Assembly: GCA_902514745.1 (NCBI GenBank)
Contig: CABXRX010000003.1
Coordinates: 1-61,423, forward strand
DNA: 61,423 nucleotides
Reading direction: 5' to 3'
Source: an uncultured Pelagibacteraceae bacterium
Lineage (GTDB): Bacteria > Pseudomonadota > Alphaproteobacteria > Pelagibacterales > Pelagibacteraceae
Shown: in pieces, positions 1 to 61,423 of the stretch
How the letters are laid out: the number at the start of each line of letters is the position of its first letter
How positions within the stretch are numbered: the stretch's first letter is position 1
Notes under the pieces: generated by a model
Databases searched by the model: none
What the model was told of the DNA's origin: nothing
Seen by the model: only the letters and a program-made list of their open reading frames with translations
Made by a program: the position numbers and the translations under genes

Positions 1-362
1 TTTGTAAGGAATCGAATTGTAATTTTTATACTTTCATTTTGTTTTTGTTCATTTGAGTACCAATCTGTAATGATAATTCCACCACTATAATTTACAGAAG
101 AGAGAGGCATAAAATCAATTACATCAAGAGAAGCTCTCCATAATTCGTTAGAACTTGCAAACTCAAAAACGCCACCTTTGGATCCACCGAATTGATCATT
201 TAGTTTAAAACCTCTTCCTTCTTCAAGATTTTTTTTTACTCTTTCTGCTGGATCGGCTGGAAACTTTCTGGCATCACCTCCTGGAAGTTTTCCATTACAT
301 CCAAGCAATAAAAAAGAGAATATTGCAATAAAGCTCAATATTTTGATGTTTTTTATAATCAT
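1..362 (-). CDS. DUF3576-like lipoprotein, partial (3' end outside window)
   Basis: Open frame from ATG (rc 360-362) to window edge: MIIKNIKILSFIAIFSFLLLGCNGKLPGGDARKFPADPAERVKKNLEEGRG...; lipobox LLLGC. Not in ORF track. Confidence 0.75.
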   Translation of the reverse strand, partial: MIIKNIKILSFIAIFSFLLLGCNGKLPGGDARKFPADPAERVKKNLEEGRGFKLNDQFGGSKGGVFEFASSNELWRASLDVIDFMPLSSVNYSGGIIITDWYSNEQKQNESIKITIRFLT

Positions 363-563
363 ATTGGTATTTTTTGAAAATCTTATACAATAATTAAGTA
401 ATTTTGCCTAAATTTATTAAAAAACCATAAATTTGTTGCAAAAATACAACACTACTCATTTTTTTTTGAATATAGTTAATATTAGCCTAAATATCAATTT
501 ACCATCATATATAAACTGCCTGTTTATTATTAATAATAACAATTAAATAAAGGAGTAATTAAT

Positions 564-1520
564 ATGAACAAATTTAAGAAAATAGGTTTAACTGCTTTAG
601 CAGCTTCACTTGTTTCTGTTTCAGCGCATGCAGGTGCTATGTCTGTAGCTGGATCAGCTTCAATGAATGCAGGTGCTTACAGTGGTGAAGGTCACAATGG
701 AGGAACTACTTTCTCTATGGGTAACCAATTAACTTTTACTGGTTCAGGTGAGCTAGATAATGGTATGACTGTATCACTTTCATTTATCCAAGATGAAGGA
801 ACAGCTACATTTGATAACCACAGTGTATCAGTTAGTTCTGATGGTATGGGTACTTTAGTACTACATGGTCAAGGTGGTGGTTCAGCTACTTCAGCTATGG
901 ACGCTACAGCAGCTGGTAACCTTTGGGATACTTTTGACGGTACAGGGTTAGCAACTGGTGTTACACATACTAACTCAGCGCCTGGTACAAATGCATTTAT
1001 GTACACTTTGCCTGAAATTATGGATGGTGTAGCTATAAACGCATCTTATGAGCCTCAAGCTTCTGGAAACACTAATGATTCTGGAACTGGTTGGTCTGTA
1101 ACTTATACTGGTATAGAAGGTTTAACAGCTATCTACAGTATATCTGACGAAGTAGGAACAACTTCTGCTTTATCAGGTGAACAAACAGCTTGGAAATTAG
1201 CTTATGTTTACGGTTCAATAACTGCTACTGCAACTGGAAGTGATTTTGATGTACAAACAGCTTCTAGCGACCAAGATGTTTCATCTTATGCAGTTTCTTA
1301 CACAGTATCTGATGAACTATCAGTTACTTACGGTACAGAAACAATCGAAAGTGGAACTGCTGGAGATCAAGATGCTGAATACAATAAGCTAAGTGCGTCT
1401 TATGTTTCAGGTGGAATGACTGTTTCAGCGGCATTAGCTCAAGCTGAAAACATTGACCACAGCACAAACGCTAACGCAGACCTTGATTACTGGTCTCTTG
1501 GCTTTGCATTTGCATTCTAA
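564..1520 (+). CDS. porin-like outer membrane beta-barrel protein
   Basis: Signal peptide ending AHA, repeated amphipathic beta strands, C-terminal aromatic ...YWSLGFAFAF; upstream aaaggag SD. Confidence 0.8.
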   Translation: MNKFKKIGLTALAASLVSVSAHAGAMSVAGSASMNAGAYSGEGHNGGTTFSMGNQLTFTGSGELDNGMTVSLSFIQDEGTATFDNHSVSVSSDGMGTLVLHGQGGGSATSAMDATAAGNLWDTFDGTGLATGVTHTNSAPGTNAFMYTLPEIMDGVAINASYEPQASGNTNDSGTGWSVTYTGIEGLTAIYSISDEVGTTSALSGEQTAWKLAYVYGSITATATGSDFDVQTASSDQDVSSYAVSYTVSDELSVTYGTETIESGTAGDQDAEYNKLSASYVSGGMTVSAALAQAENIDHSTNANADLDYWSLGFAFAF

Positions 1521-1544
1521 TTTAATTTAGATACAAATTATATT

Positions 1545-1574
1545 AAAAGGGCCCCTTTTTAGGGGCCTTTTTTT
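1545..1574. terminator. intrinsic terminator, probably bidirectional between convergent genes
   Basis: aaaagggccccttttta-ggggccttttttttt; GC-rich stem with A and T tracts on the two sides. Confidence 0.85.
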
Positions 1575-2104
1575 TATTCAAAATAAGATATCCCAGCAAA
1601 ATCATACTGATTTAAAAGAGAAAGTTTTTTTTTATTTTTTTCTGAAATTCCACCAAGCACAACAATATCTTTCACGGTAAGTTTAGAGAGTAGTTTAAAT
1701 CTATTAATTCCCAAAAAATTTTTATTTTTTTTAAACAAAGAAGATAAAAAAATTTTTTTTACTTTTTGATTTTCTTTTATTCTGATTTCTTTTAGGTTGT
1801 GTGCTGATCCAATAATTTTGAAGTTTTTCTTATAAGAGTAAGCTAAGTGCTTTAAGCTTTTATTAAAAGCTGGAATATAAGCACCATCCAAATCAAGTTT
1901 AATAGCTAATTTAATATTATTTGACAAATAAAACTTAATAGATTTTTTTTTACAATATCTTTTTATTTTTAGAATAATTGTTTGGTCTATTGGCTTTGAT
2001 GAGTAGTTTCTATAAATTATTACGGTTTGTTTATCTTGTTTATCGATATTATTTGTGTCAAATTTATTAATAAAGTAATATTTTCTCATCATATAAATAT
2101 GCAT
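1574..2104 (-). CDS. thiamine-phosphate synthase / TenI-like TIM-barrel protein (short)
   Basis: 176 aa; ...KLDLDGAYIPAFNKSL...IIGSAHNLKEI...VVLGGISEKN resembles the TMP-TENI family. Confidence 0.55.
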   Translation of the reverse strand: MHIYMMRKYYFINKFDTNNIDKQDKQTVIIYRNYSSKPIDQTIILKIKRYCKKKSIKFYLSNNIKLAIKLDLDGAYIPAFNKSLKHLAYSYKKNFKIIGSAHNLKEIRIKENQKVKKIFLSSLFKKNKNFLGINRFKLLSKLTVKDIVVLGGISEKNKKKLSLLNQYDFAGISYFE

Positions 2105-2758
2105 AATACTATTAAAAATTTATTAGACATCGAAAATAATATTAAAGTTTATCTTAGCAAATTAAATATTAATAATAATCCTAAAATTGTTGCGGTATCA
2201 AAGACTTTTAAAATTGATAGAGTCTTACCTCTTATAGAGCATGGCCATGTAGATTATGGTGAAAACAAAGTTCAGGAAGCAGTTGAAAAATGGACAGAAA
2301 TTAAAAAAAAAAAATCACAGGTAAGATTGCATATGATTGGTAAATTACAAACTAACAAAGTAAAATTTGCTGTTCAAATATTTGATTATATTCATTCAGT
2401 AGACAGTATTAAACTCGCAAAAAAGATTGTGGATGAACAAAATAAAATAAATAAAAAAATCAAAATATTTTTACAAGTTAATATTGGAGACGAAAATCAA
2501 AAATCAGGAATTCATAAAAAAGAAGTTAGCCAATTAGTTTCTTATTGCAAAGAAATTGATTTAGATTTAATTGGCTTGATGTGTATTCCACCGGTAGATA
2601 TTGATCCTGAGAGATATTTTGAAGAGATGAATAAACTGAATAAAAATCTGAATTTTTCAGAATTAAGTATGGGAATGTCCTCTGATTATCTTAAAGCTGC
2701 CAAACATCATTCAACATATGTTAGAATTGGATCTAGTATTTTTGGCCAGAGATCTTAA
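2099..2758 (+). CDS. yggS: YggS/PROSC family PLP-binding protein
   Basis: IVAVSKTFKIDRVLPLIEHGHVDYGENKVQEAVEKW, HMIGKLQTNKVK, LMCIPP, LSMGMSSDYLKAAKHHSTYVRIGSSIFGQR. Internal ATG at 2099 preferred to ORF-track 2027. Confidence 0.92.
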   Translation: MHNTIKNLLDIENNIKVYLSKLNINNNPKIVAVSKTFKIDRVLPLIEHGHVDYGENKVQEAVEKWTEIKKKKSQVRLHMIGKLQTNKVKFAVQIFDYIHSVDSIKLAKKIVDEQNKINKKIKIFLQVNIGDENQKSGIHKKEVSQLVSYCKEIDLDLIGLMCIPPVDIDPERYFEEMNKLNKNLNFSELSMGMSSDYLKAAKHHSTYVRIGSSIFGQRS

Positions 2759-3249
2759 GATATTTTTATTTTAGAATTTTTTTTAATTAATTTTAGCATA
2801 ATCAAAAAATCTTTTTCCTTTAAAGCTACACATCCTGCTGTTGGTTTATAATCTTTAGTTAAGTGAATAAAAATACAACTACCTTTACCAGTAATAGGCT
2901 TATTAAAGTTGTACTTAATTGGAATTAGGAAATCATATTTATAATCTTTTCTTTTTAATTTTTCATGTTTAACTTTTTTTTCTATTTTAAAAATTTTATT
3001 ATATTTTTTTGGAAAACGCACATCATCACACCAACCCATATCTTTTTTAATTTCGATGCACTTTAATAAAGTAGACGGTTTTTCCTTGCGATCTTTCCTA
3101 AAATAAAGATTTTCAATCTCAAAGGTTCCTTTTGGTGTTTTTTTATCTCCTTCTTTTTTGTTTTTTGTAGATCCTTTTTTTCCTATACAACACCTAAATT
3201 TAAATTCATCTATTTGAAGAGTATGTTTATTTTTGACTGAAATTGTCAT
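2755..3249 (-). CDS. L,D-transpeptidase (YkuD) family protein
   Basis: CCIGKKGSTKNKKEGDKKTPKGTFEIE...GSCIFIHLTKDYKPTAGCVAL (HxxxxxxxxxGC-type motif). Confidence 0.85.
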   Translation of the reverse strand: MTISVKNKHTLQIDEFKFRCCIGKKGSTKNKKEGDKKTPKGTFEIENLYFRKDRKEKPSTLLKCIEIKKDMGWCDDVRFPKKYNKIFKIEKKVKHEKLKRKDYKYDFLIPIKYNFNKPITGKGSCIFIHLTKDYKPTAGCVALKEKDFLIMLKLIKKNSKIKIS

Positions 3250-3261
3250 ATTCTCTTTTTT

Positions 3262-3825
3262 GTGAGTACTCAGAATTTAATAATATATAAGTTTACACCA
3301 TTATATCACATTCTTGAAGAACTTGGTTTAGATTTAAATTTTAAGTTAAGTTTTGCAGATAGTGAGAATTCTTTAAAAGACAAAATAAAAAATCAAAGTA
3401 ATTATTTGGTTATTTCAAGAAAAAAATATTTAGATATTGATAATCAATTAGTTTTAGAAAATACACCAATCAAAATTTTTAAATTAGTTGAAAAAATAAA
3501 TATTGAATTATTAAGATTACAATTTAACAGCCAATCTCAAGTGAAAATTAAAAAATATACTATTGATCTAAATTCAAGAGAAATAACAATTAATAATACC
3601 AGACTAAAGTTGACTGAAAAAGAAATTAATACGATTAGTTATTTATCAAAATTAAATAAGCCGGTCAGTGTTGATGAATTGCAAGAAAAAGTTTGGAGTT
3701 ATCAATCTGATATTGAGACTCATACTGTTGAGACACATATCTATCGATTAAGAAAAAAATTTTTAGATACTTTCGATGATAATGAATTTATTATTAGTAA
3801 AAAAAATGGTTATCAAATTAAATAA
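3262..3825 (+). CDS. OmpR-type winged-helix protein with degenerate receiver-like N-terminus
   Basis: C-terminal Trans_reg_C: LTEKEINTISYLSKLNKPVSVDELQEKVWSYQSDIETHTVETHIYRLRKKF; GTG start. Confidence 0.8.
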   Translation: MSTQNLIIYKFTPLYHILEELGLDLNFKLSFADSENSLKDKIKNQSNYLVISRKKYLDIDNQLVLENTPIKIFKLVEKINIELLRLQFNSQSQVKIKKYTIDLNSREITINNTRLKLTEKEINTISYLSKLNKPVSVDELQEKVWSYQSDIETHTVETHIYRLRKKFLDTFDDNEFIISKKNGYQIK

Positions 3826-3925
3826 GAAAAACCCAATAGCTAAAGATCTATTTACCAAAAAATATAAGCCAAAAGTAGTAAAGCCTAAAAAGGGTAAGGG
3901 AAGTTTTAAAAGAAAAAAAATTTGA
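3806..3925 (+). CDS. arfA: ArfA-like alternative ribosome-rescue factor (39 aa)
   Basis: MVIKLNKKNPIAKDLFTKKYKPKVVKPKKGKGSFKRKKI*; KKGKGS[YF]xRK signature, ungapped over 29 aa against remembered E. coli ArfA. Overlaps preceding CDS in +1 frame; below ORF-track size cutoff. Confidence 0.72.
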   Translation: MVIKLNKKNPIAKDLFTKKYKPKVVKPKKGKGSFKRKKI

Positions 3926-3927
3926 GC

Positions 3928-4857
3928 TTATAGTCTTGCACCAATTTGTTGTATTACTCTTGATGACATTTCAGTACCTTTTTCCAAACATTCTTTCATT
4001 GGAAATTTATTAATGTACCCATGAAGAAATCCAGCAGCAAACAGATCGCCAGCACCTGTAAGGTCAATAATTTTAAGATTTTGTTGAATATCACTTTCAA
4101 AAATATCTTCACCCTTAACTACAATTGCACCTTTTTCACCTCTTGTTACGACTATTAATTTATTAAGTCGTTTTGAAAAATCTATAACTTCGTTAAAATT
4201 TTTTGCTTCAATTAAAGAAGTAATCTCTTGTTCATTAGCAAAAGTTATATCTAGTTTGTTTTTTACTAAGTTTAAAAAATGAGGTTTATGTCTATCCACA
4301 CAAAATAGATCAGAGAGCGACATGGCTACTTTATTTGCATTGTTAATAGCTTTATCAAACGCTTTCTTGGGCTCTCCTTCATCCCATAAGTAACCCTCTA
4401 AAAATATTATCTCACTTTTTTTAATTGCATTAGAACTAACATCATTTTCATTTATTTTTCCTGCTGTTCCTAAAAATGTACACATTGTTCTCTCTGAGTC
4501 TGGAGTAACTAATATTAAACAAGTGCCTGTTGGTAATTCCTCCTTCTTTTTTGTGTAAAAATATTCCACTTTTTCTTTTTTTAGACCTTCTTCATATTTA
4601 TCACCAAAGTCGTCATCAGAAACTTTTCCTATAAAACCTACTTTGTCACCAAGTTGAGATAATCCAACTATAGAATTTGCTACAGAACCTCCAGAAACAG
4701 TTTTTTCAATTTTAAGATTTGTTAATAAATTTTTGAATTCATTTTCCTCAAAAAATAGTTTCATTGTACTCTTTGTAAGATTATTTTGTTCAATGAAACT
4801 GTCATTTACTTTACAAATGACATCAACTATTGCATTTCCTATTCCTAGAATTTTCAT
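3928..4857 (-). CDS. PfkB family carbohydrate/adenosine kinase
   Basis: GNAIVDVICKV..., VSGGSVANSIVGL, IIDLTGAGDLFAAGFLHGY. Confidence 0.9.
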   Translation of the reverse strand: MKILGIGNAIVDVICKVNDSFIEQNNLTKSTMKLFFEENEFKNLLTNLKIEKTVSGGSVANSIVGLSQLGDKVGFIGKVSDDDFGDKYEEGLKKEKVEYFYTKKKEELPTGTCLILVTPDSERTMCTFLGTAGKINENDVSSNAIKKSEIIFLEGYLWDEGEPKKAFDKAINNANKVAMSLSDLFCVDRHKPHFLNLVKNKLDITFANEQEITSLIEAKNFNEVIDFSKRLNKLIVVTRGEKGAIVVKGEDIFESDIQQNLKIIDLTGAGDLFAAGFLHGYINKFPMKECLEKGTEMSSRVIQQIGARL

Positions 4858-4858
4858 A

Positions 4859-5512
4859 TTATGCTTTTTGGGTAATAACAGGTTTTTTTCTATTTGGGTA
4901 GCACGTAGTGCATATTTTGCATGTTAAACCATAACAATCTCTTGCCTTGCAATATTCTCTACCATAAAAAATTATTTGCAAATGAAGCTTAGACCAAGTT
5001 TTCTTTGGAAATATTCGTTTTAAATCTTTTTCAGTTTGAGCTACATTTTTTCCATTTGTTAAACCCCATCTTTGAGAAAGTCTATGAATATGGGTATCAA
5101 CTGCGAAAGCTGGATATCCGAAACCCTGGGACATCACTACACTCGCTGTTTTATGGCCAACACCAGGGAGTTTTTCAAGCTCTTCAAAAGTTTTAGGAAC
5201 TTTTCCGTTATGTTTTTCTAAAACTTGTTTTGACATTAAGTAAATACTTTTTGCTTTAACTCTAAAAATACCAATTTTTTTTATTAATTTTTCAATTTTT
5301 TTTCTTCCTAATTTTACAAAGTGTTCTGGTTTGAAATACTTTGGGTATATATTTTTTGTTACATTGTTAACATTTACATCTGTACATTGAGCCGAAAGAA
5401 GTACAGAAATTAATAGTGTAAAAGTATTCTTACTTTTTAAAGGAATTGGTGCTTTAGGATAAATTTTATTTAAAGTTTTAATTATTATTTTTGCTTTTTG
5501 TTTTTCATTCAT
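4859..5512 (-). CDS. nth: endonuclease III
   Basis: LSAQCTDVNVN, LEKLPGVGHKTASVV, HIHRLSQRWGL, C-terminal Cys cluster CKARDCYGLTCKICTTC. Confidence 0.95.
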   Translation of the reverse strand: MNEKQKAKIIIKTLNKIYPKAPIPLKSKNTFTLLISVLLSAQCTDVNVNNVTKNIYPKYFKPEHFVKLGRKKIEKLIKKIGIFRVKAKSIYLMSKQVLEKHNGKVPKTFEELEKLPGVGHKTASVVMSQGFGYPAFAVDTHIHRLSQRWGLTNGKNVAQTEKDLKRIFPKKTWSKLHLQIIFYGREYCKARDCYGLTCKICTTCYPNRKKPVITQKA

Positions 5513-6288
5513 TATGAAAAATTAAGCAAATCTCTCATAGAATATAAACCCGGTTTCTTTTTCATTAACCATTTAGAGGCGGTTAGAGCTCCATCTGAGT
5601 AAAGCGCTCTATCAAAAGCTTCGTGGTTTAATGTAATTATTTCTTTTCCACTTGAGAATTTCACTTCGTGTTCACCTATAATTTCACCTCTTCTAATTGA
5701 ATTAAAATTAATTTTTTTTCCATAAGGAAAAGATTTTTTATTTAAAAATTTTTTACCAATTAAATTGTATAAATTTTTATTTTTTCCATCTGCAATTCCT
5801 TTACCAAGCATTAACGCAGTACCAGATGGATAGTCTTTTTTATGTTTATGATGTACTTCAAATATTTTACTTAAATATTCATCATTTAGTGATTTTGATG
5901 CAATTTCAGTTAAATACATTAATAAATTTACACCTAAGCTCATGTTGCCAGCTTTTAAAATAGGTATCTTTTTTGAATATTTTTTAATTTGATTTTCTTG
6001 GCTCCTAGTAAATCCTGTAGTACCAATTACTACTTTTTTTCTTAGTTTTGATGCTATTTTTAATATCTCAAGGGTGCAATTTGGTACTGTAAAATCAATA
6101 ATTACGTCAGTTTTTTTAAAGGCTTTATCAGAATTTAATTCAGGTTTAATTCCATTAAATGTTTTATTTACTGGTCTATTTTCTGTAAGTGCAACTAACT
6201 TAAAATTTTTATTTTTCTTTGAAGATTTGATGAGTTGTTGACCCATTCTGCCCATGCATCCTGAGATCGCTAAATTAATATTTTTCAT
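5512..6288 (-). CDS. dapB: 4-hydroxy-tetrahydrodipicolinate reductase
   Basis: ISGCMGRMGQQL, VIIDFTVPN, GTTGF, EVHHKHKKDYPSGTALML. Confidence 0.95.
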   Translation of the reverse strand: MKNINLAISGCMGRMGQQLIKSSKKNKNFKLVALTENRPVNKTFNGIKPELNSDKAFKKTDVIIDFTVPNCTLEILKIASKLRKKVVIGTTGFTRSQENQIKKYSKKIPILKAGNMSLGVNLLMYLTEIASKSLNDEYLSKIFEVHHKHKKDYPSGTALMLGKGIADGKNKNLYNLIGKKFLNKKSFPYGKKINFNSIRRGEIIGEHEVKFSSGKEIITLNHEAFDRALYSDGALTASKWLMKKKPGLYSMRDLLNFS

Positions 6289-6323
6289 TTATAAATATTA
6301 ACTCTTTTTAGGAGATTAGTCTT

Positions 6324-7451
6324 TTAGTTTTTCCAGAAATCTTTTGCTTTTTGAAAAAACTTTTTTATGCTTGGATTTGACTTGTCGTTTTCAATTTCTC
6401 TAAATTGCTCTAGTAAGTCTTTTTGTTTTTTATTCAAATATACTGGCACTTCTGTTTTGACTTGAACATACAAGTCACCAAAATCACCTCTTCTCATAAA
6501 TGGCATTCCCTTACCTTTTAATCTAAATTGTTTACCATTTTGTGTTCCATCAGGAATTTTTATTTTTGCTTTTCCACCGTCAATAGTTGGAATTTCAATA
6601 GTAGTTCCTAATGCAGCATCAGCTAGAGAAATTGGAAATTCAAAAAATAAATTTTCATCTGATCTTTTAAATAAGTCATGGGAATGAACGTTGATAAATA
6701 AATATAGGTCACCTGTTGCTCCACCTCTGCTACCTGCTTCACCTTTACCTGCTAATCTAATTCTTGTTCCGTCGTCAACACCTTTAGGAATTGTAACTGA
6801 TATTTTCTTAGAGGCTTGTTTCTTACCCTGTCCATTACAGTCATTACACGGATTTGTAATTTCCTCCCCATTACCATTACATTGTGGGCACGTTTGTTGA
6901 ACTGTGAAAAAACCTTGGTTAGATCTTATTTTTCCATTTCCACCACAGTAAGTACATCTGTCTGGAGAGTGACCGGGTTTTGAACCATTCCCTTTACAAG
7001 TGTTACATTTTTCTGATGTTGAAAATTTAATATCTTGTTTTTTTCCTTGGTAAGCTTCTTCAAGTGTGATTGATAAATCATATCTTAGATCTGAGCCTCT
7101 GTTATTAGAACTTCTATTTCTTGATCTGCCACCACCACCAAAATCACCAAAAAAATCTTCGAAAATATCTGAAAAATCTGCTCCACCAAATCCACCAAAA
7201 CCACCGCCTTGTCTTCCACCCCCATTTTCAAAGGCCGCATGACCAAAATTATCATAGTTTTGTTTTTTTTCTTTATCTGAAAGAATTCCGTAAGCTTCAC
7301 TGGCTTCTTTGAATTTATCTTCTGCAACCTTATCACCAGGATTTTTGTCAGGATGATATTTAACAGCAAGTTTTCTATAAGCTGATTTTAGTTCGTCTGG
7401 GGATGCACTTTTACCAACACCTAAAACATCGTAAAAATCTCTTTTAGCCAT
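6324..7451 (-). CDS. dnaJ: chaperone protein DnaJ
   Basis: J domain with HPD, G/F-rich region, four CxxCxGxG zinc repeats. Confidence 0.98.
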
Positions 7452-7483
7452 AAGTTACTTTGAGATAATTGTTGTTGAAAGTT

Positions 7484-9418
7484 TTATGCGCTTTTTTCTT
7501 TATCTTCTTCTTTATTTTCTTCTTTTACTTCTTCAAAATCTGCATCAACTACATTATCGTCTTTTTTTCCTTCATCATTATTTTTACTATCATCAGGTGA
7601 ATCTGGTTTTTTCTCTTGAGATTTATATATAGCTTCTCCTAATTTCATCGATGCTTGAACTAACGTTTCTGTTTTTTTCTTGATGTCTTCATTATCAGTT
7701 CCTTTAAGAGCTTCTTTTAAACTGGATGATGCGTCTTCGATTGCTTTTTTTTCAGAATCAGTAATTTTAGATCCATGCTCTTTAAGATTTTTTTCAGTTG
7801 AATGAATTAAGGTGTCAGCTTGGTTTCTTGTATCCACAGATTCTCTTTTCTTTTTATCTTCTTCTTTATTAGCTTCTGCATCTTTGACCATTTTTTCAAT
7901 TTCTTCTTCACTCAATCCTCCAGAAGCTTGGATTTGAATCTTCTGCTCTTTTCCAGTTCCTTTATCCTTTGCAGAAACACTTACTATGCCGTTTGCATCA
8001 ATATCAAAAGTAACTTCAATTTGAGGAACTCCTCTTGGAGCTGCAGCAATACCAACTAATTCAAAGTTTCCTAACATTTTGTTGTCAGTTGCCATTTCTC
8101 TTTCACCCTGAAGAACTCTAATAGAAACTGCAGGTTGATTATCTTCTGCGGTAGAAAATACCTGGCTTTTTTTTGTAGGTATTGTTGTGTTTTTTTCAAT
8201 TAGCTTAGTTGATACCCCACCAAGAGTTTCAATACCTAAAGAAAGAGGTGTAACATCTAGAAGAAGTACATCTTTAACATCTCCTTGAAGTACTCCGGCT
8301 TGAATAGCTGCACCCATGGCTACAACTTCATCTGGATTAACACTTTTGTTAGGATCTTTTCCAAAGAAATTTTTAACTTCCTCTAAAACTTTAGGCATTC
8401 TTGTCATTCCACCTACCATGACAATTTCGTCTATGTCACTTGCAGAAATGCCTGCATCACTTAATGCCGTTTTGCAAGGCGGCAAAGTCTTAGCTATTAA
8501 ATCTTCAACAAGAGCTTCAAGTTTTGCTCTAGTCATTTTTAAATTAATATGTTTTGGTCCTGTTTTATCAGCAGTAATAAATGGTAAATTAATATCTGTT
8601 TGTTCTGCTGATGATAGTTCGATTTTAGCTTTTTCAGCAGCTTCTTTTAATCTTTGAAGTGCAAGCTTGTCTGATGTTAGATCTATTCCATTATCTTTTT
8701 TAAATTCAGCTGTTAAGTATTCAACGATTGTATTATCAAAATCTTCTCCTCCTAAAAAAGTGTCTCCATTAGTTGATTTAACTTCGAATACACCATCCCC
8801 TAATTCCAAAATAGAAACGTCAAATGTTCCTCCACCTAAATCGTAAACCGCAATCTTTTTATTTTGTTTTTTATCCAATCCATATGCTAATGAAGCTGCA
8901 GTTGGCTCGTTGATAATTCTTAAAACTTCTAGACCTGCAATTTTACCAGCATCTTTAGTTGCTTGTCTTTGTGCATCATTAAAGTATGCGGGAACAGTTA
9001 TTACTGCTTTGGTTACTTCTTGACCTAAGTATTTTTCAGCAGTTTCTTTCATTTTTTGTAGAATAAAGGCAGATATTTGAGAAGGTGAATATTTTTCCCC
9101 TTTTGCTTCTATCCAAGCATCTCCTTTTTCTGAATTAACTATTTTAAAAGGAGCTGCTGATATATCTTTTTTTACAGTTGGGTCCTCAAAATTTCTTCCA
9201 ATAAGTCTTTTAACTGCAAAAATTGTATTTTCAGGATTTGTCACAGCTTGTCTTTTAGCTGGTTGACCAACTAGTTTTTCGCTTTCATCTGTAAAAGCTA
9301 CAACTGATGGAGTTGTTCTTGCACCTTCAGTATTTTCTAATACTTTAGGTTGGCTACCCTCCATAATTGACACACAAGAGTTTGTTGTACCAAGATCTAT
9401 TCCTATAATTTTGCTCAT
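7484..9418 (-). CDS. dnaK: molecular chaperone DnaK
   Basis: [17 protein letters not shown]..., full-length Hsp70. Confidence 0.99.
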
Positions 9419-9479
9419 AATTTAAATTCTACCCTTCATATATGTGTTAAAATTAATTCTACAAGTTCAACAAATGTAA

Positions 9480-10115
9480 TTATTTGTCTAAATTCTCCTT
9501 ATTTTCCTCACTTTTATCATCTTTTTTTTCTGTTTTTTTAGATACGCCCACTAAAGATGGTCTAAGTAATCTATCTTTTATCATAAAACCTTTTTGAACT
9601 TCTTGAACGATTGTTCCTGGTTCTTTTTGATCGTCTTCTATTTCCATCATAGCTTGATGCAAATTTGGATCTAATTTTTTATTGAGACAATCAATTGGCC
9701 TAATATTGTTTTTAGTAAAAATAGAGATCAAATCTTTATTTATTATATCAAAATGCTCTAAGGTTTTTTTTAAAGCCTCGGTGTCTTTAAGAGCTTCATC
9801 ACTTTCTAAAATTAATTTTGATCTTGTAAGGTTGTCAATTAAATTTAACGCCTCTTTCGCAAATGCAAAACCCCCATAATCAAAAGCATCATCTTTTTCT
9901 TTTTCAAACCTTCTTCTTTGGTTTTCCATCTCAGCAAATGTTCTTGCTAATTTGTCTTCCAACTTTTTTATTTTTTCTTCAGGGGATAATTCTATTTTTT
10001 CTTCTACTTCCTCATTTTTTTCTTGCTTATCATTTAATTCTTTTGATGCTTCTTCTTTCTCATTTGAAGTTTTAGACGTAGGGTTTTCTTGATTAAGGTT
10101 TTCCTCTTTTTCCAT
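9480..10115 (-). CDS. grpE: nucleotide exchange factor GrpE
   Basis: KLARTFAEMENQRRRFEKEKDDAFDYGGFAFAKEAL...IDNL; GTIVQEVQKGFMIKDRLLRPSLVGVSK. Start MEKEEN at 10115 preferred to 10142. Confidence 0.95.
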   Translation of the reverse strand: MEKEENLNQENPTSKTSNEKEEASKELNDKQEKNEEVEEKIELSPEEKIKKLEDKLARTFAEMENQRRRFEKEKDDAFDYGGFAFAKEALNLIDNLTRSKLILESDEALKDTEALKKTLEHFDIINKDLISIFTKNNIRPIDCLNKKLDPNLHQAMMEIEDDQKEPGTIVQEVQKGFMIKDRLLRPSLVGVSKKTEKKDDKSEENKENLDK

Positions 10116-10157
10116 GGTGACATATATGGTAAGAAATCTCAAAATTGCTAGGTATTT

Positions 10158-10754
10158 ATGAAAAAAATCTCAAAATTGCTTATAGGCACAAATAATAGAG
10201 GAAAATATAGGGAAATTAGAGATTTATTGCCAAAATATATTAAAACGCATTCAACATCTGAGTTTAAACTAAAGAGCCCAATAGAAGATGGACAGACATT
10301 TATAGAAAACTCAATCATAAAATCTAAACATTTCTCAAAAAAGACAAAAATGTTATGCCTTGCTGATGACTCTGGACTTGAAATAGACTTATTAGATAAA
10401 AATCCGGGAATTTATTCAGCTAGATGGGGTGGAAAAAAAGGTGATTTTAAAAAAGCAATAAAGAGAGTTTATAGAGAATTATCCAAAAAAGATAAAAATT
10501 GGAAAAAAAAAAAAATTAGAGCTAGATTTGTTTGTGCCTTATCGATTTGCTATTTAGATAAAAAAATTGCGTCCGTATCAGGAAAAATTGAGGGATATAT
10601 TTCAACAAAACCAAAAGGAAAAAATGGGTTTGGTTACGATCCAATTTTTATCCCTAAAAAGAAAAAAAAAACATTTGGTGAAATGAGTTCTTTACAAAAA
10701 TATAAAATAGATCACCGTTTTGTTGCTTTCAGGAAAATTAGAAAATTTCTGTAA
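10158..10754 (+). CDS. rdgB: non-canonical purine NTP pyrophosphatase (RdgB/HAM1)
   Basis: IGTNNRGKYREI, CLADDSGLEID, PGIYSARWGG, GKNGFGYDPIF. Confidence 0.95.
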   Translation: MKKISKLLIGTNNRGKYREIRDLLPKYIKTHSTSEFKLKSPIEDGQTFIENSIIKSKHFSKKTKMLCLADDSGLEIDLLDKNPGIYSARWGGKKGDFKKAIKRVYRELSKKDKNWKKKKIRARFVCALSICYLDKKIASVSGKIEGYISTKPKGKNGFGYDPIFIPKKKKKTFGEMSSLQKYKIDHRFVAFRKIRKFL

Positions 10755-11892
10755 TTTTTTTATCCTCAATTTTATAAAAGTTTAATCTGTGATTAATTTT
10801 ATTATTTTTAATATCGAAAATACCTATCTTACCTTTAAAAGAATTCTTTTTTTTAAAAAGTTTATTTAAATTAGAGAGATTGGTTTTTAAAGATAGATAA
10901 TAGACAAGTCCCACAAGATCGTAACTTAGTAAAGCTAAATGTGAGGGATATTCATTAAACTCTTTAAAAAATTTATCTCTATAATTTTCAAAATTATTTT
11001 TGTTTATTGACGGATAATATAAAGGCTGAATATCTACTTCATTTAATAAACTTTTATCAAACCATTGATTTAAAGTAATAAAATACTTATTTTTTGGGGT
11101 GACATCTGTATACAAAAGTGACGTAGATACACTTTTTAAACTTTCATCAAAATCAGCAATAACTACTGCATCAAAATTTAAACCTCCTAAAGTATATCTT
11201 TGTTCAAGTTTTTTAATTTTTTTTTCTTTATTCGATTGATTTGATTTTTTTAATCTTAAAATTTCATCTTCTAAGTTTTGTTTCCTAATCCTGTAATTGG
11301 TAATTTCTTCAATTTGTTTTGTTAATTTTGTTGGTTCTGTACTGTAGTCATAATTTTTAAATATCTTGATTTTTGAGTCTTTAATTCCTTTTTTAACTTC
11401 GAATTCATAGTCTTGTATTGGTGTTAAAAATATTGTTCTTTTAATTTTACTTGTTTCTAAAAATTTTTTTATAGTATTTAATTGAGAAGTAGAATTTATT
11501 CCTGCAGAAATTACATTTTTTGGAAGATCAAGCGTTTTATTTGTTAATGATAAAAAAGTTACATCTTCGATTTCATCTAAATAAGATATACTTTCGTGAA
11601 AGACAGGACCGATAACTACTTTTACACCCATTTGTTGTAACTCAAATGCTGATTTTAGAGCCTGGTTTGCTTTAGAAGCTGTATCCTTTGGAATAATTTC
11701 AATTGAGTTATTATTAATATCTTTTAAAGCCAATCTCACAGCTTTTATAATTGATTGACCTAACTCATTATTAGAACCTGTTAATGGTACCATGAGACCA
11801 ATTTTTATTGTTTCATTAGCTTTGACTGAATATGAAAATAATAAATAAAAATTTAGTATTACTAAAAAAATAATTTTAATAAATTTAATCAT
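10738..11892 (-). CDS. periplasmic ABC-binding-fold protein, penicillin-binding protein activator-like
   Basis: Signal peptide; IKIGLMVPLTGSNNELGQSIIKAVRLAL, Peripla_BP_6-like. Confidence 0.75.
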   Translation of the reverse strand: MIKFIKIIFLVILNFYLLFSYSVKANETIKIGLMVPLTGSNNELGQSIIKAVRLALKDINNNSIEIIPKDTASKANQALKSAFELQQMGVKVVIGPVFHESISYLDEIEDVTFLSLTNKTLDLPKNVISAGINSTSQLNTIKKFLETSKIKRTIFLTPIQDYEFEVKKGIKDSKIKIFKNYDYSTEPTKLTKQIEEITNYRIRKQNLEDEILRLKKSNQSNKEKKIKKLEQRYTLGGLNFDAVVIADFDESLKSVSTSLLYTDVTPKNKYFITLNQWFDKSLLNEVDIQPLYYPSINKNNFENYRDKFFKEFNEYPSHLALLSYDLVGLVYYLSLKTNLSNLNKLFKKKNSFKGKIGIFDIKNNKINHRLNFYKIEDKKITEIF

Positions 11893-11926
11893 TTTAATGT
11901 TAGTATATTATCTTTTAAGCTAAATT

Positions 11927-12790
11927 ATGATCATAAATTCACAATCTAAAATAAAAGCCGAAGAAAATGGTCTTTATTTGGTATCAACACCAATTGGTAA
12001 TTTAAAAGATATTACTTTTAGAGCCGTAGAAACATTGAAGAAATCTTCTTACATCCTGTGTGAAGATACAAGAGTCTCAAGAAATCTTTTAGAAAGATAT
12101 GAAATAAAAACACGCTTAATTTCAAATCATAAATTTAATGAATTAAAAAATTTAAGGAAGATTATTAATCTTTTAAAGTCTGGAGAAATAATTTCATTAA
12201 TTTGTGATGCTGGGACACCTAGTATTTCTGATCCTGGCGCAATATTAGTAAATGAATGTATTAAAAATAATATCAAAATTACTCCAATTCCAGGACCTTC
12301 GGCTGTCACAATTGCTGTTTCAATGAGTGGTTTTTCAGAAAAATTTATTTTTTATGGATTTTTACCTGAAAAGAAAAAAGCAATAGAAAGTGTTCTTAAC
12401 AAGATCTCAAGGTTTGAAGAAACATGTGTTTTTTTTATATCCCCAAAAAAAATTAATAAGATAATTCCAGAATTAAAAAAAAACTTTAGAGGAAGAAAAA
12501 TAGTGTTCTGTAGAGAAATATCAAAAATATATGAAGAATTTATAAGAACAAACGTTGATGATTTAGAAAAATTTAATAAGGAGCTAAAAGGGGAGCTAAC
12601 AATAGTAATTTCTGAAAAAAAAGTTGAAAAAAATCACTCACTAGAATTAGATGAATCAGATATGAATATAATTGATAAAATGATTAATAAATTAACTATA
12701 AAAGAGATAACTGAAATTATTAGTAAAAATAAAGATATTCCAAAAAAAAAAATTTATAATTATTGTTTGAAACTAAAAAATGAAAGTTAA
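11927..12790 (+). CDS. rsmI: 16S rRNA (cytidine1402-2'-O)-methyltransferase
   Basis: GLYLVSTPIGNLKDITFRAVETLKKSSYILCEDTRVS, LICDAGTPSISDPG, PIPGPSAV. Confidence 0.96.
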   Translation: MIINSQSKIKAEENGLYLVSTPIGNLKDITFRAVETLKKSSYILCEDTRVSRNLLERYEIKTRLISNHKFNELKNLRKIINLLKSGEIISLICDAGTPSISDPGAILVNECIKNNIKITPIPGPSAVTIAVSMSGFSEKFIFYGFLPEKKKAIESVLNKISRFEETCVFFISPKKINKIIPELKKNFRGRKIVFCREISKIYEEFIRTNVDDLEKFNKELKGELTIVISEKKVEKNHSLELDESDMNIIDKMINKLTIKEITEIISKNKDIPKKKIYNYCLKLKNES

Positions 12791-13373
12791 ATATATTCTA
12801 ATTATTTTATTGGGTGTTATCTTGTCCAGTTGTGCTGGTGTTTCGTCAAAAGGTATTTTTGGCTCTGGAGTTAGTATTGCTTTTGATCCACGAACAGTTG
12901 GAACTCAAATGGATGACTCTATCATGCAAAAAAATTTGGCAGCACGTATTCTTATTAAAGATAAAAAATATTTAATATCAGTAAAATCTAAAGTTTTAGA
13001 TGGAAGAATTTTTTTAACTGGAAAAGTTGAGAGCCCTGAAGAAAAATTACTCTTAACCAAATTAGCTTGGGAGACAAAAGGAGCAAGATCTGTTCGTAAT
13101 GACATCAAAATTAAAGAAGAATTTAACTTCCAAAGATCTGCAAAAGATATTTTAATAACTTCTCAACTTAGAACAGCCATTATTTTAAATAAAAATATAA
13201 AAGCAACTAATTATCAAATAGATACTTATAAGAAAAAAATCTATGTTTATGGAATTGCATTAACTTCTGAAGAAAAAGATCTAGTAATTAGTGAAGCTAA
13301 AGAGATATTGGATGTAGAGGATGTTATAGCAAGTATTATCCTTGTTGAAGATCTAAGAATTCAAAGAGAGTAA
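12780..13373 (+). CDS. BON-domain lipoprotein
   Basis: Lipobox LSSCAG; VKSKVLDGRIFLTGKVESPEEKLLLTKLAWETKGARSVRNDI, two BON-like repeats. Confidence 0.85.
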   Translation: MKVKYILIILLGVILSSCAGVSSKGIFGSGVSIAFDPRTVGTQMDDSIMQKNLAARILIKDKKYLISVKSKVLDGRIFLTGKVESPEEKLLLTKLAWETKGARSVRNDIKIKEEFNFQRSAKDILITSQLRTAIILNKNIKATNYQIDTYKKKIYVYGIALTSEEKDLVISEAKEILDVEDVIASIILVEDLRIQRE

Positions 13374-15659
13374 TTATTTTTTATAATCAATTACTTCTGC
13401 AGAATAAGCAGCTATAGATGCTAAATTAATTAGTTCTGATGAAGAAGATCTTAAAGGTGCAATTTCTATTGGTAATCCGATTCCGATTAGTAAAGGTCCA
13501 ATTACCTTTGTGTCCCCAATAGTTTTCATTAATTTATATGATATGGCTGCACTGTGTTGACCTGGCATAATTAAAATATTTGCCTTACCAACAATTTTTG
13601 AAAAAGGATAGAGCTCTTCATATTCAGGATTTAAAGCAACATCTGGCTGCATATCTCCATCAAATTCAAAATCTACTTCTTTTTCTTTTAATATTTCAAC
13701 AGCACTTCTGATGTGTTTTGTTCTACTAGTGAGAGGCTGTCCAAAAGTAGAATGAGAAACAAAAGCTACTTTAGGATCAAAACCAAATAATCTTACTACT
13801 CTTGCTGTAGAGATTGCTATTTCAGCCATTTGTTCTGATGTGGGGTATTCATGAACGCTAGTATCACCTACGAAAATAGTTTTTCCCTTATGGACTATCA
13901 TATTAAGTCCAAACATTATTTCTCCTTCTCTAACATCAACAACTTGTTTAATTTTATCTAAAGAAGCTCCAAATCGTCTAGTATTTCCAGTAACAGCTCC
14001 ATCTGCATCACCACAGGCAACCATGCTTGTAGCCCAAACTACCCTATCATTTCTAATCATTCTGTCACAATCTCTCTCCAATAATCCTTGTTCTCTTTGT
14101 AATTTTTCAAATAAATGTTTTACGTATCTCTTTCTTTTTTTATCATCTTTTGAATTAACAATTTCAATGTCAAAATTATCACTGTACCCAATTTTTTTTA
14201 TCTGTTCTTTAATTTTACTTTCTTTACCAACTAAAATTGGAATCCCTAATTTTGAATTTTTAAATGCTATAGCAGCCTTTAAAGTATTTTCATCTTCACC
14301 ATCTGCAAAAACAATTCTTTTCTGATTTTTTTTAATAAATGAATTTATACCCTGCATGATAGTAACTGTTGGGTCTAGTCTTTGTTTTAATTGTTCTTTA
14401 TAAAGTTCAAAGTTGTCTATATTTTTTCTAGCCACCCCACTTTCTATAGCTGCTTTTGCTACAGCTGATGGTATTACACTGATTAATCTTGGATCAAATG
14501 TAGATGGTATAATGTAATCTTTTCCATAATGGGGTCTTTCACCGCCCATAGCTGCAACAACTTCATCGGGAACATCTTCTCTTGCAAGTTTAGCTATTGC
14601 ATTAGCTGCAGCAACTTTCATTTCTTCATTTATTGTTTTAGATCTAACATCCAAAGCTCCTCTAAAGATATAGGGAAATCCAATTAAATTGTTTACTTGG
14701 TTAGGGTAATCTGATCTTCCAGTTGCTATAATTGCATCATCTCTAACTTCATTGATTTCCTCTGGAGTGATTTCTGGATCAGGGTTTGCGCAAGCAAATA
14801 TAATTGGATTTTTTGCCATTGATTTAATCATTTCTTTTTTTAGAACACCTTTTGCGGATAATCCTAAAAAAACATCCGCATTCTTAAGAGCGTCTTTAAG
14901 AGTTCTGTGATTAGTTTTAACTGTATATCTAGATTTCCACTGATCAATTCCGTCAGTTCTACCCTCGTAAATCACACCCTTTCTATCTAACATTATTATA
15001 TTTTCAGATTTTACACCGGAGTTTTTAAATAATTCAGTACAAGCTTGTGCTGAAGCTCCAGCACCATTAACTACAACTTTAATTTTCTTTATTGACTTAC
15101 CACTAATATCTAAAGCATTTATTAATGCCGCAGTTGTAATAATAGCTGTTCCATGTTGATCGTCATGAAAAACTGGAATATCTAAAATTTCTTTTAATTT
15201 TTGTTCTATTATAAAACAATCTGGAGCTGCTATGTCTTCTAAATTTATTCCACCAAAACTTGGTGCAAAATTTTTTATTGAGTTAATTATTTCATTGGAG
15301 TCTTTACAATCTATTTCTAAATCAATGGAGTCGATATCTGCAAATCTTTTAAATAGTACAGCCTTTCCCTCCATCACAGGCTTTGACGCAAGAGCACCTA
15401 AATCACCCATTCCTAATATTGCTGAACCATTACTTATTACAGCAACCAAGTTTCCTTTACTTGTGTAATCATACGCTGCTTCTGGGTTTTCGCTTATCTT
15501 TTTGACTGGAGCAGCAACACCTGGAGAGTATGCTAGAGCGAGGTCCCGCTTAGTTGTCATATTTTTGGAAGAAATAATCTCAATCTTGCCAGGTTTTTTG
15601 TCTTTATGAAAATCTAAAGCTTCTTTGTCTGTGTAATGATCAATCTTTGTTTTTTTCAT
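13374..15659 (-). CDS. maeB: NADP-dependent malic enzyme with C-terminal phosphotransacetylase-like domain
   Basis: TTKRDLALAYSPGVAAPV, FHDDQHGTAIITTAAL, PTA-like C-terminus; internal start MKKTKIDHY at 15659. Confidence 0.93.
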   Translation of the reverse strand: MKKTKIDHYTDKEALDFHKDKKPGKIEIISSKNMTTKRDLALAYSPGVAAPVKKISENPEAAYDYTSKGNLVAVISNGSAILGMGDLGALASKPVMEGKAVLFKRFADIDSIDLEIDCKDSNEIINSIKNFAPSFGGINLEDIAAPDCFIIEQKLKEILDIPVFHDDQHGTAIITTAALINALDISGKSIKKIKVVVNGAGASAQACTELFKNSGVKSENIIMLDRKGVIYEGRTDGIDQWKSRYTVKTNHRTLKDALKNADVFLGLSAKGVLKKEMIKSMAKNPIIFACANPDPEITPEEINEVRDDAIIATGRSDYPNQVNNLIGFPYIFRGALDVRSKTINEEMKVAAANAIAKLAREDVPDEVVAAMGGERPHYGKDYIIPSTFDPRLISVIPSAVAKAAIESGVARKNIDNFELYKEQLKQRLDPTVTIMQGINSFIKKNQKRIVFADGEDENTLKAAIAFKNSKLGIPILVGKESKIKEQIKKIGYSDNFDIEIVNSKDDKKRKRYVKHLFEKLQREQGLLERDCDRMIRNDRVVWATSMVACGDADGAVTGNTRRFGASLDKIKQVVDVREGEIMFGLNMIVHKGKTIFVGDTSVHEYPTSEQMAEIAISTARVVRLFGFDPKVAFVSHSTFGQPLTSRTKHIRSAVEILKEKEVDFEFDGDMQPDVALNPEYEELYPFSKIVGKANILIMPGQHSAAISYKLMKTIGDTKVIGPLLIGIGLPIEIAPLRSSSSELINLASIAAYSAEVIDYKK

Positions 15660-15708
15660 TTTTGATAATAAGTGTACAATTGGGGTAAAATTAAGACTAA
15701 TATGATTT

Positions 15709-17238
15709 ATGAACTTACTTAAGTCAACAGGCACATTTGGTTTTTATACTATCATTAGTAGGTTGCTTGGCTATTTAAGAGATATTTTGATAGCAATTTT
15801 TCTTGGAACAGGAATGTTAGCTGATGCTTTCTTTGTAGCGTTTAGAATTCCAAATACTTTTAGAAGATTGTTTGCCGAAGGTACTTTTAATGCAGCATTT
15901 GTTCCAAGTTATTCTTCAGAAATAATTAAGGGTAAAAAAAAATCAAACAAATTTGCAAACGATATTTTTAATCTTTTATTCTTGGGATTATTATTTTTAA
16001 TTATAATAGTCGAGATTTTCATGCCAGCATTTGTTTTAATTATTGCCCCAGGGTTTGCTGGTGATTTTGATAAAATGGAGGTTGCAATAAATTTAACAAG
16101 GATAACTTTTCCTTTTTTATTTTTTATTTGTTTAGCATCTTTTTTTTCTGCAATACTTAATTCTCATAATAAATTTGCAGCTGCAGCTGCCGCTCCAATA
16201 ATTTTAAACATCATTCTGATATTAGTATTATTTTTTTCTAAATCTTTGGGTGATAAGCTTGTTTATTACCTGTCTTATGGCGTTTCCCTGGCCGGTTTTT
16301 TACAGTTAATATTTTTATATAAATTTGTATCAAAGTATTACTCACTTGAGTTTAGTTTTAAATTTAAAACAAGTAATAAAGTGAAGTTTTTTTTCAAAAA
16401 ACTTTTACCGAGTATTTTTTCATCTGGAGTAACTCAAATTAATATTTTAATTGGAACCATAATTGCATCTTTTCAAGCAAGTGCAGTCTCCTATTTATAT
16501 TATGCTGACAGGATTTATCAAATTAACTTGGCAATAGCTGGAATTGCAATTGGAGTTGTTATACTTCCGCAGCTTTCAAAATATATCCAATCTAGAAAAA
16601 AAGATAAGATTTTACTCATTCAAAACAAAGCTCTTGAATTAAGCTTATTTTTAAGTTTACCAGCTACTATTGCTTTAATTATTGGTTCAGAACAAATTAT
16701 CTCGGCTTTATTTGGCTACGGATCTTTTAATCAAACTTCAGTAAGTAATTCCAGTTTAGCTTTACATTATTTTGCAATTGGTTTGCCTGCTTTTGCTTTG
16801 ATAAAAGTTTTTTCAAGTTTTTTCTTTGCAAATCATGATACTAAAACGCCATTTTATATCTCATTAACCTCAGTAATAATAAATATTTTTATTAGTATTT
16901 ACTATTTTAATGAAATAGGATTTATTATAATTCCAATAGCAACAACTATTTCATCATGGTTTAATTCAATACTGTTATTTCTGTTTTTAAAAAATCGTAA
17001 ATTATTTTATTTTAACAAAATATTTTTTGTTAAATTTATCAAAATAGTTATTGCATCAATTCTCATGGGTTTATTTTTTAATTTTTTATTAAATATTTTT
17101 CAAAATGAACTAGCATTTAATAATGTAATTAAATCTTTATATTTGATTCTAAGTGTTATATTGGGGTTATTGTTTTATTTATTTGTGTGTTATTTGATCA
17201 AAGCTTTTAAAATGAGTGATATTAAATTAAAGTATTAA
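15709..17238 (+). CDS. murJ: lipid II flippase MurJ
   Basis: [49 protein letters not shown]. Confidence 0.96.
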
Positions 17239-17242
17239 TTTT

Positions 17243-18244
17243 ATGAGTAAAAAAATTTTTTCAGGTGTACAACCAACGGGAAATCTTCATTTAGGAAATT
17301 ATCTAGGAGCTATCAAAAACTTTGTAGACTTAAACAATGATAAAGATAATAAATGTATTTTTTGTGTTGTTGATTTACATGCTATTACTATTAAGCAAGA
17401 TCCAGGAAAATTAAAAAATAATATTAGAGAAACTGTAGCAACATTTGTCGCAAGCGGTATAGATCCAAAAAAAAGTATAATTTTTAATCAATCAGCAGTA
17501 TCTGCTCATGCCGAAGGAGCATGGATTTTAAGTTGTGTTGCTAGAATGGGATGGTTAAACAGAATGACTCAATTTAAAGAAAAAGCAGGAAAAGATAAAG
17601 AAAAGGCAAGCATTGGTCTTTATTCGTACCCAGTATTAATGGCAGCTGATATTCTATTGTACGATGCCACACATGTTCCAGTAGGAGATGATCAAAAACA
17701 ACATTTAGAATTATGTAGAGATATTGCTCAAAAATTTAATAATGATTTTGAGATAGAAAATTTTCTTCAGGTCCCTGAACCCCTTATTCAAAAAGAATTT
17801 TCAAGAATTATGAGTTTAAAGGATGGATCAAAAAAAATGAGTAAATCCGAACTATCTGATTTAAGTAGAATTAATTTAACAGACGATAAAGATCAAATAA
17901 TAAATAAAATTAAAAAAGCAAAAACAGACCCTTTGCCAATGCCAAACGAAATAGAAGAACTTGATGAAAGATTGGAAGCGAAAAATTTATTAGGAATATA
18001 TTCAAGTCTTACTAACTCTTCTTTACAAAATTCAATTCAACTCTTTGCAGGTAAAAATTTTTCTGAATTTAAAGAAATGTTAGCAGGAGAATTAGTTGAT
18101 AAAATTGAACCTATTTCCAAAGAAATAAAAAAACTCTTAGATGATAAAAAATTTCTAGATAAAATTCTTCTAGATGGAGTTGAAAAAGCAAATGTAATTG
18201 CGACAAAAAAGATTGAAAGAATTAAAGAAATAGTGGGTTTTTAG
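17243..18244 (+). CDS. trpS: tryptophanyl-tRNA synthetase
   Basis: [27 protein letters not shown]. Confidence 0.98.
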
Positions 18245-18296
18245 ATAAAATTCATTATCAAGTTTTAATTTTTTAAATATTCACTATATATAAATT

Positions 18297-18836
18297 ATGT
18301 TCGTTCAAACAGAAGTAACACCAAATCCTAACTCACTTAAGTTCCTACCTGGAAAAAAGGTATCTAATAGTGGTCCATACGAAATTACCAATAAAAATGA
18401 TACTCAAAATACCCTTGTAAGAAATTTATTATCTATCAATGGAGTTGAAGGAATTTTTTTAGGAGAAGATTTTATCTCTATTAATAAAAAAGAGATAACC
18501 AAATGGGATGATATAAAGCATATTGTAATTTCATTTATCAATGATTTTTATGCTGAAGGAAAAGAATTAGTTATTGATGAGAGCTTGGACGAACAAAATT
18601 CGAATTTAGATGAACTTGAACAAAAAATAGTAAAAATTTTAGATCAAAAAATAAGACCTGCAGTAGCAAGAGATGGTGGTGACATTAAATTTAAAGAATT
18701 TAAAGATGGTGTTGTAAAAGTTCAATTACAGGGTAGCTGCTCAGGATGTCCAAGTTCTACAATGACATTAAAACAAGGAGTTCAAAATCTTTTATGCCAT
18801 TATTTGCCAGAGGTAAAAGAAGTAATTGCAATTTAG
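18297..18836 (+). CDS. NifU/Nfu family Fe-S scaffold protein
   Basis: N-terminal Nfu domain TPNPNSLKFLPG plus C-terminal GSCSGCPSSTMTLKQGVQNLL. Confidence 0.93.
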   Translation: MFVQTEVTPNPNSLKFLPGKKVSNSGPYEITNKNDTQNTLVRNLLSINGVEGIFLGEDFISINKKEITKWDDIKHIVISFINDFYAEGKELVIDESLDEQNSNLDELEQKIVKILDQKIRPAVARDGGDIKFKEFKDGVVKVQLQGSCSGCPSSTMTLKQGVQNLLCHYLPEVKEVIAI

Positions 18837-18840
18837 AAAT

Positions 18841-19896
18841 ATGAAAAATAATCAAGATTTATTAGAACAAAAAAATAAAAATACTTTATTAAGAATTTTT
18901 CTAAGTAGTTTTTTAATTATTTCTTTTTTCTATATCATTCCAATATTTATAAACTTTGCTGATAAAAATTTTTATACTAAAGAGTATAAGAATAATTCTA
19001 AAAAGATTCTAGCATATACTCTAAATAATAAAGATAAAAATACAGAAGAAAATGAAACTTTAAATGAAGAAGAGGTATTGGTCGATGTTTATAGTTTAAA
19101 TAACAGTGAGACTGAGGCTGTTTATTTAAGTGCCGCAAGAATAAGTAAATTATTTAAAGAAACTGACTACAATCTTAATGATGTTAGAAAAAAGAAATTA
19201 GTAAAACCAGTTGCATTAACATTACTACCTAATGAATTAAAAATGATTGATAATGTTAAAAAAAGAAAAGAATTTTTTATACAAATTGTTTTGCCTTTGA
19301 TTATAAAAGAAAACAACATAATCAAGAAAGACAGAAGAACACTTTTTGACATTATCAACAAAAGCAATAACACAAACTTAGAATTAAGCTGGCTTGAAAA
19401 AAAATACAAACAATATGGTATAAAATCTAGAGATCTATCATCATTAAAAATTAGAATGGATGAAATACCAGTATCTCTTGCAATTGCTCAGGCAGCAAAA
19501 GAAACAGGCTGGGGAACCTCTAGATTTGCTCAAGAAGGTAATGCTTTATTTGGACAATGGACTTGGTCAGGACAGGGCCTAAAACCAAAAGATGCAAAAG
19601 AAGGAGAAGATCACAAAGTTATGAAATTTAATATCCTTCAAGCTTCAGTTAGAGCTTATCAAAGAAATCTAAATACTCATTCTAGTTACAAAGATTTTAG
19701 AAAAGCCAGAGCAAAATTTAGAGACTCAGACAAATCTTTAGATAGCATAGAACTTTCTAAATATCTAAATAAATATGCAGAAACAGGCAATCAATATGTT
19801 GAAGTATTACAGAAAATAATTTTACAAAATAAGTTGCAAGATTTTGATGATGCTAAATTACTACCTTCAAGTGTTGATCTAGAAAGTATTATTTAG
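18841..19896 (+). CDS. Bax-like glucosaminidase domain protein
   Basis: N-terminal TM; SLAIAQAAKETGWGTSRFAQEGNALFGQWTWSGQG; ATG at 18841 as plausible start. Confidence 0.85.
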   Translation: MKNNQDLLEQKNKNTLLRIFLSSFLIISFFYIIPIFINFADKNFYTKEYKNNSKKILAYTLNNKDKNTEENETLNEEEVLVDVYSLNNSETEAVYLSAARISKLFKETDYNLNDVRKKKLVKPVALTLLPNELKMIDNVKKRKEFFIQIVLPLIIKENNIIKKDRRTLFDIINKSNNTNLELSWLEKKYKQYGIKSRDLSSLKIRMDEIPVSLAIAQAAKETGWGTSRFAQEGNALFGQWTWSGQGLKPKDAKEGEDHKVMKFNILQASVRAYQRNLNTHSSYKDFRKARAKFRDSDKSLDSIELSKYLNKYAETGNQYVEVLQKIILQNKLQDFDDAKLLPSSVDLESII

Positions 19897-20957
19897 TTTT
19901 CTTTAATTGGAAATTGAATACCAAACCATCTCCATTTACCATTGTCATTTAGGGAACAATTAATCCTACCTCTTCTTGGTATAAAAGGACCTCTAAATTT
20001 AATAGTTAACAAATTTTCATTAAAAATTGTATTTGACCTTTCCCATTTGTCTAATTCATTAGAATAACAATTAATATTTTTAATATTTTTTTGTTCACTA
20101 AAAAATCTAACTTTAAAATTAGGAGGATTATTTTCTACCAATAATTTTTTTTCTAAAGGAAACAATTGTTCATATTCAAGTGGAAATGAATTTATAACAG
20201 AATTGAATCTTTTTAGATCTCCATAATTTTCATTTATTGGGAATCTAGGTAACTCAAATTTATCTTTATTTAAGTCAATTACACCAGAATGTTGGCCGAA
20301 AGCAAAATCAAAATTTTTAGAGATATAATCTCTCATGAATTTAGAATATTCACCAAAAGGGTATGAAAAATAATTTGGTATATATCCTAAATTTTCTAAA
20401 AATATCTTGTTTGCTTTTTCTATATCTGAGATAAAAAAGTTATTGTCTTTATCAATAAGATATCCATGAGAATGTGAATGGTGTCCTATGATTGCAAATT
20501 CTTCAGCCTCAACCTCTTTAATTTGTTCCCAAGTCATATACCCCCTTTTTCCAACAGGTTCTGTTGAGACGAATAGAATAAAAGGGATTTTATTTTTTTT
20601 TAAATATGGCCATGCTTCAAGGTAGAAAGAGAGAAAGGCATCATCAATTGTTATTAGAATTTCTTTATTTATTTTTGCTTTATTAAAATTTTTATCAAAT
20701 TGTTCTGGATTAGAAAATTTATAATTAGAGTTTTGTATTATCTCCATTTGTTCAGTAAAAACGTCCATTTGAATATTTGTTGATGGATATTTATGTTCAT
20801 TAAAACGATGATACATTAATGCCAAAATACCTTCGTCCCCAGAATAGTATTTGATATTATTTTCATCTGAAATAGAATTTGTGATTATAAACAGAATAAA
20901 AATGAATAAACTTATTATTGATTGCGCTAACGAAAAAATTTTTTTAATGATTATCAC
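19893..20957 (-). CDS. polysaccharide deacetylase family protein
   Basis: LMYHRFNEHKYPSTN, ILITIDDAFLSFYLEAWPYLKKNKIPFILFVST, IGHHSHSHG. Confidence 0.88.
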   Translation of the reverse strand: MIIIKKIFSLAQSIISLFIFILFIITNSISDENNIKYYSGDEGILALMYHRFNEHKYPSTNIQMDVFTEQMEIIQNSNYKFSNPEQFDKNFNKAKINKEILITIDDAFLSFYLEAWPYLKKNKIPFILFVSTEPVGKRGYMTWEQIKEVEAEEFAIIGHHSHSHGYLIDKDNNFFISDIEKANKIFLENLGYIPNYFSYPFGEYSKFMRDYISKNFDFAFGQHSGVIDLNKDKFELPRFPINENYGDLKRFNSVINSFPLEYEQLFPLEKKLLVENNPPNFKVRFFSEQKNIKNINCYSNELDKWERSNTIFNENLLTIKFRGPFIPRRGRINCSLNDNGKWRWFGIQFPIKEN

Positions 20958-21288
20958 TTCATCTAATATTTATAATATTACTCATGAGAATACTAAAATT
21001 AATTATGAAAAATTAACTATAATTATTAATGATTTTCTTGGATTAAATGATTTAAAGATTGTCGATATTAATGAAATTTATATTAATAAAGGGGCTAGAA
21101 GTTTTGTTGGTATCAGAAACTCTTTATCGGTGGTTAAAGCCTTTAATTTAGCAAAAAAAATTGATTATTATTGCTATAGTCTTGAGGATTTTAAAGGTGA
21201 GAATGATCTAAGTCATGAAAACATTCCAAATTTATGCAATAAATTCAAAGTTAAAAAAAATTTGATTAATACCAATTTTTTAAGTTAA
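20902..21288 (+). CDS. tsaB: truncated TsaB-like protein (N-terminal lobe only)
   Basis: MNKLIIDCANEKIF...; GARSFVGIRNSLSVVKAFNLAK matches the TsaB PGSFTGLRIGLSxAKGLA motif; upstream of fur/miaB. Confidence 0.7.
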   Translation: MNKLIIDCANEKIFLMIITSSNIYNITHENTKINYEKLTIIINDFLGLNDLKIVDINEIYINKGARSFVGIRNSLSVVKAFNLAKKIDYYCYSLEDFKGENDLSHENIPNLCNKFKVKKNLINTNFLS

Positions 21289-21296
21289 AATTAAAT

Positions 21297-21725
21297 ATGA
21301 CCGAAACAATTGAAGAAAAATGTTTATCCAAAGGTGTAAAATTAACTGAGCAAAGAAAAGTAATTGCTCAGGTAATATCTCAATCCAAAGAAGCATATGG
21401 TGAGTCAGATCATCCTGATGTTGATGAATTGTATAATAGGGTATCTAAAATTGATCCTAAAATTAGTATTGCAACCGTATACAGAACAGTAAAACTTTTT
21501 GAAGAAGCTGGCATATTAGCAAAACATGATTTTAAAGGTGGCAAAGCAAGATATGAAGCTATGATAGAAAGTCATCACGATCATTTGATTGATATTAAAT
21601 CAGGTGAAATAATTGAATTTGTAGATGAGGAAATTGAAAAACTTCAAAAAAAAGTCGCAGAAAAATATGGATATAAATTAGTAGACCATAAACTTGAGTT
21701 ATATGGGATTAAGAAAAAACCCTAA
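21297..21725 (+). CDS. fur: Fur family transcriptional regulator
   Basis: LTEQRKVIAQVI...HPDVDELYNRVSKIDPKISIATVYRTVKLFEEAGI...HHDHLI. Confidence 0.93.
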   Translation: MTETIEEKCLSKGVKLTEQRKVIAQVISQSKEAYGESDHPDVDELYNRVSKIDPKISIATVYRTVKLFEEAGILAKHDFKGGKARYEAMIESHHDHLIDIKSGEIIEFVDEEIEKLQKKVAEKYGYKLVDHKLELYGIKKKP

Positions 21726-21728
21726 TAG

Positions 21729-23057
21729 ATGAAACAAAAAATTTTTATCAAAACATTTGGTTGTCAAATGAATGAGTATGATTCTAATAGAATATATGAC
21801 TCAGTAAATAAAATTGGTTATGAAAAAACAGAGAATTATGAGGAAGCAAATTGTTATTTACTAAATACATGCCACATACGAGATAAAGCAAAAGAAAAAG
21901 TTTATCATGAAATTGGAAGAGTTAAAAAAATTTTTAGATCAAAAAAAAAACCATTAGTAATCGTAGCTGGTTGTGTTGCTCAGGCAGAAAATCAAGAAAT
22001 GCTTAAACGAGAACCTTACATTGATCTTGTGATTGGACCGCAAGCCTATCATAAAATTAATGATACAATTTTAAATTATATAAAAAAAAATAAAAAAGCT
22101 GAAGAAACAGAGTTTGATGCAATCTCAAAATTTGAATATTTTAATAAAATTAAAAATAATTCAGGAAAGATTTCTTCATTTTTAACAATACAAGAAGGTT
22201 GTGATAAGTTTTGTCATTTTTGTGTAGTCCCGTATACGAGAGGTCCAGAATACTCTCGACCATTTAAACGAATATTAGATGAGGCTAAATATTTAGCTGA
22301 TACTGGTACACAAGAAATAATTTTGCTAGGGCAAAATGTAAATGCTTATAATGATGAAAAGTATAGATTATCAGATTTAATATTAGAGATTGAAAAATAT
22401 TCTGACATTAAAAGAATTAGGTATACAACATCGCATCCAAAAGATATGTCAAATGATTTAATTGAAGTTTATAAATACTCAAAAAAGCTTATGCCTCTGG
22501 TTCATTTACCAGTTCAAAGTGGTTCTAATAAAATTTTAGAACTTATGAACAGAAAACACACTATTAATGAATATTATAAAATATATGAACGGCTTAAAGA
22601 AATAAACCCTAATATACAATTTTCGAGTGATTTTATAATAGGCTATCCGGATGAAGATGAAAAGGATTTTCAATCTACTTTTGAACTTATTCAAAATATT
22701 AAGTTTATTAATTCTTATTCTTTTATTTTTAGTCCAAGGCCAGGTACTGTCGCTGCAAATTTAAAATTGATTGACAAAAAAATTTCTATGGAAAGATTAG
22801 AAAAAATTCAAAGTCAGTTATATGATAATCAAAAGCATATGAATAAGTCATTAGAAGAAAAAACAATTAACGTTTTAGTTGAGAATTTAACTGAGGATAA
22901 ATTACAAGTATTTGGTCGATCTGAATATATGACATCAGTTATTTTTAATGGTAAAAAAGATGATATTGGAAAAATTGTGCCAGTAAAAATTAATAAAAGT
23001 AATCGAAGTACTTTGTTTGGTGAAAGAGTTTATAGCTTTAATCAAAAGGTAGCATAA
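21729..23057 (+). CDS. miaB: tRNA-2-methylthio-N6-dimethylallyladenosine synthase
   Basis: TFGCQMNEYDSNRI, radical SAM CDKFCHFCVVPYTRG, TRAM. Confidence 0.97.
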   Translation: MKQKIFIKTFGCQMNEYDSNRIYDSVNKIGYEKTENYEEANCYLLNTCHIRDKAKEKVYHEIGRVKKIFRSKKKPLVIVAGCVAQAENQEMLKREPYIDLVIGPQAYHKINDTILNYIKKNKKAEETEFDAISKFEYFNKIKNNSGKISSFLTIQEGCDKFCHFCVVPYTRGPEYSRPFKRILDEAKYLADTGTQEIILLGQNVNAYNDEKYRLSDLILEIEKYSDIKRIRYTTSHPKDMSNDLIEVYKYSKKLMPLVHLPVQSGSNKILELMNRKHTINEYYKIYERLKEINPNIQFSSDFIIGYPDEDEKDFQSTFELIQNIKFINSYSFIFSPRPGTVAANLKLIDKKISMERLEKIQSQLYDNQKHMNKSLEEKTINVLVENLTEDKLQVFGRSEYMTSVIFNGKKDDIGKIVPVKINKSNRSTLFGERVYSFNQKVA

Positions 23058-23059
23058 AA

Positions 23060-24055
23060 TTGAACAGCTTAATAAAAAAAAATATCGATACATCATTAAA
23101 GTTTGTTTATTCTGATAATAATTCTCTAAGCGTTATTTTTCATGACAATGAACTCTTAATTGGTGTTGTGGGCGAGTTTAACAAAAATTTAAAAGAATTA
23201 GAAAAAATTACAGAAACAAGTTTATACTCCAGAGGTAACTCTATTCTTATTAAGTCTAATTCTGAAAAAAATGAAATAGTTAAAAATGCTATAAAATTTC
23301 TAGCTAATCAATTCATTAATAATGGCAATATTGAAAACAAAGATATACTTTCATCAGTTGATAATTTTATGATTAATGAAAAAGTAAAAAATAATAATGT
23401 CACAGATATAATTAAGACTCCAAAAAAATCAATTATTCCAAGATCAGAAAAACAAAAAGATTATGTAAGAGCTTTGAGGCAAAGTGATATAATAATTTCA
23501 GCAGGCCCAGCGGGAACTGGTAAAACATTTTTAGCAGTAGCTGTAGGTCTTACGATGTTATTAGAAAAAAAAATCGAAAGAATAATTTTATCTAGACCAG
23601 CGGTTGAAGCAGGAGAAAGATTAGGATTCTTACCTGGTGATATGAAAGAAAAAGTTGATCCTTATTTGAGACCTTTATACGATTCTTTGTATGATCTTTT
23701 TGATTTTGAGAAAATTCAAAGAATGATTGAAATTGGTGATATTGAAATAGCACCACTTGCTTTTATGAGAGGAAGAACTTTAAAAAATTCTTTTGCAATC
23801 TTGGATGAGTCCCAGAATGCAACTGACACTCAAATTAAAATGTTTTTAACCAGAATAGGAGAAAACTCCAAAATAGTTGTAAATGGTGATCCAACGCAAA
23901 TTGATTTACCAAATAAAAATATGTCAGGGCTTGTGAGGTCGAAAGAGTTATTGGGTCACTTGAAGGAAATATCAGTAGTTGATTTTGATCACTCAGATGT
24001 GGTTAGACATCCACTTGTTTCTAAAATAGTTAAAGCCTACTCAAAAAATGATTAG
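23060..24055 (+). CDS. phoH: PhoH-like ATPase
   Basis: GPAGTGKTFLAVAVGL, ILSRPAVEAGERLGFLPGDMKEKVDPYLRPLYD; TTG start. Confidence 0.96.
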   Translation: MNSLIKKNIDTSLKFVYSDNNSLSVIFHDNELLIGVVGEFNKNLKELEKITETSLYSRGNSILIKSNSEKNEIVKNAIKFLANQFINNGNIENKDILSSVDNFMINEKVKNNNVTDIIKTPKKSIIPRSEKQKDYVRALRQSDIIISAGPAGTGKTFLAVAVGLTMLLEKKIERIILSRPAVEAGERLGFLPGDMKEKVDPYLRPLYDSLYDLFDFEKIQRMIEIGDIEIAPLAFMRGRTLKNSFAILDESQNATDTQIKMFLTRIGENSKIVVNGDPTQIDLPNKNMSGLVRSKELLGHLKEISVVDFDHSDVVRHPLVSKIVKAYSKND

Positions 24056-24509
24056 TGTTGAAGTTTTCTCAGAAGAGAAAGCTTGGTCCAAAAAACTACG
24101 AAAAAAAGAGCTTTTTTTTAAAAAAATTTGCAATTTATTTCCAAGAAAATATCGATTTCCCAATAAAAAAATAAGCCTTACTCTACTTCTTTCAAATAAT
24201 AGATGTATCAAAAAGTTAAATAAAAACTTTAGAAATAAAAATAAGTCTACAGATATTTTATCATTCCCTTTTGCTAAAAAAACATTCATATCTAAAAAAA
24301 CTTATATTGGAGATATTATTATTAGTTATAATTTTATGAATAAACCTAGATCACAAAACATTAAAAATTTTAAAGAAAAAGTAATTAAAACTTTTATACA
24401 TGGATTTCTTCATTTACTAGATTTTGATCATATAAAAGATAAAGATTATAAAAGAATGCTTAGTGAAGAAAAAAAAATATATAAATCAGTAATTTCAAAG
24501 ATTAACTAG
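24048..24509 (+). CDS. ybeY: endoribonuclease YbeY
   Basis: LNKNFRNKNKSTDILSFPF, HGFLHLLDFDH. Confidence 0.95.
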   Translation: MISVEVFSEEKAWSKKLRKKELFFKKICNLFPRKYRFPNKKISLTLLLSNNRCIKKLNKNFRNKNKSTDILSFPFAKKTFISKKTYIGDIIISYNFMNKPRSQNIKNFKEKVIKTFIHGFLHLLDFDHIKDKDYKRMLSEEKKIYKSVISKIN

Positions 24510-24510
24510 A

Positions 24511-26052
24511 TTGATAAAAAAAGATTACATTGAAATAGTTTTTTTAATTACTCTGGGTGTAGCGTCATCTTTAAGTTTACCTCCCTATAATTACTTAATA
24601 ATAAATTTTTTCACCTTTACCGCTTTTTTTGTATTTCTTTTTAAAAAATCTAAATTAAATCAAAGTAAAAAATATTTCTTTTTTTATGGATGGCTGTTTG
24701 GATTTGGTTATTTTTTATCAAGCTTATATTGGATATCAATATCTCTAACATTTGATCAAAATCTTAAATTTCTTATACCTATAACTACTATTTTATTACC
24801 TTCTTTTCTCGGAATTTTTTATGGATTAGCTACTTTATGTTTTGTAATTTCAAAATCTAAAAAAATAGTAAGTGCTTTTTTTGTTTTTTCTTTATTTCTT
24901 GGAGTTTTTGAATTTATAAGAGGTTCAATTTTAACAGGTTTTCCTTGGAATTTGATAGCTTATAGTTTTGTTAATCACTTAGAAATATTAAGTATTACCT
25001 CGTTAATAGGAACCTATGGATTTAATTTATTTTGTATTTCACTGTTTGCTAGTCCTGCGATATTTATATTGAGAGAAACAAAAAAAGATATTGGAGTGTG
25101 TATTATTTTATTAACTTTACCAATTCTGTTTTTTTTGTATGGATCATCTTATAAAGAAAAATTTAATTCATTAAAAGTTGAAAACTACAACTATAAGGTA
25201 AGAGCTATAGGCTCAAATATTAGTCTCGATAGATTTTATTCTAATATTGATCCAGTCTCAGTAATAAATGAATTAATTGATATTAGTGAGCCCCAAAAAG
25301 ATGATAAAACTATATTTATTTGGCCCGAAGGAATACTCCCTGATATTTCTCAAGAAGAATTAATTGAATTTAAGTGGTTATTTGAAGAGACTTTCACCAA
25401 AAATCACTTGTTGCTTATTGGTATTAATAGTCAAAAAAAAAACAAAGGAAAAATTAATTATTTCAATTCCTTTTCAATTTATGATCATAATTTAGAAATA
25501 TTAAATTTTTATAATAAAATTAATTTAGTCCCATTTGGTGAATTTTTACCTCTTGAAAATTTTTTAAAAAAATTTGGTTTAAATGCAATTACAAATAATT
25601 ATCAATCCTTTTCAAAAGGAAATGATAGAAAAATCATAGAAATAAGAAGGGACAATTTTTCTTTAAAGATATTACCATTGATTTGTTATGAAATAATTTA
25701 TTCTGGTAAAATATTTAAAAACCCAAGTTTTGATTTAATAGTAAATATTTCTGAAGATGGATGGTTTGGTAAATCAATAGGTCCCAAACAACACTTTGCT
25801 CATAGTATTTTTAGAACAGTTGAAAGTGGTAAATATTTATTACGTTCTTCAAATAATGGTATTGCAGCTATAGTTAATCCATTAGGCATTGTAGAGCAAA
25901 AGGTTGAATATGGTAAATCAGGTTATGTTGAACTTAGTGAAATTAAAAAAATACAAGCAACATTATTTTCAAAATATGGAAATAAAATTTTTATAACGTT
26001 AATTTTACTATATATTTTTATGATATTTTCATTTAATAGACTTATCAAATGA
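24511..26052 (+). CDS. lnt: apolipoprotein N-acyltransferase
   Basis: Polytopic N-terminus; [52 protein letters not shown] start. Confidence 0.95.
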
Positions 26053-27218
26053 GTAATTTAAAAAATTTTCTTTTTACAAGTGAGTCTGTCTCTGAAGGTC
26101 ATCCAGATAAAGTTTCAGATAGAATCTCGGATATGGTAGTTGATAGTTATCTTTCTGGAGATCCTTTCTCAAGAGTTGCTTGTGAAACACTTACAACAAC
26201 TAACAAAGTTGTTTTAGCTGGCGAAGTCAGAGGTCCTGAAATTAAACAAGACGAATTAATTGAAAAAGTTAGAAATTGCATAAAAGATATTGGATACGAT
26301 CAAGAAGGATTTACTTGGAGAGAAGCAACAAAAATAGAAAGTCATCTTCATTCTCAATCTACAGACATTGCAATGGGCGTAGACTCGTCTGAAAATAAAG
26401 ATGAGGGAGCTGGAGATCAAGGTATTATGTTTGGATACGCTTGTAATGAAACGGATGTTTTAATGCCAGCACCCATTCATTACTCTCATAAAATTTTAAG
26501 ATTAATGGCAGAAGACAGAAAGTCAGGAAAATTAAAAAATATAGAACCAGACAGTAAGAGCCAAGTTACTTTTGAATATTTGGATGGAAAGCCTACTAAA
26601 GTAAGATCTGTAGTAATATCTTCTCAGCACTCTGCAGATGTTAATCAATCCCAAGTAAAAGATTTATTAAGACCTTATATGCTTCAATCTATTCCATCAA
26701 ATTATCTTAAAGATTTTAATGAAGATGAGTTTTATGTTAACCCAACCGGTAATTTTGTTATTGGAGGTCCTGACGGAGATTGTGGATTAACTGGAAGAAA
26801 AATTATAGTAGATACGTATGGTGGTGCCGCACCTCATGGTGGAGGAGCTTTTTCAGGAAAAGATCCTACGAAAGTAGATAGATCTGCAGCTTATGCAGCA
26901 AGATATATTGCAAAAAATATTGTTGCTTCTAAAATTGCAGACAAGTGTTTAATTCAATTAGCTTATGCAATTGGTGTCTCCAAACCATTATCAATTTATG
27001 TTGATTTATTTGATAATGATTTGGATAAAAATAAATTTGTTGTTGATAGAATAAATAAAAATTTTGACTTAAGTCCTCGAGGAATTAGAGAAATGCTAAA
27101 TTTAAATAAACCTATATATGAAAAAACCGCTTCCTACGGACACTTTGGAAGATCGCCAGATGATAATGGTTCATTTTCTTGGGAAAAAACTGATAAAATA
27201 AGCCATTTTTCTGAATAG
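26049..27218 (+). CDS. metK: S-adenosylmethionine synthetase
   Basis: [51 protein letters not shown]. Confidence 0.99.
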
Positions 27219-27224
27219 TTTCTG

Positions 27225-27252
27225 TTGAATTAAAAAAAAACTTTACTATATT
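27225..27252 (+). promoter_or_regulatory. candidate nusA promoter
   Basis: TTGAAT-N16-TATATT (27225-27230, 27247-27252), between metK stop and the leader terminator. Confidence 0.45.
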
Positions 27253-27275
27253 GCCCTTACATTATTGAATTTACA

Positions 27276-27301
27276 AAATGGGCATAGGCCCATTTTTTTT
27301 T
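27276..27301 (+). terminator. intrinsic terminator immediately upstream of nusA (metK terminator and/or attenuator)
   Basis: AAATGGGC-ATAG-GCCCATTT perfect 8-bp stem, T-run to 27301; nusA ATG at 27317. Confidence 0.85.
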
Positions 27302-27316
27302 GGAGCAAGCAAAAAT

Positions 27317-28870
27317 ATGTTAAATAAAAGAGCAGACAAACTAGAATTATTAAGAATTGCTGAAGCAGTTGCATTAGAAAAATCTATTGATAAAGAACTA
27401 ATTATTAGTTCAATGGAAACAGGAATTGCAAAAGCTGCTAAGTCTAAATTTGGCCAGGAAAATGAAATTAAAGTGTCAATTAATAGAGATAATGGTGATA
27501 TCGAAATCTTTAGAAAATTGATTGTTACTGAAAATCCTGAAAATTCTAATACAGAAATTAAACTTGAAGACGCTATAAATCTAAATGAAATTAACAAAGA
27601 TAAATCAGTTGGGGATGAGGTGTTACAGCCATTACCATCATTTGATTTTGGACGAATTGCAGCCCAAACTGCAAAACAAGTAATTAGTTTTAATGTTAGA
27701 GAAGCTGAAAGAGAAAGACAGTTTAATGATTTTATTGATAAAAAAGATACAATTTTAAGTGGAATTGTTAAACGATTGGAATTTGGAAATGTAATTGCCG
27801 ATCTTGGTCGTACAGAAGCAATTATTCAAAAAAATGAAATGATACCAAGAGAAAACATTAAAGCTGGTGATAGAATTAAAGCTTATTGTTATGATGTAAG
27901 AAGAGAACCAAGAGGACAGCAAATATTTTTATCAAGAGCACATCCTAAGTTTATGGAAAAGCTTTTTGTACAAGAGGTGCCAGAAATTTATGATGGATTG
28001 ATTGAAATTAAATCTTCATCAAGAGATCCAGGTAGCAGAGCAAAAATTTGTGTGAAAGCCGTTGATACATCACTTGACCCTGTTGGAGCTTGTGTAGGTA
28101 TGAGAGGATCTAGAGTTCAGGCTGTTGTGAATGAATTACAGGGTGAAAAGATTGACATTGTAAATTGGTCAGATGATCCAGCAATTTTAGTTTCAAATGC
28201 ACTCTCACCGGCAGAAGTTCAGAGAGTAAATGTTGATTTAGAAAGAAAAAAATTAGACGTAATTTTGACAGAAGAAAATTTAAGTAAAGCAATAGGGCGT
28301 AGAGGTCAAAATGTAAGACTTGCAACGAAGTTATTAAATTATGAGATTAATATAATGACTGATGCAGAAGACTCCGAAAGAAGACAATCTGAATTTAGAG
28401 AAAAAACAGAAAACTTCGTAAAAAATTTAGAACTTGATGAAACACTTGGTCAACTGCTTGTTGCCGAAGGCTTTTCATCGATAGATGATATTAAAGATAC
28501 CTCTGCTGAAAGCTTAATGAAAATTGAAGGCATAGAAGAAGAAACAGCTAAAGCTCTTATAGAACGAGCAAAAGAATTTTATCAAAGAGATCAGGAAGAT
28601 ATTTCTGATAGAATTAAGGAATTAGGTCTTCAGGATACTTTGATAAATTTAAAAGGACTTACTCCTGGAATGTTAATGACTTTAGGTGAACAGAAAATTC
28701 TTACATTAGAAGATTTTGCAGATTTGGCATCAGATGAGCTAACAGGAGGATTTGATATTGTTAAAGGTGAAAGAGTAAAAATCCAAGGTTACCTTGAAGA
28801 CTTTGCTTTATCAAAAGAAGAGGCAGATGAGCTAATTATGTCTGCGAGAAATATTGTCTACAAAGATTGA
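27317..28870 (+). CDS. nusA: transcription termination/antitermination factor NusA
   Basis: MLNKRADKLELLRIAEAVALEKSIDKELII...; S1 and KH domains. Start 27317 (SD ggag at 27302) preferred because the ORF-track start lies in the terminator. Confidence 0.96.
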   Translation: MLNKRADKLELLRIAEAVALEKSIDKELIISSMETGIAKAAKSKFGQENEIKVSINRDNGDIEIFRKLIVTENPENSNTEIKLEDAINLNEINKDKSVGDEVLQPLPSFDFGRIAAQTAKQVISFNVREAERERQFNDFIDKKDTILSGIVKRLEFGNVIADLGRTEAIIQKNEMIPRENIKAGDRIKAYCYDVRREPRGQQIFLSRAHPKFMEKLFVQEVPEIYDGLIEIKSSSRDPGSRAKICVKAVDTSLDPVGACVGMRGSRVQAVVNELQGEKIDIVNWSDDPAILVSNALSPAEVQRVNVDLERKKLDVILTEENLSKAIGRRGQNVRLATKLLNYEINIMTDAEDSERRQSEFREKTENFVKNLELDETLGQLLVAEGFSSIDDIKDTSAESLMKIEGIEEETAKALIERAKEFYQRDQEDISDRIKELGLQDTLINLKGLTPGMLMTLGEQKILTLEDFADLASDELTGGFDIVKGERVKIQGYLEDFALSKEEADELIMSARNIVYKD

Positions 28871-28880
28871 GTGATGAGCT

Positions 28881-31100
28881 ATGGAAAAGAAAACAAAATT
28901 AACAATATCTGGCACAGCCAAAAAATCGTTCAAAAATATTGAGCTTGCTAAAACTCAAGGAAAAAACTCTGTAGTAATTGAAAAACAAGCAAGCAAATTT
29001 CCAAGTAGAGTTGGATCGCCCAGACCTGGGGGCTTCAAACCAAAAAATACCTCAACATTTAGTAGAGGCACTTCTTCAAAACCATCGTTTGCACCTAAAA
29101 CACCCCCAATAACAAACGATTTTGAACGAAGAAAGTTGGCAGAGCAAAGAGCCACAAAAAGACTTAAAGGAGATAATGATAATAAAGATAAAAAAACTTT
29201 AAAAGCTGGGACTAAAAAAAGGGAATTAAAATTAACAGTTTCACGAGCCTTGAGTGATGAAATTGAAACACGAGAAAGAAGTTTAGCCTCTGTTAAAAGA
29301 GCAAGACAAAAAGAAAATAAAAATTTAACTAAAGAAGAAGCTCAAGAAAGTTTAAAACCAGTTAAACGAGATGTAAATATTCCAGAAGCAATTACAGTAA
29401 GAGAGCTTGCTAATAGAATGGCTGAACAATCAAGTAACGTTATAAAGTTTTTGTTTGGAATGGGTGTTACTGTAACAATTAATCAAACATTAGCCGCTGA
29501 TACCGCTGAGTACTTAGTAAAAGAGTTTGGACATAATCCAATAAGAGAAGAAAAAGCTGAAGAAATAATACAAAAGATTAAAGCTACCAGAGTTGAAAAT
29601 TTAAAAAATAGACCACCAATTATAACTGTCATGGGTCACGTAGATCATGGTAAGACTTCAGTACTAGATGTTTTAAGAAGTGCGAATGTTGTGTCTGGAG
29701 AATTTGGAGGAATTACGCAACATATTGGAGCTTATCAAATAGAAAGCCAATCTAATAAATTAACTTTTATTGATACACCAGGTCATGCTGCATTTACGGA
29801 AATGAGAGCTAGAGGATCCAAATTAACAGATGTAGTTGTATTAGTTGTTGCTGCTGATGATGGTGTTAAACCGCAAACAATAGAGTCTATTAAGCATGCT
29901 AAAGCAGCAAATGTTCCAATCGTTGTAGCTATTAATAAGTGTGATTTACCTGAAGCAGATCCTCAAAAAATAAAAAATCAATTATTAGAACATGAGCTAA
30001 TTGCTGAAGAATTATCAGGAGATACTTTGATGGTTGAAATCTCAGCAACTACTAAAATGAATTTAGATAAATTAGTTGAAGCAATTATTTTACAAGCTGA
30101 AATATTAGATTTAAAAACTGATTTTGAGTCTAAGGCTACTGGAATTGTTTTAGAGTCTAAGATTGATGTTGGAAGAGGACCTGTTGCAACAATCATAGTA
30201 ACTACTGGAACTTTAAAAAAAGGAGATTTTTTTGTAAGTGGTTTAAAATGGGGAAAAGTTAGGGCAATAATTGATGATAAAGGAAAAAATATCAATGATG
30301 CACCTCCGTCAGCACCGGTTGAGATTTTAGGAATTAATGGTGCAGCAAAAGCTGGTGATGATTTTATTGTTGTAGATAATGAAAAAGAGGCAAAAACTTT
30401 GAGTGAAAATAGAGCTCAGGAGACTAAAGAAGCTAAAAATCCATTAACATTTGCTACACAAGACTCTGCTTTTTCAGACAATTCAGCAGAGGAATTAAAT
30501 TTAATAATTAAATCAGATGTTCATGGATCATCTGAAGCAATTAAAAATGCAGTTAGTCAGATTAAACATGATGAAGTTAAACCAAAAATAATTTTAGCAG
30601 ACATTGGCATGGTAACTGAAACAGATGTTACTTTAGCAAAAGCTTCAAATGCAGTTTTGATAGCATTTAATGTTAAACCAAGTAAGGAAGCAAAAAAATT
30701 AGCAGAAAATGAAAAAATTAAAATCTCATCATATAATATTATTTATGAAGTTTTAGATTATATAAAACAAAAAATGTCAGGATTATTATCTCCTGATATT
30801 CAAGAAACAGTTACAGGAACTGCTCAAATTTTAGAAATTTTTAAAGTCTCGGGAGCTGGAAAAGTTGCAGGGTCAAAAGTGATGGAAGGTGAAATCACTA
30901 CAACTTCAGATGTTAGAATAATTAGAGATGGAGCAATTATTTATACAGGAAAAGTTGGAACTCTATTTAGAGAAAAAAACCAGGTAAAACAGGTTAGTAA
31001 CGGTCAAGAGTGTGGAATTACAGTAAAAGATTACATGGATTTCCAAAAAAACGACACAATAGAGGCATTTAGTGTAACATCTACTGATAGAATGATTTAA
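28881..31100 (+). CDS. infB: translation initiation factor IF-2
   Basis: [23 protein letters not shown]..., full GTPase. Confidence 0.99.
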
Positions 31101-31467
31101 TGAGCGATAGAATTGGAAAGCCAATATCACAAAGGCAGCTAAGGGTTGGAGAAATGATCAAGCAGTCTTTAAGCATGATTTTTATAAAAAATGAGGCTAA
31201 GGTCCGAATTTAGAAACTAATACTATAACAGTTACTGAGGTAAGAATGAGCCAAGACTTGAAAATTGCTAAAGCATATGTGCTTCCGTTAGGTGGTAAAA
31301 ATGCAGAGGAAGCTATTGAAGTTTTAAAAAAATACTCATTTTTAATTAGAAAAATTTTATCACAAAAAGTGGTTATGAAATTTTTACCAAAATTACTCTT
31401 TAGAAAAGACGAGTCTTTTGAGTATGCGGAAAAAATAGAAAACTTAATAAAACAAACAAATAAATAG
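31100..31467 (+). pseudogene. rbfA: ribosome-binding factor A, split by a -1 frameshift near 31202-31204
   Basis: Frame 1: [35 protein letters not shown](RI*) stop 31211-31213; -1 frame from 31204: PNLETNTITVTEVRMSQDLKIAKAYVLPLG...NLIKQTNK*. Confidence 0.85.
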
Positions 31468-31479
31468 GAAAAAAGAGGC

Positions 31480-31728
31480 ATGAACAAAAAGGCACAAGAA
31501 TTAGCAACGCACGAAAAAGATACAGGATCTTCAGAGGTCCAGATAGCTTTGCTAACAGAGAAGATTGAAACTCTCTCTACACATATTAAGCAATTCAAAA
31601 AAGATAAACATTCATCTGTCGGGTTGTTGAGAGCGGTAAATAGAAGAAAGAAATTGTTAGAATACCTAAAGAATACAAAAATGGATTCTTACAAAAATGT
31701 ACTGTCGAAATTGGGATTAAGAAAATAA
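31480..31728 (+). CDS. rpsO: 30S ribosomal protein S15
   Basis: HEKDTGSSEVQIALLTEKI...LLRAVNRRKKLLEYL. Confidence 0.99.
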   Translation: MNKKAQELATHEKDTGSSEVQIALLTEKIETLSTHIKQFKKDKHSSVGLLRAVNRRKKLLEYLKNTKMDSYKNVLSKLGLRK

Positions 31729-31743
31729 AGATCAAGATAGATA

Positions 31744-31782
31744 GAACGGAATGGAACGAAACGAACGAAACGAAATGGAAAT
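31744..31782 (+). repeat. degenerate RAAYG pentamer repeat in pnp leader
   Basis: GAACG GAATG GAACG AAACG AACG AAACG AAATG GAAAT. Confidence 0.8.
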
Positions 31783-31785
31783 TAA

Positions 31786-33858
31786 ATGTTTAAAGTATAC
31801 AAGAAGGAAATAGAAGTAGCAGGAAAGAAAATAAGTTTAGAAACAGGTAAAGTAGCAAGACAGGCAGACGGAGCAATTATCGCTTCATGTGGTGAAACAG
31901 TTATTTTAGCAACAGTAGTAGGAGCAAAGAAAATAAATCCAGATATGGATTATTTTCCATTATCGGTTAACTACCAAGAAAAATACTATGCAGGTGGAAA
32001 AATCCCTGGTGGATATTTTAAAAGAGAAGCAAGACCAACTGAAAGCGAAACATTAATTTCAAGATTAATTGATAGACCAATCAGACCTCTGTTTCCAGAT
32101 GCATTTAAAAATGAAGTGCAGTTGCTACCAACAGTAATCTCATATGACAAAGAAAACCAACCTGATATTTTAGCAATAACTGCTTCTTCAGCAGCGTTAG
32201 CTATCTCAGGAATGCCTTTTATGGGTCCTGTTGGAGCATCTAGAGTAGGTTTTATTGATGGTAAATACATTTTAAACCCATCAAAAGCAGAATTAGAAAA
32301 TTCAAGTTTAGATTTAGTTGTTGCTGGTACTAAAGATGCCGTGCTTATGGTTGAGTCTGAAGCAAATGGTTTAACAGAAGAAGAAATGTTAAACGCAGTT
32401 AAGTTTGGACACGAAGGTTTTGTGCCAGTAATCGAAATGATAGAAGAGCTTGCAAAAGAATGCAGAAAACCTGAGTGGATTGTTGAGAAAAAAGATTTAT
32501 CTGAAGTTCAACAAAAACTTGAGGAAACTTTTACAGCAGATTTAACAAAGGCTTTTGCTACAAGAGATAAGCAAGATAGATCAAATCAGATTTCAGAAAT
32601 TACGGATAAAGCCAAAAAGCTTTTTGAGGAAAATGAAAATTATTCTGATCTTGATGTTAACTCAGAGCTTAAAAACTTAGAGAAGAAAATTGTAAGAACC
32701 GACATTCTTAAAAACAAAAACAGAATTGACGGTAGAGGATTATCTGATGTAAGACCTATCGAATGTGAAGTAGGTGTTTTACCAAGAACTCATGGTTCTG
32801 CTTTATTTACTAGAGGAGAAACACAAGCGATTGTGGTTGCTACCTTAGGTACATCTGATGATGAGCAAAGAATTGAAAGTTTAGACGGTCTTCAAAGAGA
32901 ACGATTTATGCTTCACTACAATTTTCCTCCTTTTTCAGTGGGTGAAACTGGAAGAATTGGAACTGGAAGACGTGAAATTGGTCATGGTAAACTAGCATGG
33001 AGAGCAATTAACTCTTCACTACCTTCAAAAGAGGCGTTTCCATACACTTTTAGAATAGTATCAGAGATTACAGAATCTAACGGTTCTTCTTCAATGGCTA
33101 CTGTTTGTGGAACATCTCTAGCATTAATGGATGCTGGTGTTCCAATTAAAGAACCAGTTGCCGGTATTGCAATGGGATTAATTAAAGAAGGTGATGATTT
33201 TAGTGTCCTATCAGACATTTTAGGTGATGAAGATCACTTAGGAGACATGGACTTTAAAGTAGCTGGAACTAAAGATGGAATAACTTCTCTTCAAATGGAT
33301 ATTAAAATTACAGGTATAACATTTGAAATCATGGAGCAGGCATTAACTCAAGCTAAAGATGGAAGAGTTCATATCCTAGGTGAAATGAATAAAGCATTAT
33401 CAGCTTCAAGAGAAGATGTTGGAAAACATACTCCAAAAATGGAACAAGTAACTGTTGATAAAAAAGACATTGCTGCTGTAATTGGAAAAGGTGGAGCAAC
33501 GATTAGAGAGATCGTTGAAAAATCAGGTGCTAAAGTTGATGTAAATGACGAAGGTGTAGTAACAGTTGCTGCTCCAGATGAAGAGTCTAGAAACATCGCG
33601 ATGCAAATGATTAAAGATATCACCGCAAAAGCTGAATTAAATAAAATTTATTCTGGCAAAGTAATGAAGATTATGGAATTTGGTGCATTTGTTAATTTCC
33701 TAGGAAAGCAAGATGGACTTGTTCATATTTCAGAATTAGCAGATAAAAGAGTTGCTAAAGTTACTGACGTTGTAAAAGAGGGTGACGAAGTAAAAGTAAA
33801 AGTAATTGGTTTTGATAGAGGTAAAGTTAAACTCTCTATAAAACAAGCTGCTGAATAG
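31786..33858 (+). CDS. pnp: polyribonucleotide nucleotidyltransferase
   Basis: Two RNase PH domains, KH ([15 protein letters not shown]) and S1. Confidence 0.99.
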
Positions 33859-33878
33859 AACTACAAATTAAAATTCTT

Positions 33879-33911
33879 AACCCCTGGAAAGGAATTTCTA
33901 GGGGTTTTTTT
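33879..33911 (+). terminator. pnp intrinsic terminator
   Basis: AACCCCTGGAAAGGAATTTCTAGGGGTTTTTTT. Confidence 0.9.
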
Positions 33912-34007
33912 AATCTAAAAATTGATCACAAGAATGTCTCATGTGACAATCAATGAACTAATAAATACTGATTAAATATCTATTTACAGACCTACGAAAG
34001 GATAAAT

Positions 34008-34214
34008 ATGAAAAATATAATTTTATCAATGGTATTTGTAATATTTGCAAGTTCAGCTTTTGCTGGTTCTTGTCCTATGATGGCAAAAAATATTGATGCA
34101 AAGATCGAAGAAGCACAAAAATTACGTGATGCAGGTATGAAAGCACATGAGTCTGGAGATCACGCAAAATCAGAAGAATTACTAAATCAAGCACTAGCGC
34201 TTTTTAATAGTTAA
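34008..34214 (+). CDS. small secreted helical protein, unknown function
   Basis: 68 aa; signal peptide ...SSAFA|GSCPMMAKNIDAKIEEAQKLRDAGMKAHESGDHAKSEELLNQALALFNS; own SD and terminator. Confidence 0.75.
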   Translation: MKNIILSMVFVIFASSAFAGSCPMMAKNIDAKIEEAQKLRDAGMKAHESGDHAKSEELLNQALALFNS

Positions 34215-34221
34215 CTATTTA

Positions 34222-34254
34222 AACCCCTGGAATTCAATTTCTGGGGGTTTTTTT
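34222..34254 (+). terminator. intrinsic terminator, near-duplicate of 33879..33911
   Basis: AACCCCTGGAATTCAATTTCTGGGGGTTTTTTT. Confidence 0.9.
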
Positions 34255-34260
34255 ATATTT

Positions 34261-34467
34261 CTAAATTAAGGATAAATTAGCTTTTTTTGAATATTTTTTC
34301 TTTGGAGAATTTTTAATAACAGCTTGACCGCATCGCATCACACCTCTTTTTTTGTCAAAAGTCATCTTAGGTTCACCGTATAATTTCCATCCATTTGATA
34401 AAGCTTCTGTAACACGATGACAAAATTTTGAAGTGTCATCATCTGTAATAAATCTATAACCCTTCAT
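34261..34467 (-). CDS. DUF1737-like small protein
   Basis: YRFITDDDTSKFCHRVTEALSNGWKLYGEPKMTFD...MRCGQAVIK. Confidence 0.75.
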   Translation of the reverse strand: MKGYRFITDDDTSKFCHRVTEALSNGWKLYGEPKMTFDKKRGVMRCGQAVIKNSPKKKYSKKANLSLI

Positions 34468-34479
34468 ATAATTACTATA

Positions 34480-35265
34480 TTAAGACATATTTTTGGGATC
34501 TGGCATCCCAACTTTGTTATATCCAGCATCTACGTAGTGAATTTCACCCGTAACACCATTTGCAAGGTCACTTAGTAGATATAATGCTGAATTTCCTACA
34601 TCATGAATATCTACGTTTCTTTTTAATAAAGAATGGTCTTCATTCCATTTGTATAGGAATTTTGCATCTCCAATAGCAGACGCTGCTAATGTTTTAATAG
34701 GTCCTGCACTTATAGCATTTACTCTCATGCCCCTAGCACCTAAATCTCTTGCAAGATACTTAACACTACACTCTAAAGCAGCTTTACAGACACCCATTAC
34801 ATTATAATTTGGAATAGCTTTGTTAGCTTCGTAGCTTAAAGTAATTAAACTTCCACCTTCTTTCATTACTCTTGAAGCTTCTTTTGCAACCTCTGTAAAT
34901 GAAAAGCATGATATCAACATACTTCTTAAAAAGTTTTCTCTAGTTGTATCAAGATACTCACCAGATAATTCTGATTTATCTGAAAATGCAATTGCATGAA
35001 CTACAAAATCTATTTCACCCCATTGTGTTTTAACATCTTCAAATAATTTTATTACATCTTCTTTTTTTTCAACATTACAACTAAATGTAGTTTTTGAATT
35101 TAACTTTTCGGCTAAAGGAACAACTCTTTTCTTTAATGCATCACCTAAATAAGTGAAGGCAAGTTCGGCTCCAGCTTCTGAAAGTTTTTGTGAAATACCC
35201 CAGGCAATAGATCTTTCATTTGCAACACCCATGATTAATCCTTTTTTACCTTTCATTAAACTCAT
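34480..35265 (-). CDS. fabI: enoyl-ACP reductase
   Basis: GLIMGVANERSIAWGISQKLSEAGAELAFTYLG; YNVMGVCKAALE. Confidence 0.97.
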   Translation of the reverse strand: MSLMKGKKGLIMGVANERSIAWGISQKLSEAGAELAFTYLGDALKKRVVPLAEKLNSKTTFSCNVEKKEDVIKLFEDVKTQWGEIDFVVHAIAFSDKSELSGEYLDTTRENFLRSMLISCFSFTEVAKEASRVMKEGGSLITLSYEANKAIPNYNVMGVCKAALECSVKYLARDLGARGMRVNAISAGPIKTLAASAIGDAKFLYKWNEDHSLLKRNVDIHDVGNSALYLLSDLANGVTGEIHYVDAGYNKVGMPDPKNMS

Positions 35266-35268
35266 AAA

Positions 35269-36480
35269 TTACACCTTTTCAAAAATTAAAGCTGCGTTTG
35301 TCCCACCAAAGCCAAAACTATTCGACATCACTGTATTTAAAGTTGCCCCAGTTTCAGTTTTTGAAACTATAGGAAATTTTTTAGCCTCTTCATCCATCTC
35401 ACTTATGTTTGCAGAGCCAGCTATAAAGTTATTCTTCATCATTATTAAACAGTAAATTGCTTCATGAACTGAAGCTGCGCCAAGAGGATGCCCTGATAAA
35501 GATTTTGTCGAACTAATCTTTGGTATATTGTCTCCAAAAGTATTTTTAACTGCATTTAACTCTGTGATATCTCCAACTGGAGTAGAAGTTCCATGCGTAT
35601 TGATATAATCAATTTTATTTTTAGCTGTAGACATTGCCATTTGCATACATCTTATAGCTCCTTCTCCAGAAGGTGCTACCATATCGTATCCATCTGAAGT
35701 TGCTCCATAACCAGTTAATTCTGCATATATTTTAGCACCTCTAGCTTTAGCATGTTCGTATTCCTCAAGAACTAATACTCCACCGCCACCGGCGATTACA
35801 AAACCATCTCTATTTTTATCATATGCTCTCGAAGCTGATTCTGGAGTATCATTGTACTTTGACGACAAAGCAGTCATCGCATCAAACATTGCGGTCATAG
35901 CCCAGTGAATTTCTTCACTACCACCAGCAAATACAATATCTTGCTTGCCCATTTGAATTAACTCCATAGAATTTCCAATACAATGTCCACTAGTTGCACA
36001 GGCAGAACTCATTGTGTAGTTTGTGCCTTTGATTTTGAAAGGTACAGCAAGAGTAGCTGAGGCCGTACTAGCCATTGTTCTTGGAACAATAAACGGTCCC
36101 ATTAATTTTGGAGTTTTAGCTCTAGTTTTATCAGCTGCTAAAATTACATTTTCAATTGAAGGCCCTCCAGAACCCATAACTATTCCAGTTTTAAAATTGC
36201 TAACTTCATTTTCTTCAAGTCCAGAATCGGCAATTGCTTCTTTCATTGCTATATAGTTATAAGCTGAACCCGAACCCATAAATCTAATTGTTTTTCTATC
36301 AATATGATCTTCAAGTTTTATATTTGGTTTTCCATGTATATGACTTTTAAGATTATGTTCTTTATATTCTTCACTAAATGAAATTCCTGATTTTGAATTT
36401 AGTAATGATTGATGAACTTCTTCTTGATTGTTTCCTAAACAAGATACAATTCCTAGACCTGTGATAACTACTCTTCTCAT
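35269..36480 (-). CDS. fabB: 3-oxoacyl-ACP synthase I
   Basis: [40 protein letters not shown]. Confidence 0.96.
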
Positions 36481-36980
36481 TATTTAAACAATCCCACTTT
36501 TAAACTTTCTGCTGAATATATTTTTTTATCATCAGCCAGAACCACTCCATTTGCAAGACCAACTGTTGTGCCACCTGGAGACATAATTTTTTTCATATCA
36601 ATTTCATATTTGACACTTTTAACATTTTGTAAAACTTCACCTGTAAATTTTACTGCACCAACACCAAGAGCTCTACCTTTTCCTGGATTACCAAGCCACC
36701 CCAAATAAAAACCAACTAGTTGCCACATTGCATCTAGACCTAAACAGCCAGGCATAACTGGATCTCCTTTAAAGTGACAGTCAAAAAACCATAGATCATC
36801 TTTAATGTCTAATTCAGCCTTTAAAGAACCTTTATTAAAAGTCCCATTATTATCGTTGATTTCAGTAATTCTATCAAACATAAGCATCGGAGGAAGAGGT
36901 AATTTGGCATTTCCTGGGCCAAAAAGCTCACCATTTCCACATGTTATAAGATCATCGTAAGTAAATGAATTTTTTTTCAT
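36480..36980 (-). CDS. fabA: 3-hydroxydecanoyl-ACP dehydratase
   Basis: [28 protein letters not shown]. Confidence 0.97.
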
Positions 36981-37051
36981 AAAATTTGAATTCCCTTAAT
37001 ACTTGATTTAATGATAATATAATATAATAAAACACTATAATTTATTCTTAG

Positions 37052-37068
37052 TTTAGAATTATTATAAA
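37052..37068. promoter_or_regulatory. Irr-box/ICE-like dyad upstream of irr
   Basis: TTTAGAAT-T-ATTATAAA, 7/8 dyad symmetry, ends 5 nt before irr ATG (37074). Confidence 0.55.
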
Positions 37069-37073
37069 CAATT

Positions 37074-37502
37074 ATGACAAAAAACTTCAATTTTACTGAA
37101 AAATTAAGAGAAACTGGACTAAGACCCACAAAACAGAGGGTAAAAATCTGTGAGGTATTATTTAATAGGGAAAAAACTTTTCATTTCACAATTAATGATT
37201 TAGCAAAAAAAATTTCAGAGGATTTAAATGAAAAATTTTCTTTAGCTACTGTTTATAATACTGTCCACGCGTTTAAAGACAAAGGATATCTTAAAGAGAT
37301 AGCAATCAATAGTGATAAGAGCTATTTTGATACCAACACTTCTTCTCATCATCATTTTTATGACGAAGATACTCATGAATTAATAGATTGTAATAAAGAT
37401 GATTTAGATACTATTAATATTAAAAAAAATATCACTGGAAAAAAGATAAATTCGGTAGAGGTTTTGATCAGAGTTGCGAGTGATAATCAAAATCAAAATT
37501 AA
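37074..37502 (+). CDS. irr: Irr-like Fur family iron response regulator
   Basis: LRETGLRPTKQRVKICEVLF...HFTINDLAKKI..FSLATVYNTVHAFKDKGYLKEI...FDTNTSSHHHFYDED; next to fabA. Confidence 0.88.
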   Translation: MTKNFNFTEKLRETGLRPTKQRVKICEVLFNREKTFHFTINDLAKKISEDLNEKFSLATVYNTVHAFKDKGYLKEIAINSDKSYFDTNTSSHHHFYDEDTHELIDCNKDDLDTINIKKNITGKKINSVEVLIRVASDNQNQN

Positions 37503-37530
37503 TTTAATAAAATCAATTATTTAAATCATA

Positions 37531-37549
37531 GATTATAATTATTCTAAAC
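37531..37549. promoter_or_regulatory. Irr-box-like dyad upstream of rubrerythrin
   Basis: GATTATAAT-T-ATTCTAAAC (7/9 dyad); reverse complement of the irr site over 15/17 positions; abuts TTGACT at 37552. Confidence 0.5.
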
Positions 37550-37608
37550 TGTTGACTTTCCAAATTTAAGCTTTATATCGTTAATTATCATTAATTAAGG
37601 AGAATAAA

Positions 37609-38025
37609 ATGTCACTAAAAGGAACAAAGACAAAAGAAAATCTTGAAGCAGCATTTGCGGGTGAAAGTCAAGCAAACAGAAGATATCTTTACTTCGCTCA
37701 AAAAGCAGACATAGAAGGATACAATGATGTTGCATCTGTATTTAGATCAACAGCAGAAGGTGAAACAGGACATGCCCATGGTCACCTAGAGTATTTAGAA
37801 GAAGTAGGTGATCCAGCTACTGGTTTACCGATTGGTGAAACTAAAGCTAATCTAGCATCAGCAGTACAGGGCGAAACACATGAATACACAGACATGTACC
37901 CTGGTATGGCTAAGACAGCTAGAGAGGAAGGATTTGAGGAAATTGCTGATTGGTTTGAAACTTTAGCAAAAGCTGAAAAATCTCACGCTGGTAAATTCCA
38001 AAAAACTTTAGAATCTATTAGCTAA
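37609..38025 (+). CDS. rubrerythrin family protein
   Basis: NLEAAFAGESQANRRYLYFAQKADIEGYNDVASVFRSTAEGETGHAHGHLEYL; C-terminal EExxxH repeat. Confidence 0.95.
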   Translation: MSLKGTKTKENLEAAFAGESQANRRYLYFAQKADIEGYNDVASVFRSTAEGETGHAHGHLEYLEEVGDPATGLPIGETKANLASAVQGETHEYTDMYPGMAKTAREEGFEEIADWFETLAKAEKSHAGKFQKTLESIS

Positions 38026-38032
38026 AAATTAT

Positions 38033-38060
38033 TTTAGTGGGCATTAAATAGCCCACTAAA
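38033..38060 (+). promoter_or_regulatory. intercistronic hairpin without U-tract
   Basis: TTTAGTGGGC-ATTAAATA-GCCCACTAAA, 10-bp perfect stem. Confidence 0.7.
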
Positions 38061-38086
38061 TACTCAAAAATATTTCAATTTAAATT

Positions 38087-39418
38087 ATGAGCAAAGAAGG
38101 TAGCTTAGACGCCCCTATTCGACATCCAATAGATTTTGAACATCCTGATTTTTTAAATCCTAAAAAATTAGATGCTGAAATGAGAAGAGCATTTGACATC
38201 TGTCATGGTTGCAGAAGATGCTTTAATTTATGTGACTCTTTTCCAAAGTTATTTGATATGATTGATGAGTCTGAAAATGAGGATGTTGAAAGTTTAAAAA
38301 GTGAACAGTTTGAGTCAGTTGTTGATGCTTGTACCTTGTGTGACATGTGTTTTATGACTAAATGTCCGTATGTACCACCTCATGATTTTGATTTAGATTT
38401 TCCTCATTTGATGTTGAGATACAGAACTGCTCAAAAAAAACTAGGTAAATTACCAAGTATACCAATACAATTAGCCAAAATTGACAGAAACGCAAAAATT
38501 GGTGTTATGTTTTCAAAAATAGTTAATTGGGTTTCTAGTATTAAAAACAAATTTTTTAGAAAAATTTTAGAAATTGTTGCAGGAATTGATAAAAGAGTTC
38601 AGTTACCAAAATATAATTCAGAAACGTTTTCAAAATTTTTTAGAAAAAATAAAGATAAAATAAATTTTGAAAATTCAAGCAAGGATAGAAAAGTTGTAAT
38701 TTACACAACTTGTTTTGTAAATTTTAATAAAAAAAATACAGGAGTTGCGGCTTTAAAAGTTTTAAAAAAAAATGGAGTTGAAGTTCAAGAGGCTTACCCA
38801 GGTTGTTGTGGAATGCCTTTTTTAGAGCAAGCAGATCTTCCTAAAGTTGTTGAGCAGGCAAAGAAAGTATCTAAAGATTTATTAGAATGGGTTGATAAAG
38901 GTTATAAAGTAATAACTTTAACAGCCAGTTGTGGTTTGATGTTGAAATTTGAATGGCCTCTTTTATTACCTAAAAATGAAAACATAAAAAGATTATCCTT
39001 AAATGTAATGGATATAGACGAGTACGTTGTTGATATAGCAAATAAAGAAGGTCTGACTGAGGGATTACAAGAAATAGACGGTGGAGTTACAGTTCATAAC
39101 GCATGTCATGCACGAGCTCAAAATATGGGCATCAAATCAAGAGATATGTTGAAACTTATTCCAAACGTTAAGTTAGACGTTGTTGAAAGATGTGCTGGAC
39201 ATGGAGGCACTTTTGGTGTGATGAAAGATACTCATGATTTAGCAAATAAAGTTGGAAGACCAACTGCTAGACAAATAAAAAATAAAAATAATAAATATAT
39301 GGCTTCTGATTGTCCACTTGCTGGCAAACATCTGAAGCAATTAGAAGTCGATACGAAAATTTCTAATGATGAGGCGTTACATCCTATAGAATTAATAGCA
39401 AAAAGTTATAGATTATAA
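38087..39418 (+). CDS. GlpC/HdrD-like Fe-S (CCG domain) protein
   Basis: CHGCRRCFNLCDSFP, CTLCDMCFMTKCPYVPPH, YPGCCGMPF, NACHARAQNMG, ERCAGHGG. Confidence 0.9.
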   Translation: MSKEGSLDAPIRHPIDFEHPDFLNPKKLDAEMRRAFDICHGCRRCFNLCDSFPKLFDMIDESENEDVESLKSEQFESVVDACTLCDMCFMTKCPYVPPHDFDLDFPHLMLRYRTAQKKLGKLPSIPIQLAKIDRNAKIGVMFSKIVNWVSSIKNKFFRKILEIVAGIDKRVQLPKYNSETFSKFFRKNKDKINFENSSKDRKVVIYTTCFVNFNKKNTGVAALKVLKKNGVEVQEAYPGCCGMPFLEQADLPKVVEQAKKVSKDLLEWVDKGYKVITLTASCGLMLKFEWPLLLPKNENIKRLSLNVMDIDEYVVDIANKEGLTEGLQEIDGGVTVHNACHARAQNMGIKSRDMLKLIPNVKLDVVERCAGHGGTFGVMKDTHDLANKVGRPTARQIKNKNNKYMASDCPLAGKHLKQLEVDTKISNDEALHPIELIAKSYRL

Positions 39419-39420
39419 TT

Positions 39421-40014
39421 ATGCCTAGAGAAGAAAAAAAAATTCTAAAAGAAGATATTATGCCTCTAGATGTTTATATACAAAACAGAAAAGAGCTTAG
39501 GAAAAATATTGTTAGCTTTAAAAAAGACAGAAGAATAGCGCTAGGACCATACGCTACTTTTTATTTTGAAAGTTATGAAACAATGTTAGCGCAGGTTCAA
39601 GAAATGCTTTACATTGAAAAAGGTGGAGATGAACAATTAAAAGATGAATTAACTGCTTACAACCCTTTAATACCCAATGGAAAAGAACTTACTGCTACAT
39701 TAATGTTTGAAATTGATAACCCAGTTTCAAGATCTGCATTCCTAAGTAAAGTTGGAGGAATTGAAAAAAAAGTCTTCATTAAAATAGATGGCCATTCAGT
39801 CAAAGCAATTCCAGAGGAAGATGTTGATAGAACTTCTTCAGATGGGAAAGCATCTTCAGTTCAATTCATTCATTTTAAACTTAATGATGAACAAATTCAA
39901 AAGTTCAAATCAGATGGTGTTGTAGTTGAGATTGGAATAGATCATAAAGAATATTCACATATGACAAAACTAAGTACAGAAAACATAAGTTCTTTATCAG
40001 CTGATTTTAGTTAA
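39421..40014 (+). CDS. DUF3501 family protein
   Basis: DIMPLDVYIQNRKELRKNIVSFKKDRRIALGPYATFYFESYETMLAQVQEMLYIEKGG; follows Fe-S protein. Confidence 0.85.
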   Translation: MPREEKKILKEDIMPLDVYIQNRKELRKNIVSFKKDRRIALGPYATFYFESYETMLAQVQEMLYIEKGGDEQLKDELTAYNPLIPNGKELTATLMFEIDNPVSRSAFLSKVGGIEKKVFIKIDGHSVKAIPEEDVDRTSSDGKASSVQFIHFKLNDEQIQKFKSDGVVVEIGIDHKEYSHMTKLSTENISSLSADFS

Positions 40015-40453
40015 TTAAGCCCCAAATATGATTAGTTTTAACCCATCCTTGATAATCATCTGATTTAATTTTACACCACTTTTCCCGACATTTATCGACG
40101 ATTAACAATCTGCCTTTTTCTATTTGGGCCATAGGTTTTGCAAAAGCAGATGGTTTTTTAAATAAAACTTTATTTTGAGTTGCAATTACAGAATTATTCT
40201 TTTTTAATTGTGAAACATGTATCCAGCCACTGTTATTTTTTAAATCAATTATTCTTCTAAAATTTTCCTTTTTATCAATTTGTTTCAAGGGAAGGTTAAT
40301 CTTCTTATAAACATATTTAATATCTGAGTCAAAACTAGGGCCGTAACGAACATTTACTTTATTTTTTTTTAAAGAAACAAAAGTTTCTTCAGCAACAGAT
40401 GTTGATATTATAATTGTTAAACAAAATAGACTGTAAATAATTTTATACATCAA
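40007..40453 (-). CDS. SH3-domain periplasmic protein
   Basis: Signal peptide, NVRYGPSFDSDIKYVYKK...SGWIHVSQL...WCKIKSDDYQGWVKTNHIWG. Confidence 0.88.
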   Translation of the reverse strand: MMYKIIYSLFCLTIIISTSVAEETFVSLKKNKVNVRYGPSFDSDIKYVYKKINLPLKQIDKKENFRRIIDLKNNSGWIHVSQLKKNNSVIATQNKVLFKKPSAFAKPMAQIEKGRLLIVDKCREKWCKIKSDDYQGWVKTNHIWGLIN

Positions 40454-41205
40454 TTACAAATACATTTTTTTATTTTATTAAATTTTACTTTTCGAAAGTT
40501 AAGATTTAACAAATCTATGATTAAAATATATCTATTTAAATTTTTTCCAATATTTAAAATTTTTTTTAAAACTTCATTAGCTTGTATAGTGCCAATAATA
40601 CCTCCAATAGTGCCAAGTATTCCCTCATATTCACAGTTTAATATGTCATCGGAAATAGTTGCTTCTTGATAAAAACATCTTAAACAAGGATTTTTTTTAT
40701 TATTAAAGTCAAAGGTAAATATATGACCATCAAATTTACTTATAGCCCCAGTTACCAGAAATTTTTTATATTTTAAGCTCATATCGTTGATTAAAAATTT
40801 TGTTTCAAAATTATCTGTGCCATCAACTATATAATCATAATTTTTTATAATCTTTATAAATTTTTTTTTATCTATCTTAAAATTATAAATATTAATTTTA
40901 GTTTTAGAATTAATATTAGTTAATTTTTTTTTAGCTATTCTAACTTTAAATTTTCCCAAATCTTTTTCATCATACAAAGTTTGTCTATGAATATTTGAAA
41001 GATTGATTAAATCATGATCCACAATTCCTAGATATCCTACACCTGATCTGGTCAAGAATTCAGCGACTGGGCAACCCAACCCACCCATGCCAATAATAAG
41101 CACTCTTGAGTTTAAAATTTTTTTTTGACCTAAAATACCAATATTTTTTAAAATAATTTGTCTCGAATATTTTTCGAGTTGATTTTTACTTAATTTTGAA
41201 CTCAT
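40450..41205 (-). CDS. ThiF/MoeB family adenylyltransferase
   Basis: YSRQIILKNIGILGQKKILNSRVLIIGMGGLGCPVAEFLTRSGVGYLGIVDHDLINLSNIHRQTLY. Confidence 0.93.
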   Translation of the reverse strand: MSSKLSKNQLEKYSRQIILKNIGILGQKKILNSRVLIIGMGGLGCPVAEFLTRSGVGYLGIVDHDLINLSNIHRQTLYDEKDLGKFKVRIAKKKLTNINSKTKINIYNFKIDKKKFIKIIKNYDYIVDGTDNFETKFLINDMSLKYKKFLVTGAISKFDGHIFTFDFNNKKNPCLRCFYQEATISDDILNCEYEGILGTIGGIIGTIQANEVLKKILNIGKNLNRYILIIDLLNLNFRKVKFNKIKKCICN

Positions 41206-41639
41206 TTTCCAGTTGAGCCAAATCCACTTTCTCCTCTAACTGTCTCAGGCAAAGTATCTGTTTCTTCTAAATTCATTTTAATTACAGGAGTTAAAATCAT
41301 TTGAGCTATTCTGTCCTTATTATTTATTATAAAATCAGTATTACCGTGATTATAAAGAATAACTTTGATCTCACCTCTATAATCGCTGTCTATTGTTCCT
41401 GGAGTATTTAAAACACTAATATTATTTTTAGCAGCCAAACCAGATCTTGGTCTAATTTGAATCTCAAATTCGCTAGGAAATGCAACAGAAATACCAGTTG
41501 GAACCAAACAAGAATTTTGTGGCTTTAATGTTAATGGTTTATTTATAAAGGCCATTAAATCCATTCCAGATGCTCCATTAGTTTTATATGCAGGTAGCTC
41601 AACAGATGAGTCTAATTTTTTTATAAGAACTTTTGTCAT
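41202..41639 (-). CDS. dut: dUTPase
   Basis: ASGMDLMAF, RPRSGLAAKNNISVLNTPGTIDSDYRGEI, GFGSTGK. Confidence 0.98.
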   Translation of the reverse strand: MTKVLIKKLDSSVELPAYKTNGASGMDLMAFINKPLTLKPQNSCLVPTGISVAFPSEFEIQIRPRSGLAAKNNISVLNTPGTIDSDYRGEIKVILYNHGNTDFIINNKDRIAQMILTPVIKMNLEETDTLPETVRGESGFGSTGK

Positions 41640-42838
41640 TAATTTAATTGATTAATTATTCTATCAACTATTTCATCAGATATTTGAGATTTCTTTTTAT
41701 ATGAGAGTTTTTCTTTATTTTTATTACTATAGTGAATCGTTACTTCATTAAAATCAGAATTAAAGCCTATCTTTTTATTAGATACATCGTTTGCAATAAT
41801 CCAATCACAATTTTTATTATTTAATTTTTTTTCTGCATTATTTTCAATATTATCTGTTTCTGCCGCAAATCCAATAACAAGATCTGGTCTCATTGAATTA
41901 TGGCTTGAAACATAACTCAATATATCTACATTTTTTTTTAAATTTAAATTTAATGAATCTTGCTTTTTAATTTTATCTTCGTATTTTTTATTAATCTTAA
42001 AATCAGCTACCGCTGCAGAAAAAACTGCTACATCGGCCGGTAAGTTTTTTTTAGTTTCTAATAACATTTCATCTGCTGTTTCAACTTCAATAAGTTTAAT
42101 ACTATTATCAATTTTTAAATTAGTGGGACCTGAAATAAGAGTTGTATTAAACCCTTTCTTAAATAAAGATTTGGCAATTTCATATCCTTGTTTACCACTA
42201 GATTTATTTGTAATAAATCTTACAGGATCAATATATTCGATTGTTGGACCAGCCGTAACTAGTGCTTTTAATTTTTTATTTTTTTTAAGATTCAAGAAAT
42301 AATTATTTATTTCATAAAAAATTTTATCAGGCTCAGTCATTTTTCCCTCGCCATATTCTCCACAAGCCATTTCGCCAATTTCGGGACCAATAAGTTTATA
42401 ACCATAATTTATTAGTTTTTTTAAGTTTTGTTTTGTAGATTGATGTTCCCACATTCTAACATTCATTGCTGGGGCTAAATAAATTTCTTTATTTGATGCA
42501 AGCACTACAGTAGAGGCTAAATCATCACTAGTTCCTTGAGCTAGTTTTGAAATTGTATTTGCTGTGGCTGGGGCGATTAAAATCACATCTGCCCATCTTG
42601 ATAAAGCAATATGATCCATTTCTGATTCATTTTCGACACTAAATAAATCACTATAAACTTTACCTTGTGAAAGTGATGCAACTGAAAGAGGAGTTATAAA
42701 TTCTTTAGCACTATTGGTTAAAATTGTCTTAATTTCTGCTCCATTTCTTTTGAAAAGCCTAATTGTTTCAAGACTTTTATAAGCAGATATCCCACCACAA
42801 ATTATATAGAGAATTTTTTTGTCTATCAGATTTTTCAT
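41639..42838 (-). CDS. coaBC: bifunctional phosphopantothenoylcysteine decarboxylase/synthase
   Basis: ISAYKSLETIRLFK, APAMNVRMWEH, VTAGPTIEYIDPVRFITNKSSGKQG. Confidence 0.96.
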   Translation of the reverse strand: MKNLIDKKILYIICGGISAYKSLETIRLFKRNGAEIKTILTNSAKEFITPLSVASLSQGKVYSDLFSVENESEMDHIALSRWADVILIAPATANTISKLAQGTSDDLASTVVLASNKEIYLAPAMNVRMWEHQSTKQNLKKLINYGYKLIGPEIGEMACGEYGEGKMTEPDKIFYEINNYFLNLKKNKKLKALVTAGPTIEYIDPVRFITNKSSGKQGYEIAKSLFKKGFNTTLISGPTNLKIDNSIKLIEVETADEMLLETKKNLPADVAVFSAAVADFKINKKYEDKIKKQDSLNLNLKKNVDILSYVSSHNSMRPDLVIGFAAETDNIENNAEKKLNNKNCDWIIANDVSNKKIGFNSDFNEVTIHYSNKNKEKLSYKKKSQISDEIVDRIINQLN

Positions 42839-42846
42839 TTGCCGAA

Positions 42847-44427
42847 TTAAAATACCAATAACCCTATAATTACAAGAACTAATAAACCAATAATAGATTG
42901 GTTTCTAAAAGCAGTCATTTCAGATTTTTTATTATTTAAGGCAGTGTAAGAATTTGAGTTTTGTGGAATTTGACCGCTCGCTAAAAATGTTAGAGCTTGA
43001 TTAGCTTTATCCATAATCTCAGGAAATTCAGGTAATCTTTTTACAACCTCAGATGTGTTGTTTAAAGTATCTGTAATTGTGTTCATTGGATTTTTTGTTT
43101 CTCTTAACCAATTTTCAAGCACAGGCTTGGAAGTTGTCCATATATTAGTTTCTGGATTTAATTTTCTTGCAACACCCTCAACCACGACCATAGTTTTTTG
43201 CAACATTAATAATTGAGGTTGAGTTTGCATATTAAATTTTTCAGTTACATTAAATAATTGTTTTAGTAACTTACCTCCAGATATATCTTTGACTGCTTGT
43301 CCAAATATAGGCTCTCCTATTGATCTTAAAGCTTGAGCTAAATCATCAATTGGAACATTATTTGGAACCAATCCAGCCACCAAGTGTACTTCTGCAACTT
43401 TTCTATAATCCCTTTGTATAAAACCATATAAAATTTCAGCCAGAAATCTCTTGCTAACCTTATCTAATCTACCCATTATGCCAAAATCGATAGGAGCTAT
43501 TTGACCACTATTATCAATAAAAATATTTCCTTGGTGCATATCAGCATGAAAAAAACCATCTCTTACAGCATGTCTTAAGAAATGTTGAATAATGTCTTCC
43601 GCAATTTTGTTTGTATCTAAATTTCTATTCTTTAATTCTTCCGTCTCTCTTATGGATATGCCATCAATCCAATCAAGTGTCATTACATTTTCACTAGTAA
43701 AATTCCAATAAATTTGAGGAACTTTAAATCCAGCATCATTTTTAGTATTTTCCGCATATTCATTGGCTGCAGCTGCTTCAAATCTTAAATCCATTTCAAG
43801 GTTAGTTATTTCTTTTAACAAAAATACTACTTCAACAAGTTTTAATCTTTTTGTTTTTTTTACAAATGACTCGATAATGAATGCAAACAACATCATAGCA
43901 TCAATTTCTTCATTAAATATTTTTTTAATATCTGGTCTTAAAATTTTTATAGCAACATCTTTAATTGTTCCATTATCATTAATTTTAGCTTTATGTACTT
44001 GGGCAATTGATGCTGCAGCAACAGGTTCGCTTAAATCAATTATCGAATTATAGGTTTCTTCACCAAGATCTTTTTTAATTATTTCTTGTGCTTGGTTTAT
44101 AGAAAAAGGTGGAAGACGATCTTGTAAATTTTCAAGTTTAGCTGACAATTCTTCACCAATAATATCTGGTCTAGTTGCTAAAAATTGTCCAAGTTTTATA
44201 AATGTAGTACCCATAGACTCTAAGGAATTAGATAACCTTTCCCCTTCATTTGTATTAAACTTTTTTTGATTATTTTTAGAAAATGAAATTGAAAGTAATT
44301 GAAATAATATTGTTATTGCTACTGGCGGTTTTTTGAATTTTGAGGCAATACTCAAAATATCTGATTTAGCTACTTTTCTTCCTAATTTAAATAATGTTAT
44401 AAATTTTTTGATCATTAAAACTTCCAT
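42847..44427 (-). CDS. ubiB: UbiB family protein kinase-like protein
   Basis: GTTFIKLGQFLATRPDIIG, AAASIAQVHKA, HADMHQGNIFID. Confidence 0.96.
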   Translation of the reverse strand: MEVLMIKKFITLFKLGRKVAKSDILSIASKFKKPPVAITILFQLLSISFSKNNQKKFNTNEGERLSNSLESMGTTFIKLGQFLATRPDIIGEELSAKLENLQDRLPPFSINQAQEIIKKDLGEETYNSIIDLSEPVAAASIAQVHKAKINDNGTIKDVAIKILRPDIKKIFNEEIDAMMLFAFIIESFVKKTKRLKLVEVVFLLKEITNLEMDLRFEAAAANEYAENTKNDAGFKVPQIYWNFTSENVMTLDWIDGISIRETEELKNRNLDTNKIAEDIIQHFLRHAVRDGFFHADMHQGNIFIDNSGQIAPIDFGIMGRLDKVSKRFLAEILYGFIQRDYRKVAEVHLVAGLVPNNVPIDDLAQALRSIGEPIFGQAVKDISGGKLLKQLFNVTEKFNMQTQPQLLMLQKTMVVVEGVARKLNPETNIWTTSKPVLENWLRETKNPMNTITDTLNNTSEVVKRLPEFPEIMDKANQALTFLASGQIPQNSNSYTALNNKKSEMTAFRNQSIIGLLVLVIIGLLVF

Positions 44428-45119
44428 CCACTATGGATTGAAACAATCCCTCCAGAAAAGTTTCTGTAAGAACAGTTTTGAAACTTATTATTTTTCATTA
44501 ATTGAATTAATTCTTCCTGGTTAATAAACTTGTCTATGCTTTTAATTAGATATTTATATGGCTCTTTTTCACCAACGACAAATTGGCCAATGATTGGAAT
44601 TAATTTTGAATAATTTTTATAAATAAAATTAAGATTTGAGTTTTGTATTTTCGAAAATTCTAAGCAAAAATATCTTCCGCCTGGCTTTAGAACTCTATAG
44701 GCTTCAGAAAGAGCTTTATTTAAATTTTTTGTGTTTCTTAGTCCAAAACTAATAGTATAAAAATCAAATTTATTGTCTTCAAAGGGTAGTTTTTCTGCAG
44801 AAGAAATGACCCAGTTAATATTTTTGTAGCTAAAAAGCTTTTCTTTACCTTTGCCTACCATTCCTTTGTTAGGATCGACACAAGTAATTTTATTATCTTT
44901 ATTAGTGCTATCTAAATAGAGCTTACCTATGTCACCAGTCCCACAGGCTACATCGATTAAATTTTTACCCAAAGATGGGTTCATCATATTTATTAGACTT
45001 TTTTTCCAAAACCTATGTACACCAAATGACATAAAATCATTCATGAGGTCATATTTACTGTAGACTTGATCGAATACACCTTCTACAAGCCCTTTTTTAT
45101 TTTGAAGATATTGTTGCAT
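44415..45119 (-). CDS. ubiE: ubiquinone biosynthesis C-methyltransferase
   Basis: VFDQVYSKYDLMNDFMSFGVHRFWK, DVACGTGDIG, SFGLRN. Confidence 0.96.
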   Translation of the reverse strand: MQQYLQNKKGLVEGVFDQVYSKYDLMNDFMSFGVHRFWKKSLINMMNPSLGKNLIDVACGTGDIGKLYLDSTNKDNKITCVDPNKGMVGKGKEKLFSYKNINWVISSAEKLPFEDNKFDFYTISFGLRNTKNLNKALSEAYRVLKPGGRYFCLEFSKIQNSNLNFIYKNYSKLIPIIGQFVVGEKEPYKYLIKSIDKFINQEELIQLMKNNKFQNCSYRNFSGGIVSIHSGWKF

Positions 45120-45150
45120 AAAAAAAAATATATATTCAATATAGTGTGAA

Positions 45151-46014
45151 ATGCCAGAATTACCAGAAGTAGAAATTGTAAGACAATCTCTTAATAAAAA
45201 GATTAAACAAAAAAAGGTAAAAAAAGTAATAATAAGAAATAGAAATTTAAGACTAAAAATTCCTTTAAAGTTTAATACCTATTTTTTAAATAAAAAAATA
45301 ATTAAAGTAGGTAGATTTTCCAAATATCTAATAATTTATTTACCAGAAGATAATTATTGTTTAATTCATCTTGGTATGTCAGGAACGATACATATCATTA
45401 ATAATAAATCAGTTAATAAATATACAAATACTAGTTTTTATAATTCACCATTTTTACCAAAAAAGCACAATCATGTTGAATTGGTTTTTGAAAATTTTAA
45501 AATTATCTATAATGATCCAAGAAGATTTGGTTTCTTTCAACTTATTAAAAATAATTCTGAACTTATTAAAAGATTTAGCCATTTAGGTCCTGAGCCTTTC
45601 GATAAGAATTTTAATTTAAATTATGTTTATAATTTTTTTAAAGATAAAAATAAGGATATAAAAAATTTTTTACTTGATCAAAAATTTGTCTCAGGAATTG
45701 GAAATATTTATGCAAGTGAGATTTTGTATTTGAGCAAAGTTAACCCTTTTAAAAAAGTAAAATTATTAAGTAAAAAAGAATGTCAAAAAATTATATTTAA
45801 TAGTAAAAAAATTCTTCTTAAAGCCATTAGCAAGGGTGGATCAAGTATAAGAGATTTTAAAGATACATCAGGTTTAAAAGGTGGATTTCAAAAAGAATTT
45901 AAAGTTTATCAACAAGAAGGAGTGCAGTGTAAAAATACAGGGTGTTCTGATTTTATAAAAAAAAAAATAATCACCAATAGGTCAACTTTTTTTTGTGATT
46001 CTTGTCAAAAATGA
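45151..46014 (+). CDS. mutM: formamidopyrimidine-DNA glycosylase
   Basis: PELPEVEIVRQSL, zinc finger CKNTGCSDF...TFFCDSCQK. Confidence 0.97.
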   Translation: MPELPEVEIVRQSLNKKIKQKKVKKVIIRNRNLRLKIPLKFNTYFLNKKIIKVGRFSKYLIIYLPEDNYCLIHLGMSGTIHIINNKSVNKYTNTSFYNSPFLPKKHNHVELVFENFKIIYNDPRRFGFFQLIKNNSELIKRFSHLGPEPFDKNFNLNYVYNFFKDKNKDIKNFLLDQKFVSGIGNIYASEILYLSKVNPFKKVKLLSKKECQKIIFNSKKILLKAISKGGSSIRDFKDTSGLKGGFQKEFKVYQQEGVQCKNTGCSDFIKKKIITNRSTFFCDSCQK

Positions 46015-46064
46015 TTAATTATTTTATTGACCACCATAAATTCTCAAGTTATACCCCTGCGGAT

Positions 46065-46325
46065 ATGGCAAACACAAAATCAGCAATTAAGAGGATTAGA
46101 AGAATTTCTAAACAAACGGCAGTTAATAAGGCTAGAAAAAGTAGATTCAGAAACGCTTTAAAAAAAATGAACCTTTTAATAGATAATAATAAGAAAGACG
46201 AAGCACTTAAATTCTTGCCAAAATTGAATTCAGAACTGATGAAGATTGCAAAAACCGGTATTATTAAAAAGCAAAATGCTTCAAGAAATGTTTCTAGGAT
46301 TACAAAAAAGATTTCTGCAATTTAA
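46065..46325 (+). CDS. rpsT: 30S ribosomal protein S20
   Basis: MANTKSAIKRIRRISKQTAVNKARKSRFRNAL; start revised to 46065. Confidence 0.97.
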   Translation: MANTKSAIKRIRRISKQTAVNKARKSRFRNALKKMNLLIDNNKKDEALKFLPKLNSELMKIAKTGIIKKQNASRNVSRITKKISAI

Positions 46326-46437
46326 ATCTATACACTTTCTACGATTGTCAACAAACAACCTCTAGTACTCACATCATATACTAAAACTATTTAAATAATT
46401 TACTATATCTAGATTTGGTAAATAAAAATTATTTTTT

Positions 46438-46474
46438 GATTCAATCTATAAACGATTCAATCTGTATTTGATTC
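46438..46474 (+). repeat. three GATTCAA direct repeats at exact 16-bp spacing
   Basis: GATTCAATCTATAAAC / GATTCAATCTGTATTT / GATTCAAA; each has a GANTC site. Confidence 0.85.
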
Positions 46475-46506
46475 AAAATAAAAAATAAAACAAAAAATTT
46501 TTTTTT

Positions 46507-46538
46507 AAAATAAAATCTACAATCATAGATTTTATTTT
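46507..46538. repeat. AT-rich inverted repeat upstream of dnaA
   Basis: AAAATAAAATCTA-CAATCA-TAGATTTTATTTT, 13-bp perfect arms. Confidence 0.85.
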
Positions 46539-46608
46539 TTTTAAAAAAAAAATATTAAGTTGTTGCAAATTTATTTATTTAGTTCTAACTGAGATTTTCT
46601 TACTAGTT

Positions 46609-48033
46609 ATGAATAAACCTACAAATATTAATAATTTAAAAAGTTTTAAGTCAGAAAGTTTTGATTGGAAATTAGTTCAATCAGAAATGAAAAATAAGTT
46701 AGGGCTAGATATATATGAAAGTTGGTTAAAAAAAATTACTTTTGTAGACGAGTTTAATAACTATTTATTATTATCTGTTCCGACGAGATTTATTAGAGAC
46801 TGGATTACATCAAGATACTTGGATCAAATTTTACAGATAATCCGTTTATATAAAAAAGATATTATTAGAATTGAATTTAAGATAAATGACAAAAATACAA
46901 ATCAAAATTTAGAAAATACAAGTGATAATGATAGTATTCCTGATAGACATGAAAATATTTCATTTATAAAAGACTCTTATTTACAATATAATCGAATTGA
47001 TCCAAATAAAAGATTTGATAATTTTATTACTGGCACGAGCAATAAGCTTGCTTATGAAGCCTCATTAAAAGTTTCAGAAAATATATCTCATTATAACCCA
47101 CTTTATATTTATGGAGGTGTTGGGATGGGCAAGACCCATTTATTAAATTCAATTGGATTTGAACTTAAAAAAAATAACAAAGTAATGTTTATTGCAGCTG
47201 AGAGATTTATGTATCAATTTGTAAAATCAATCAAAGCTAATGATATGGTTAAGTTTAAGGAGTATTTTAGAAATACAGATATTTTATTAATTGATGATAT
47301 TCAATTTATAAGTGGCAAAGAGGCTATGCAGGAAGAATTCTTTCATACATTTAATGCGTTATTAGATAAAGGTTCGCAAATAATAGTATCAGCTGATAGA
47401 GCACCAAATAAACTATCCAGAATTCAAGATAGAATTAAATCAAGATTTTCTGGAGGCTTAGTTGTTGATATTCAAACACCAGATCTTGAACTTAGAAAAA
47501 AAATTGTTGAAAAGAAAACTGAAGAACTCAATAGTTTATATAAAGATCAACTGCATGTATCACAAGATATACTAGATTTTATAAGCACTGAAATCTCAAC
47601 AAGTGTTAGAGAGCTAGTTGGAGCAATAAATAGAATAGTTTCTTTTTCTAGAATTTACAATAAAGTTCCAAATTTAGCAGAAACCAAGGTTGTTTTAAAA
47701 GATTTGTTAAATTTAGCTGAAAATAAAGTAACAATAGATTTGATACAAACAACTGTTTGTAAATTTTTTAAGATTAGTAAAATTGAGATGCTTTCTTCGA
47801 GAAGATCAAGATATTTAGTTAGACCCAGACAGACTGCTATTTATTTAACTAAAATTTTAACATCAAAGTCTTTGCCTGAAATTGGAAGAGAATTTTCTAA
47901 TAGAGATCATACAACTATTATTCACTCTGTTAAAACTATTGAAAAAATTAAAGAAAAAGACCCAGAGATGTTAGAGAATATTAATAAACTAAAAAACCAT
48001 ATTTTATATAACAATAAACATAATGAAATTTAA
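46609..48033 (+). CDS. dnaA: chromosomal replication initiator DnaA
   Basis: YIYGGVGMGKTHLLNSIG, LLIDDIQF, C-terminal GREFSNRDHTTIIHSVKTIE. Confidence 0.99.
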   Translation: MNKPTNINNLKSFKSESFDWKLVQSEMKNKLGLDIYESWLKKITFVDEFNNYLLLSVPTRFIRDWITSRYLDQILQIIRLYKKDIIRIEFKINDKNTNQNLENTSDNDSIPDRHENISFIKDSYLQYNRIDPNKRFDNFITGTSNKLAYEASLKVSENISHYNPLYIYGGVGMGKTHLLNSIGFELKKNNKVMFIAAERFMYQFVKSIKANDMVKFKEYFRNTDILLIDDIQFISGKEAMQEEFFHTFNALLDKGSQIIVSADRAPNKLSRIQDRIKSRFSGGLVVDIQTPDLELRKKIVEKKTEELNSLYKDQLHVSQDILDFISTEISTSVRELVGAINRIVSFSRIYNKVPNLAETKVVLKDLLNLAENKVTIDLIQTTVCKFFKISKIEMLSSRRSRYLVRPRQTAIYLTKILTSKSLPEIGREFSNRDHTTIIHSVKTIEKIKEKDPEMLENINKLKNHILYNNKHNEI

Positions 48034-49135
48034 TGTAAACCAACAAGATCTTCAGCAAGCACTTAATTATTGTCAGGGTGTAATTGAAAAGAGAAGTACA
48101 CTTCCAATATTATCTAACATTTTATTAGATGCTAACAATTCTAAATTAACAATAACTGCTACGGATTTAGATTTAATATTTATTCACCAGCTTAATAACG
48201 TTGAGATTATAGAAGAAGGCAAAACAACAACTACTTCATCAATAATGTATGATATAATCAGAAAATTCTCCTCTGGTAAAAAAATTAACTTATCTTTGAC
48301 TGATATAAGTAAATTACAAGTTGAGTCTGAAAAATCGATTTTTAATTTAAATTGTATTAGTGCAACAGAATTTCCACTTACAGATGAAAATTTTAATCAA
48401 AATGAATTTATAATTAAATCTAAGCAACTTTTAAAACTCTTAAATAAATGTAAATTTTCGGTTTCTAATGATGAAACAAGACATTATTTAAGTGGGATTT
48501 ACTTTCATCAAACAGAAGTAGAAGATAAAAATTATTTAACTGCTGCTGCAACAGATAGCCATCGGATGTCTATTTCAAAAATAAGATTAGATCAAAAAAT
48601 CGATTTTGAACCCATCATTTTACCAAAAAAAACTATTTTTCAACTATGTTCGTTATTGGACAGTTATGATGGGGACGTTAAAGTTTCTAACATTAAATCT
48701 AAAATAAAATTTGAATTGAACAATAGTGTTTTGATATCAAAGCTTATTGATGGAAAATTTCCTAATTATATTCAAGTAATACCAAAAAATAATCAAAAAA
48801 AACTAGAAATAGATTTAAAATTATTTTTAAATTCTGTTGATAGAGTTGCCTCAGTTTCTTTAGATAAAAAAGACGGAGTTAAATTTAATTTATCAAAAGA
48901 TAAATTAGACCTTTCAGTTAATAATACTAATAGTGGTGATGGCAAAGAGACTTTAAATGTAAAATTTGATAGTGACCTAGAAATAAGTTTTAATTCAAGA
49001 TACTTAATAGATGTTGCTTCACAGTTAGATGGAGAAAGAGTTGAAATATTTTTTAATGACACTGGATCACCAGCTTTAATTAAAGACCCAGTAGATTTTG
49101 ATAGTATTTTTGTAGTGATGCCTATGAAGGGCTAA
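48023..49135 (+). CDS. dnaN: DNA polymerase III beta clamp
   Basis: RSTLPILSNILLDA...; C-terminal VVMPMKG; follows dnaA. Confidence 0.98.
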   Translation: MKFNVNQQDLQQALNYCQGVIEKRSTLPILSNILLDANNSKLTITATDLDLIFIHQLNNVEIIEEGKTTTTSSIMYDIIRKFSSGKKINLSLTDISKLQVESEKSIFNLNCISATEFPLTDENFNQNEFIIKSKQLLKLLNKCKFSVSNDETRHYLSGIYFHQTEVEDKNYLTAAATDSHRMSISKIRLDQKIDFEPIILPKKTIFQLCSLLDSYDGDVKVSNIKSKIKFELNNSVLISKLIDGKFPNYIQVIPKNNQKKLEIDLKLFLNSVDRVASVSLDKKDGVKFNLSKDKLDLSVNNTNSGDGKETLNVKFDSDLEISFNSRYLIDVASQLDGERVEIFFNDTGSPALIKDPVDFDSIFVVMPMKG

Positions 49136-49842
49136 TTCAACAAATCAAGCTCTTGGTAAATATTATTTTCTAAAATTTTAATAAATTCTTCTTTTGAATG
49201 ACCTGCTATTATAGGTTTTAAAATTGAAATAGTTATTATTTTATTGCTATTCTTTTGACCTTTTTTTGGCCACACATAACCAGAATTAATAGCAACTGGC
49301 TGACAAGAAATTTTTAATTCTTCATAAATTCTTGATGCACCTTTTTTAAAAGGAGGCCTCTCATTTGGTAAAACTCTTGTACCTTGAGGGAAGATTATTA
49401 ATGGCCTGTCAGAGTCTTTAATTATTTTAGTTATATATTGAAAAAATCCCAAGTTATCTTTGGTAACTTTATTTCTTTTAATTGATATTGATCCAATCTT
49501 TTTTAGATACCAACCAAAAATTGGAATTAAAAGTAATTCTTTTTTTAAAATAAAAACTGGTGAATTAAAAATAGTTTGTAGATAAAATGTTTCAAACATT
49601 GATTGATGAGATGCAGCAATAAAGAACTTCTCATTATCCAGAATATTTTCTCTACCTTTAATTATAATTTTAGTAGATAAAAATAATTTTAGACAAAAAC
49701 TTGTCCAATAACCCATTAATTTTCCGGCAAATAAAACAACTTTTTGAGGTAAAAAAAAAGCTGGCAAAAAAATTAATGAAATAAATATTATTCCAGTAAA
49801 AAAGAAAATTGAAAATATAAAGTTTCTAATCATTATTATCAA
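49132..49842 (-). CDS. plsC: 1-acyl-sn-glycerol-3-phosphate acyltransferase
   Basis: AASHQSMFETF, IFPQGTRVLPNERPPFKKGA. Confidence 0.93.
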   Translation of the reverse strand: MIIMIRNFIFSIFFFTGIIFISLIFLPAFFLPQKVVLFAGKLMGYWTSFCLKLFLSTKIIIKGRENILDNEKFFIAASHQSMFETFYLQTIFNSPVFILKKELLLIPIFGWYLKKIGSISIKRNKVTKDNLGFFQYITKIIKDSDRPLIIFPQGTRVLPNERPPFKKGASRIYEELKISCQPVAINSGYVWPKKGQKNSNKIITISILKPIIAGHSKEEFIKILENNIYQELDLLN

Positions 49843-49845
49843 AAG

Positions 49846-51060
49846 CTACATCAAGTCAGTGTGCTTTTGTCTTTTTTTAATAACTTTAATTTTTGATCCT
49901 TCAATCAATAGTTCTGCAGGTTTAGGTCTTAAATTATAATTTGAACTTAGTGACATTCCATACGCACCAACATCACACATAATAATAATATCATTTTCTT
50001 TTAATTTTTGAAATTTTTTTAGTGAAGTAAATTTGTCTGTACTCTCACAAATAGGACCTACAAATTCATATATTTTTTTTGAAATCTGATTTCTTTTTAT
50101 TGAGGGTAATATTTTGTGAATAGCTCCGTATAGAGCAGGTCTCATTAAGTCATTCATAGCTGCATCTAGAATAACAAAATCTTTTTTATCATTTTCCTTA
50201 ATATAAATAACTTTAGAAATCAGATAACCTACATTTCCAACTATAGACCTTCCTGGCTCAAAAATTATTTTTGATGAATTTTTTTTTAAAAATTTTTTAA
50301 TAGCAATATTGTATTTACTATAATTAAGTTTTTTACTATTATCTTCATAGGAAATTCCCATTCCTCCACCTAAATCAATAAATTTAAATTTGTGATTAGT
50401 TTTAACAATTATTTTATCAATGGTGTGAAGCATTTTTTCATATGGTTTATAGTCTAAAATTTGACTTCCTATATGAACACTTAAACATTCTAGATTAATA
50501 TTTTTTGATTTTTTGCAATAGTTAACAAGTTGTAAAAATGTTTTTTCATTTACACCAAACTTATTTTCTTTTTTACCAGTTGAAATTTGACTTAAAGTTT
50601 TCGCATCTGTGTTAGGATTTAATCTAATACCAATTTGGATTTTCCTTTTTTTTATTTTGGCTATTCTATCAATTTCTCTTATTTCACTTTTAGACTCTGC
50701 ATTTATTAATAATATTTTTTTATCGATAGCATAATTTATTTCGTTTGATGTTTTGCCTACACCTGAAAAAACAATTTTTTTTGGATTTATACCAGCTTTT
50801 AGAGCCATCATAAGTTCACCCATCGATACAACATCTGCTCCCAAACCAAATTTTTTAATCTCTCTGATTAGATTCAAATTTGTATTAGATTTAATTGCAA
50901 AACAAATTAGAGGTGAAAAAGTTTTAAAATTTTTTTTAAAATTATTAATATTTTTTTTTAATTGACTATAAGAGTAACAATAAGTTGGCGTATTGAATTT
51001 CTTTGCAATATCATGAATTTTTACATTCTCAATTGTTAGTTTTTTTTTTATATATTTCAT
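49846..51060 (-). CDS. lysA: diaminopimelate decarboxylase
   Basis: FAIKSNTNLNLIREIKKFGLGADVVSMGEL, GGGMGI, EPGRSIVGNVG. Confidence 0.97.
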   Translation of the reverse strand: MKYIKKKLTIENVKIHDIAKKFNTPTYCYSYSQLKKNINNFKKNFKTFSPLICFAIKSNTNLNLIREIKKFGLGADVVSMGELMMALKAGINPKKIVFSGVGKTSNEINYAIDKKILLINAESKSEIREIDRIAKIKKRKIQIGIRLNPNTDAKTLSQISTGKKENKFGVNEKTFLQLVNYCKKSKNINLECLSVHIGSQILDYKPYEKMLHTIDKIIVKTNHKFKFIDLGGGMGISYEDNSKKLNYSKYNIAIKKFLKKNSSKIIFEPGRSIVGNVGYLISKVIYIKENDKKDFVILDAAMNDLMRPALYGAIHKILPSIKRNQISKKIYEFVGPICESTDKFTSLKKFQKLKENDIIIMCDVGAYGMSLSSNYNLRPKPAELLIEGSKIKVIKKRQKHTDLM

Positions 51061-51194
51061 TAAGCCTTATTTGTAAGGTTTGTAAACATTTCGACTTTTT
51101 GTTCTGGTTCTTCATATAAAGGAGGTCCTTTTTTCCCACAAGATATTGTTAGTAGGCAACAAATCAAAAAGGTAAAGATAATTTTTTTAATCAT
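51060..51194 (-). CDS. LptM(YifL)-like small lipoprotein (44 aa)
   Basis: MIKKIIFTFLICCLLTISCGKKGPPLYEEPEQKVEMFTNLTNKA*; lipobox then CGxKGPxLYxP; between argH and lysA. Not in ORF track. Confidence 0.8.
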   Translation of the reverse strand: MIKKIIFTFLICCLLTISCGKKGPPLYEEPEQKVEMFTNLTNKA

Positions 51195-52582
51195 TTTTGT
51201 TTCTTGTACTTCATTATCATTTTTTTGATATTATCAAAAGCTGTTCCTCCATAGGATTTTTTTGAATTAACAGAATTCTTTAAATCAAACACATTTAAAA
51301 CATCGTTAGTTAGTTTGGGCTCAATTTTTTTTAAATCCTCTAAACTTAACTCATTAAGTTTCTTTTTCTTTTTTTCAGCCAAATTAACTACGGAGGCTGT
51401 TTTTTGATAAGCTTTTCTGAAAGACATTGAATGATTTTTTACAAGATAATCTGCTAAATCCGTTGCAGTGATATATCCAGAGTTAGCCAGCTGAAGCATA
51501 TTTTTTTTATTAGCGTTAGAATTTTTTAATATTTCATCAAAAATTTTTAGACAATTTATTAAAGTATCATATGATTTAAAAACAAGCTCCTTATCGTCTT
51601 GAAGATCTTTAAAGTAAGATAGCGGAAGACCTTTTAAAATTGTGAGCATTGAAAATAGGTTTCCATAACTACTTCCAGATTTTCCTCTTAAATATTCTAA
51701 TAAATCAGGATTTTTTTTCTGAGGCATTATTGATGATCCAGTTACAATTTTATCTGAAAGGTTAATTAGTTTAAAGCCATCTGAGCTCCAAATAATAAGT
51801 TCTTCTGCAATTCTTGAAATATGCATTGAACAAACTGAAATACTGTATAAAAAATCTAAAACAAAATCTCTATCGGAAACGGTATCAATTGAATTGTTTG
51901 TTGGTTTTTTAAATCCAAGTTTTTTACTCGTATAATTTCTATCTATATTGAAAGAAGTTCCTGTTAGTGCAGCTACACCTAAAGGATTTTCATTCAAACC
52001 ATCTAAATTATTTATAAACCTTTTCTTATCTCTACTAAACATTTCAACATAAGCCATAAGATAATGAGCAAAAGAAATAGCTTGCGCATTCTTAAGATGT
52101 GTAAAACCAGGCATAATAGTATCTATATTTTTTTCTGCTAATTTTAATGTACTATTAATTACTTTATCTAAATTAAGACTAATCTCTTTAATTGAAGATC
52201 TTATCCAAATTTTAAAGTCTGTAATTACTTGATCATTTCTGGACCTTGCTGTGTGAACGTAACCTGCTTCTTCTCCAATTATTTGGAAAAGTCTTTTTTC
52301 TATATTCATATGAATATCTTCATATTTTTTGTTAAACTCAAATTTTTTATTATTAATTTCTTTTTCTATCTTTGTAAGACCATAGATTATTTTATTTTTA
52401 ATTTTGAAAGAGATTATTTTTTGTTTAAACAACATCTCAACATGAGCAATTGATCCTTGAATATCTTCTTTATAAAGTCGTCTATCAATATCAATTGAAT
52501 TGCCAACTTTTTGAAATAAGGATGATGAATTTTTTTTTATACGAGTGCTCCATATTGCTTGGTTGTTTTTATTTTTTGTCAT
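51191..52582 (-). CDS. argH: argininosuccinate lyase
   Basis: VHTARSRNDQVITDFKIW, GSSIMPQKKNPDLLE. Confidence 0.98.
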   Translation of the reverse strand: MTKNKNNQAIWSTRIKKNSSSLFQKVGNSIDIDRRLYKEDIQGSIAHVEMLFKQKIISFKIKNKIIYGLTKIEKEINNKKFEFNKKYEDIHMNIEKRLFQIIGEEAGYVHTARSRNDQVITDFKIWIRSSIKEISLNLDKVINSTLKLAEKNIDTIMPGFTHLKNAQAISFAHYLMAYVEMFSRDKKRFINNLDGLNENPLGVAALTGTSFNIDRNYTSKKLGFKKPTNNSIDTVSDRDFVLDFLYSISVCSMHISRIAEELIIWSSDGFKLINLSDKIVTGSSIMPQKKNPDLLEYLRGKSGSSYGNLFSMLTILKGLPLSYFKDLQDDKELVFKSYDTLINCLKIFDEILKNSNANKKNMLQLANSGYITATDLADYLVKNHSMSFRKAYQKTASVVNLAEKKKKKLNELSLEDLKKIEPKLTNDVLNVFDLKNSVNSKKSYGGTAFDNIKKMIMKYKKQK

Positions 52583-52606
52583 GATATTTAATTATAACTA
52601 TTTAAC

Positions 52607-53116
52607 ATGAGATTTTTAATATTATTTATTTTTTTGACAACAAATGTCCTTGCTAATGATGTATCTGAAATAAAAAATATTGTCATTCATAAAGATCAAA
52701 AAGTCTATGATAATGTTATTTTTTTAGATAAAAATGATAAAAAAATTAACATTGAAGAATTTAATGGAAATTTACTTTTATTAAATTTTTGGGCAACCTG
52801 GTGTGAGCCATGTAAAGAAGAGATGCCATCATTAGACAGACTTCAAATTAATAAAAATTTGAGTAATTTAAAAATTTTTGCAATTAATATTTCTAGAGAA
52901 AGTAAAAAAAAAGTTGATATTTTTTTTAAAGATTTAAATATTAAAAATTTTGATCCATATTTTGATTCACCAACAACTCTAGCAAAAATATTTTCTTTAC
53001 GTGGAGTTCCAACTTCAATCCTTATAGATAAAGAGGGAAAAGAATTTGCTAGAATTATAGGGTCAATAAATTTTGATGATAAAAAATTTATAAATTGGCT
53101 TAAAACTTATAATTAG
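52607..53116 (+). CDS. TlpA-like thioredoxin-fold protein
   Basis: Signal peptide; LLNFWATWCEPCKEEMPSLDRL, LRGVPTSILID. Confidence 0.92.
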   Translation: MRFLILFIFLTTNVLANDVSEIKNIVIHKDQKVYDNVIFLDKNDKKINIEEFNGNLLLLNFWATWCEPCKEEMPSLDRLQINKNLSNLKIFAINISRESKKKVDIFFKDLNIKNFDPYFDSPTTLAKIFSLRGVPTSILIDKEGKEFARIIGSINFDDKKFINWLKTYN

Positions 53117-53316
53117 TTTTTAAAAAAATAAGCAAATCCAACCAGAACAAGTATCGCTATAAACTGAAGAAGAACTCTTAGCTGCATTAATTTATTTGAG
53201 TATTTTTTACTAGTTTCTCCTCCTTTAAAAAGAGTTCCAATCCCTAAGATTAAAACAATTCCGACCGCTATTAGAAGAACTATGGAGAGTATTTTAACAA
53301 ATATTCCTGAAATCAT
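53113..53316 (-). CDS. HIG1-domain/twin-transmembrane small protein
   Basis: Two TMs; GGETSKKYSNKLMQLRVLLQFIAI. Confidence 0.8.
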   Translation of the reverse strand: MISGIFVKILSIVLLIAVGIVLILGIGTLFKGGETSKKYSNKLMQLRVLLQFIAILVLVGFAYFFKN

Positions 53317-53365
53317 ATAAATATTGTAGATTGTTTTAAAAAATAAAAAACATAATTAATCAACT

Positions 53366-54016
53366 ATGACATTTTGCCTAGATTCAATAATAATAAAGCC
53401 TGAAGAAGGCGTAGAAATAAAATATGCTATTATTTTACTTCATGGATATGGAGGAGATGCCAAAGATATAAGTATGTTAACTTTAAATTGGAAAAGACAC
53501 ATGCCAAATACAGTTTTTATTTGTCCAAATGGACACGAGACCTGCACTATAAATCCTACAGGATTTCAATGGTTTGATCTTACCAATGATGATATTAATT
53601 ATATCATTGATCAATCAATTAAAGCTGAAAATAAGATTAAAATATTTATTAATGAGATAAAAAAAGAATTTAATCTAAAAAATAATCAAATATGTTTGTC
53701 AGGTTTTAGCCAAGGTTGTATGATGTCATTAAATGTTGGATTAACGTCTGAAGAAAAATTTTCTTGTATTGTAGGATTTTCTGGAAAAATAATTGATAAA
53801 AATAATTTAAAAACAAGAATAAAAAATTCTACTGATACTTTATTGATTCATGGTGACGCAGATCAAGTTGTAACTTCGACATATCTTTTGGAGGCAAAAG
53901 ATTTTTTAATTAGAAACAATGTTGAAGTTGAAACACTTTTGATAAAAAATTGTGATCATCATATTCCTATAGAGGCTTCAAGTACAGCTCTTAATTATAT
54001 TTTAAAAAAAAATTAA
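53366..54016 (+). CDS. phospholipase/carboxylesterase (alpha/beta hydrolase)
   Basis: LLHGYGGDAKDI, CLSGFSQGCMMSLNVGL, LLIHGDADQVV. Confidence 0.93.
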   Translation: MTFCLDSIIIKPEEGVEIKYAIILLHGYGGDAKDISMLTLNWKRHMPNTVFICPNGHETCTINPTGFQWFDLTNDDINYIIDQSIKAENKIKIFINEIKKEFNLKNNQICLSGFSQGCMMSLNVGLTSEEKFSCIVGFSGKIIDKNNLKTRIKNSTDTLLIHGDADQVVTSTYLLEAKDFLIRNNVEVETLLIKNCDHHIPIEASSTALNYILKKN

Positions 54017-54063
54017 GATCTCTTATTATTGATAAAATTGTTTAAGTAAGTTAAAAATACTTA

Positions 54064-54633
54064 ATGAATAATTTTATTGAAGAAAATACCTCACTAGAAA
54101 AGTGTCCAGCCTTAGTTCTCAACGCTGATTATAGACCACTAAGTTATTATCCTTTATCTTTATGGTCCTGGCAAGATACTGTAAAATCTGTTTTCCTAGA
54201 TAGAGTGATAATTGTAAGTAATTATGACAGAATTATAAGAAGTCCATCATTTAATATGCAATTACCAAGTGTTATTGCGCTTAAAGATTATATCGTTCCA
54301 CAAACAAGACCTAGCTTTACAAGGTTTAATGTATTTTTGAGAGATAAATTTTCTTGTCAATATTGTGGAGGTAGCGAGGAGCTCACTTTTGATCATTTGT
54401 TGCCAAGATCGAAAGGTGGCCAGACGAATTGGGATAATGTTGTGACAGCATGCTCCGCATGTAATGTAAAAAAAGGTGGTAAATTATTAAAAAACTCGGA
54501 TATGAAACTCAATCAATATCCCTATCGTCCATCAACTGAGGATTTGCATAAAAATGGTAAAAATTTTCCTCCTAATTATTTACATAAAAGCTGGATGGAT
54601 TATTTATATTGGGATGTTGAATTGGAAGCCTAG
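54064..54633 (+). CDS. HNH endonuclease family protein
   Basis: ALVLNADYRPLSYYPLSLWSWQDTVKSVFLDRV...CQYCGGSEELTFDHLLPRSKGGQTNWDNVVTACSACNVKKG. Confidence 0.92.
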   Translation: MNNFIEENTSLEKCPALVLNADYRPLSYYPLSLWSWQDTVKSVFLDRVIIVSNYDRIIRSPSFNMQLPSVIALKDYIVPQTRPSFTRFNVFLRDKFSCQYCGGSEELTFDHLLPRSKGGQTNWDNVVTACSACNVKKGGKLLKNSDMKLNQYPYRPSTEDLHKNGKNFPPNYLHKSWMDYLYWDVELEA

Positions 54634-55163
54634 ATTTTTTCAGAAATATTAATTGCAATTTTTGAACCTGTCTTAATTATTTTGTCTAATAATAGATATG
54701 GACCTTTTTTTGAAGCTCCTTCATCATAAGCTATATTTTTGTGATCTATTTCATCTTGTCGAAATTTAGTAATCTTTTCTTTTAGATCTTTTTCGCTAAT
54801 GTCCAGTTGATTAATCTGATTTAAATAGTGTTTGTCTATAACTTCTTCAACAGAAGCAGTACAAAGCATTGCTGCTTTTTTTCCTAATAATGTTGAGCCA
54901 AAACCTAAACCAACACCTAGCAAATCCCATAGAGGTAAAAATTTTGTTGGTTGAATATTTCTTTTCTTAATTTCATTTTCAAAAAACTCACAATGTTCTT
55001 TTTCATGTTCTTTCATTTCTTTAATAGTTTTTTTTAGACTTTCATCTTTTACGAAAGTATTTAAAGCTAATAGTTGTCCCTCATAAATCTTAACAGCTCC
55101 ACGCTCTCCAGCATGATCAACTCTAATAAATTCTTCTACTCTTTTTTTATTAATTTTTGTCAT
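54630..55163 (-). CDS. coq7: demethoxyubiquinone hydroxylase (COQ7)
   Basis: FIRVDHAGERGAVKIYEGQLLAL, EMKEHEKEHCEFFE; start at MTKINKK. Confidence 0.94.
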   Translation of the reverse strand: MTKINKKRVEEFIRVDHAGERGAVKIYEGQLLALNTFVKDESLKKTIKEMKEHEKEHCEFFENEIKKRNIQPTKFLPLWDLLGVGLGFGSTLLGKKAAMLCTASVEEVIDKHYLNQINQLDISEKDLKEKITKFRQDEIDHKNIAYDEGASKKGPYLLLDKIIKTGSKIAINISEKI

Positions 55164-55632
55164 AATCAAAATAAATTTTTCCAGCACTAATAGTAATTAG
55201 CAAAGATATTAAAACATTATAACTTGTAAGTGATAATCCAAAAATTTTAAATGTTACATCTTTGCAGCTAACATTTTTTTCTTGTAATTGCTGTAAAATT
55301 TTCTCTTTAGATAATAAATTTGAACTATTTTCTATGTCACAAACTAGTGATTCTTGAATAAAACCTTGTTCAATACCTAAGTGATATAATGATAAAATAG
55401 TTCCAACTAAAAAAATAGCTGTAAGTAGAAGCATAAAAAATTTTTCAAACTTATTAAATTTGTAATTTAATAAAATTACTATTATTGCTAACAAATATGG
55501 AAATCTTTCCAATATACAAAGATTACAAGGTTGATAACCTAAAATATATTCAATAAAGAATGCTGAGACTAAAGCAAAAATACTGATTAAAAAAATAAGC
55601 TTTGTTAGTAAATTTTTTTTATTTTCATCCAT
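55150..55632 (-). CDS. dsbB: DsbB family disulfide oxidoreductase
   Basis: EYILGYQPCNLCILERFPYLLAI, four TMs. Confidence 0.88.
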   Translation of the reverse strand: MDENKKNLLTKLIFLISIFALVSAFFIEYILGYQPCNLCILERFPYLLAIIVILLNYKFNKFEKFFMLLLTAIFLVGTILSLYHLGIEQGFIQESLVCDIENSSNLLSKEKILQQLQEKNVSCKDVTFKIFGLSLTSYNVLISLLITISAGKIYFDYDKN

Positions 55633-56230
55633 TAAATTTTAAAACCAAATATATAATTACAAATATTATAACTATTAAAATTCCAATAACAGTAAACCAT
55701 TTTGATCCATGATTATTCATATATTCAGTGAATAATTCTCCAAATTTATAAGATAAAAATGCAACAATAAAAAATCTTAGGCTTCTTGAAATTAAACTGA
55801 CAATTATAAAAACTGGAAGATTGAAAGCAATTAAGCCACTTGCTATTGTAAAAGCTTTATACGGCAAAGGTGTAAAGCCTGCTAAAAAAAGTATGCTTAA
55901 CCAAGCAAGAAAGCCACTTCCCTCAGACATACTTAATTTCAATTCATTAACTTGATCTTCATAATTATAAAATTCGATAACATATATTGCTAAATCAAAA
56001 AATAGATAGCCAATTAGATATCCTAAAATACCTCCTAAAACTGAAAAGATTGATGCTATTAAAAATATTTTTATAAACTCTTTTTTTTTAGCAATTACCA
56101 TTGGAATAATCATTACATCTGGTGGTATAGGAAAAAATGAACTTTCAATAAAAGATACAAGACCTAAATAAAAATTTGAACTCTTATGTGAAGCAAGATT
56201 TAAACATTTTTTGTAAAGCGTTTGAAGCAT
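55625..56230 (-). CDS. YqaA/DedA-like (VTT) membrane protein
   Basis: LVSFIESSFFPIPPDVMIIPMVIA, FLAGFTPLPYKAFTIASG. Confidence 0.9.
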   Translation of the reverse strand: MLQTLYKKCLNLASHKSSNFYLGLVSFIESSFFPIPPDVMIIPMVIAKKKEFIKIFLIASIFSVLGGILGYLIGYLFFDLAIYVIEFYNYEDQVNELKLSMSEGSGFLAWLSILFLAGFTPLPYKAFTIASGLIAFNLPVFIIVSLISRSLRFFIVAFLSYKFGELFTEYMNNHGSKWFTVIGILIVIIFVIIYLVLKFNG

Positions 56231-56291
56231 TTTTTGGTTTTAATATAAATTTAGTTCTTATACTATTTAAATATAATTAATTAAATATTAT

Positions 56292-56376
56292 GGGCGAATG
56301 GCGGAACTGGTAGACGCGCACGACTCAAAATCGTGTTTTGTAAGAAGTGAGAGTTCGATTCTCTCTTCGCCCACCA
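56292..56376 (+). tRNA. tRNA-Leu (anticodon CAA), CCA encoded
   Basis: Acceptor GGGCGAA/TTCGCCC, anticodon arm cacga-ctCAAaa-tcgtg, T arm gagagTTCGATTctctc, 3' ACCA. Confidence 0.97.
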
Positions 56377-56383
56377 GAAATTT

Positions 56384-58114
56384 ATGAATTTAGATAATTT
56401 AAACAACTTAATTGAATTATTCTCTTACCAAGCGGATAAACAAAATAAAAAAAGTATTTTTTTACAATGGTTAAATCCAAATAATAAAAAAACATATACT
56501 TGGGAAGAAACGCAAAGAAATATTTTAAAATTATCAAAAATAATAAAAGAAAATATTAGGGAGGGTGATAGATGCTTATTGGTCTCAGAAAATAGACCTG
56601 AATGGTTTATTTCTGATATGGCAATTATGTTATCAGGTGGAATTACTGTTCCTGCATATACTACTTATACTGAAGAGGATTATAAATATTTAATTGAAGA
56701 TTGTGAACCTAGCCTAATAATTGTTTCAAATAATGAAATGTTAAAAAAATTAAACAATACTATTAATGAAAAAGATTTTATAAAAAAAATTATAACTTTA
56801 GATGAAATTAATAATGTAATTCACAATTTAGATATAATAGAAGAAAACAAGTATATAGACTTTACAGTCATATTAGAAACTGACTTATCAAAAGAAGATA
56901 AAATTCAAAATAAAAATTTAAAAAGAACTTCTCCTGCTTGTATAATTTACACATCTGGAACTGGAGGAAATCCTAAGGGAGTAATTTTAAGCCATGGTGG
57001 AATTTTAAATAACCTTGTGGGAGCTTGTGAAATTATGAAACCATTGTTTAATTCCAGACCAGTATTTTTAACCTGGCTTCCTCTTTCTCATTCCTATGAA
57101 CATTGTGTGCAATTTGCCCAAATAGCCGTAGGAGCAAAAGTATTTTATGCAGAAAAAATAGAAAAACTTTTAGAAAATATATCTGAAGCAAAACCAACAA
57201 TTATGACAGCGGTACCAAGATTTTATCAAAATCTTTATAATAAAATTAATATTAATCTGAAAAAACAAACAGGGCTTAAAGCTAAGTTGATTAATGCAAC
57301 TCTTCGATTAGGTAAAAAAAAATTATTAAATCAAAAAATGACTTTTTCTGAAAAATTAATGAATTTGATAGTTGAGGTGCTAGTTAGAAAAAAAATAAAA
57401 AAACAGTTTGGGGGAAATTTAAAAGCTTTTGTCTCTGGTGGAGGTGCACTAGATAAAGAAATTGGAGAATTTTTAAATTCTGTAGGATTGCCTACACTTC
57501 AAGGATATGGTCTTACAGAAACGTCACCAGTGGTAAGTTGCAACCCAATACACAAGATTAAAGTAGAGACAGTTGGCCCTCCTTTTAAGGGAAACCAAGT
57601 TAAAATTGCCGATGATGGAGAAATTTTAGTAAAAGGTGAAAATGTAATGTTGGGATATTGGAACAAAAAAAAAGAGACTGATGAAGCAATTGCTAATGGA
57701 TGGCTCCATACTGGTGATATAGGAGAAATAGATCCAGAGGATGGTTATTTAAAAATTACTGACAGAAAAAAAGATATTATTGTAAGTGCTGGAGGAGACA
57801 ATATTTCACCAGCTAAAATTGAAAATATGATTACAAATGAGCCAGAAATTGATCAATGTATGGTTTATGGTGATAAAAAAAATTTTTTGGTCGCTCTGAT
57901 AGTGCCAAGTAAAGATTTTTTAAAAGAAAAAGAAAAAATCAATAATGTTATTGAAAAAATAAATAAAAAATTAACATTATTAGAAAAAATAAAAAAAATT
58001 CAATTAATAGATGAAAATTTTTCTATAGAAAACGGTTTAATGACTCCAACAATGAAAGTAAAAAGAAAAAAAGTTACAGAAAAATATAAAAATCAATTAG
58101 AAAAGCTTTATTAA
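56384..58114 (+). CDS. AMP-forming long-chain acyl-CoA synthetase family protein
   Basis: CIIYTSGTGGNPKGVILSHGGILNN, GYGLTETSPVVS, GWLHTGDIGEID, KITDRKKDIIVSAGGDNISP. Confidence 0.95.
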   Translation: MNLDNLNNLIELFSYQADKQNKKSIFLQWLNPNNKKTYTWEETQRNILKLSKIIKENIREGDRCLLVSENRPEWFISDMAIMLSGGITVPAYTTYTEEDYKYLIEDCEPSLIIVSNNEMLKKLNNTINEKDFIKKIITLDEINNVIHNLDIIEENKYIDFTVILETDLSKEDKIQNKNLKRTSPACIIYTSGTGGNPKGVILSHGGILNNLVGACEIMKPLFNSRPVFLTWLPLSHSYEHCVQFAQIAVGAKVFYAEKIEKLLENISEAKPTIMTAVPRFYQNLYNKININLKKQTGLKAKLINATLRLGKKKLLNQKMTFSEKLMNLIVEVLVRKKIKKQFGGNLKAFVSGGGALDKEIGEFLNSVGLPTLQGYGLTETSPVVSCNPIHKIKVETVGPPFKGNQVKIADDGEILVKGENVMLGYWNKKKETDEAIANGWLHTGDIGEIDPEDGYLKITDRKKDIIVSAGGDNISPAKIENMITNEPEIDQCMVYGDKKNFLVALIVPSKDFLKEKEKINNVIEKINKKLTLLEKIKKIQLIDENFSIENGLMTPTMKVKRKKVTEKYKNQLEKLY

Positions 58115-58270
58115 ATTATACTTTGTATGCTGTTTATTATCCGCATAAACATTAACTAAATTAAATAAAAAAAATTTAAAAAAAAAAATGAATTAAAAAT
58201 TTATTTTAAAATTTTCATTTTAATTAAAGAATTGACATAGCTTGGATAAAAAAATAAAAATATAGTAATA

Positions 58271-58289
58271 ACGAATCAACTTGATTCGT
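58271..58289. promoter_or_regulatory. perfect palindrome upstream of H1-like peptide gene
   Basis: ACGAATCAA-C-TTGATTCGT, 9-bp arms, 1-nt centre, two GANTC sites. Confidence 0.85.
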
Positions 58290-58312
58290 TTAACTTAAAC
58301 AGGGAGCTAAAG

Positions 58313-58420
58313 ATGCCTAAGAAAAGAAAAAAAGCTGCTAAAAAAACAAAGAAAAAAGCAGCAAAGAAGACTAAGAAAAAAGCTAAAAAGGCTAAAAAAG
58401 CTAAAAGAAGAAAAAGATAG
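58313..58420 (+). CDS. histone H1-like Lys/Ala-rich basic peptide (35 aa)
   Basis: MPKKRKKAAKKTKKKAAKKTKKKAKKAKKAKRRKR*; SD agggag upstream, intrinsic terminator downstream. Not in ORF track. Confidence 0.85.
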   Translation: MPKKRKKAAKKTKKKAAKKTKKKAKKAKKAKRRKR

Positions 58421-58440
58421 TAATTTACTAATCTTTACTA

Positions 58441-58482
58441 AAAACGCTTCTCATTACAATTTGTATGAGAGGCGTTTTTTTT
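58441..58482 (+). terminator. intrinsic terminator of H1-like peptide gene
   Basis: AAACGCTTCTCAT-tacaatttgt-ATGAGAGGCGTTTTTTTT. Confidence 0.92.
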
Positions 58483-59374
58483 ATTCATCTAAATTTTCGT
58501 CTGGATCAGTAATAGGTTCTTCAACAGGTAATTCAGTTGTAGATGACTTTGGAGTAGAAGCCATCGGTTGAGCTTGGCTAATCAAATTTCTTTTTAAAGC
58601 TTTATCAAGTTTCTTTTGTGTATCTTCTAGTGATACATTCAAAACAATTTGAAACTCTGATAAAATTCTCTCATATGCTTTCTCAAATAATTGTCTCTCA
58701 CTATAAGATTGATCAACCATAAGATCATCACCTTTATTTAAATCTCTTACTACTTCAGCTAATTCATAAATTTTACCAGAAGAAATTTTAGCTTCATATT
58801 CTTGCGCTCTTCTACTCCACATAGATCTCTTAATTTTTGGTTTACTTTTTAAAATAGAGATACACTTATTAACTTGATTAATTGTTGCTAAAGGTCTTAA
58901 GTGAGATTGTTTATTTACTGGAACCATTCCATTAGCTTTGTCCTTTTCAAACTTTATTACATATGTTTCAACATCAATGCCACCTATATTTATTTTTTTA
59001 AATTCAGTGATTTGACCAACACCATGTTTTGGATAAACAACATAATCTTTAATCTTATATTCTCTTTTTTCAGTTTCTTGCTTTTTAACTTTTTTAATTT
59101 CAGGTTTAACTTCATTACTTTTAGAAATTCTTAGGTTATCAACTTTTACCTCTTCTTTTGCTTTAGTAACTTTTATTGGTTTTTTCGATTTAATTTTTGT
59201 GGAAGAAATTCTTTTAGTTTTTTTAATAACAACTTTTTTTATTTTTTTTACTTTTACTTTTGCTATTTTTTTTGCTTTTTTAACCTTTTTAATTGTAACT
59301 TTTTTTTTCACTTTTTTTTCAGATTTAGTTTTAAAGATTTTCTTTAAAATATTTTTCGTACTTATTTTGCTCAT
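58481..59374 (-). CDS. CarD family transcriptional regulator with Lys-rich N-terminal extension
   Basis: CarD core [48 protein letters not shown]...; preceded by about 70 Lys-rich residues; start MSKISTK at 59374. Confidence 0.92.
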
Positions 59375-59657
59375 TTTTAAATTTATTATGATCCGCAGGG
59401 GGATCTTTTTTTTCACTTATATTTGGCCAGATTTCTGAAAATTTTTTATTGATTTCCAACCACTGCTCACTATCAGGTTCAGTGTCTGCTGTAATGGCTT
59501 CCACTGGACATTCTGGCTCACAAACGCCACAATCTATACACTCATCCGGTTTAATTACAAGCATATTTTTACCCTCATAAAAACAATCGACAGGACAAAC
59601 ATCAACACAATCAGTTAATTTACACTTTATACATTTGTCGTTAACTACATATGTCAT
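59331..59657 (-). CDS. fdxA: 7Fe/8Fe ferredoxin FdxA
   Basis: [54 protein letters not shown]. Confidence 0.97.
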
Positions 59658-60067
59658 TATAATTTTTTCTTAATCTTTTCTTTAATGTCTCCCATAGTTG
59701 AGCTATCAATATATAGCAAGCCAGCTAGACGTCTCATCAAATTTGTCTCATATATATCAGCATCATTATTTGAATATATAATTGACCATAGAGCCTCAAT
59801 TATATTTATCTTATCAGATTCAGGCAAGTTTTTTACCTCTTTTGTAAAATCTAAAATTTGATTTGAATTTTCTTCAATATTTTTTGCATCTTCAATTGTC
59901 TGATTTATATCTTTCTCATTTGCTCCTAATTTTAAAAGAGTTCTTTTAATAATTTTTTCTTCATTTTTGGTGTATTCTTCATCAATTTTAGCTGCATGAA
60001 TTAACAATGCACATGTTTTTACTAAAAATTTTTTTTCCTTTTTAGGTAAATCTTTTTTAAAAAACAT
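59657..60067 (-). CDS. TerB-like protein
   Basis: [40 protein letters not shown]...[32 protein letters not shown]. Confidence 0.88.
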
Positions 60068-60072
60068 AAGAA

Positions 60073-61423
60073 TTAACTAATTTTCAAATTCTTTAAAATA
60101 TTAAACGGATTTTCACTCGAAACTTTTTTTGAATTTTTTTTAAATTTTTTAATTGGATTATATTTAAAAAAAGTTTCATCATTTTTATCAAATATTTTAT
60201 AATTCATTTTTTGTAAAAGTTTTTTAAAATTGTCTTTGCTACAACCTAATAAATTTAACATTTCAGGTATAATTTTAATTTCTTTATTTTCTTTTAAATT
60301 TGATGAATTTATAATTAGCATAAATAATCTTTCAAGGATGTCTATTCTTATAAATAACGTATCAAATTTTTCAAATCCACATAGAAGCATAAAATTTTTA
60401 TTTCTAAGATTTTTGTCATCTAAAAAATTTAAACCAAATGTTGGTGGGTGAATATCATAATATTTTTGATGGAAATTTTTCCATAATAATGTTCTTAAAG
60501 ATACCGCTTCTGGTTTAATTAATTGGTATAAAAATATATGGTACCTTCCAAATTTTACACCTAAATTTCTTAAAATTTTTCTTTCATTTTGACCAAGAGA
60601 TTTAAGATATTCAGAGACTTGTTCTCTTTTTAATACACCATTATTTTCATAAAGTTGATATGCCAAAGCTTTGATTGATGAATTTTTATCTTTAAGATTT
60701 TTAAGGTCAACTAAGCTTTTAAGAACTAAATTAATTTTATTTTGTATCCATTTATTTATGTAATCATTAAGTTTTTGTTTTTGAATAGGTTCAATGACAT
60801 CATCAATTATAAGTTCAAAATTTGGATTTAAATAATCATGGCCAGATGATAATTTAGCAATAGGGAAATTATTCCAATAAATTTTAAAATCATTATTTAA
60901 CTCTATCAAGCCTGTATCAATAATAGTTTGAATTCTTTTTTCTAACTCTGGCCCAATGGTTTGTCTTGCAGCTTTTTTCAAAGATTTTATGTCTGTTTCT
61001 AAGGCTCCTTTTTTTAAATCTAGTAATAATTTAAGACCATTTATTTTTCCAATAAATTGGTCATCTATCATTACATCATTATTTTTTAGTATTTCTGTTT
61101 TAAATTCCATATCTTGTTTTAATCCTCTAGCGAGAACACTTGCTCTCTTGTCAATAAAGGTTTTAGTAAGTTCTTCATGAAGTCTGTCTGAAAGTTTATC
61201 TTCTAGATGTTTTGTTTTTTCAATCCAATAGTCTTGATTTTCTGTCCAATTATTTTTATTTGAAACATAAGACCAAGTTCTTACATTTGCAATTCTATTT
61301 GATAAAGAATCTACATTTCCCTCTAATTTATCAAGCTTAATAAGCTGTAATCTCATAAATTCATCTGTAATTTGTTGTTTTTTGCTGCTTAAGTATTTAA
61401 AAACATTTCCTATGACCTCATAG
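60073..61423 (-). CDS. C-terminal part of a superfamily II helicase-related protein, partial
   Basis: Frame stays open to the window edge (…YEVIGNVFKYLSSKKQQITDEFMRLQLIK…); position upstream of fdxA/carD matches the alphaproteobacterial helicase. Confidence 0.65.
   Translation of the reverse strand, partial: YEVIGNVFKYLSSKKQQITDEFMRLQLIKLDKLEGNVDSLSNRIANVRTWSYVSNKNNWTENQDYWIEKTKHLEDKLSDRLHEELTKTFIDKRASVLARGLKQDMEFKTEILKNNDVMIDDQFIGKINGLKLLLDLKKGALETDIKSLKKAARQTIGPELEKRIQTIIDTGLIELNNDFKIYWNNFPIAKLSSGHDYLNPNFELIIDDVIEPIQKQKLNDYINKWIQNKINLVLKSLVDLKNLKDKNSSIKALAYQLYENNGVLKREQVSEYLKSLGQNERKILRNLGVKFGRYHIFLYQLIKPEAVSLRTLLWKNFHQKYYDIHPPTFGLNFLDDKNLRNKNFMLLCGFEKFDTLFIRIDILERLFMLIINSSNLKENKEIKIIPEMLNLLGCSKDNFKKLLQKMNYKIFDKNDETFFKYNPIKKFKKNSKKVSSENPFNILKNLKIS

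Follow-up and report, generated by a model that had tools for sequence, protein, structure and literature searches.

A minimal histone H1-like peptide gene in Pelagibacter and RF01814, a putative antisense RNA matched to its ribosome-binding site

Few marine bacteria are as abundant as Pelagibacter. The window analyzed here, a 61,423-nucleotide stretch of DNA from an uncultured member of the Pelagibacteraceae, carries an open reading frame (ORF) of 35 residues that raises two questions: what is a peptide composed almost entirely of lysine, arginine and alanine, and how is its synthesis controlled? The gene and its surroundings comprise the following features.

56384–58114, + strand: upstream neighbor outside the unit, an AMP-binding enzyme of the acyl-CoA ligase type (Pfam AMP-binding)
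58232–58261, + strand: sigma-70-like promoter, TTGACA (58232–58237) and TAAAAA/AAAAAT (58255–58261)
58270–58290, + strand: perfect dyad, AACGAATCAA-C-TTGATTCGTT, which folds as a hairpin at the RNA 5′ end
58301–58306, + strand: Shine–Dalgarno (SD) sequence AGGGAG, 6 nt before the ATG
58302–58322, + strand: target of the RF01814 loop, GGGAGCUAAAGAUG (14 pairs), a mismatch at 58316, then CUAAGA (6 pairs)
58313–58420, + strand: gene for the 35-aa Lys/Ala/Arg peptide, minimal and histone H1-like, recognized from the ORF, its relatives and an excess of synonymous changes
58441–58482, + strand: terminator hairpin, ACGCTTCTC...GAGAGGCGT-T8, fold of −19 kcal/mol, conserved in relatives
58481–59416, − strand: convergent neighbor, a transcription factor of the CarD family whose N-terminal tail is rich in Lys (Pfam CarD_C, CarD_TRCF_RID)

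The predicted peptide, MPKKRKKAAKKTKKKAAKKTKKKAKKAKKAKRRKR, has the composition K20 R4 A7 T2 M1 P1, a net charge of +24 and a computed pI of ~12, in line with the sequence-only reading of the frame as almost nothing but K, R, A and T. Every residue after the initiating Met is K, R, A, T or P, no hydrophobic stretch is present in the 35 residues, and the chain contains KKAAKKT/KKAKK units without Pro. With 24 of its 35 residues Lys or Arg and a further seven Ala, it has the Lys/Ala-rich, strongly basic composition of H1-like proteins. No Rfam RNA was found at the peptide gene, the sole Rfam match in the window being a tRNA.

The strong SD sequence and the intrinsic terminator that the sequence-only reading had proposed are both present. 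The promoter is predicted from its boxes (TTGACA-18-AAAAAT or 17-TAAAAA), the start site not having been mapped; TTGACAT and AAAAAAATAAAAAT are conserved among same-genus loci, and the start region GGGAGCTAAA(G/A)ATG is nearly invariant within the genus. A simple terminator scan missed the 58441–58482 hairpin, which emerged upon RNA folding and is possibly shared with the convergent carD gene. The palindromic element described in that same reading is real, but it does not stand upstream of the promoter: the dyad lies directly 3′ of the promoter, so that the 58270–58290 hairpin probably forms the 5′ terminus of the peptide mRNA. The hairpin is kept in all genera tested, with shifted arms and G–U changes. 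Both dyad halves spell TGATTCG, quoted as the extended GcrA motif and named for Caulobacter (PMC7987155), and GcrA is encoded in six of six near-complete relatives. Cell-cycle control of the peptide gene through GcrA is possible, in the absence of binding data; against it, the second TGATTCG half-site is lost in several genera that keep a hairpin, and a test for GANTC depletion returned counts no lower than those for two control pentamers. A wider regulon built on the dyad was also considered and rejected, as there is one dyad place per genome among the matches listed and all 30 places fetched proved to be the peptide gene.

The ORF together with its signals exceeds what chance would produce: it recurs at the same locus throughout the genus, with its frame kept and synonymous changes in excess. 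Despite its low complexity, the peptide was recovered by protein search in 25 of 151 genus genomes, the dyad alone matches 82 of the 151, and the ribosome-binding site (RBS) pattern matches nearly all same-genus genomes, with few exceptions in an order-wide sample. Relatives supplied 76 distinct ORFs encoding 44 peptides of 21–35 aa, in which every change of length is in frame. Nearest-neighbor comparisons of these ORFs yielded 80 synonymous and 20 amino-acid changes, i.e. 80% synonymous against an expectation of 35% when the same base changes are placed at random sites. The amino-acid changes are confined to K–R and A–P exchanges, and the stop codons TAG and TAA interchange. Judged by this comparative evidence, the ORF is coding, and the pattern that would have refuted the sequence-only reading, an RNA preserved while the frame is lost, is the opposite of what SAR11 relatives display.

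The identity of the peptide is clarified by its position. A Lys-rich ORF lies convergent with carD at nearly all loci examined (carD fetched from 26 genomes of 11 genera), and this synteny of carD and the peptide gene holds across the order; no Lys-rich gene convergent with carD was seen at 29 out-of-family loci in a class sample. Orthologs from other Pelagibacteraceae genera are either short, at 21–24 aa, or longer, at 31–58 aa (MAKKRKKAAKKKAPAKKRKP...); the sister family has a KAAPKKK-repeat protein of 76–91 aa at this locus (MEELKVIFAKARKKAKKKAAPKKKRKAAKRKP...). KAAPKKK/KKRKPA repeats occur in the longer orthologs of other genera and of the sister family, with clear KAAPKKK units in the sister-family and g4 orthologs, and an ACGAATC hairpin, whose arms shift yet still pair, precedes nearly all of the carD-linked Lys-rich orthologs. 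Because one locus encodes this series of proteins, the simplest reading of the sequences is that the peptide is a miniaturized H1-like protein of Pelagibacterales, shrunk in Pelagibacter; the earlier suggestion of an H1-like Lys/Ala peptide is accordingly strengthened. As none of the 35-, 58- or 85-aa forms matches a Pfam or NCBIfam family, the evidence for an H1-like identity is that of composition and synteny. The analysis gives a clear identity to a gene that ordinary gene calling misses on account of its size, in a lineage that is dominant in the ocean.

Most likely the peptide condenses nucleic acid or another polyanion, a function that is inferred without binding data. It would bind and compact its ligand by charge alone, which fits the simple composition and freely varying length of the peptide. 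The C-terminal KPAA tails of AlgP and PhaF (PMC9239181) and chlamydial Hc2 (PMC2848022) are likewise Lys/Ala(/Pro)-rich low-complexity chains of high net charge, and length variation by repeat number is common to these H1-like proteins and to the peptide family, whose sister-family orthologs carry KAAPKKK repeats. The example of AlgP shows such tails to be capable of DNA binding and of positioning polyphosphate granules (PMC9239181). Unlike AlgP, PhaF and Hc2, the peptide is only 21–35 aa long in the genus, contains almost no Pro and lacks a folded N-terminal domain, and no homology to these proteins is detectable beyond composition.

The answer to the second question came from the RBS itself. 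Its pattern, GGGAGCTAAANATGNCTA with at most one mismatch, occurs twice in most genus genomes, once at the peptide gene and once on the complementary strand of RF01814, the rhtB motif. RF01814 was described in 2009 as a bulged hairpin with no target (Meyer et al. 2009, PMC2704228); no target has been reported in the literature searched, in which no further paper on this RNA was found. It is encoded elsewhere in the genome, not adjacent to the peptide gene, and in same-genus genomes forms a hairpin (GATAGTCC/GGACTATC) whose conserved loop, UUAGCCAUCUUUAGCUCCC, complements both the SD and the AUG in the peptide mRNA. Conserved promoter-like AATGCA...TGATATTAT boxes lie 5′ of the hairpin, and T-runs 3′ of it, each on the Rfam strand only; the T-runs are clear in just 11 of 37 distinct loci. 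In 14 of 16 genomes of the genus RF01814 scores above the Rfam gathering threshold, and by hairpin pattern it is present in 133 of 159, including 51 of the 54 that are at least 90% complete. The window's own metagenome-assembled genome, a draft only 55% complete, gave no match, and the relative G112, whose peptide is 94% identical, carries the RNA. RF01814 went undetected in 25 genomes from other genera, which gives it a more restricted distribution than the peptide gene; control of the gene there must work by some other means or through diverged RNAs beyond the reach of these searches. RF01814-like hairpins near GGAG...ATGGCTAA sites in other genera were sought as candidates, and none was present among 30 fetched loci. 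A phage origin was also rejected: the RBS pattern has 26 viral matches, which fall at the starts of unrelated phage genes or in short, spurious ORFs, with neither the peptide nor the RF01814 hairpin present.

On sequence grounds, the RF01814 loop is complementary to the peptide RBS and changes with it. The computed interaction energy between the window's target and the RNA of G112 is −17.1 kcal/mol; energies overall range from −12 to −18 kcal/mol, compared with a mean of −0.9 (minimum −10.4) for shuffled sequences, and swapping partners between types costs ~4–5 kcal/mol. In the 78 genomes in which both RNAs were read, the base before the AUG and its partner in the small RNA (sRNA) agree without exception (G with C in 72, A with U in 6), as they do in the set used for the carD tree (42 + 8 of 50). 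On the best carD tree there are three changes per partner, always together, one of them on well-supported branches. The evidence for covariation therefore comes mainly from a single position, at which one to three independent events are counted, with a partial second covariation at codon 3. At codon 2 an Ala-to-Pro change (base +4) leaves one uncompensated C–C mismatch in 29 of the 78 genomes, the window's type included. Two features of a trans-acting antisense pair, extended complementarity to the RBS of a single target and covariation between the two RNAs, are thus present in the sequences, with repression of the target a prediction. This match between the RF01814 loop and the RBS of an H1-like mRNA is new and is a larger finding than the identity of the peptide; it provides an RNA family without a function since 2009 with a specific, testable target.

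That the loop matches the RBS suggests that RF01814 switches the peptide off. RF01814 would be transcribed from its own promoter, and its loop would meet the GGGAG of the peptide mRNA; a duplex of 14–20 bases would then spread from the SD through the spacer to the AUG and the first codons, stopping initiation independently of Hfq, and the peptide, once made, would neutralize nucleic acid or another polyanion. The transcription of both RNAs, the repression and the peptide's target are all inferred. Hfq (PF17209) was not found in any of nine Pelagibacterales genomes, with control genomes matched; those without a match include G012, G082, G163, G153, G165, G112, G151 and G152. Among alphaproteobacterial sRNAs, SmelA075 and SmelA099 (CCUCCUCCC) also carry hairpin loops complementary to the SD, which are presumed to block the RBS (PMC3927594). 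Those loops are generic anti-SD elements present in several loops and copies, whereas the RF01814 loop reaches beyond the SD to the spacer, the AUG and the first codons of a single gene and, unlike them, sits in a lineage without detected Hfq. We consider it probable, with expression, binding and repression inferred from sequence, that the peptide is an H1-like polycation of 35 residues whose translation is repressed by RF01814 as a trans-encoded antisense RNA without Hfq. The broader proposition, on which the evidence leaves us evenly balanced, is that Pelagibacter, in which Hfq is undetected, has a one-to-one circuit in which the antisense RNA switches a protamine-sized H1-like peptide and so controls the condensation of chromatin or another polyanion, the RNA being found only in the genus where the H1-like protein shrank to peptide size. 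If correct, this would be a compact example of control by an sRNA in a lineage that yielded no Hfq.

Other interpretations of the peptide must be weighed against the proposal of a repressed H1-like polycation. Basic ribosomal proteins of 20–40 aa are known elsewhere and go unnoticed by gene callers; a peptide that is very basic, tiny and conserved family-wide could likewise be associated with the ribosome or with RNA and have RF01814 as its regulator. We regard this as unlikely, given that the peptide matches no Pfam or NCBIfam family and that its composition (nothing but K, R, A, T and P after the Met), its range of 21 to 58 aa and the full KAAPKKK repeats of its orthologs are not what one expects of a protein with a fixed docking site on rRNA. 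The antisense match to the RBS of so small a peptide also recalls a type I toxin–antitoxin pair, in which the polycation would be harmful in excess and RF01814 would be the antitoxin. In such pairs the toxin is small and hydrophobic and the antisense RNA is encoded at the toxin locus, whereas here the peptide has no hydrophobic stretch and the RNA lies at another locus, not adjacent to the gene; no phage copies were found, and throughout the family the peptide gene retains a single location without RF01814, all of which renders this idea improbable.

Doubts can also be directed at the RNAs. The strong conservation of the 5′ hairpin, RBS and terminator would be expected if the conserved unit were itself an RNA, an sRNA or leader, with the ORF incidental, but to this we give very little credence: an incidental ORF within a noncoding RNA is rejected on the synonymous excess (80% vs 35% expected), and the exclusively in-frame length changes, the restriction to K–R and A–P exchanges and the interchange of TAG and TAA point the same way. 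RF01814, for its part, might be transcribed on the other strand as an RBS decoy, or amount to no more than a DNA element or a terminator for rhtB, which is convergent with it. The inverted repeat was pointed out by Meyer et al. (2009, PMC2704228), who offered a conserved terminator among their readings, and T-runs follow the hairpin in only some loci. The promoter-like boxes and T-runs nevertheless occur on the Rfam strand only, and a conserved 18-nt loop that changes in step with the RBS of another gene would be superfluous in a terminator, leaving little room for either alternative.

Several minor observations accompany the antisense proposal and the peptide locus. A conserved TTAATGCA box lies ~17 nt 5′ of the −10-like TATTAT of RF01814 (L118–L131, L166–L195) and may be the site of a regulator that decides when the RNA is made. 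The H1-like gene of 76–91 aa with KAAPKKK repeats at the sister-family carD loci (L111–L117) has no Pfam or NCBIfam model. Finally, the Lys-rich N-terminal tail of the neighboring CarD protein, ~110 aa in length, itself closely resembles an H1 tail, and similar Lys-rich tails are found on other Pelagibacterales CarD proteins.
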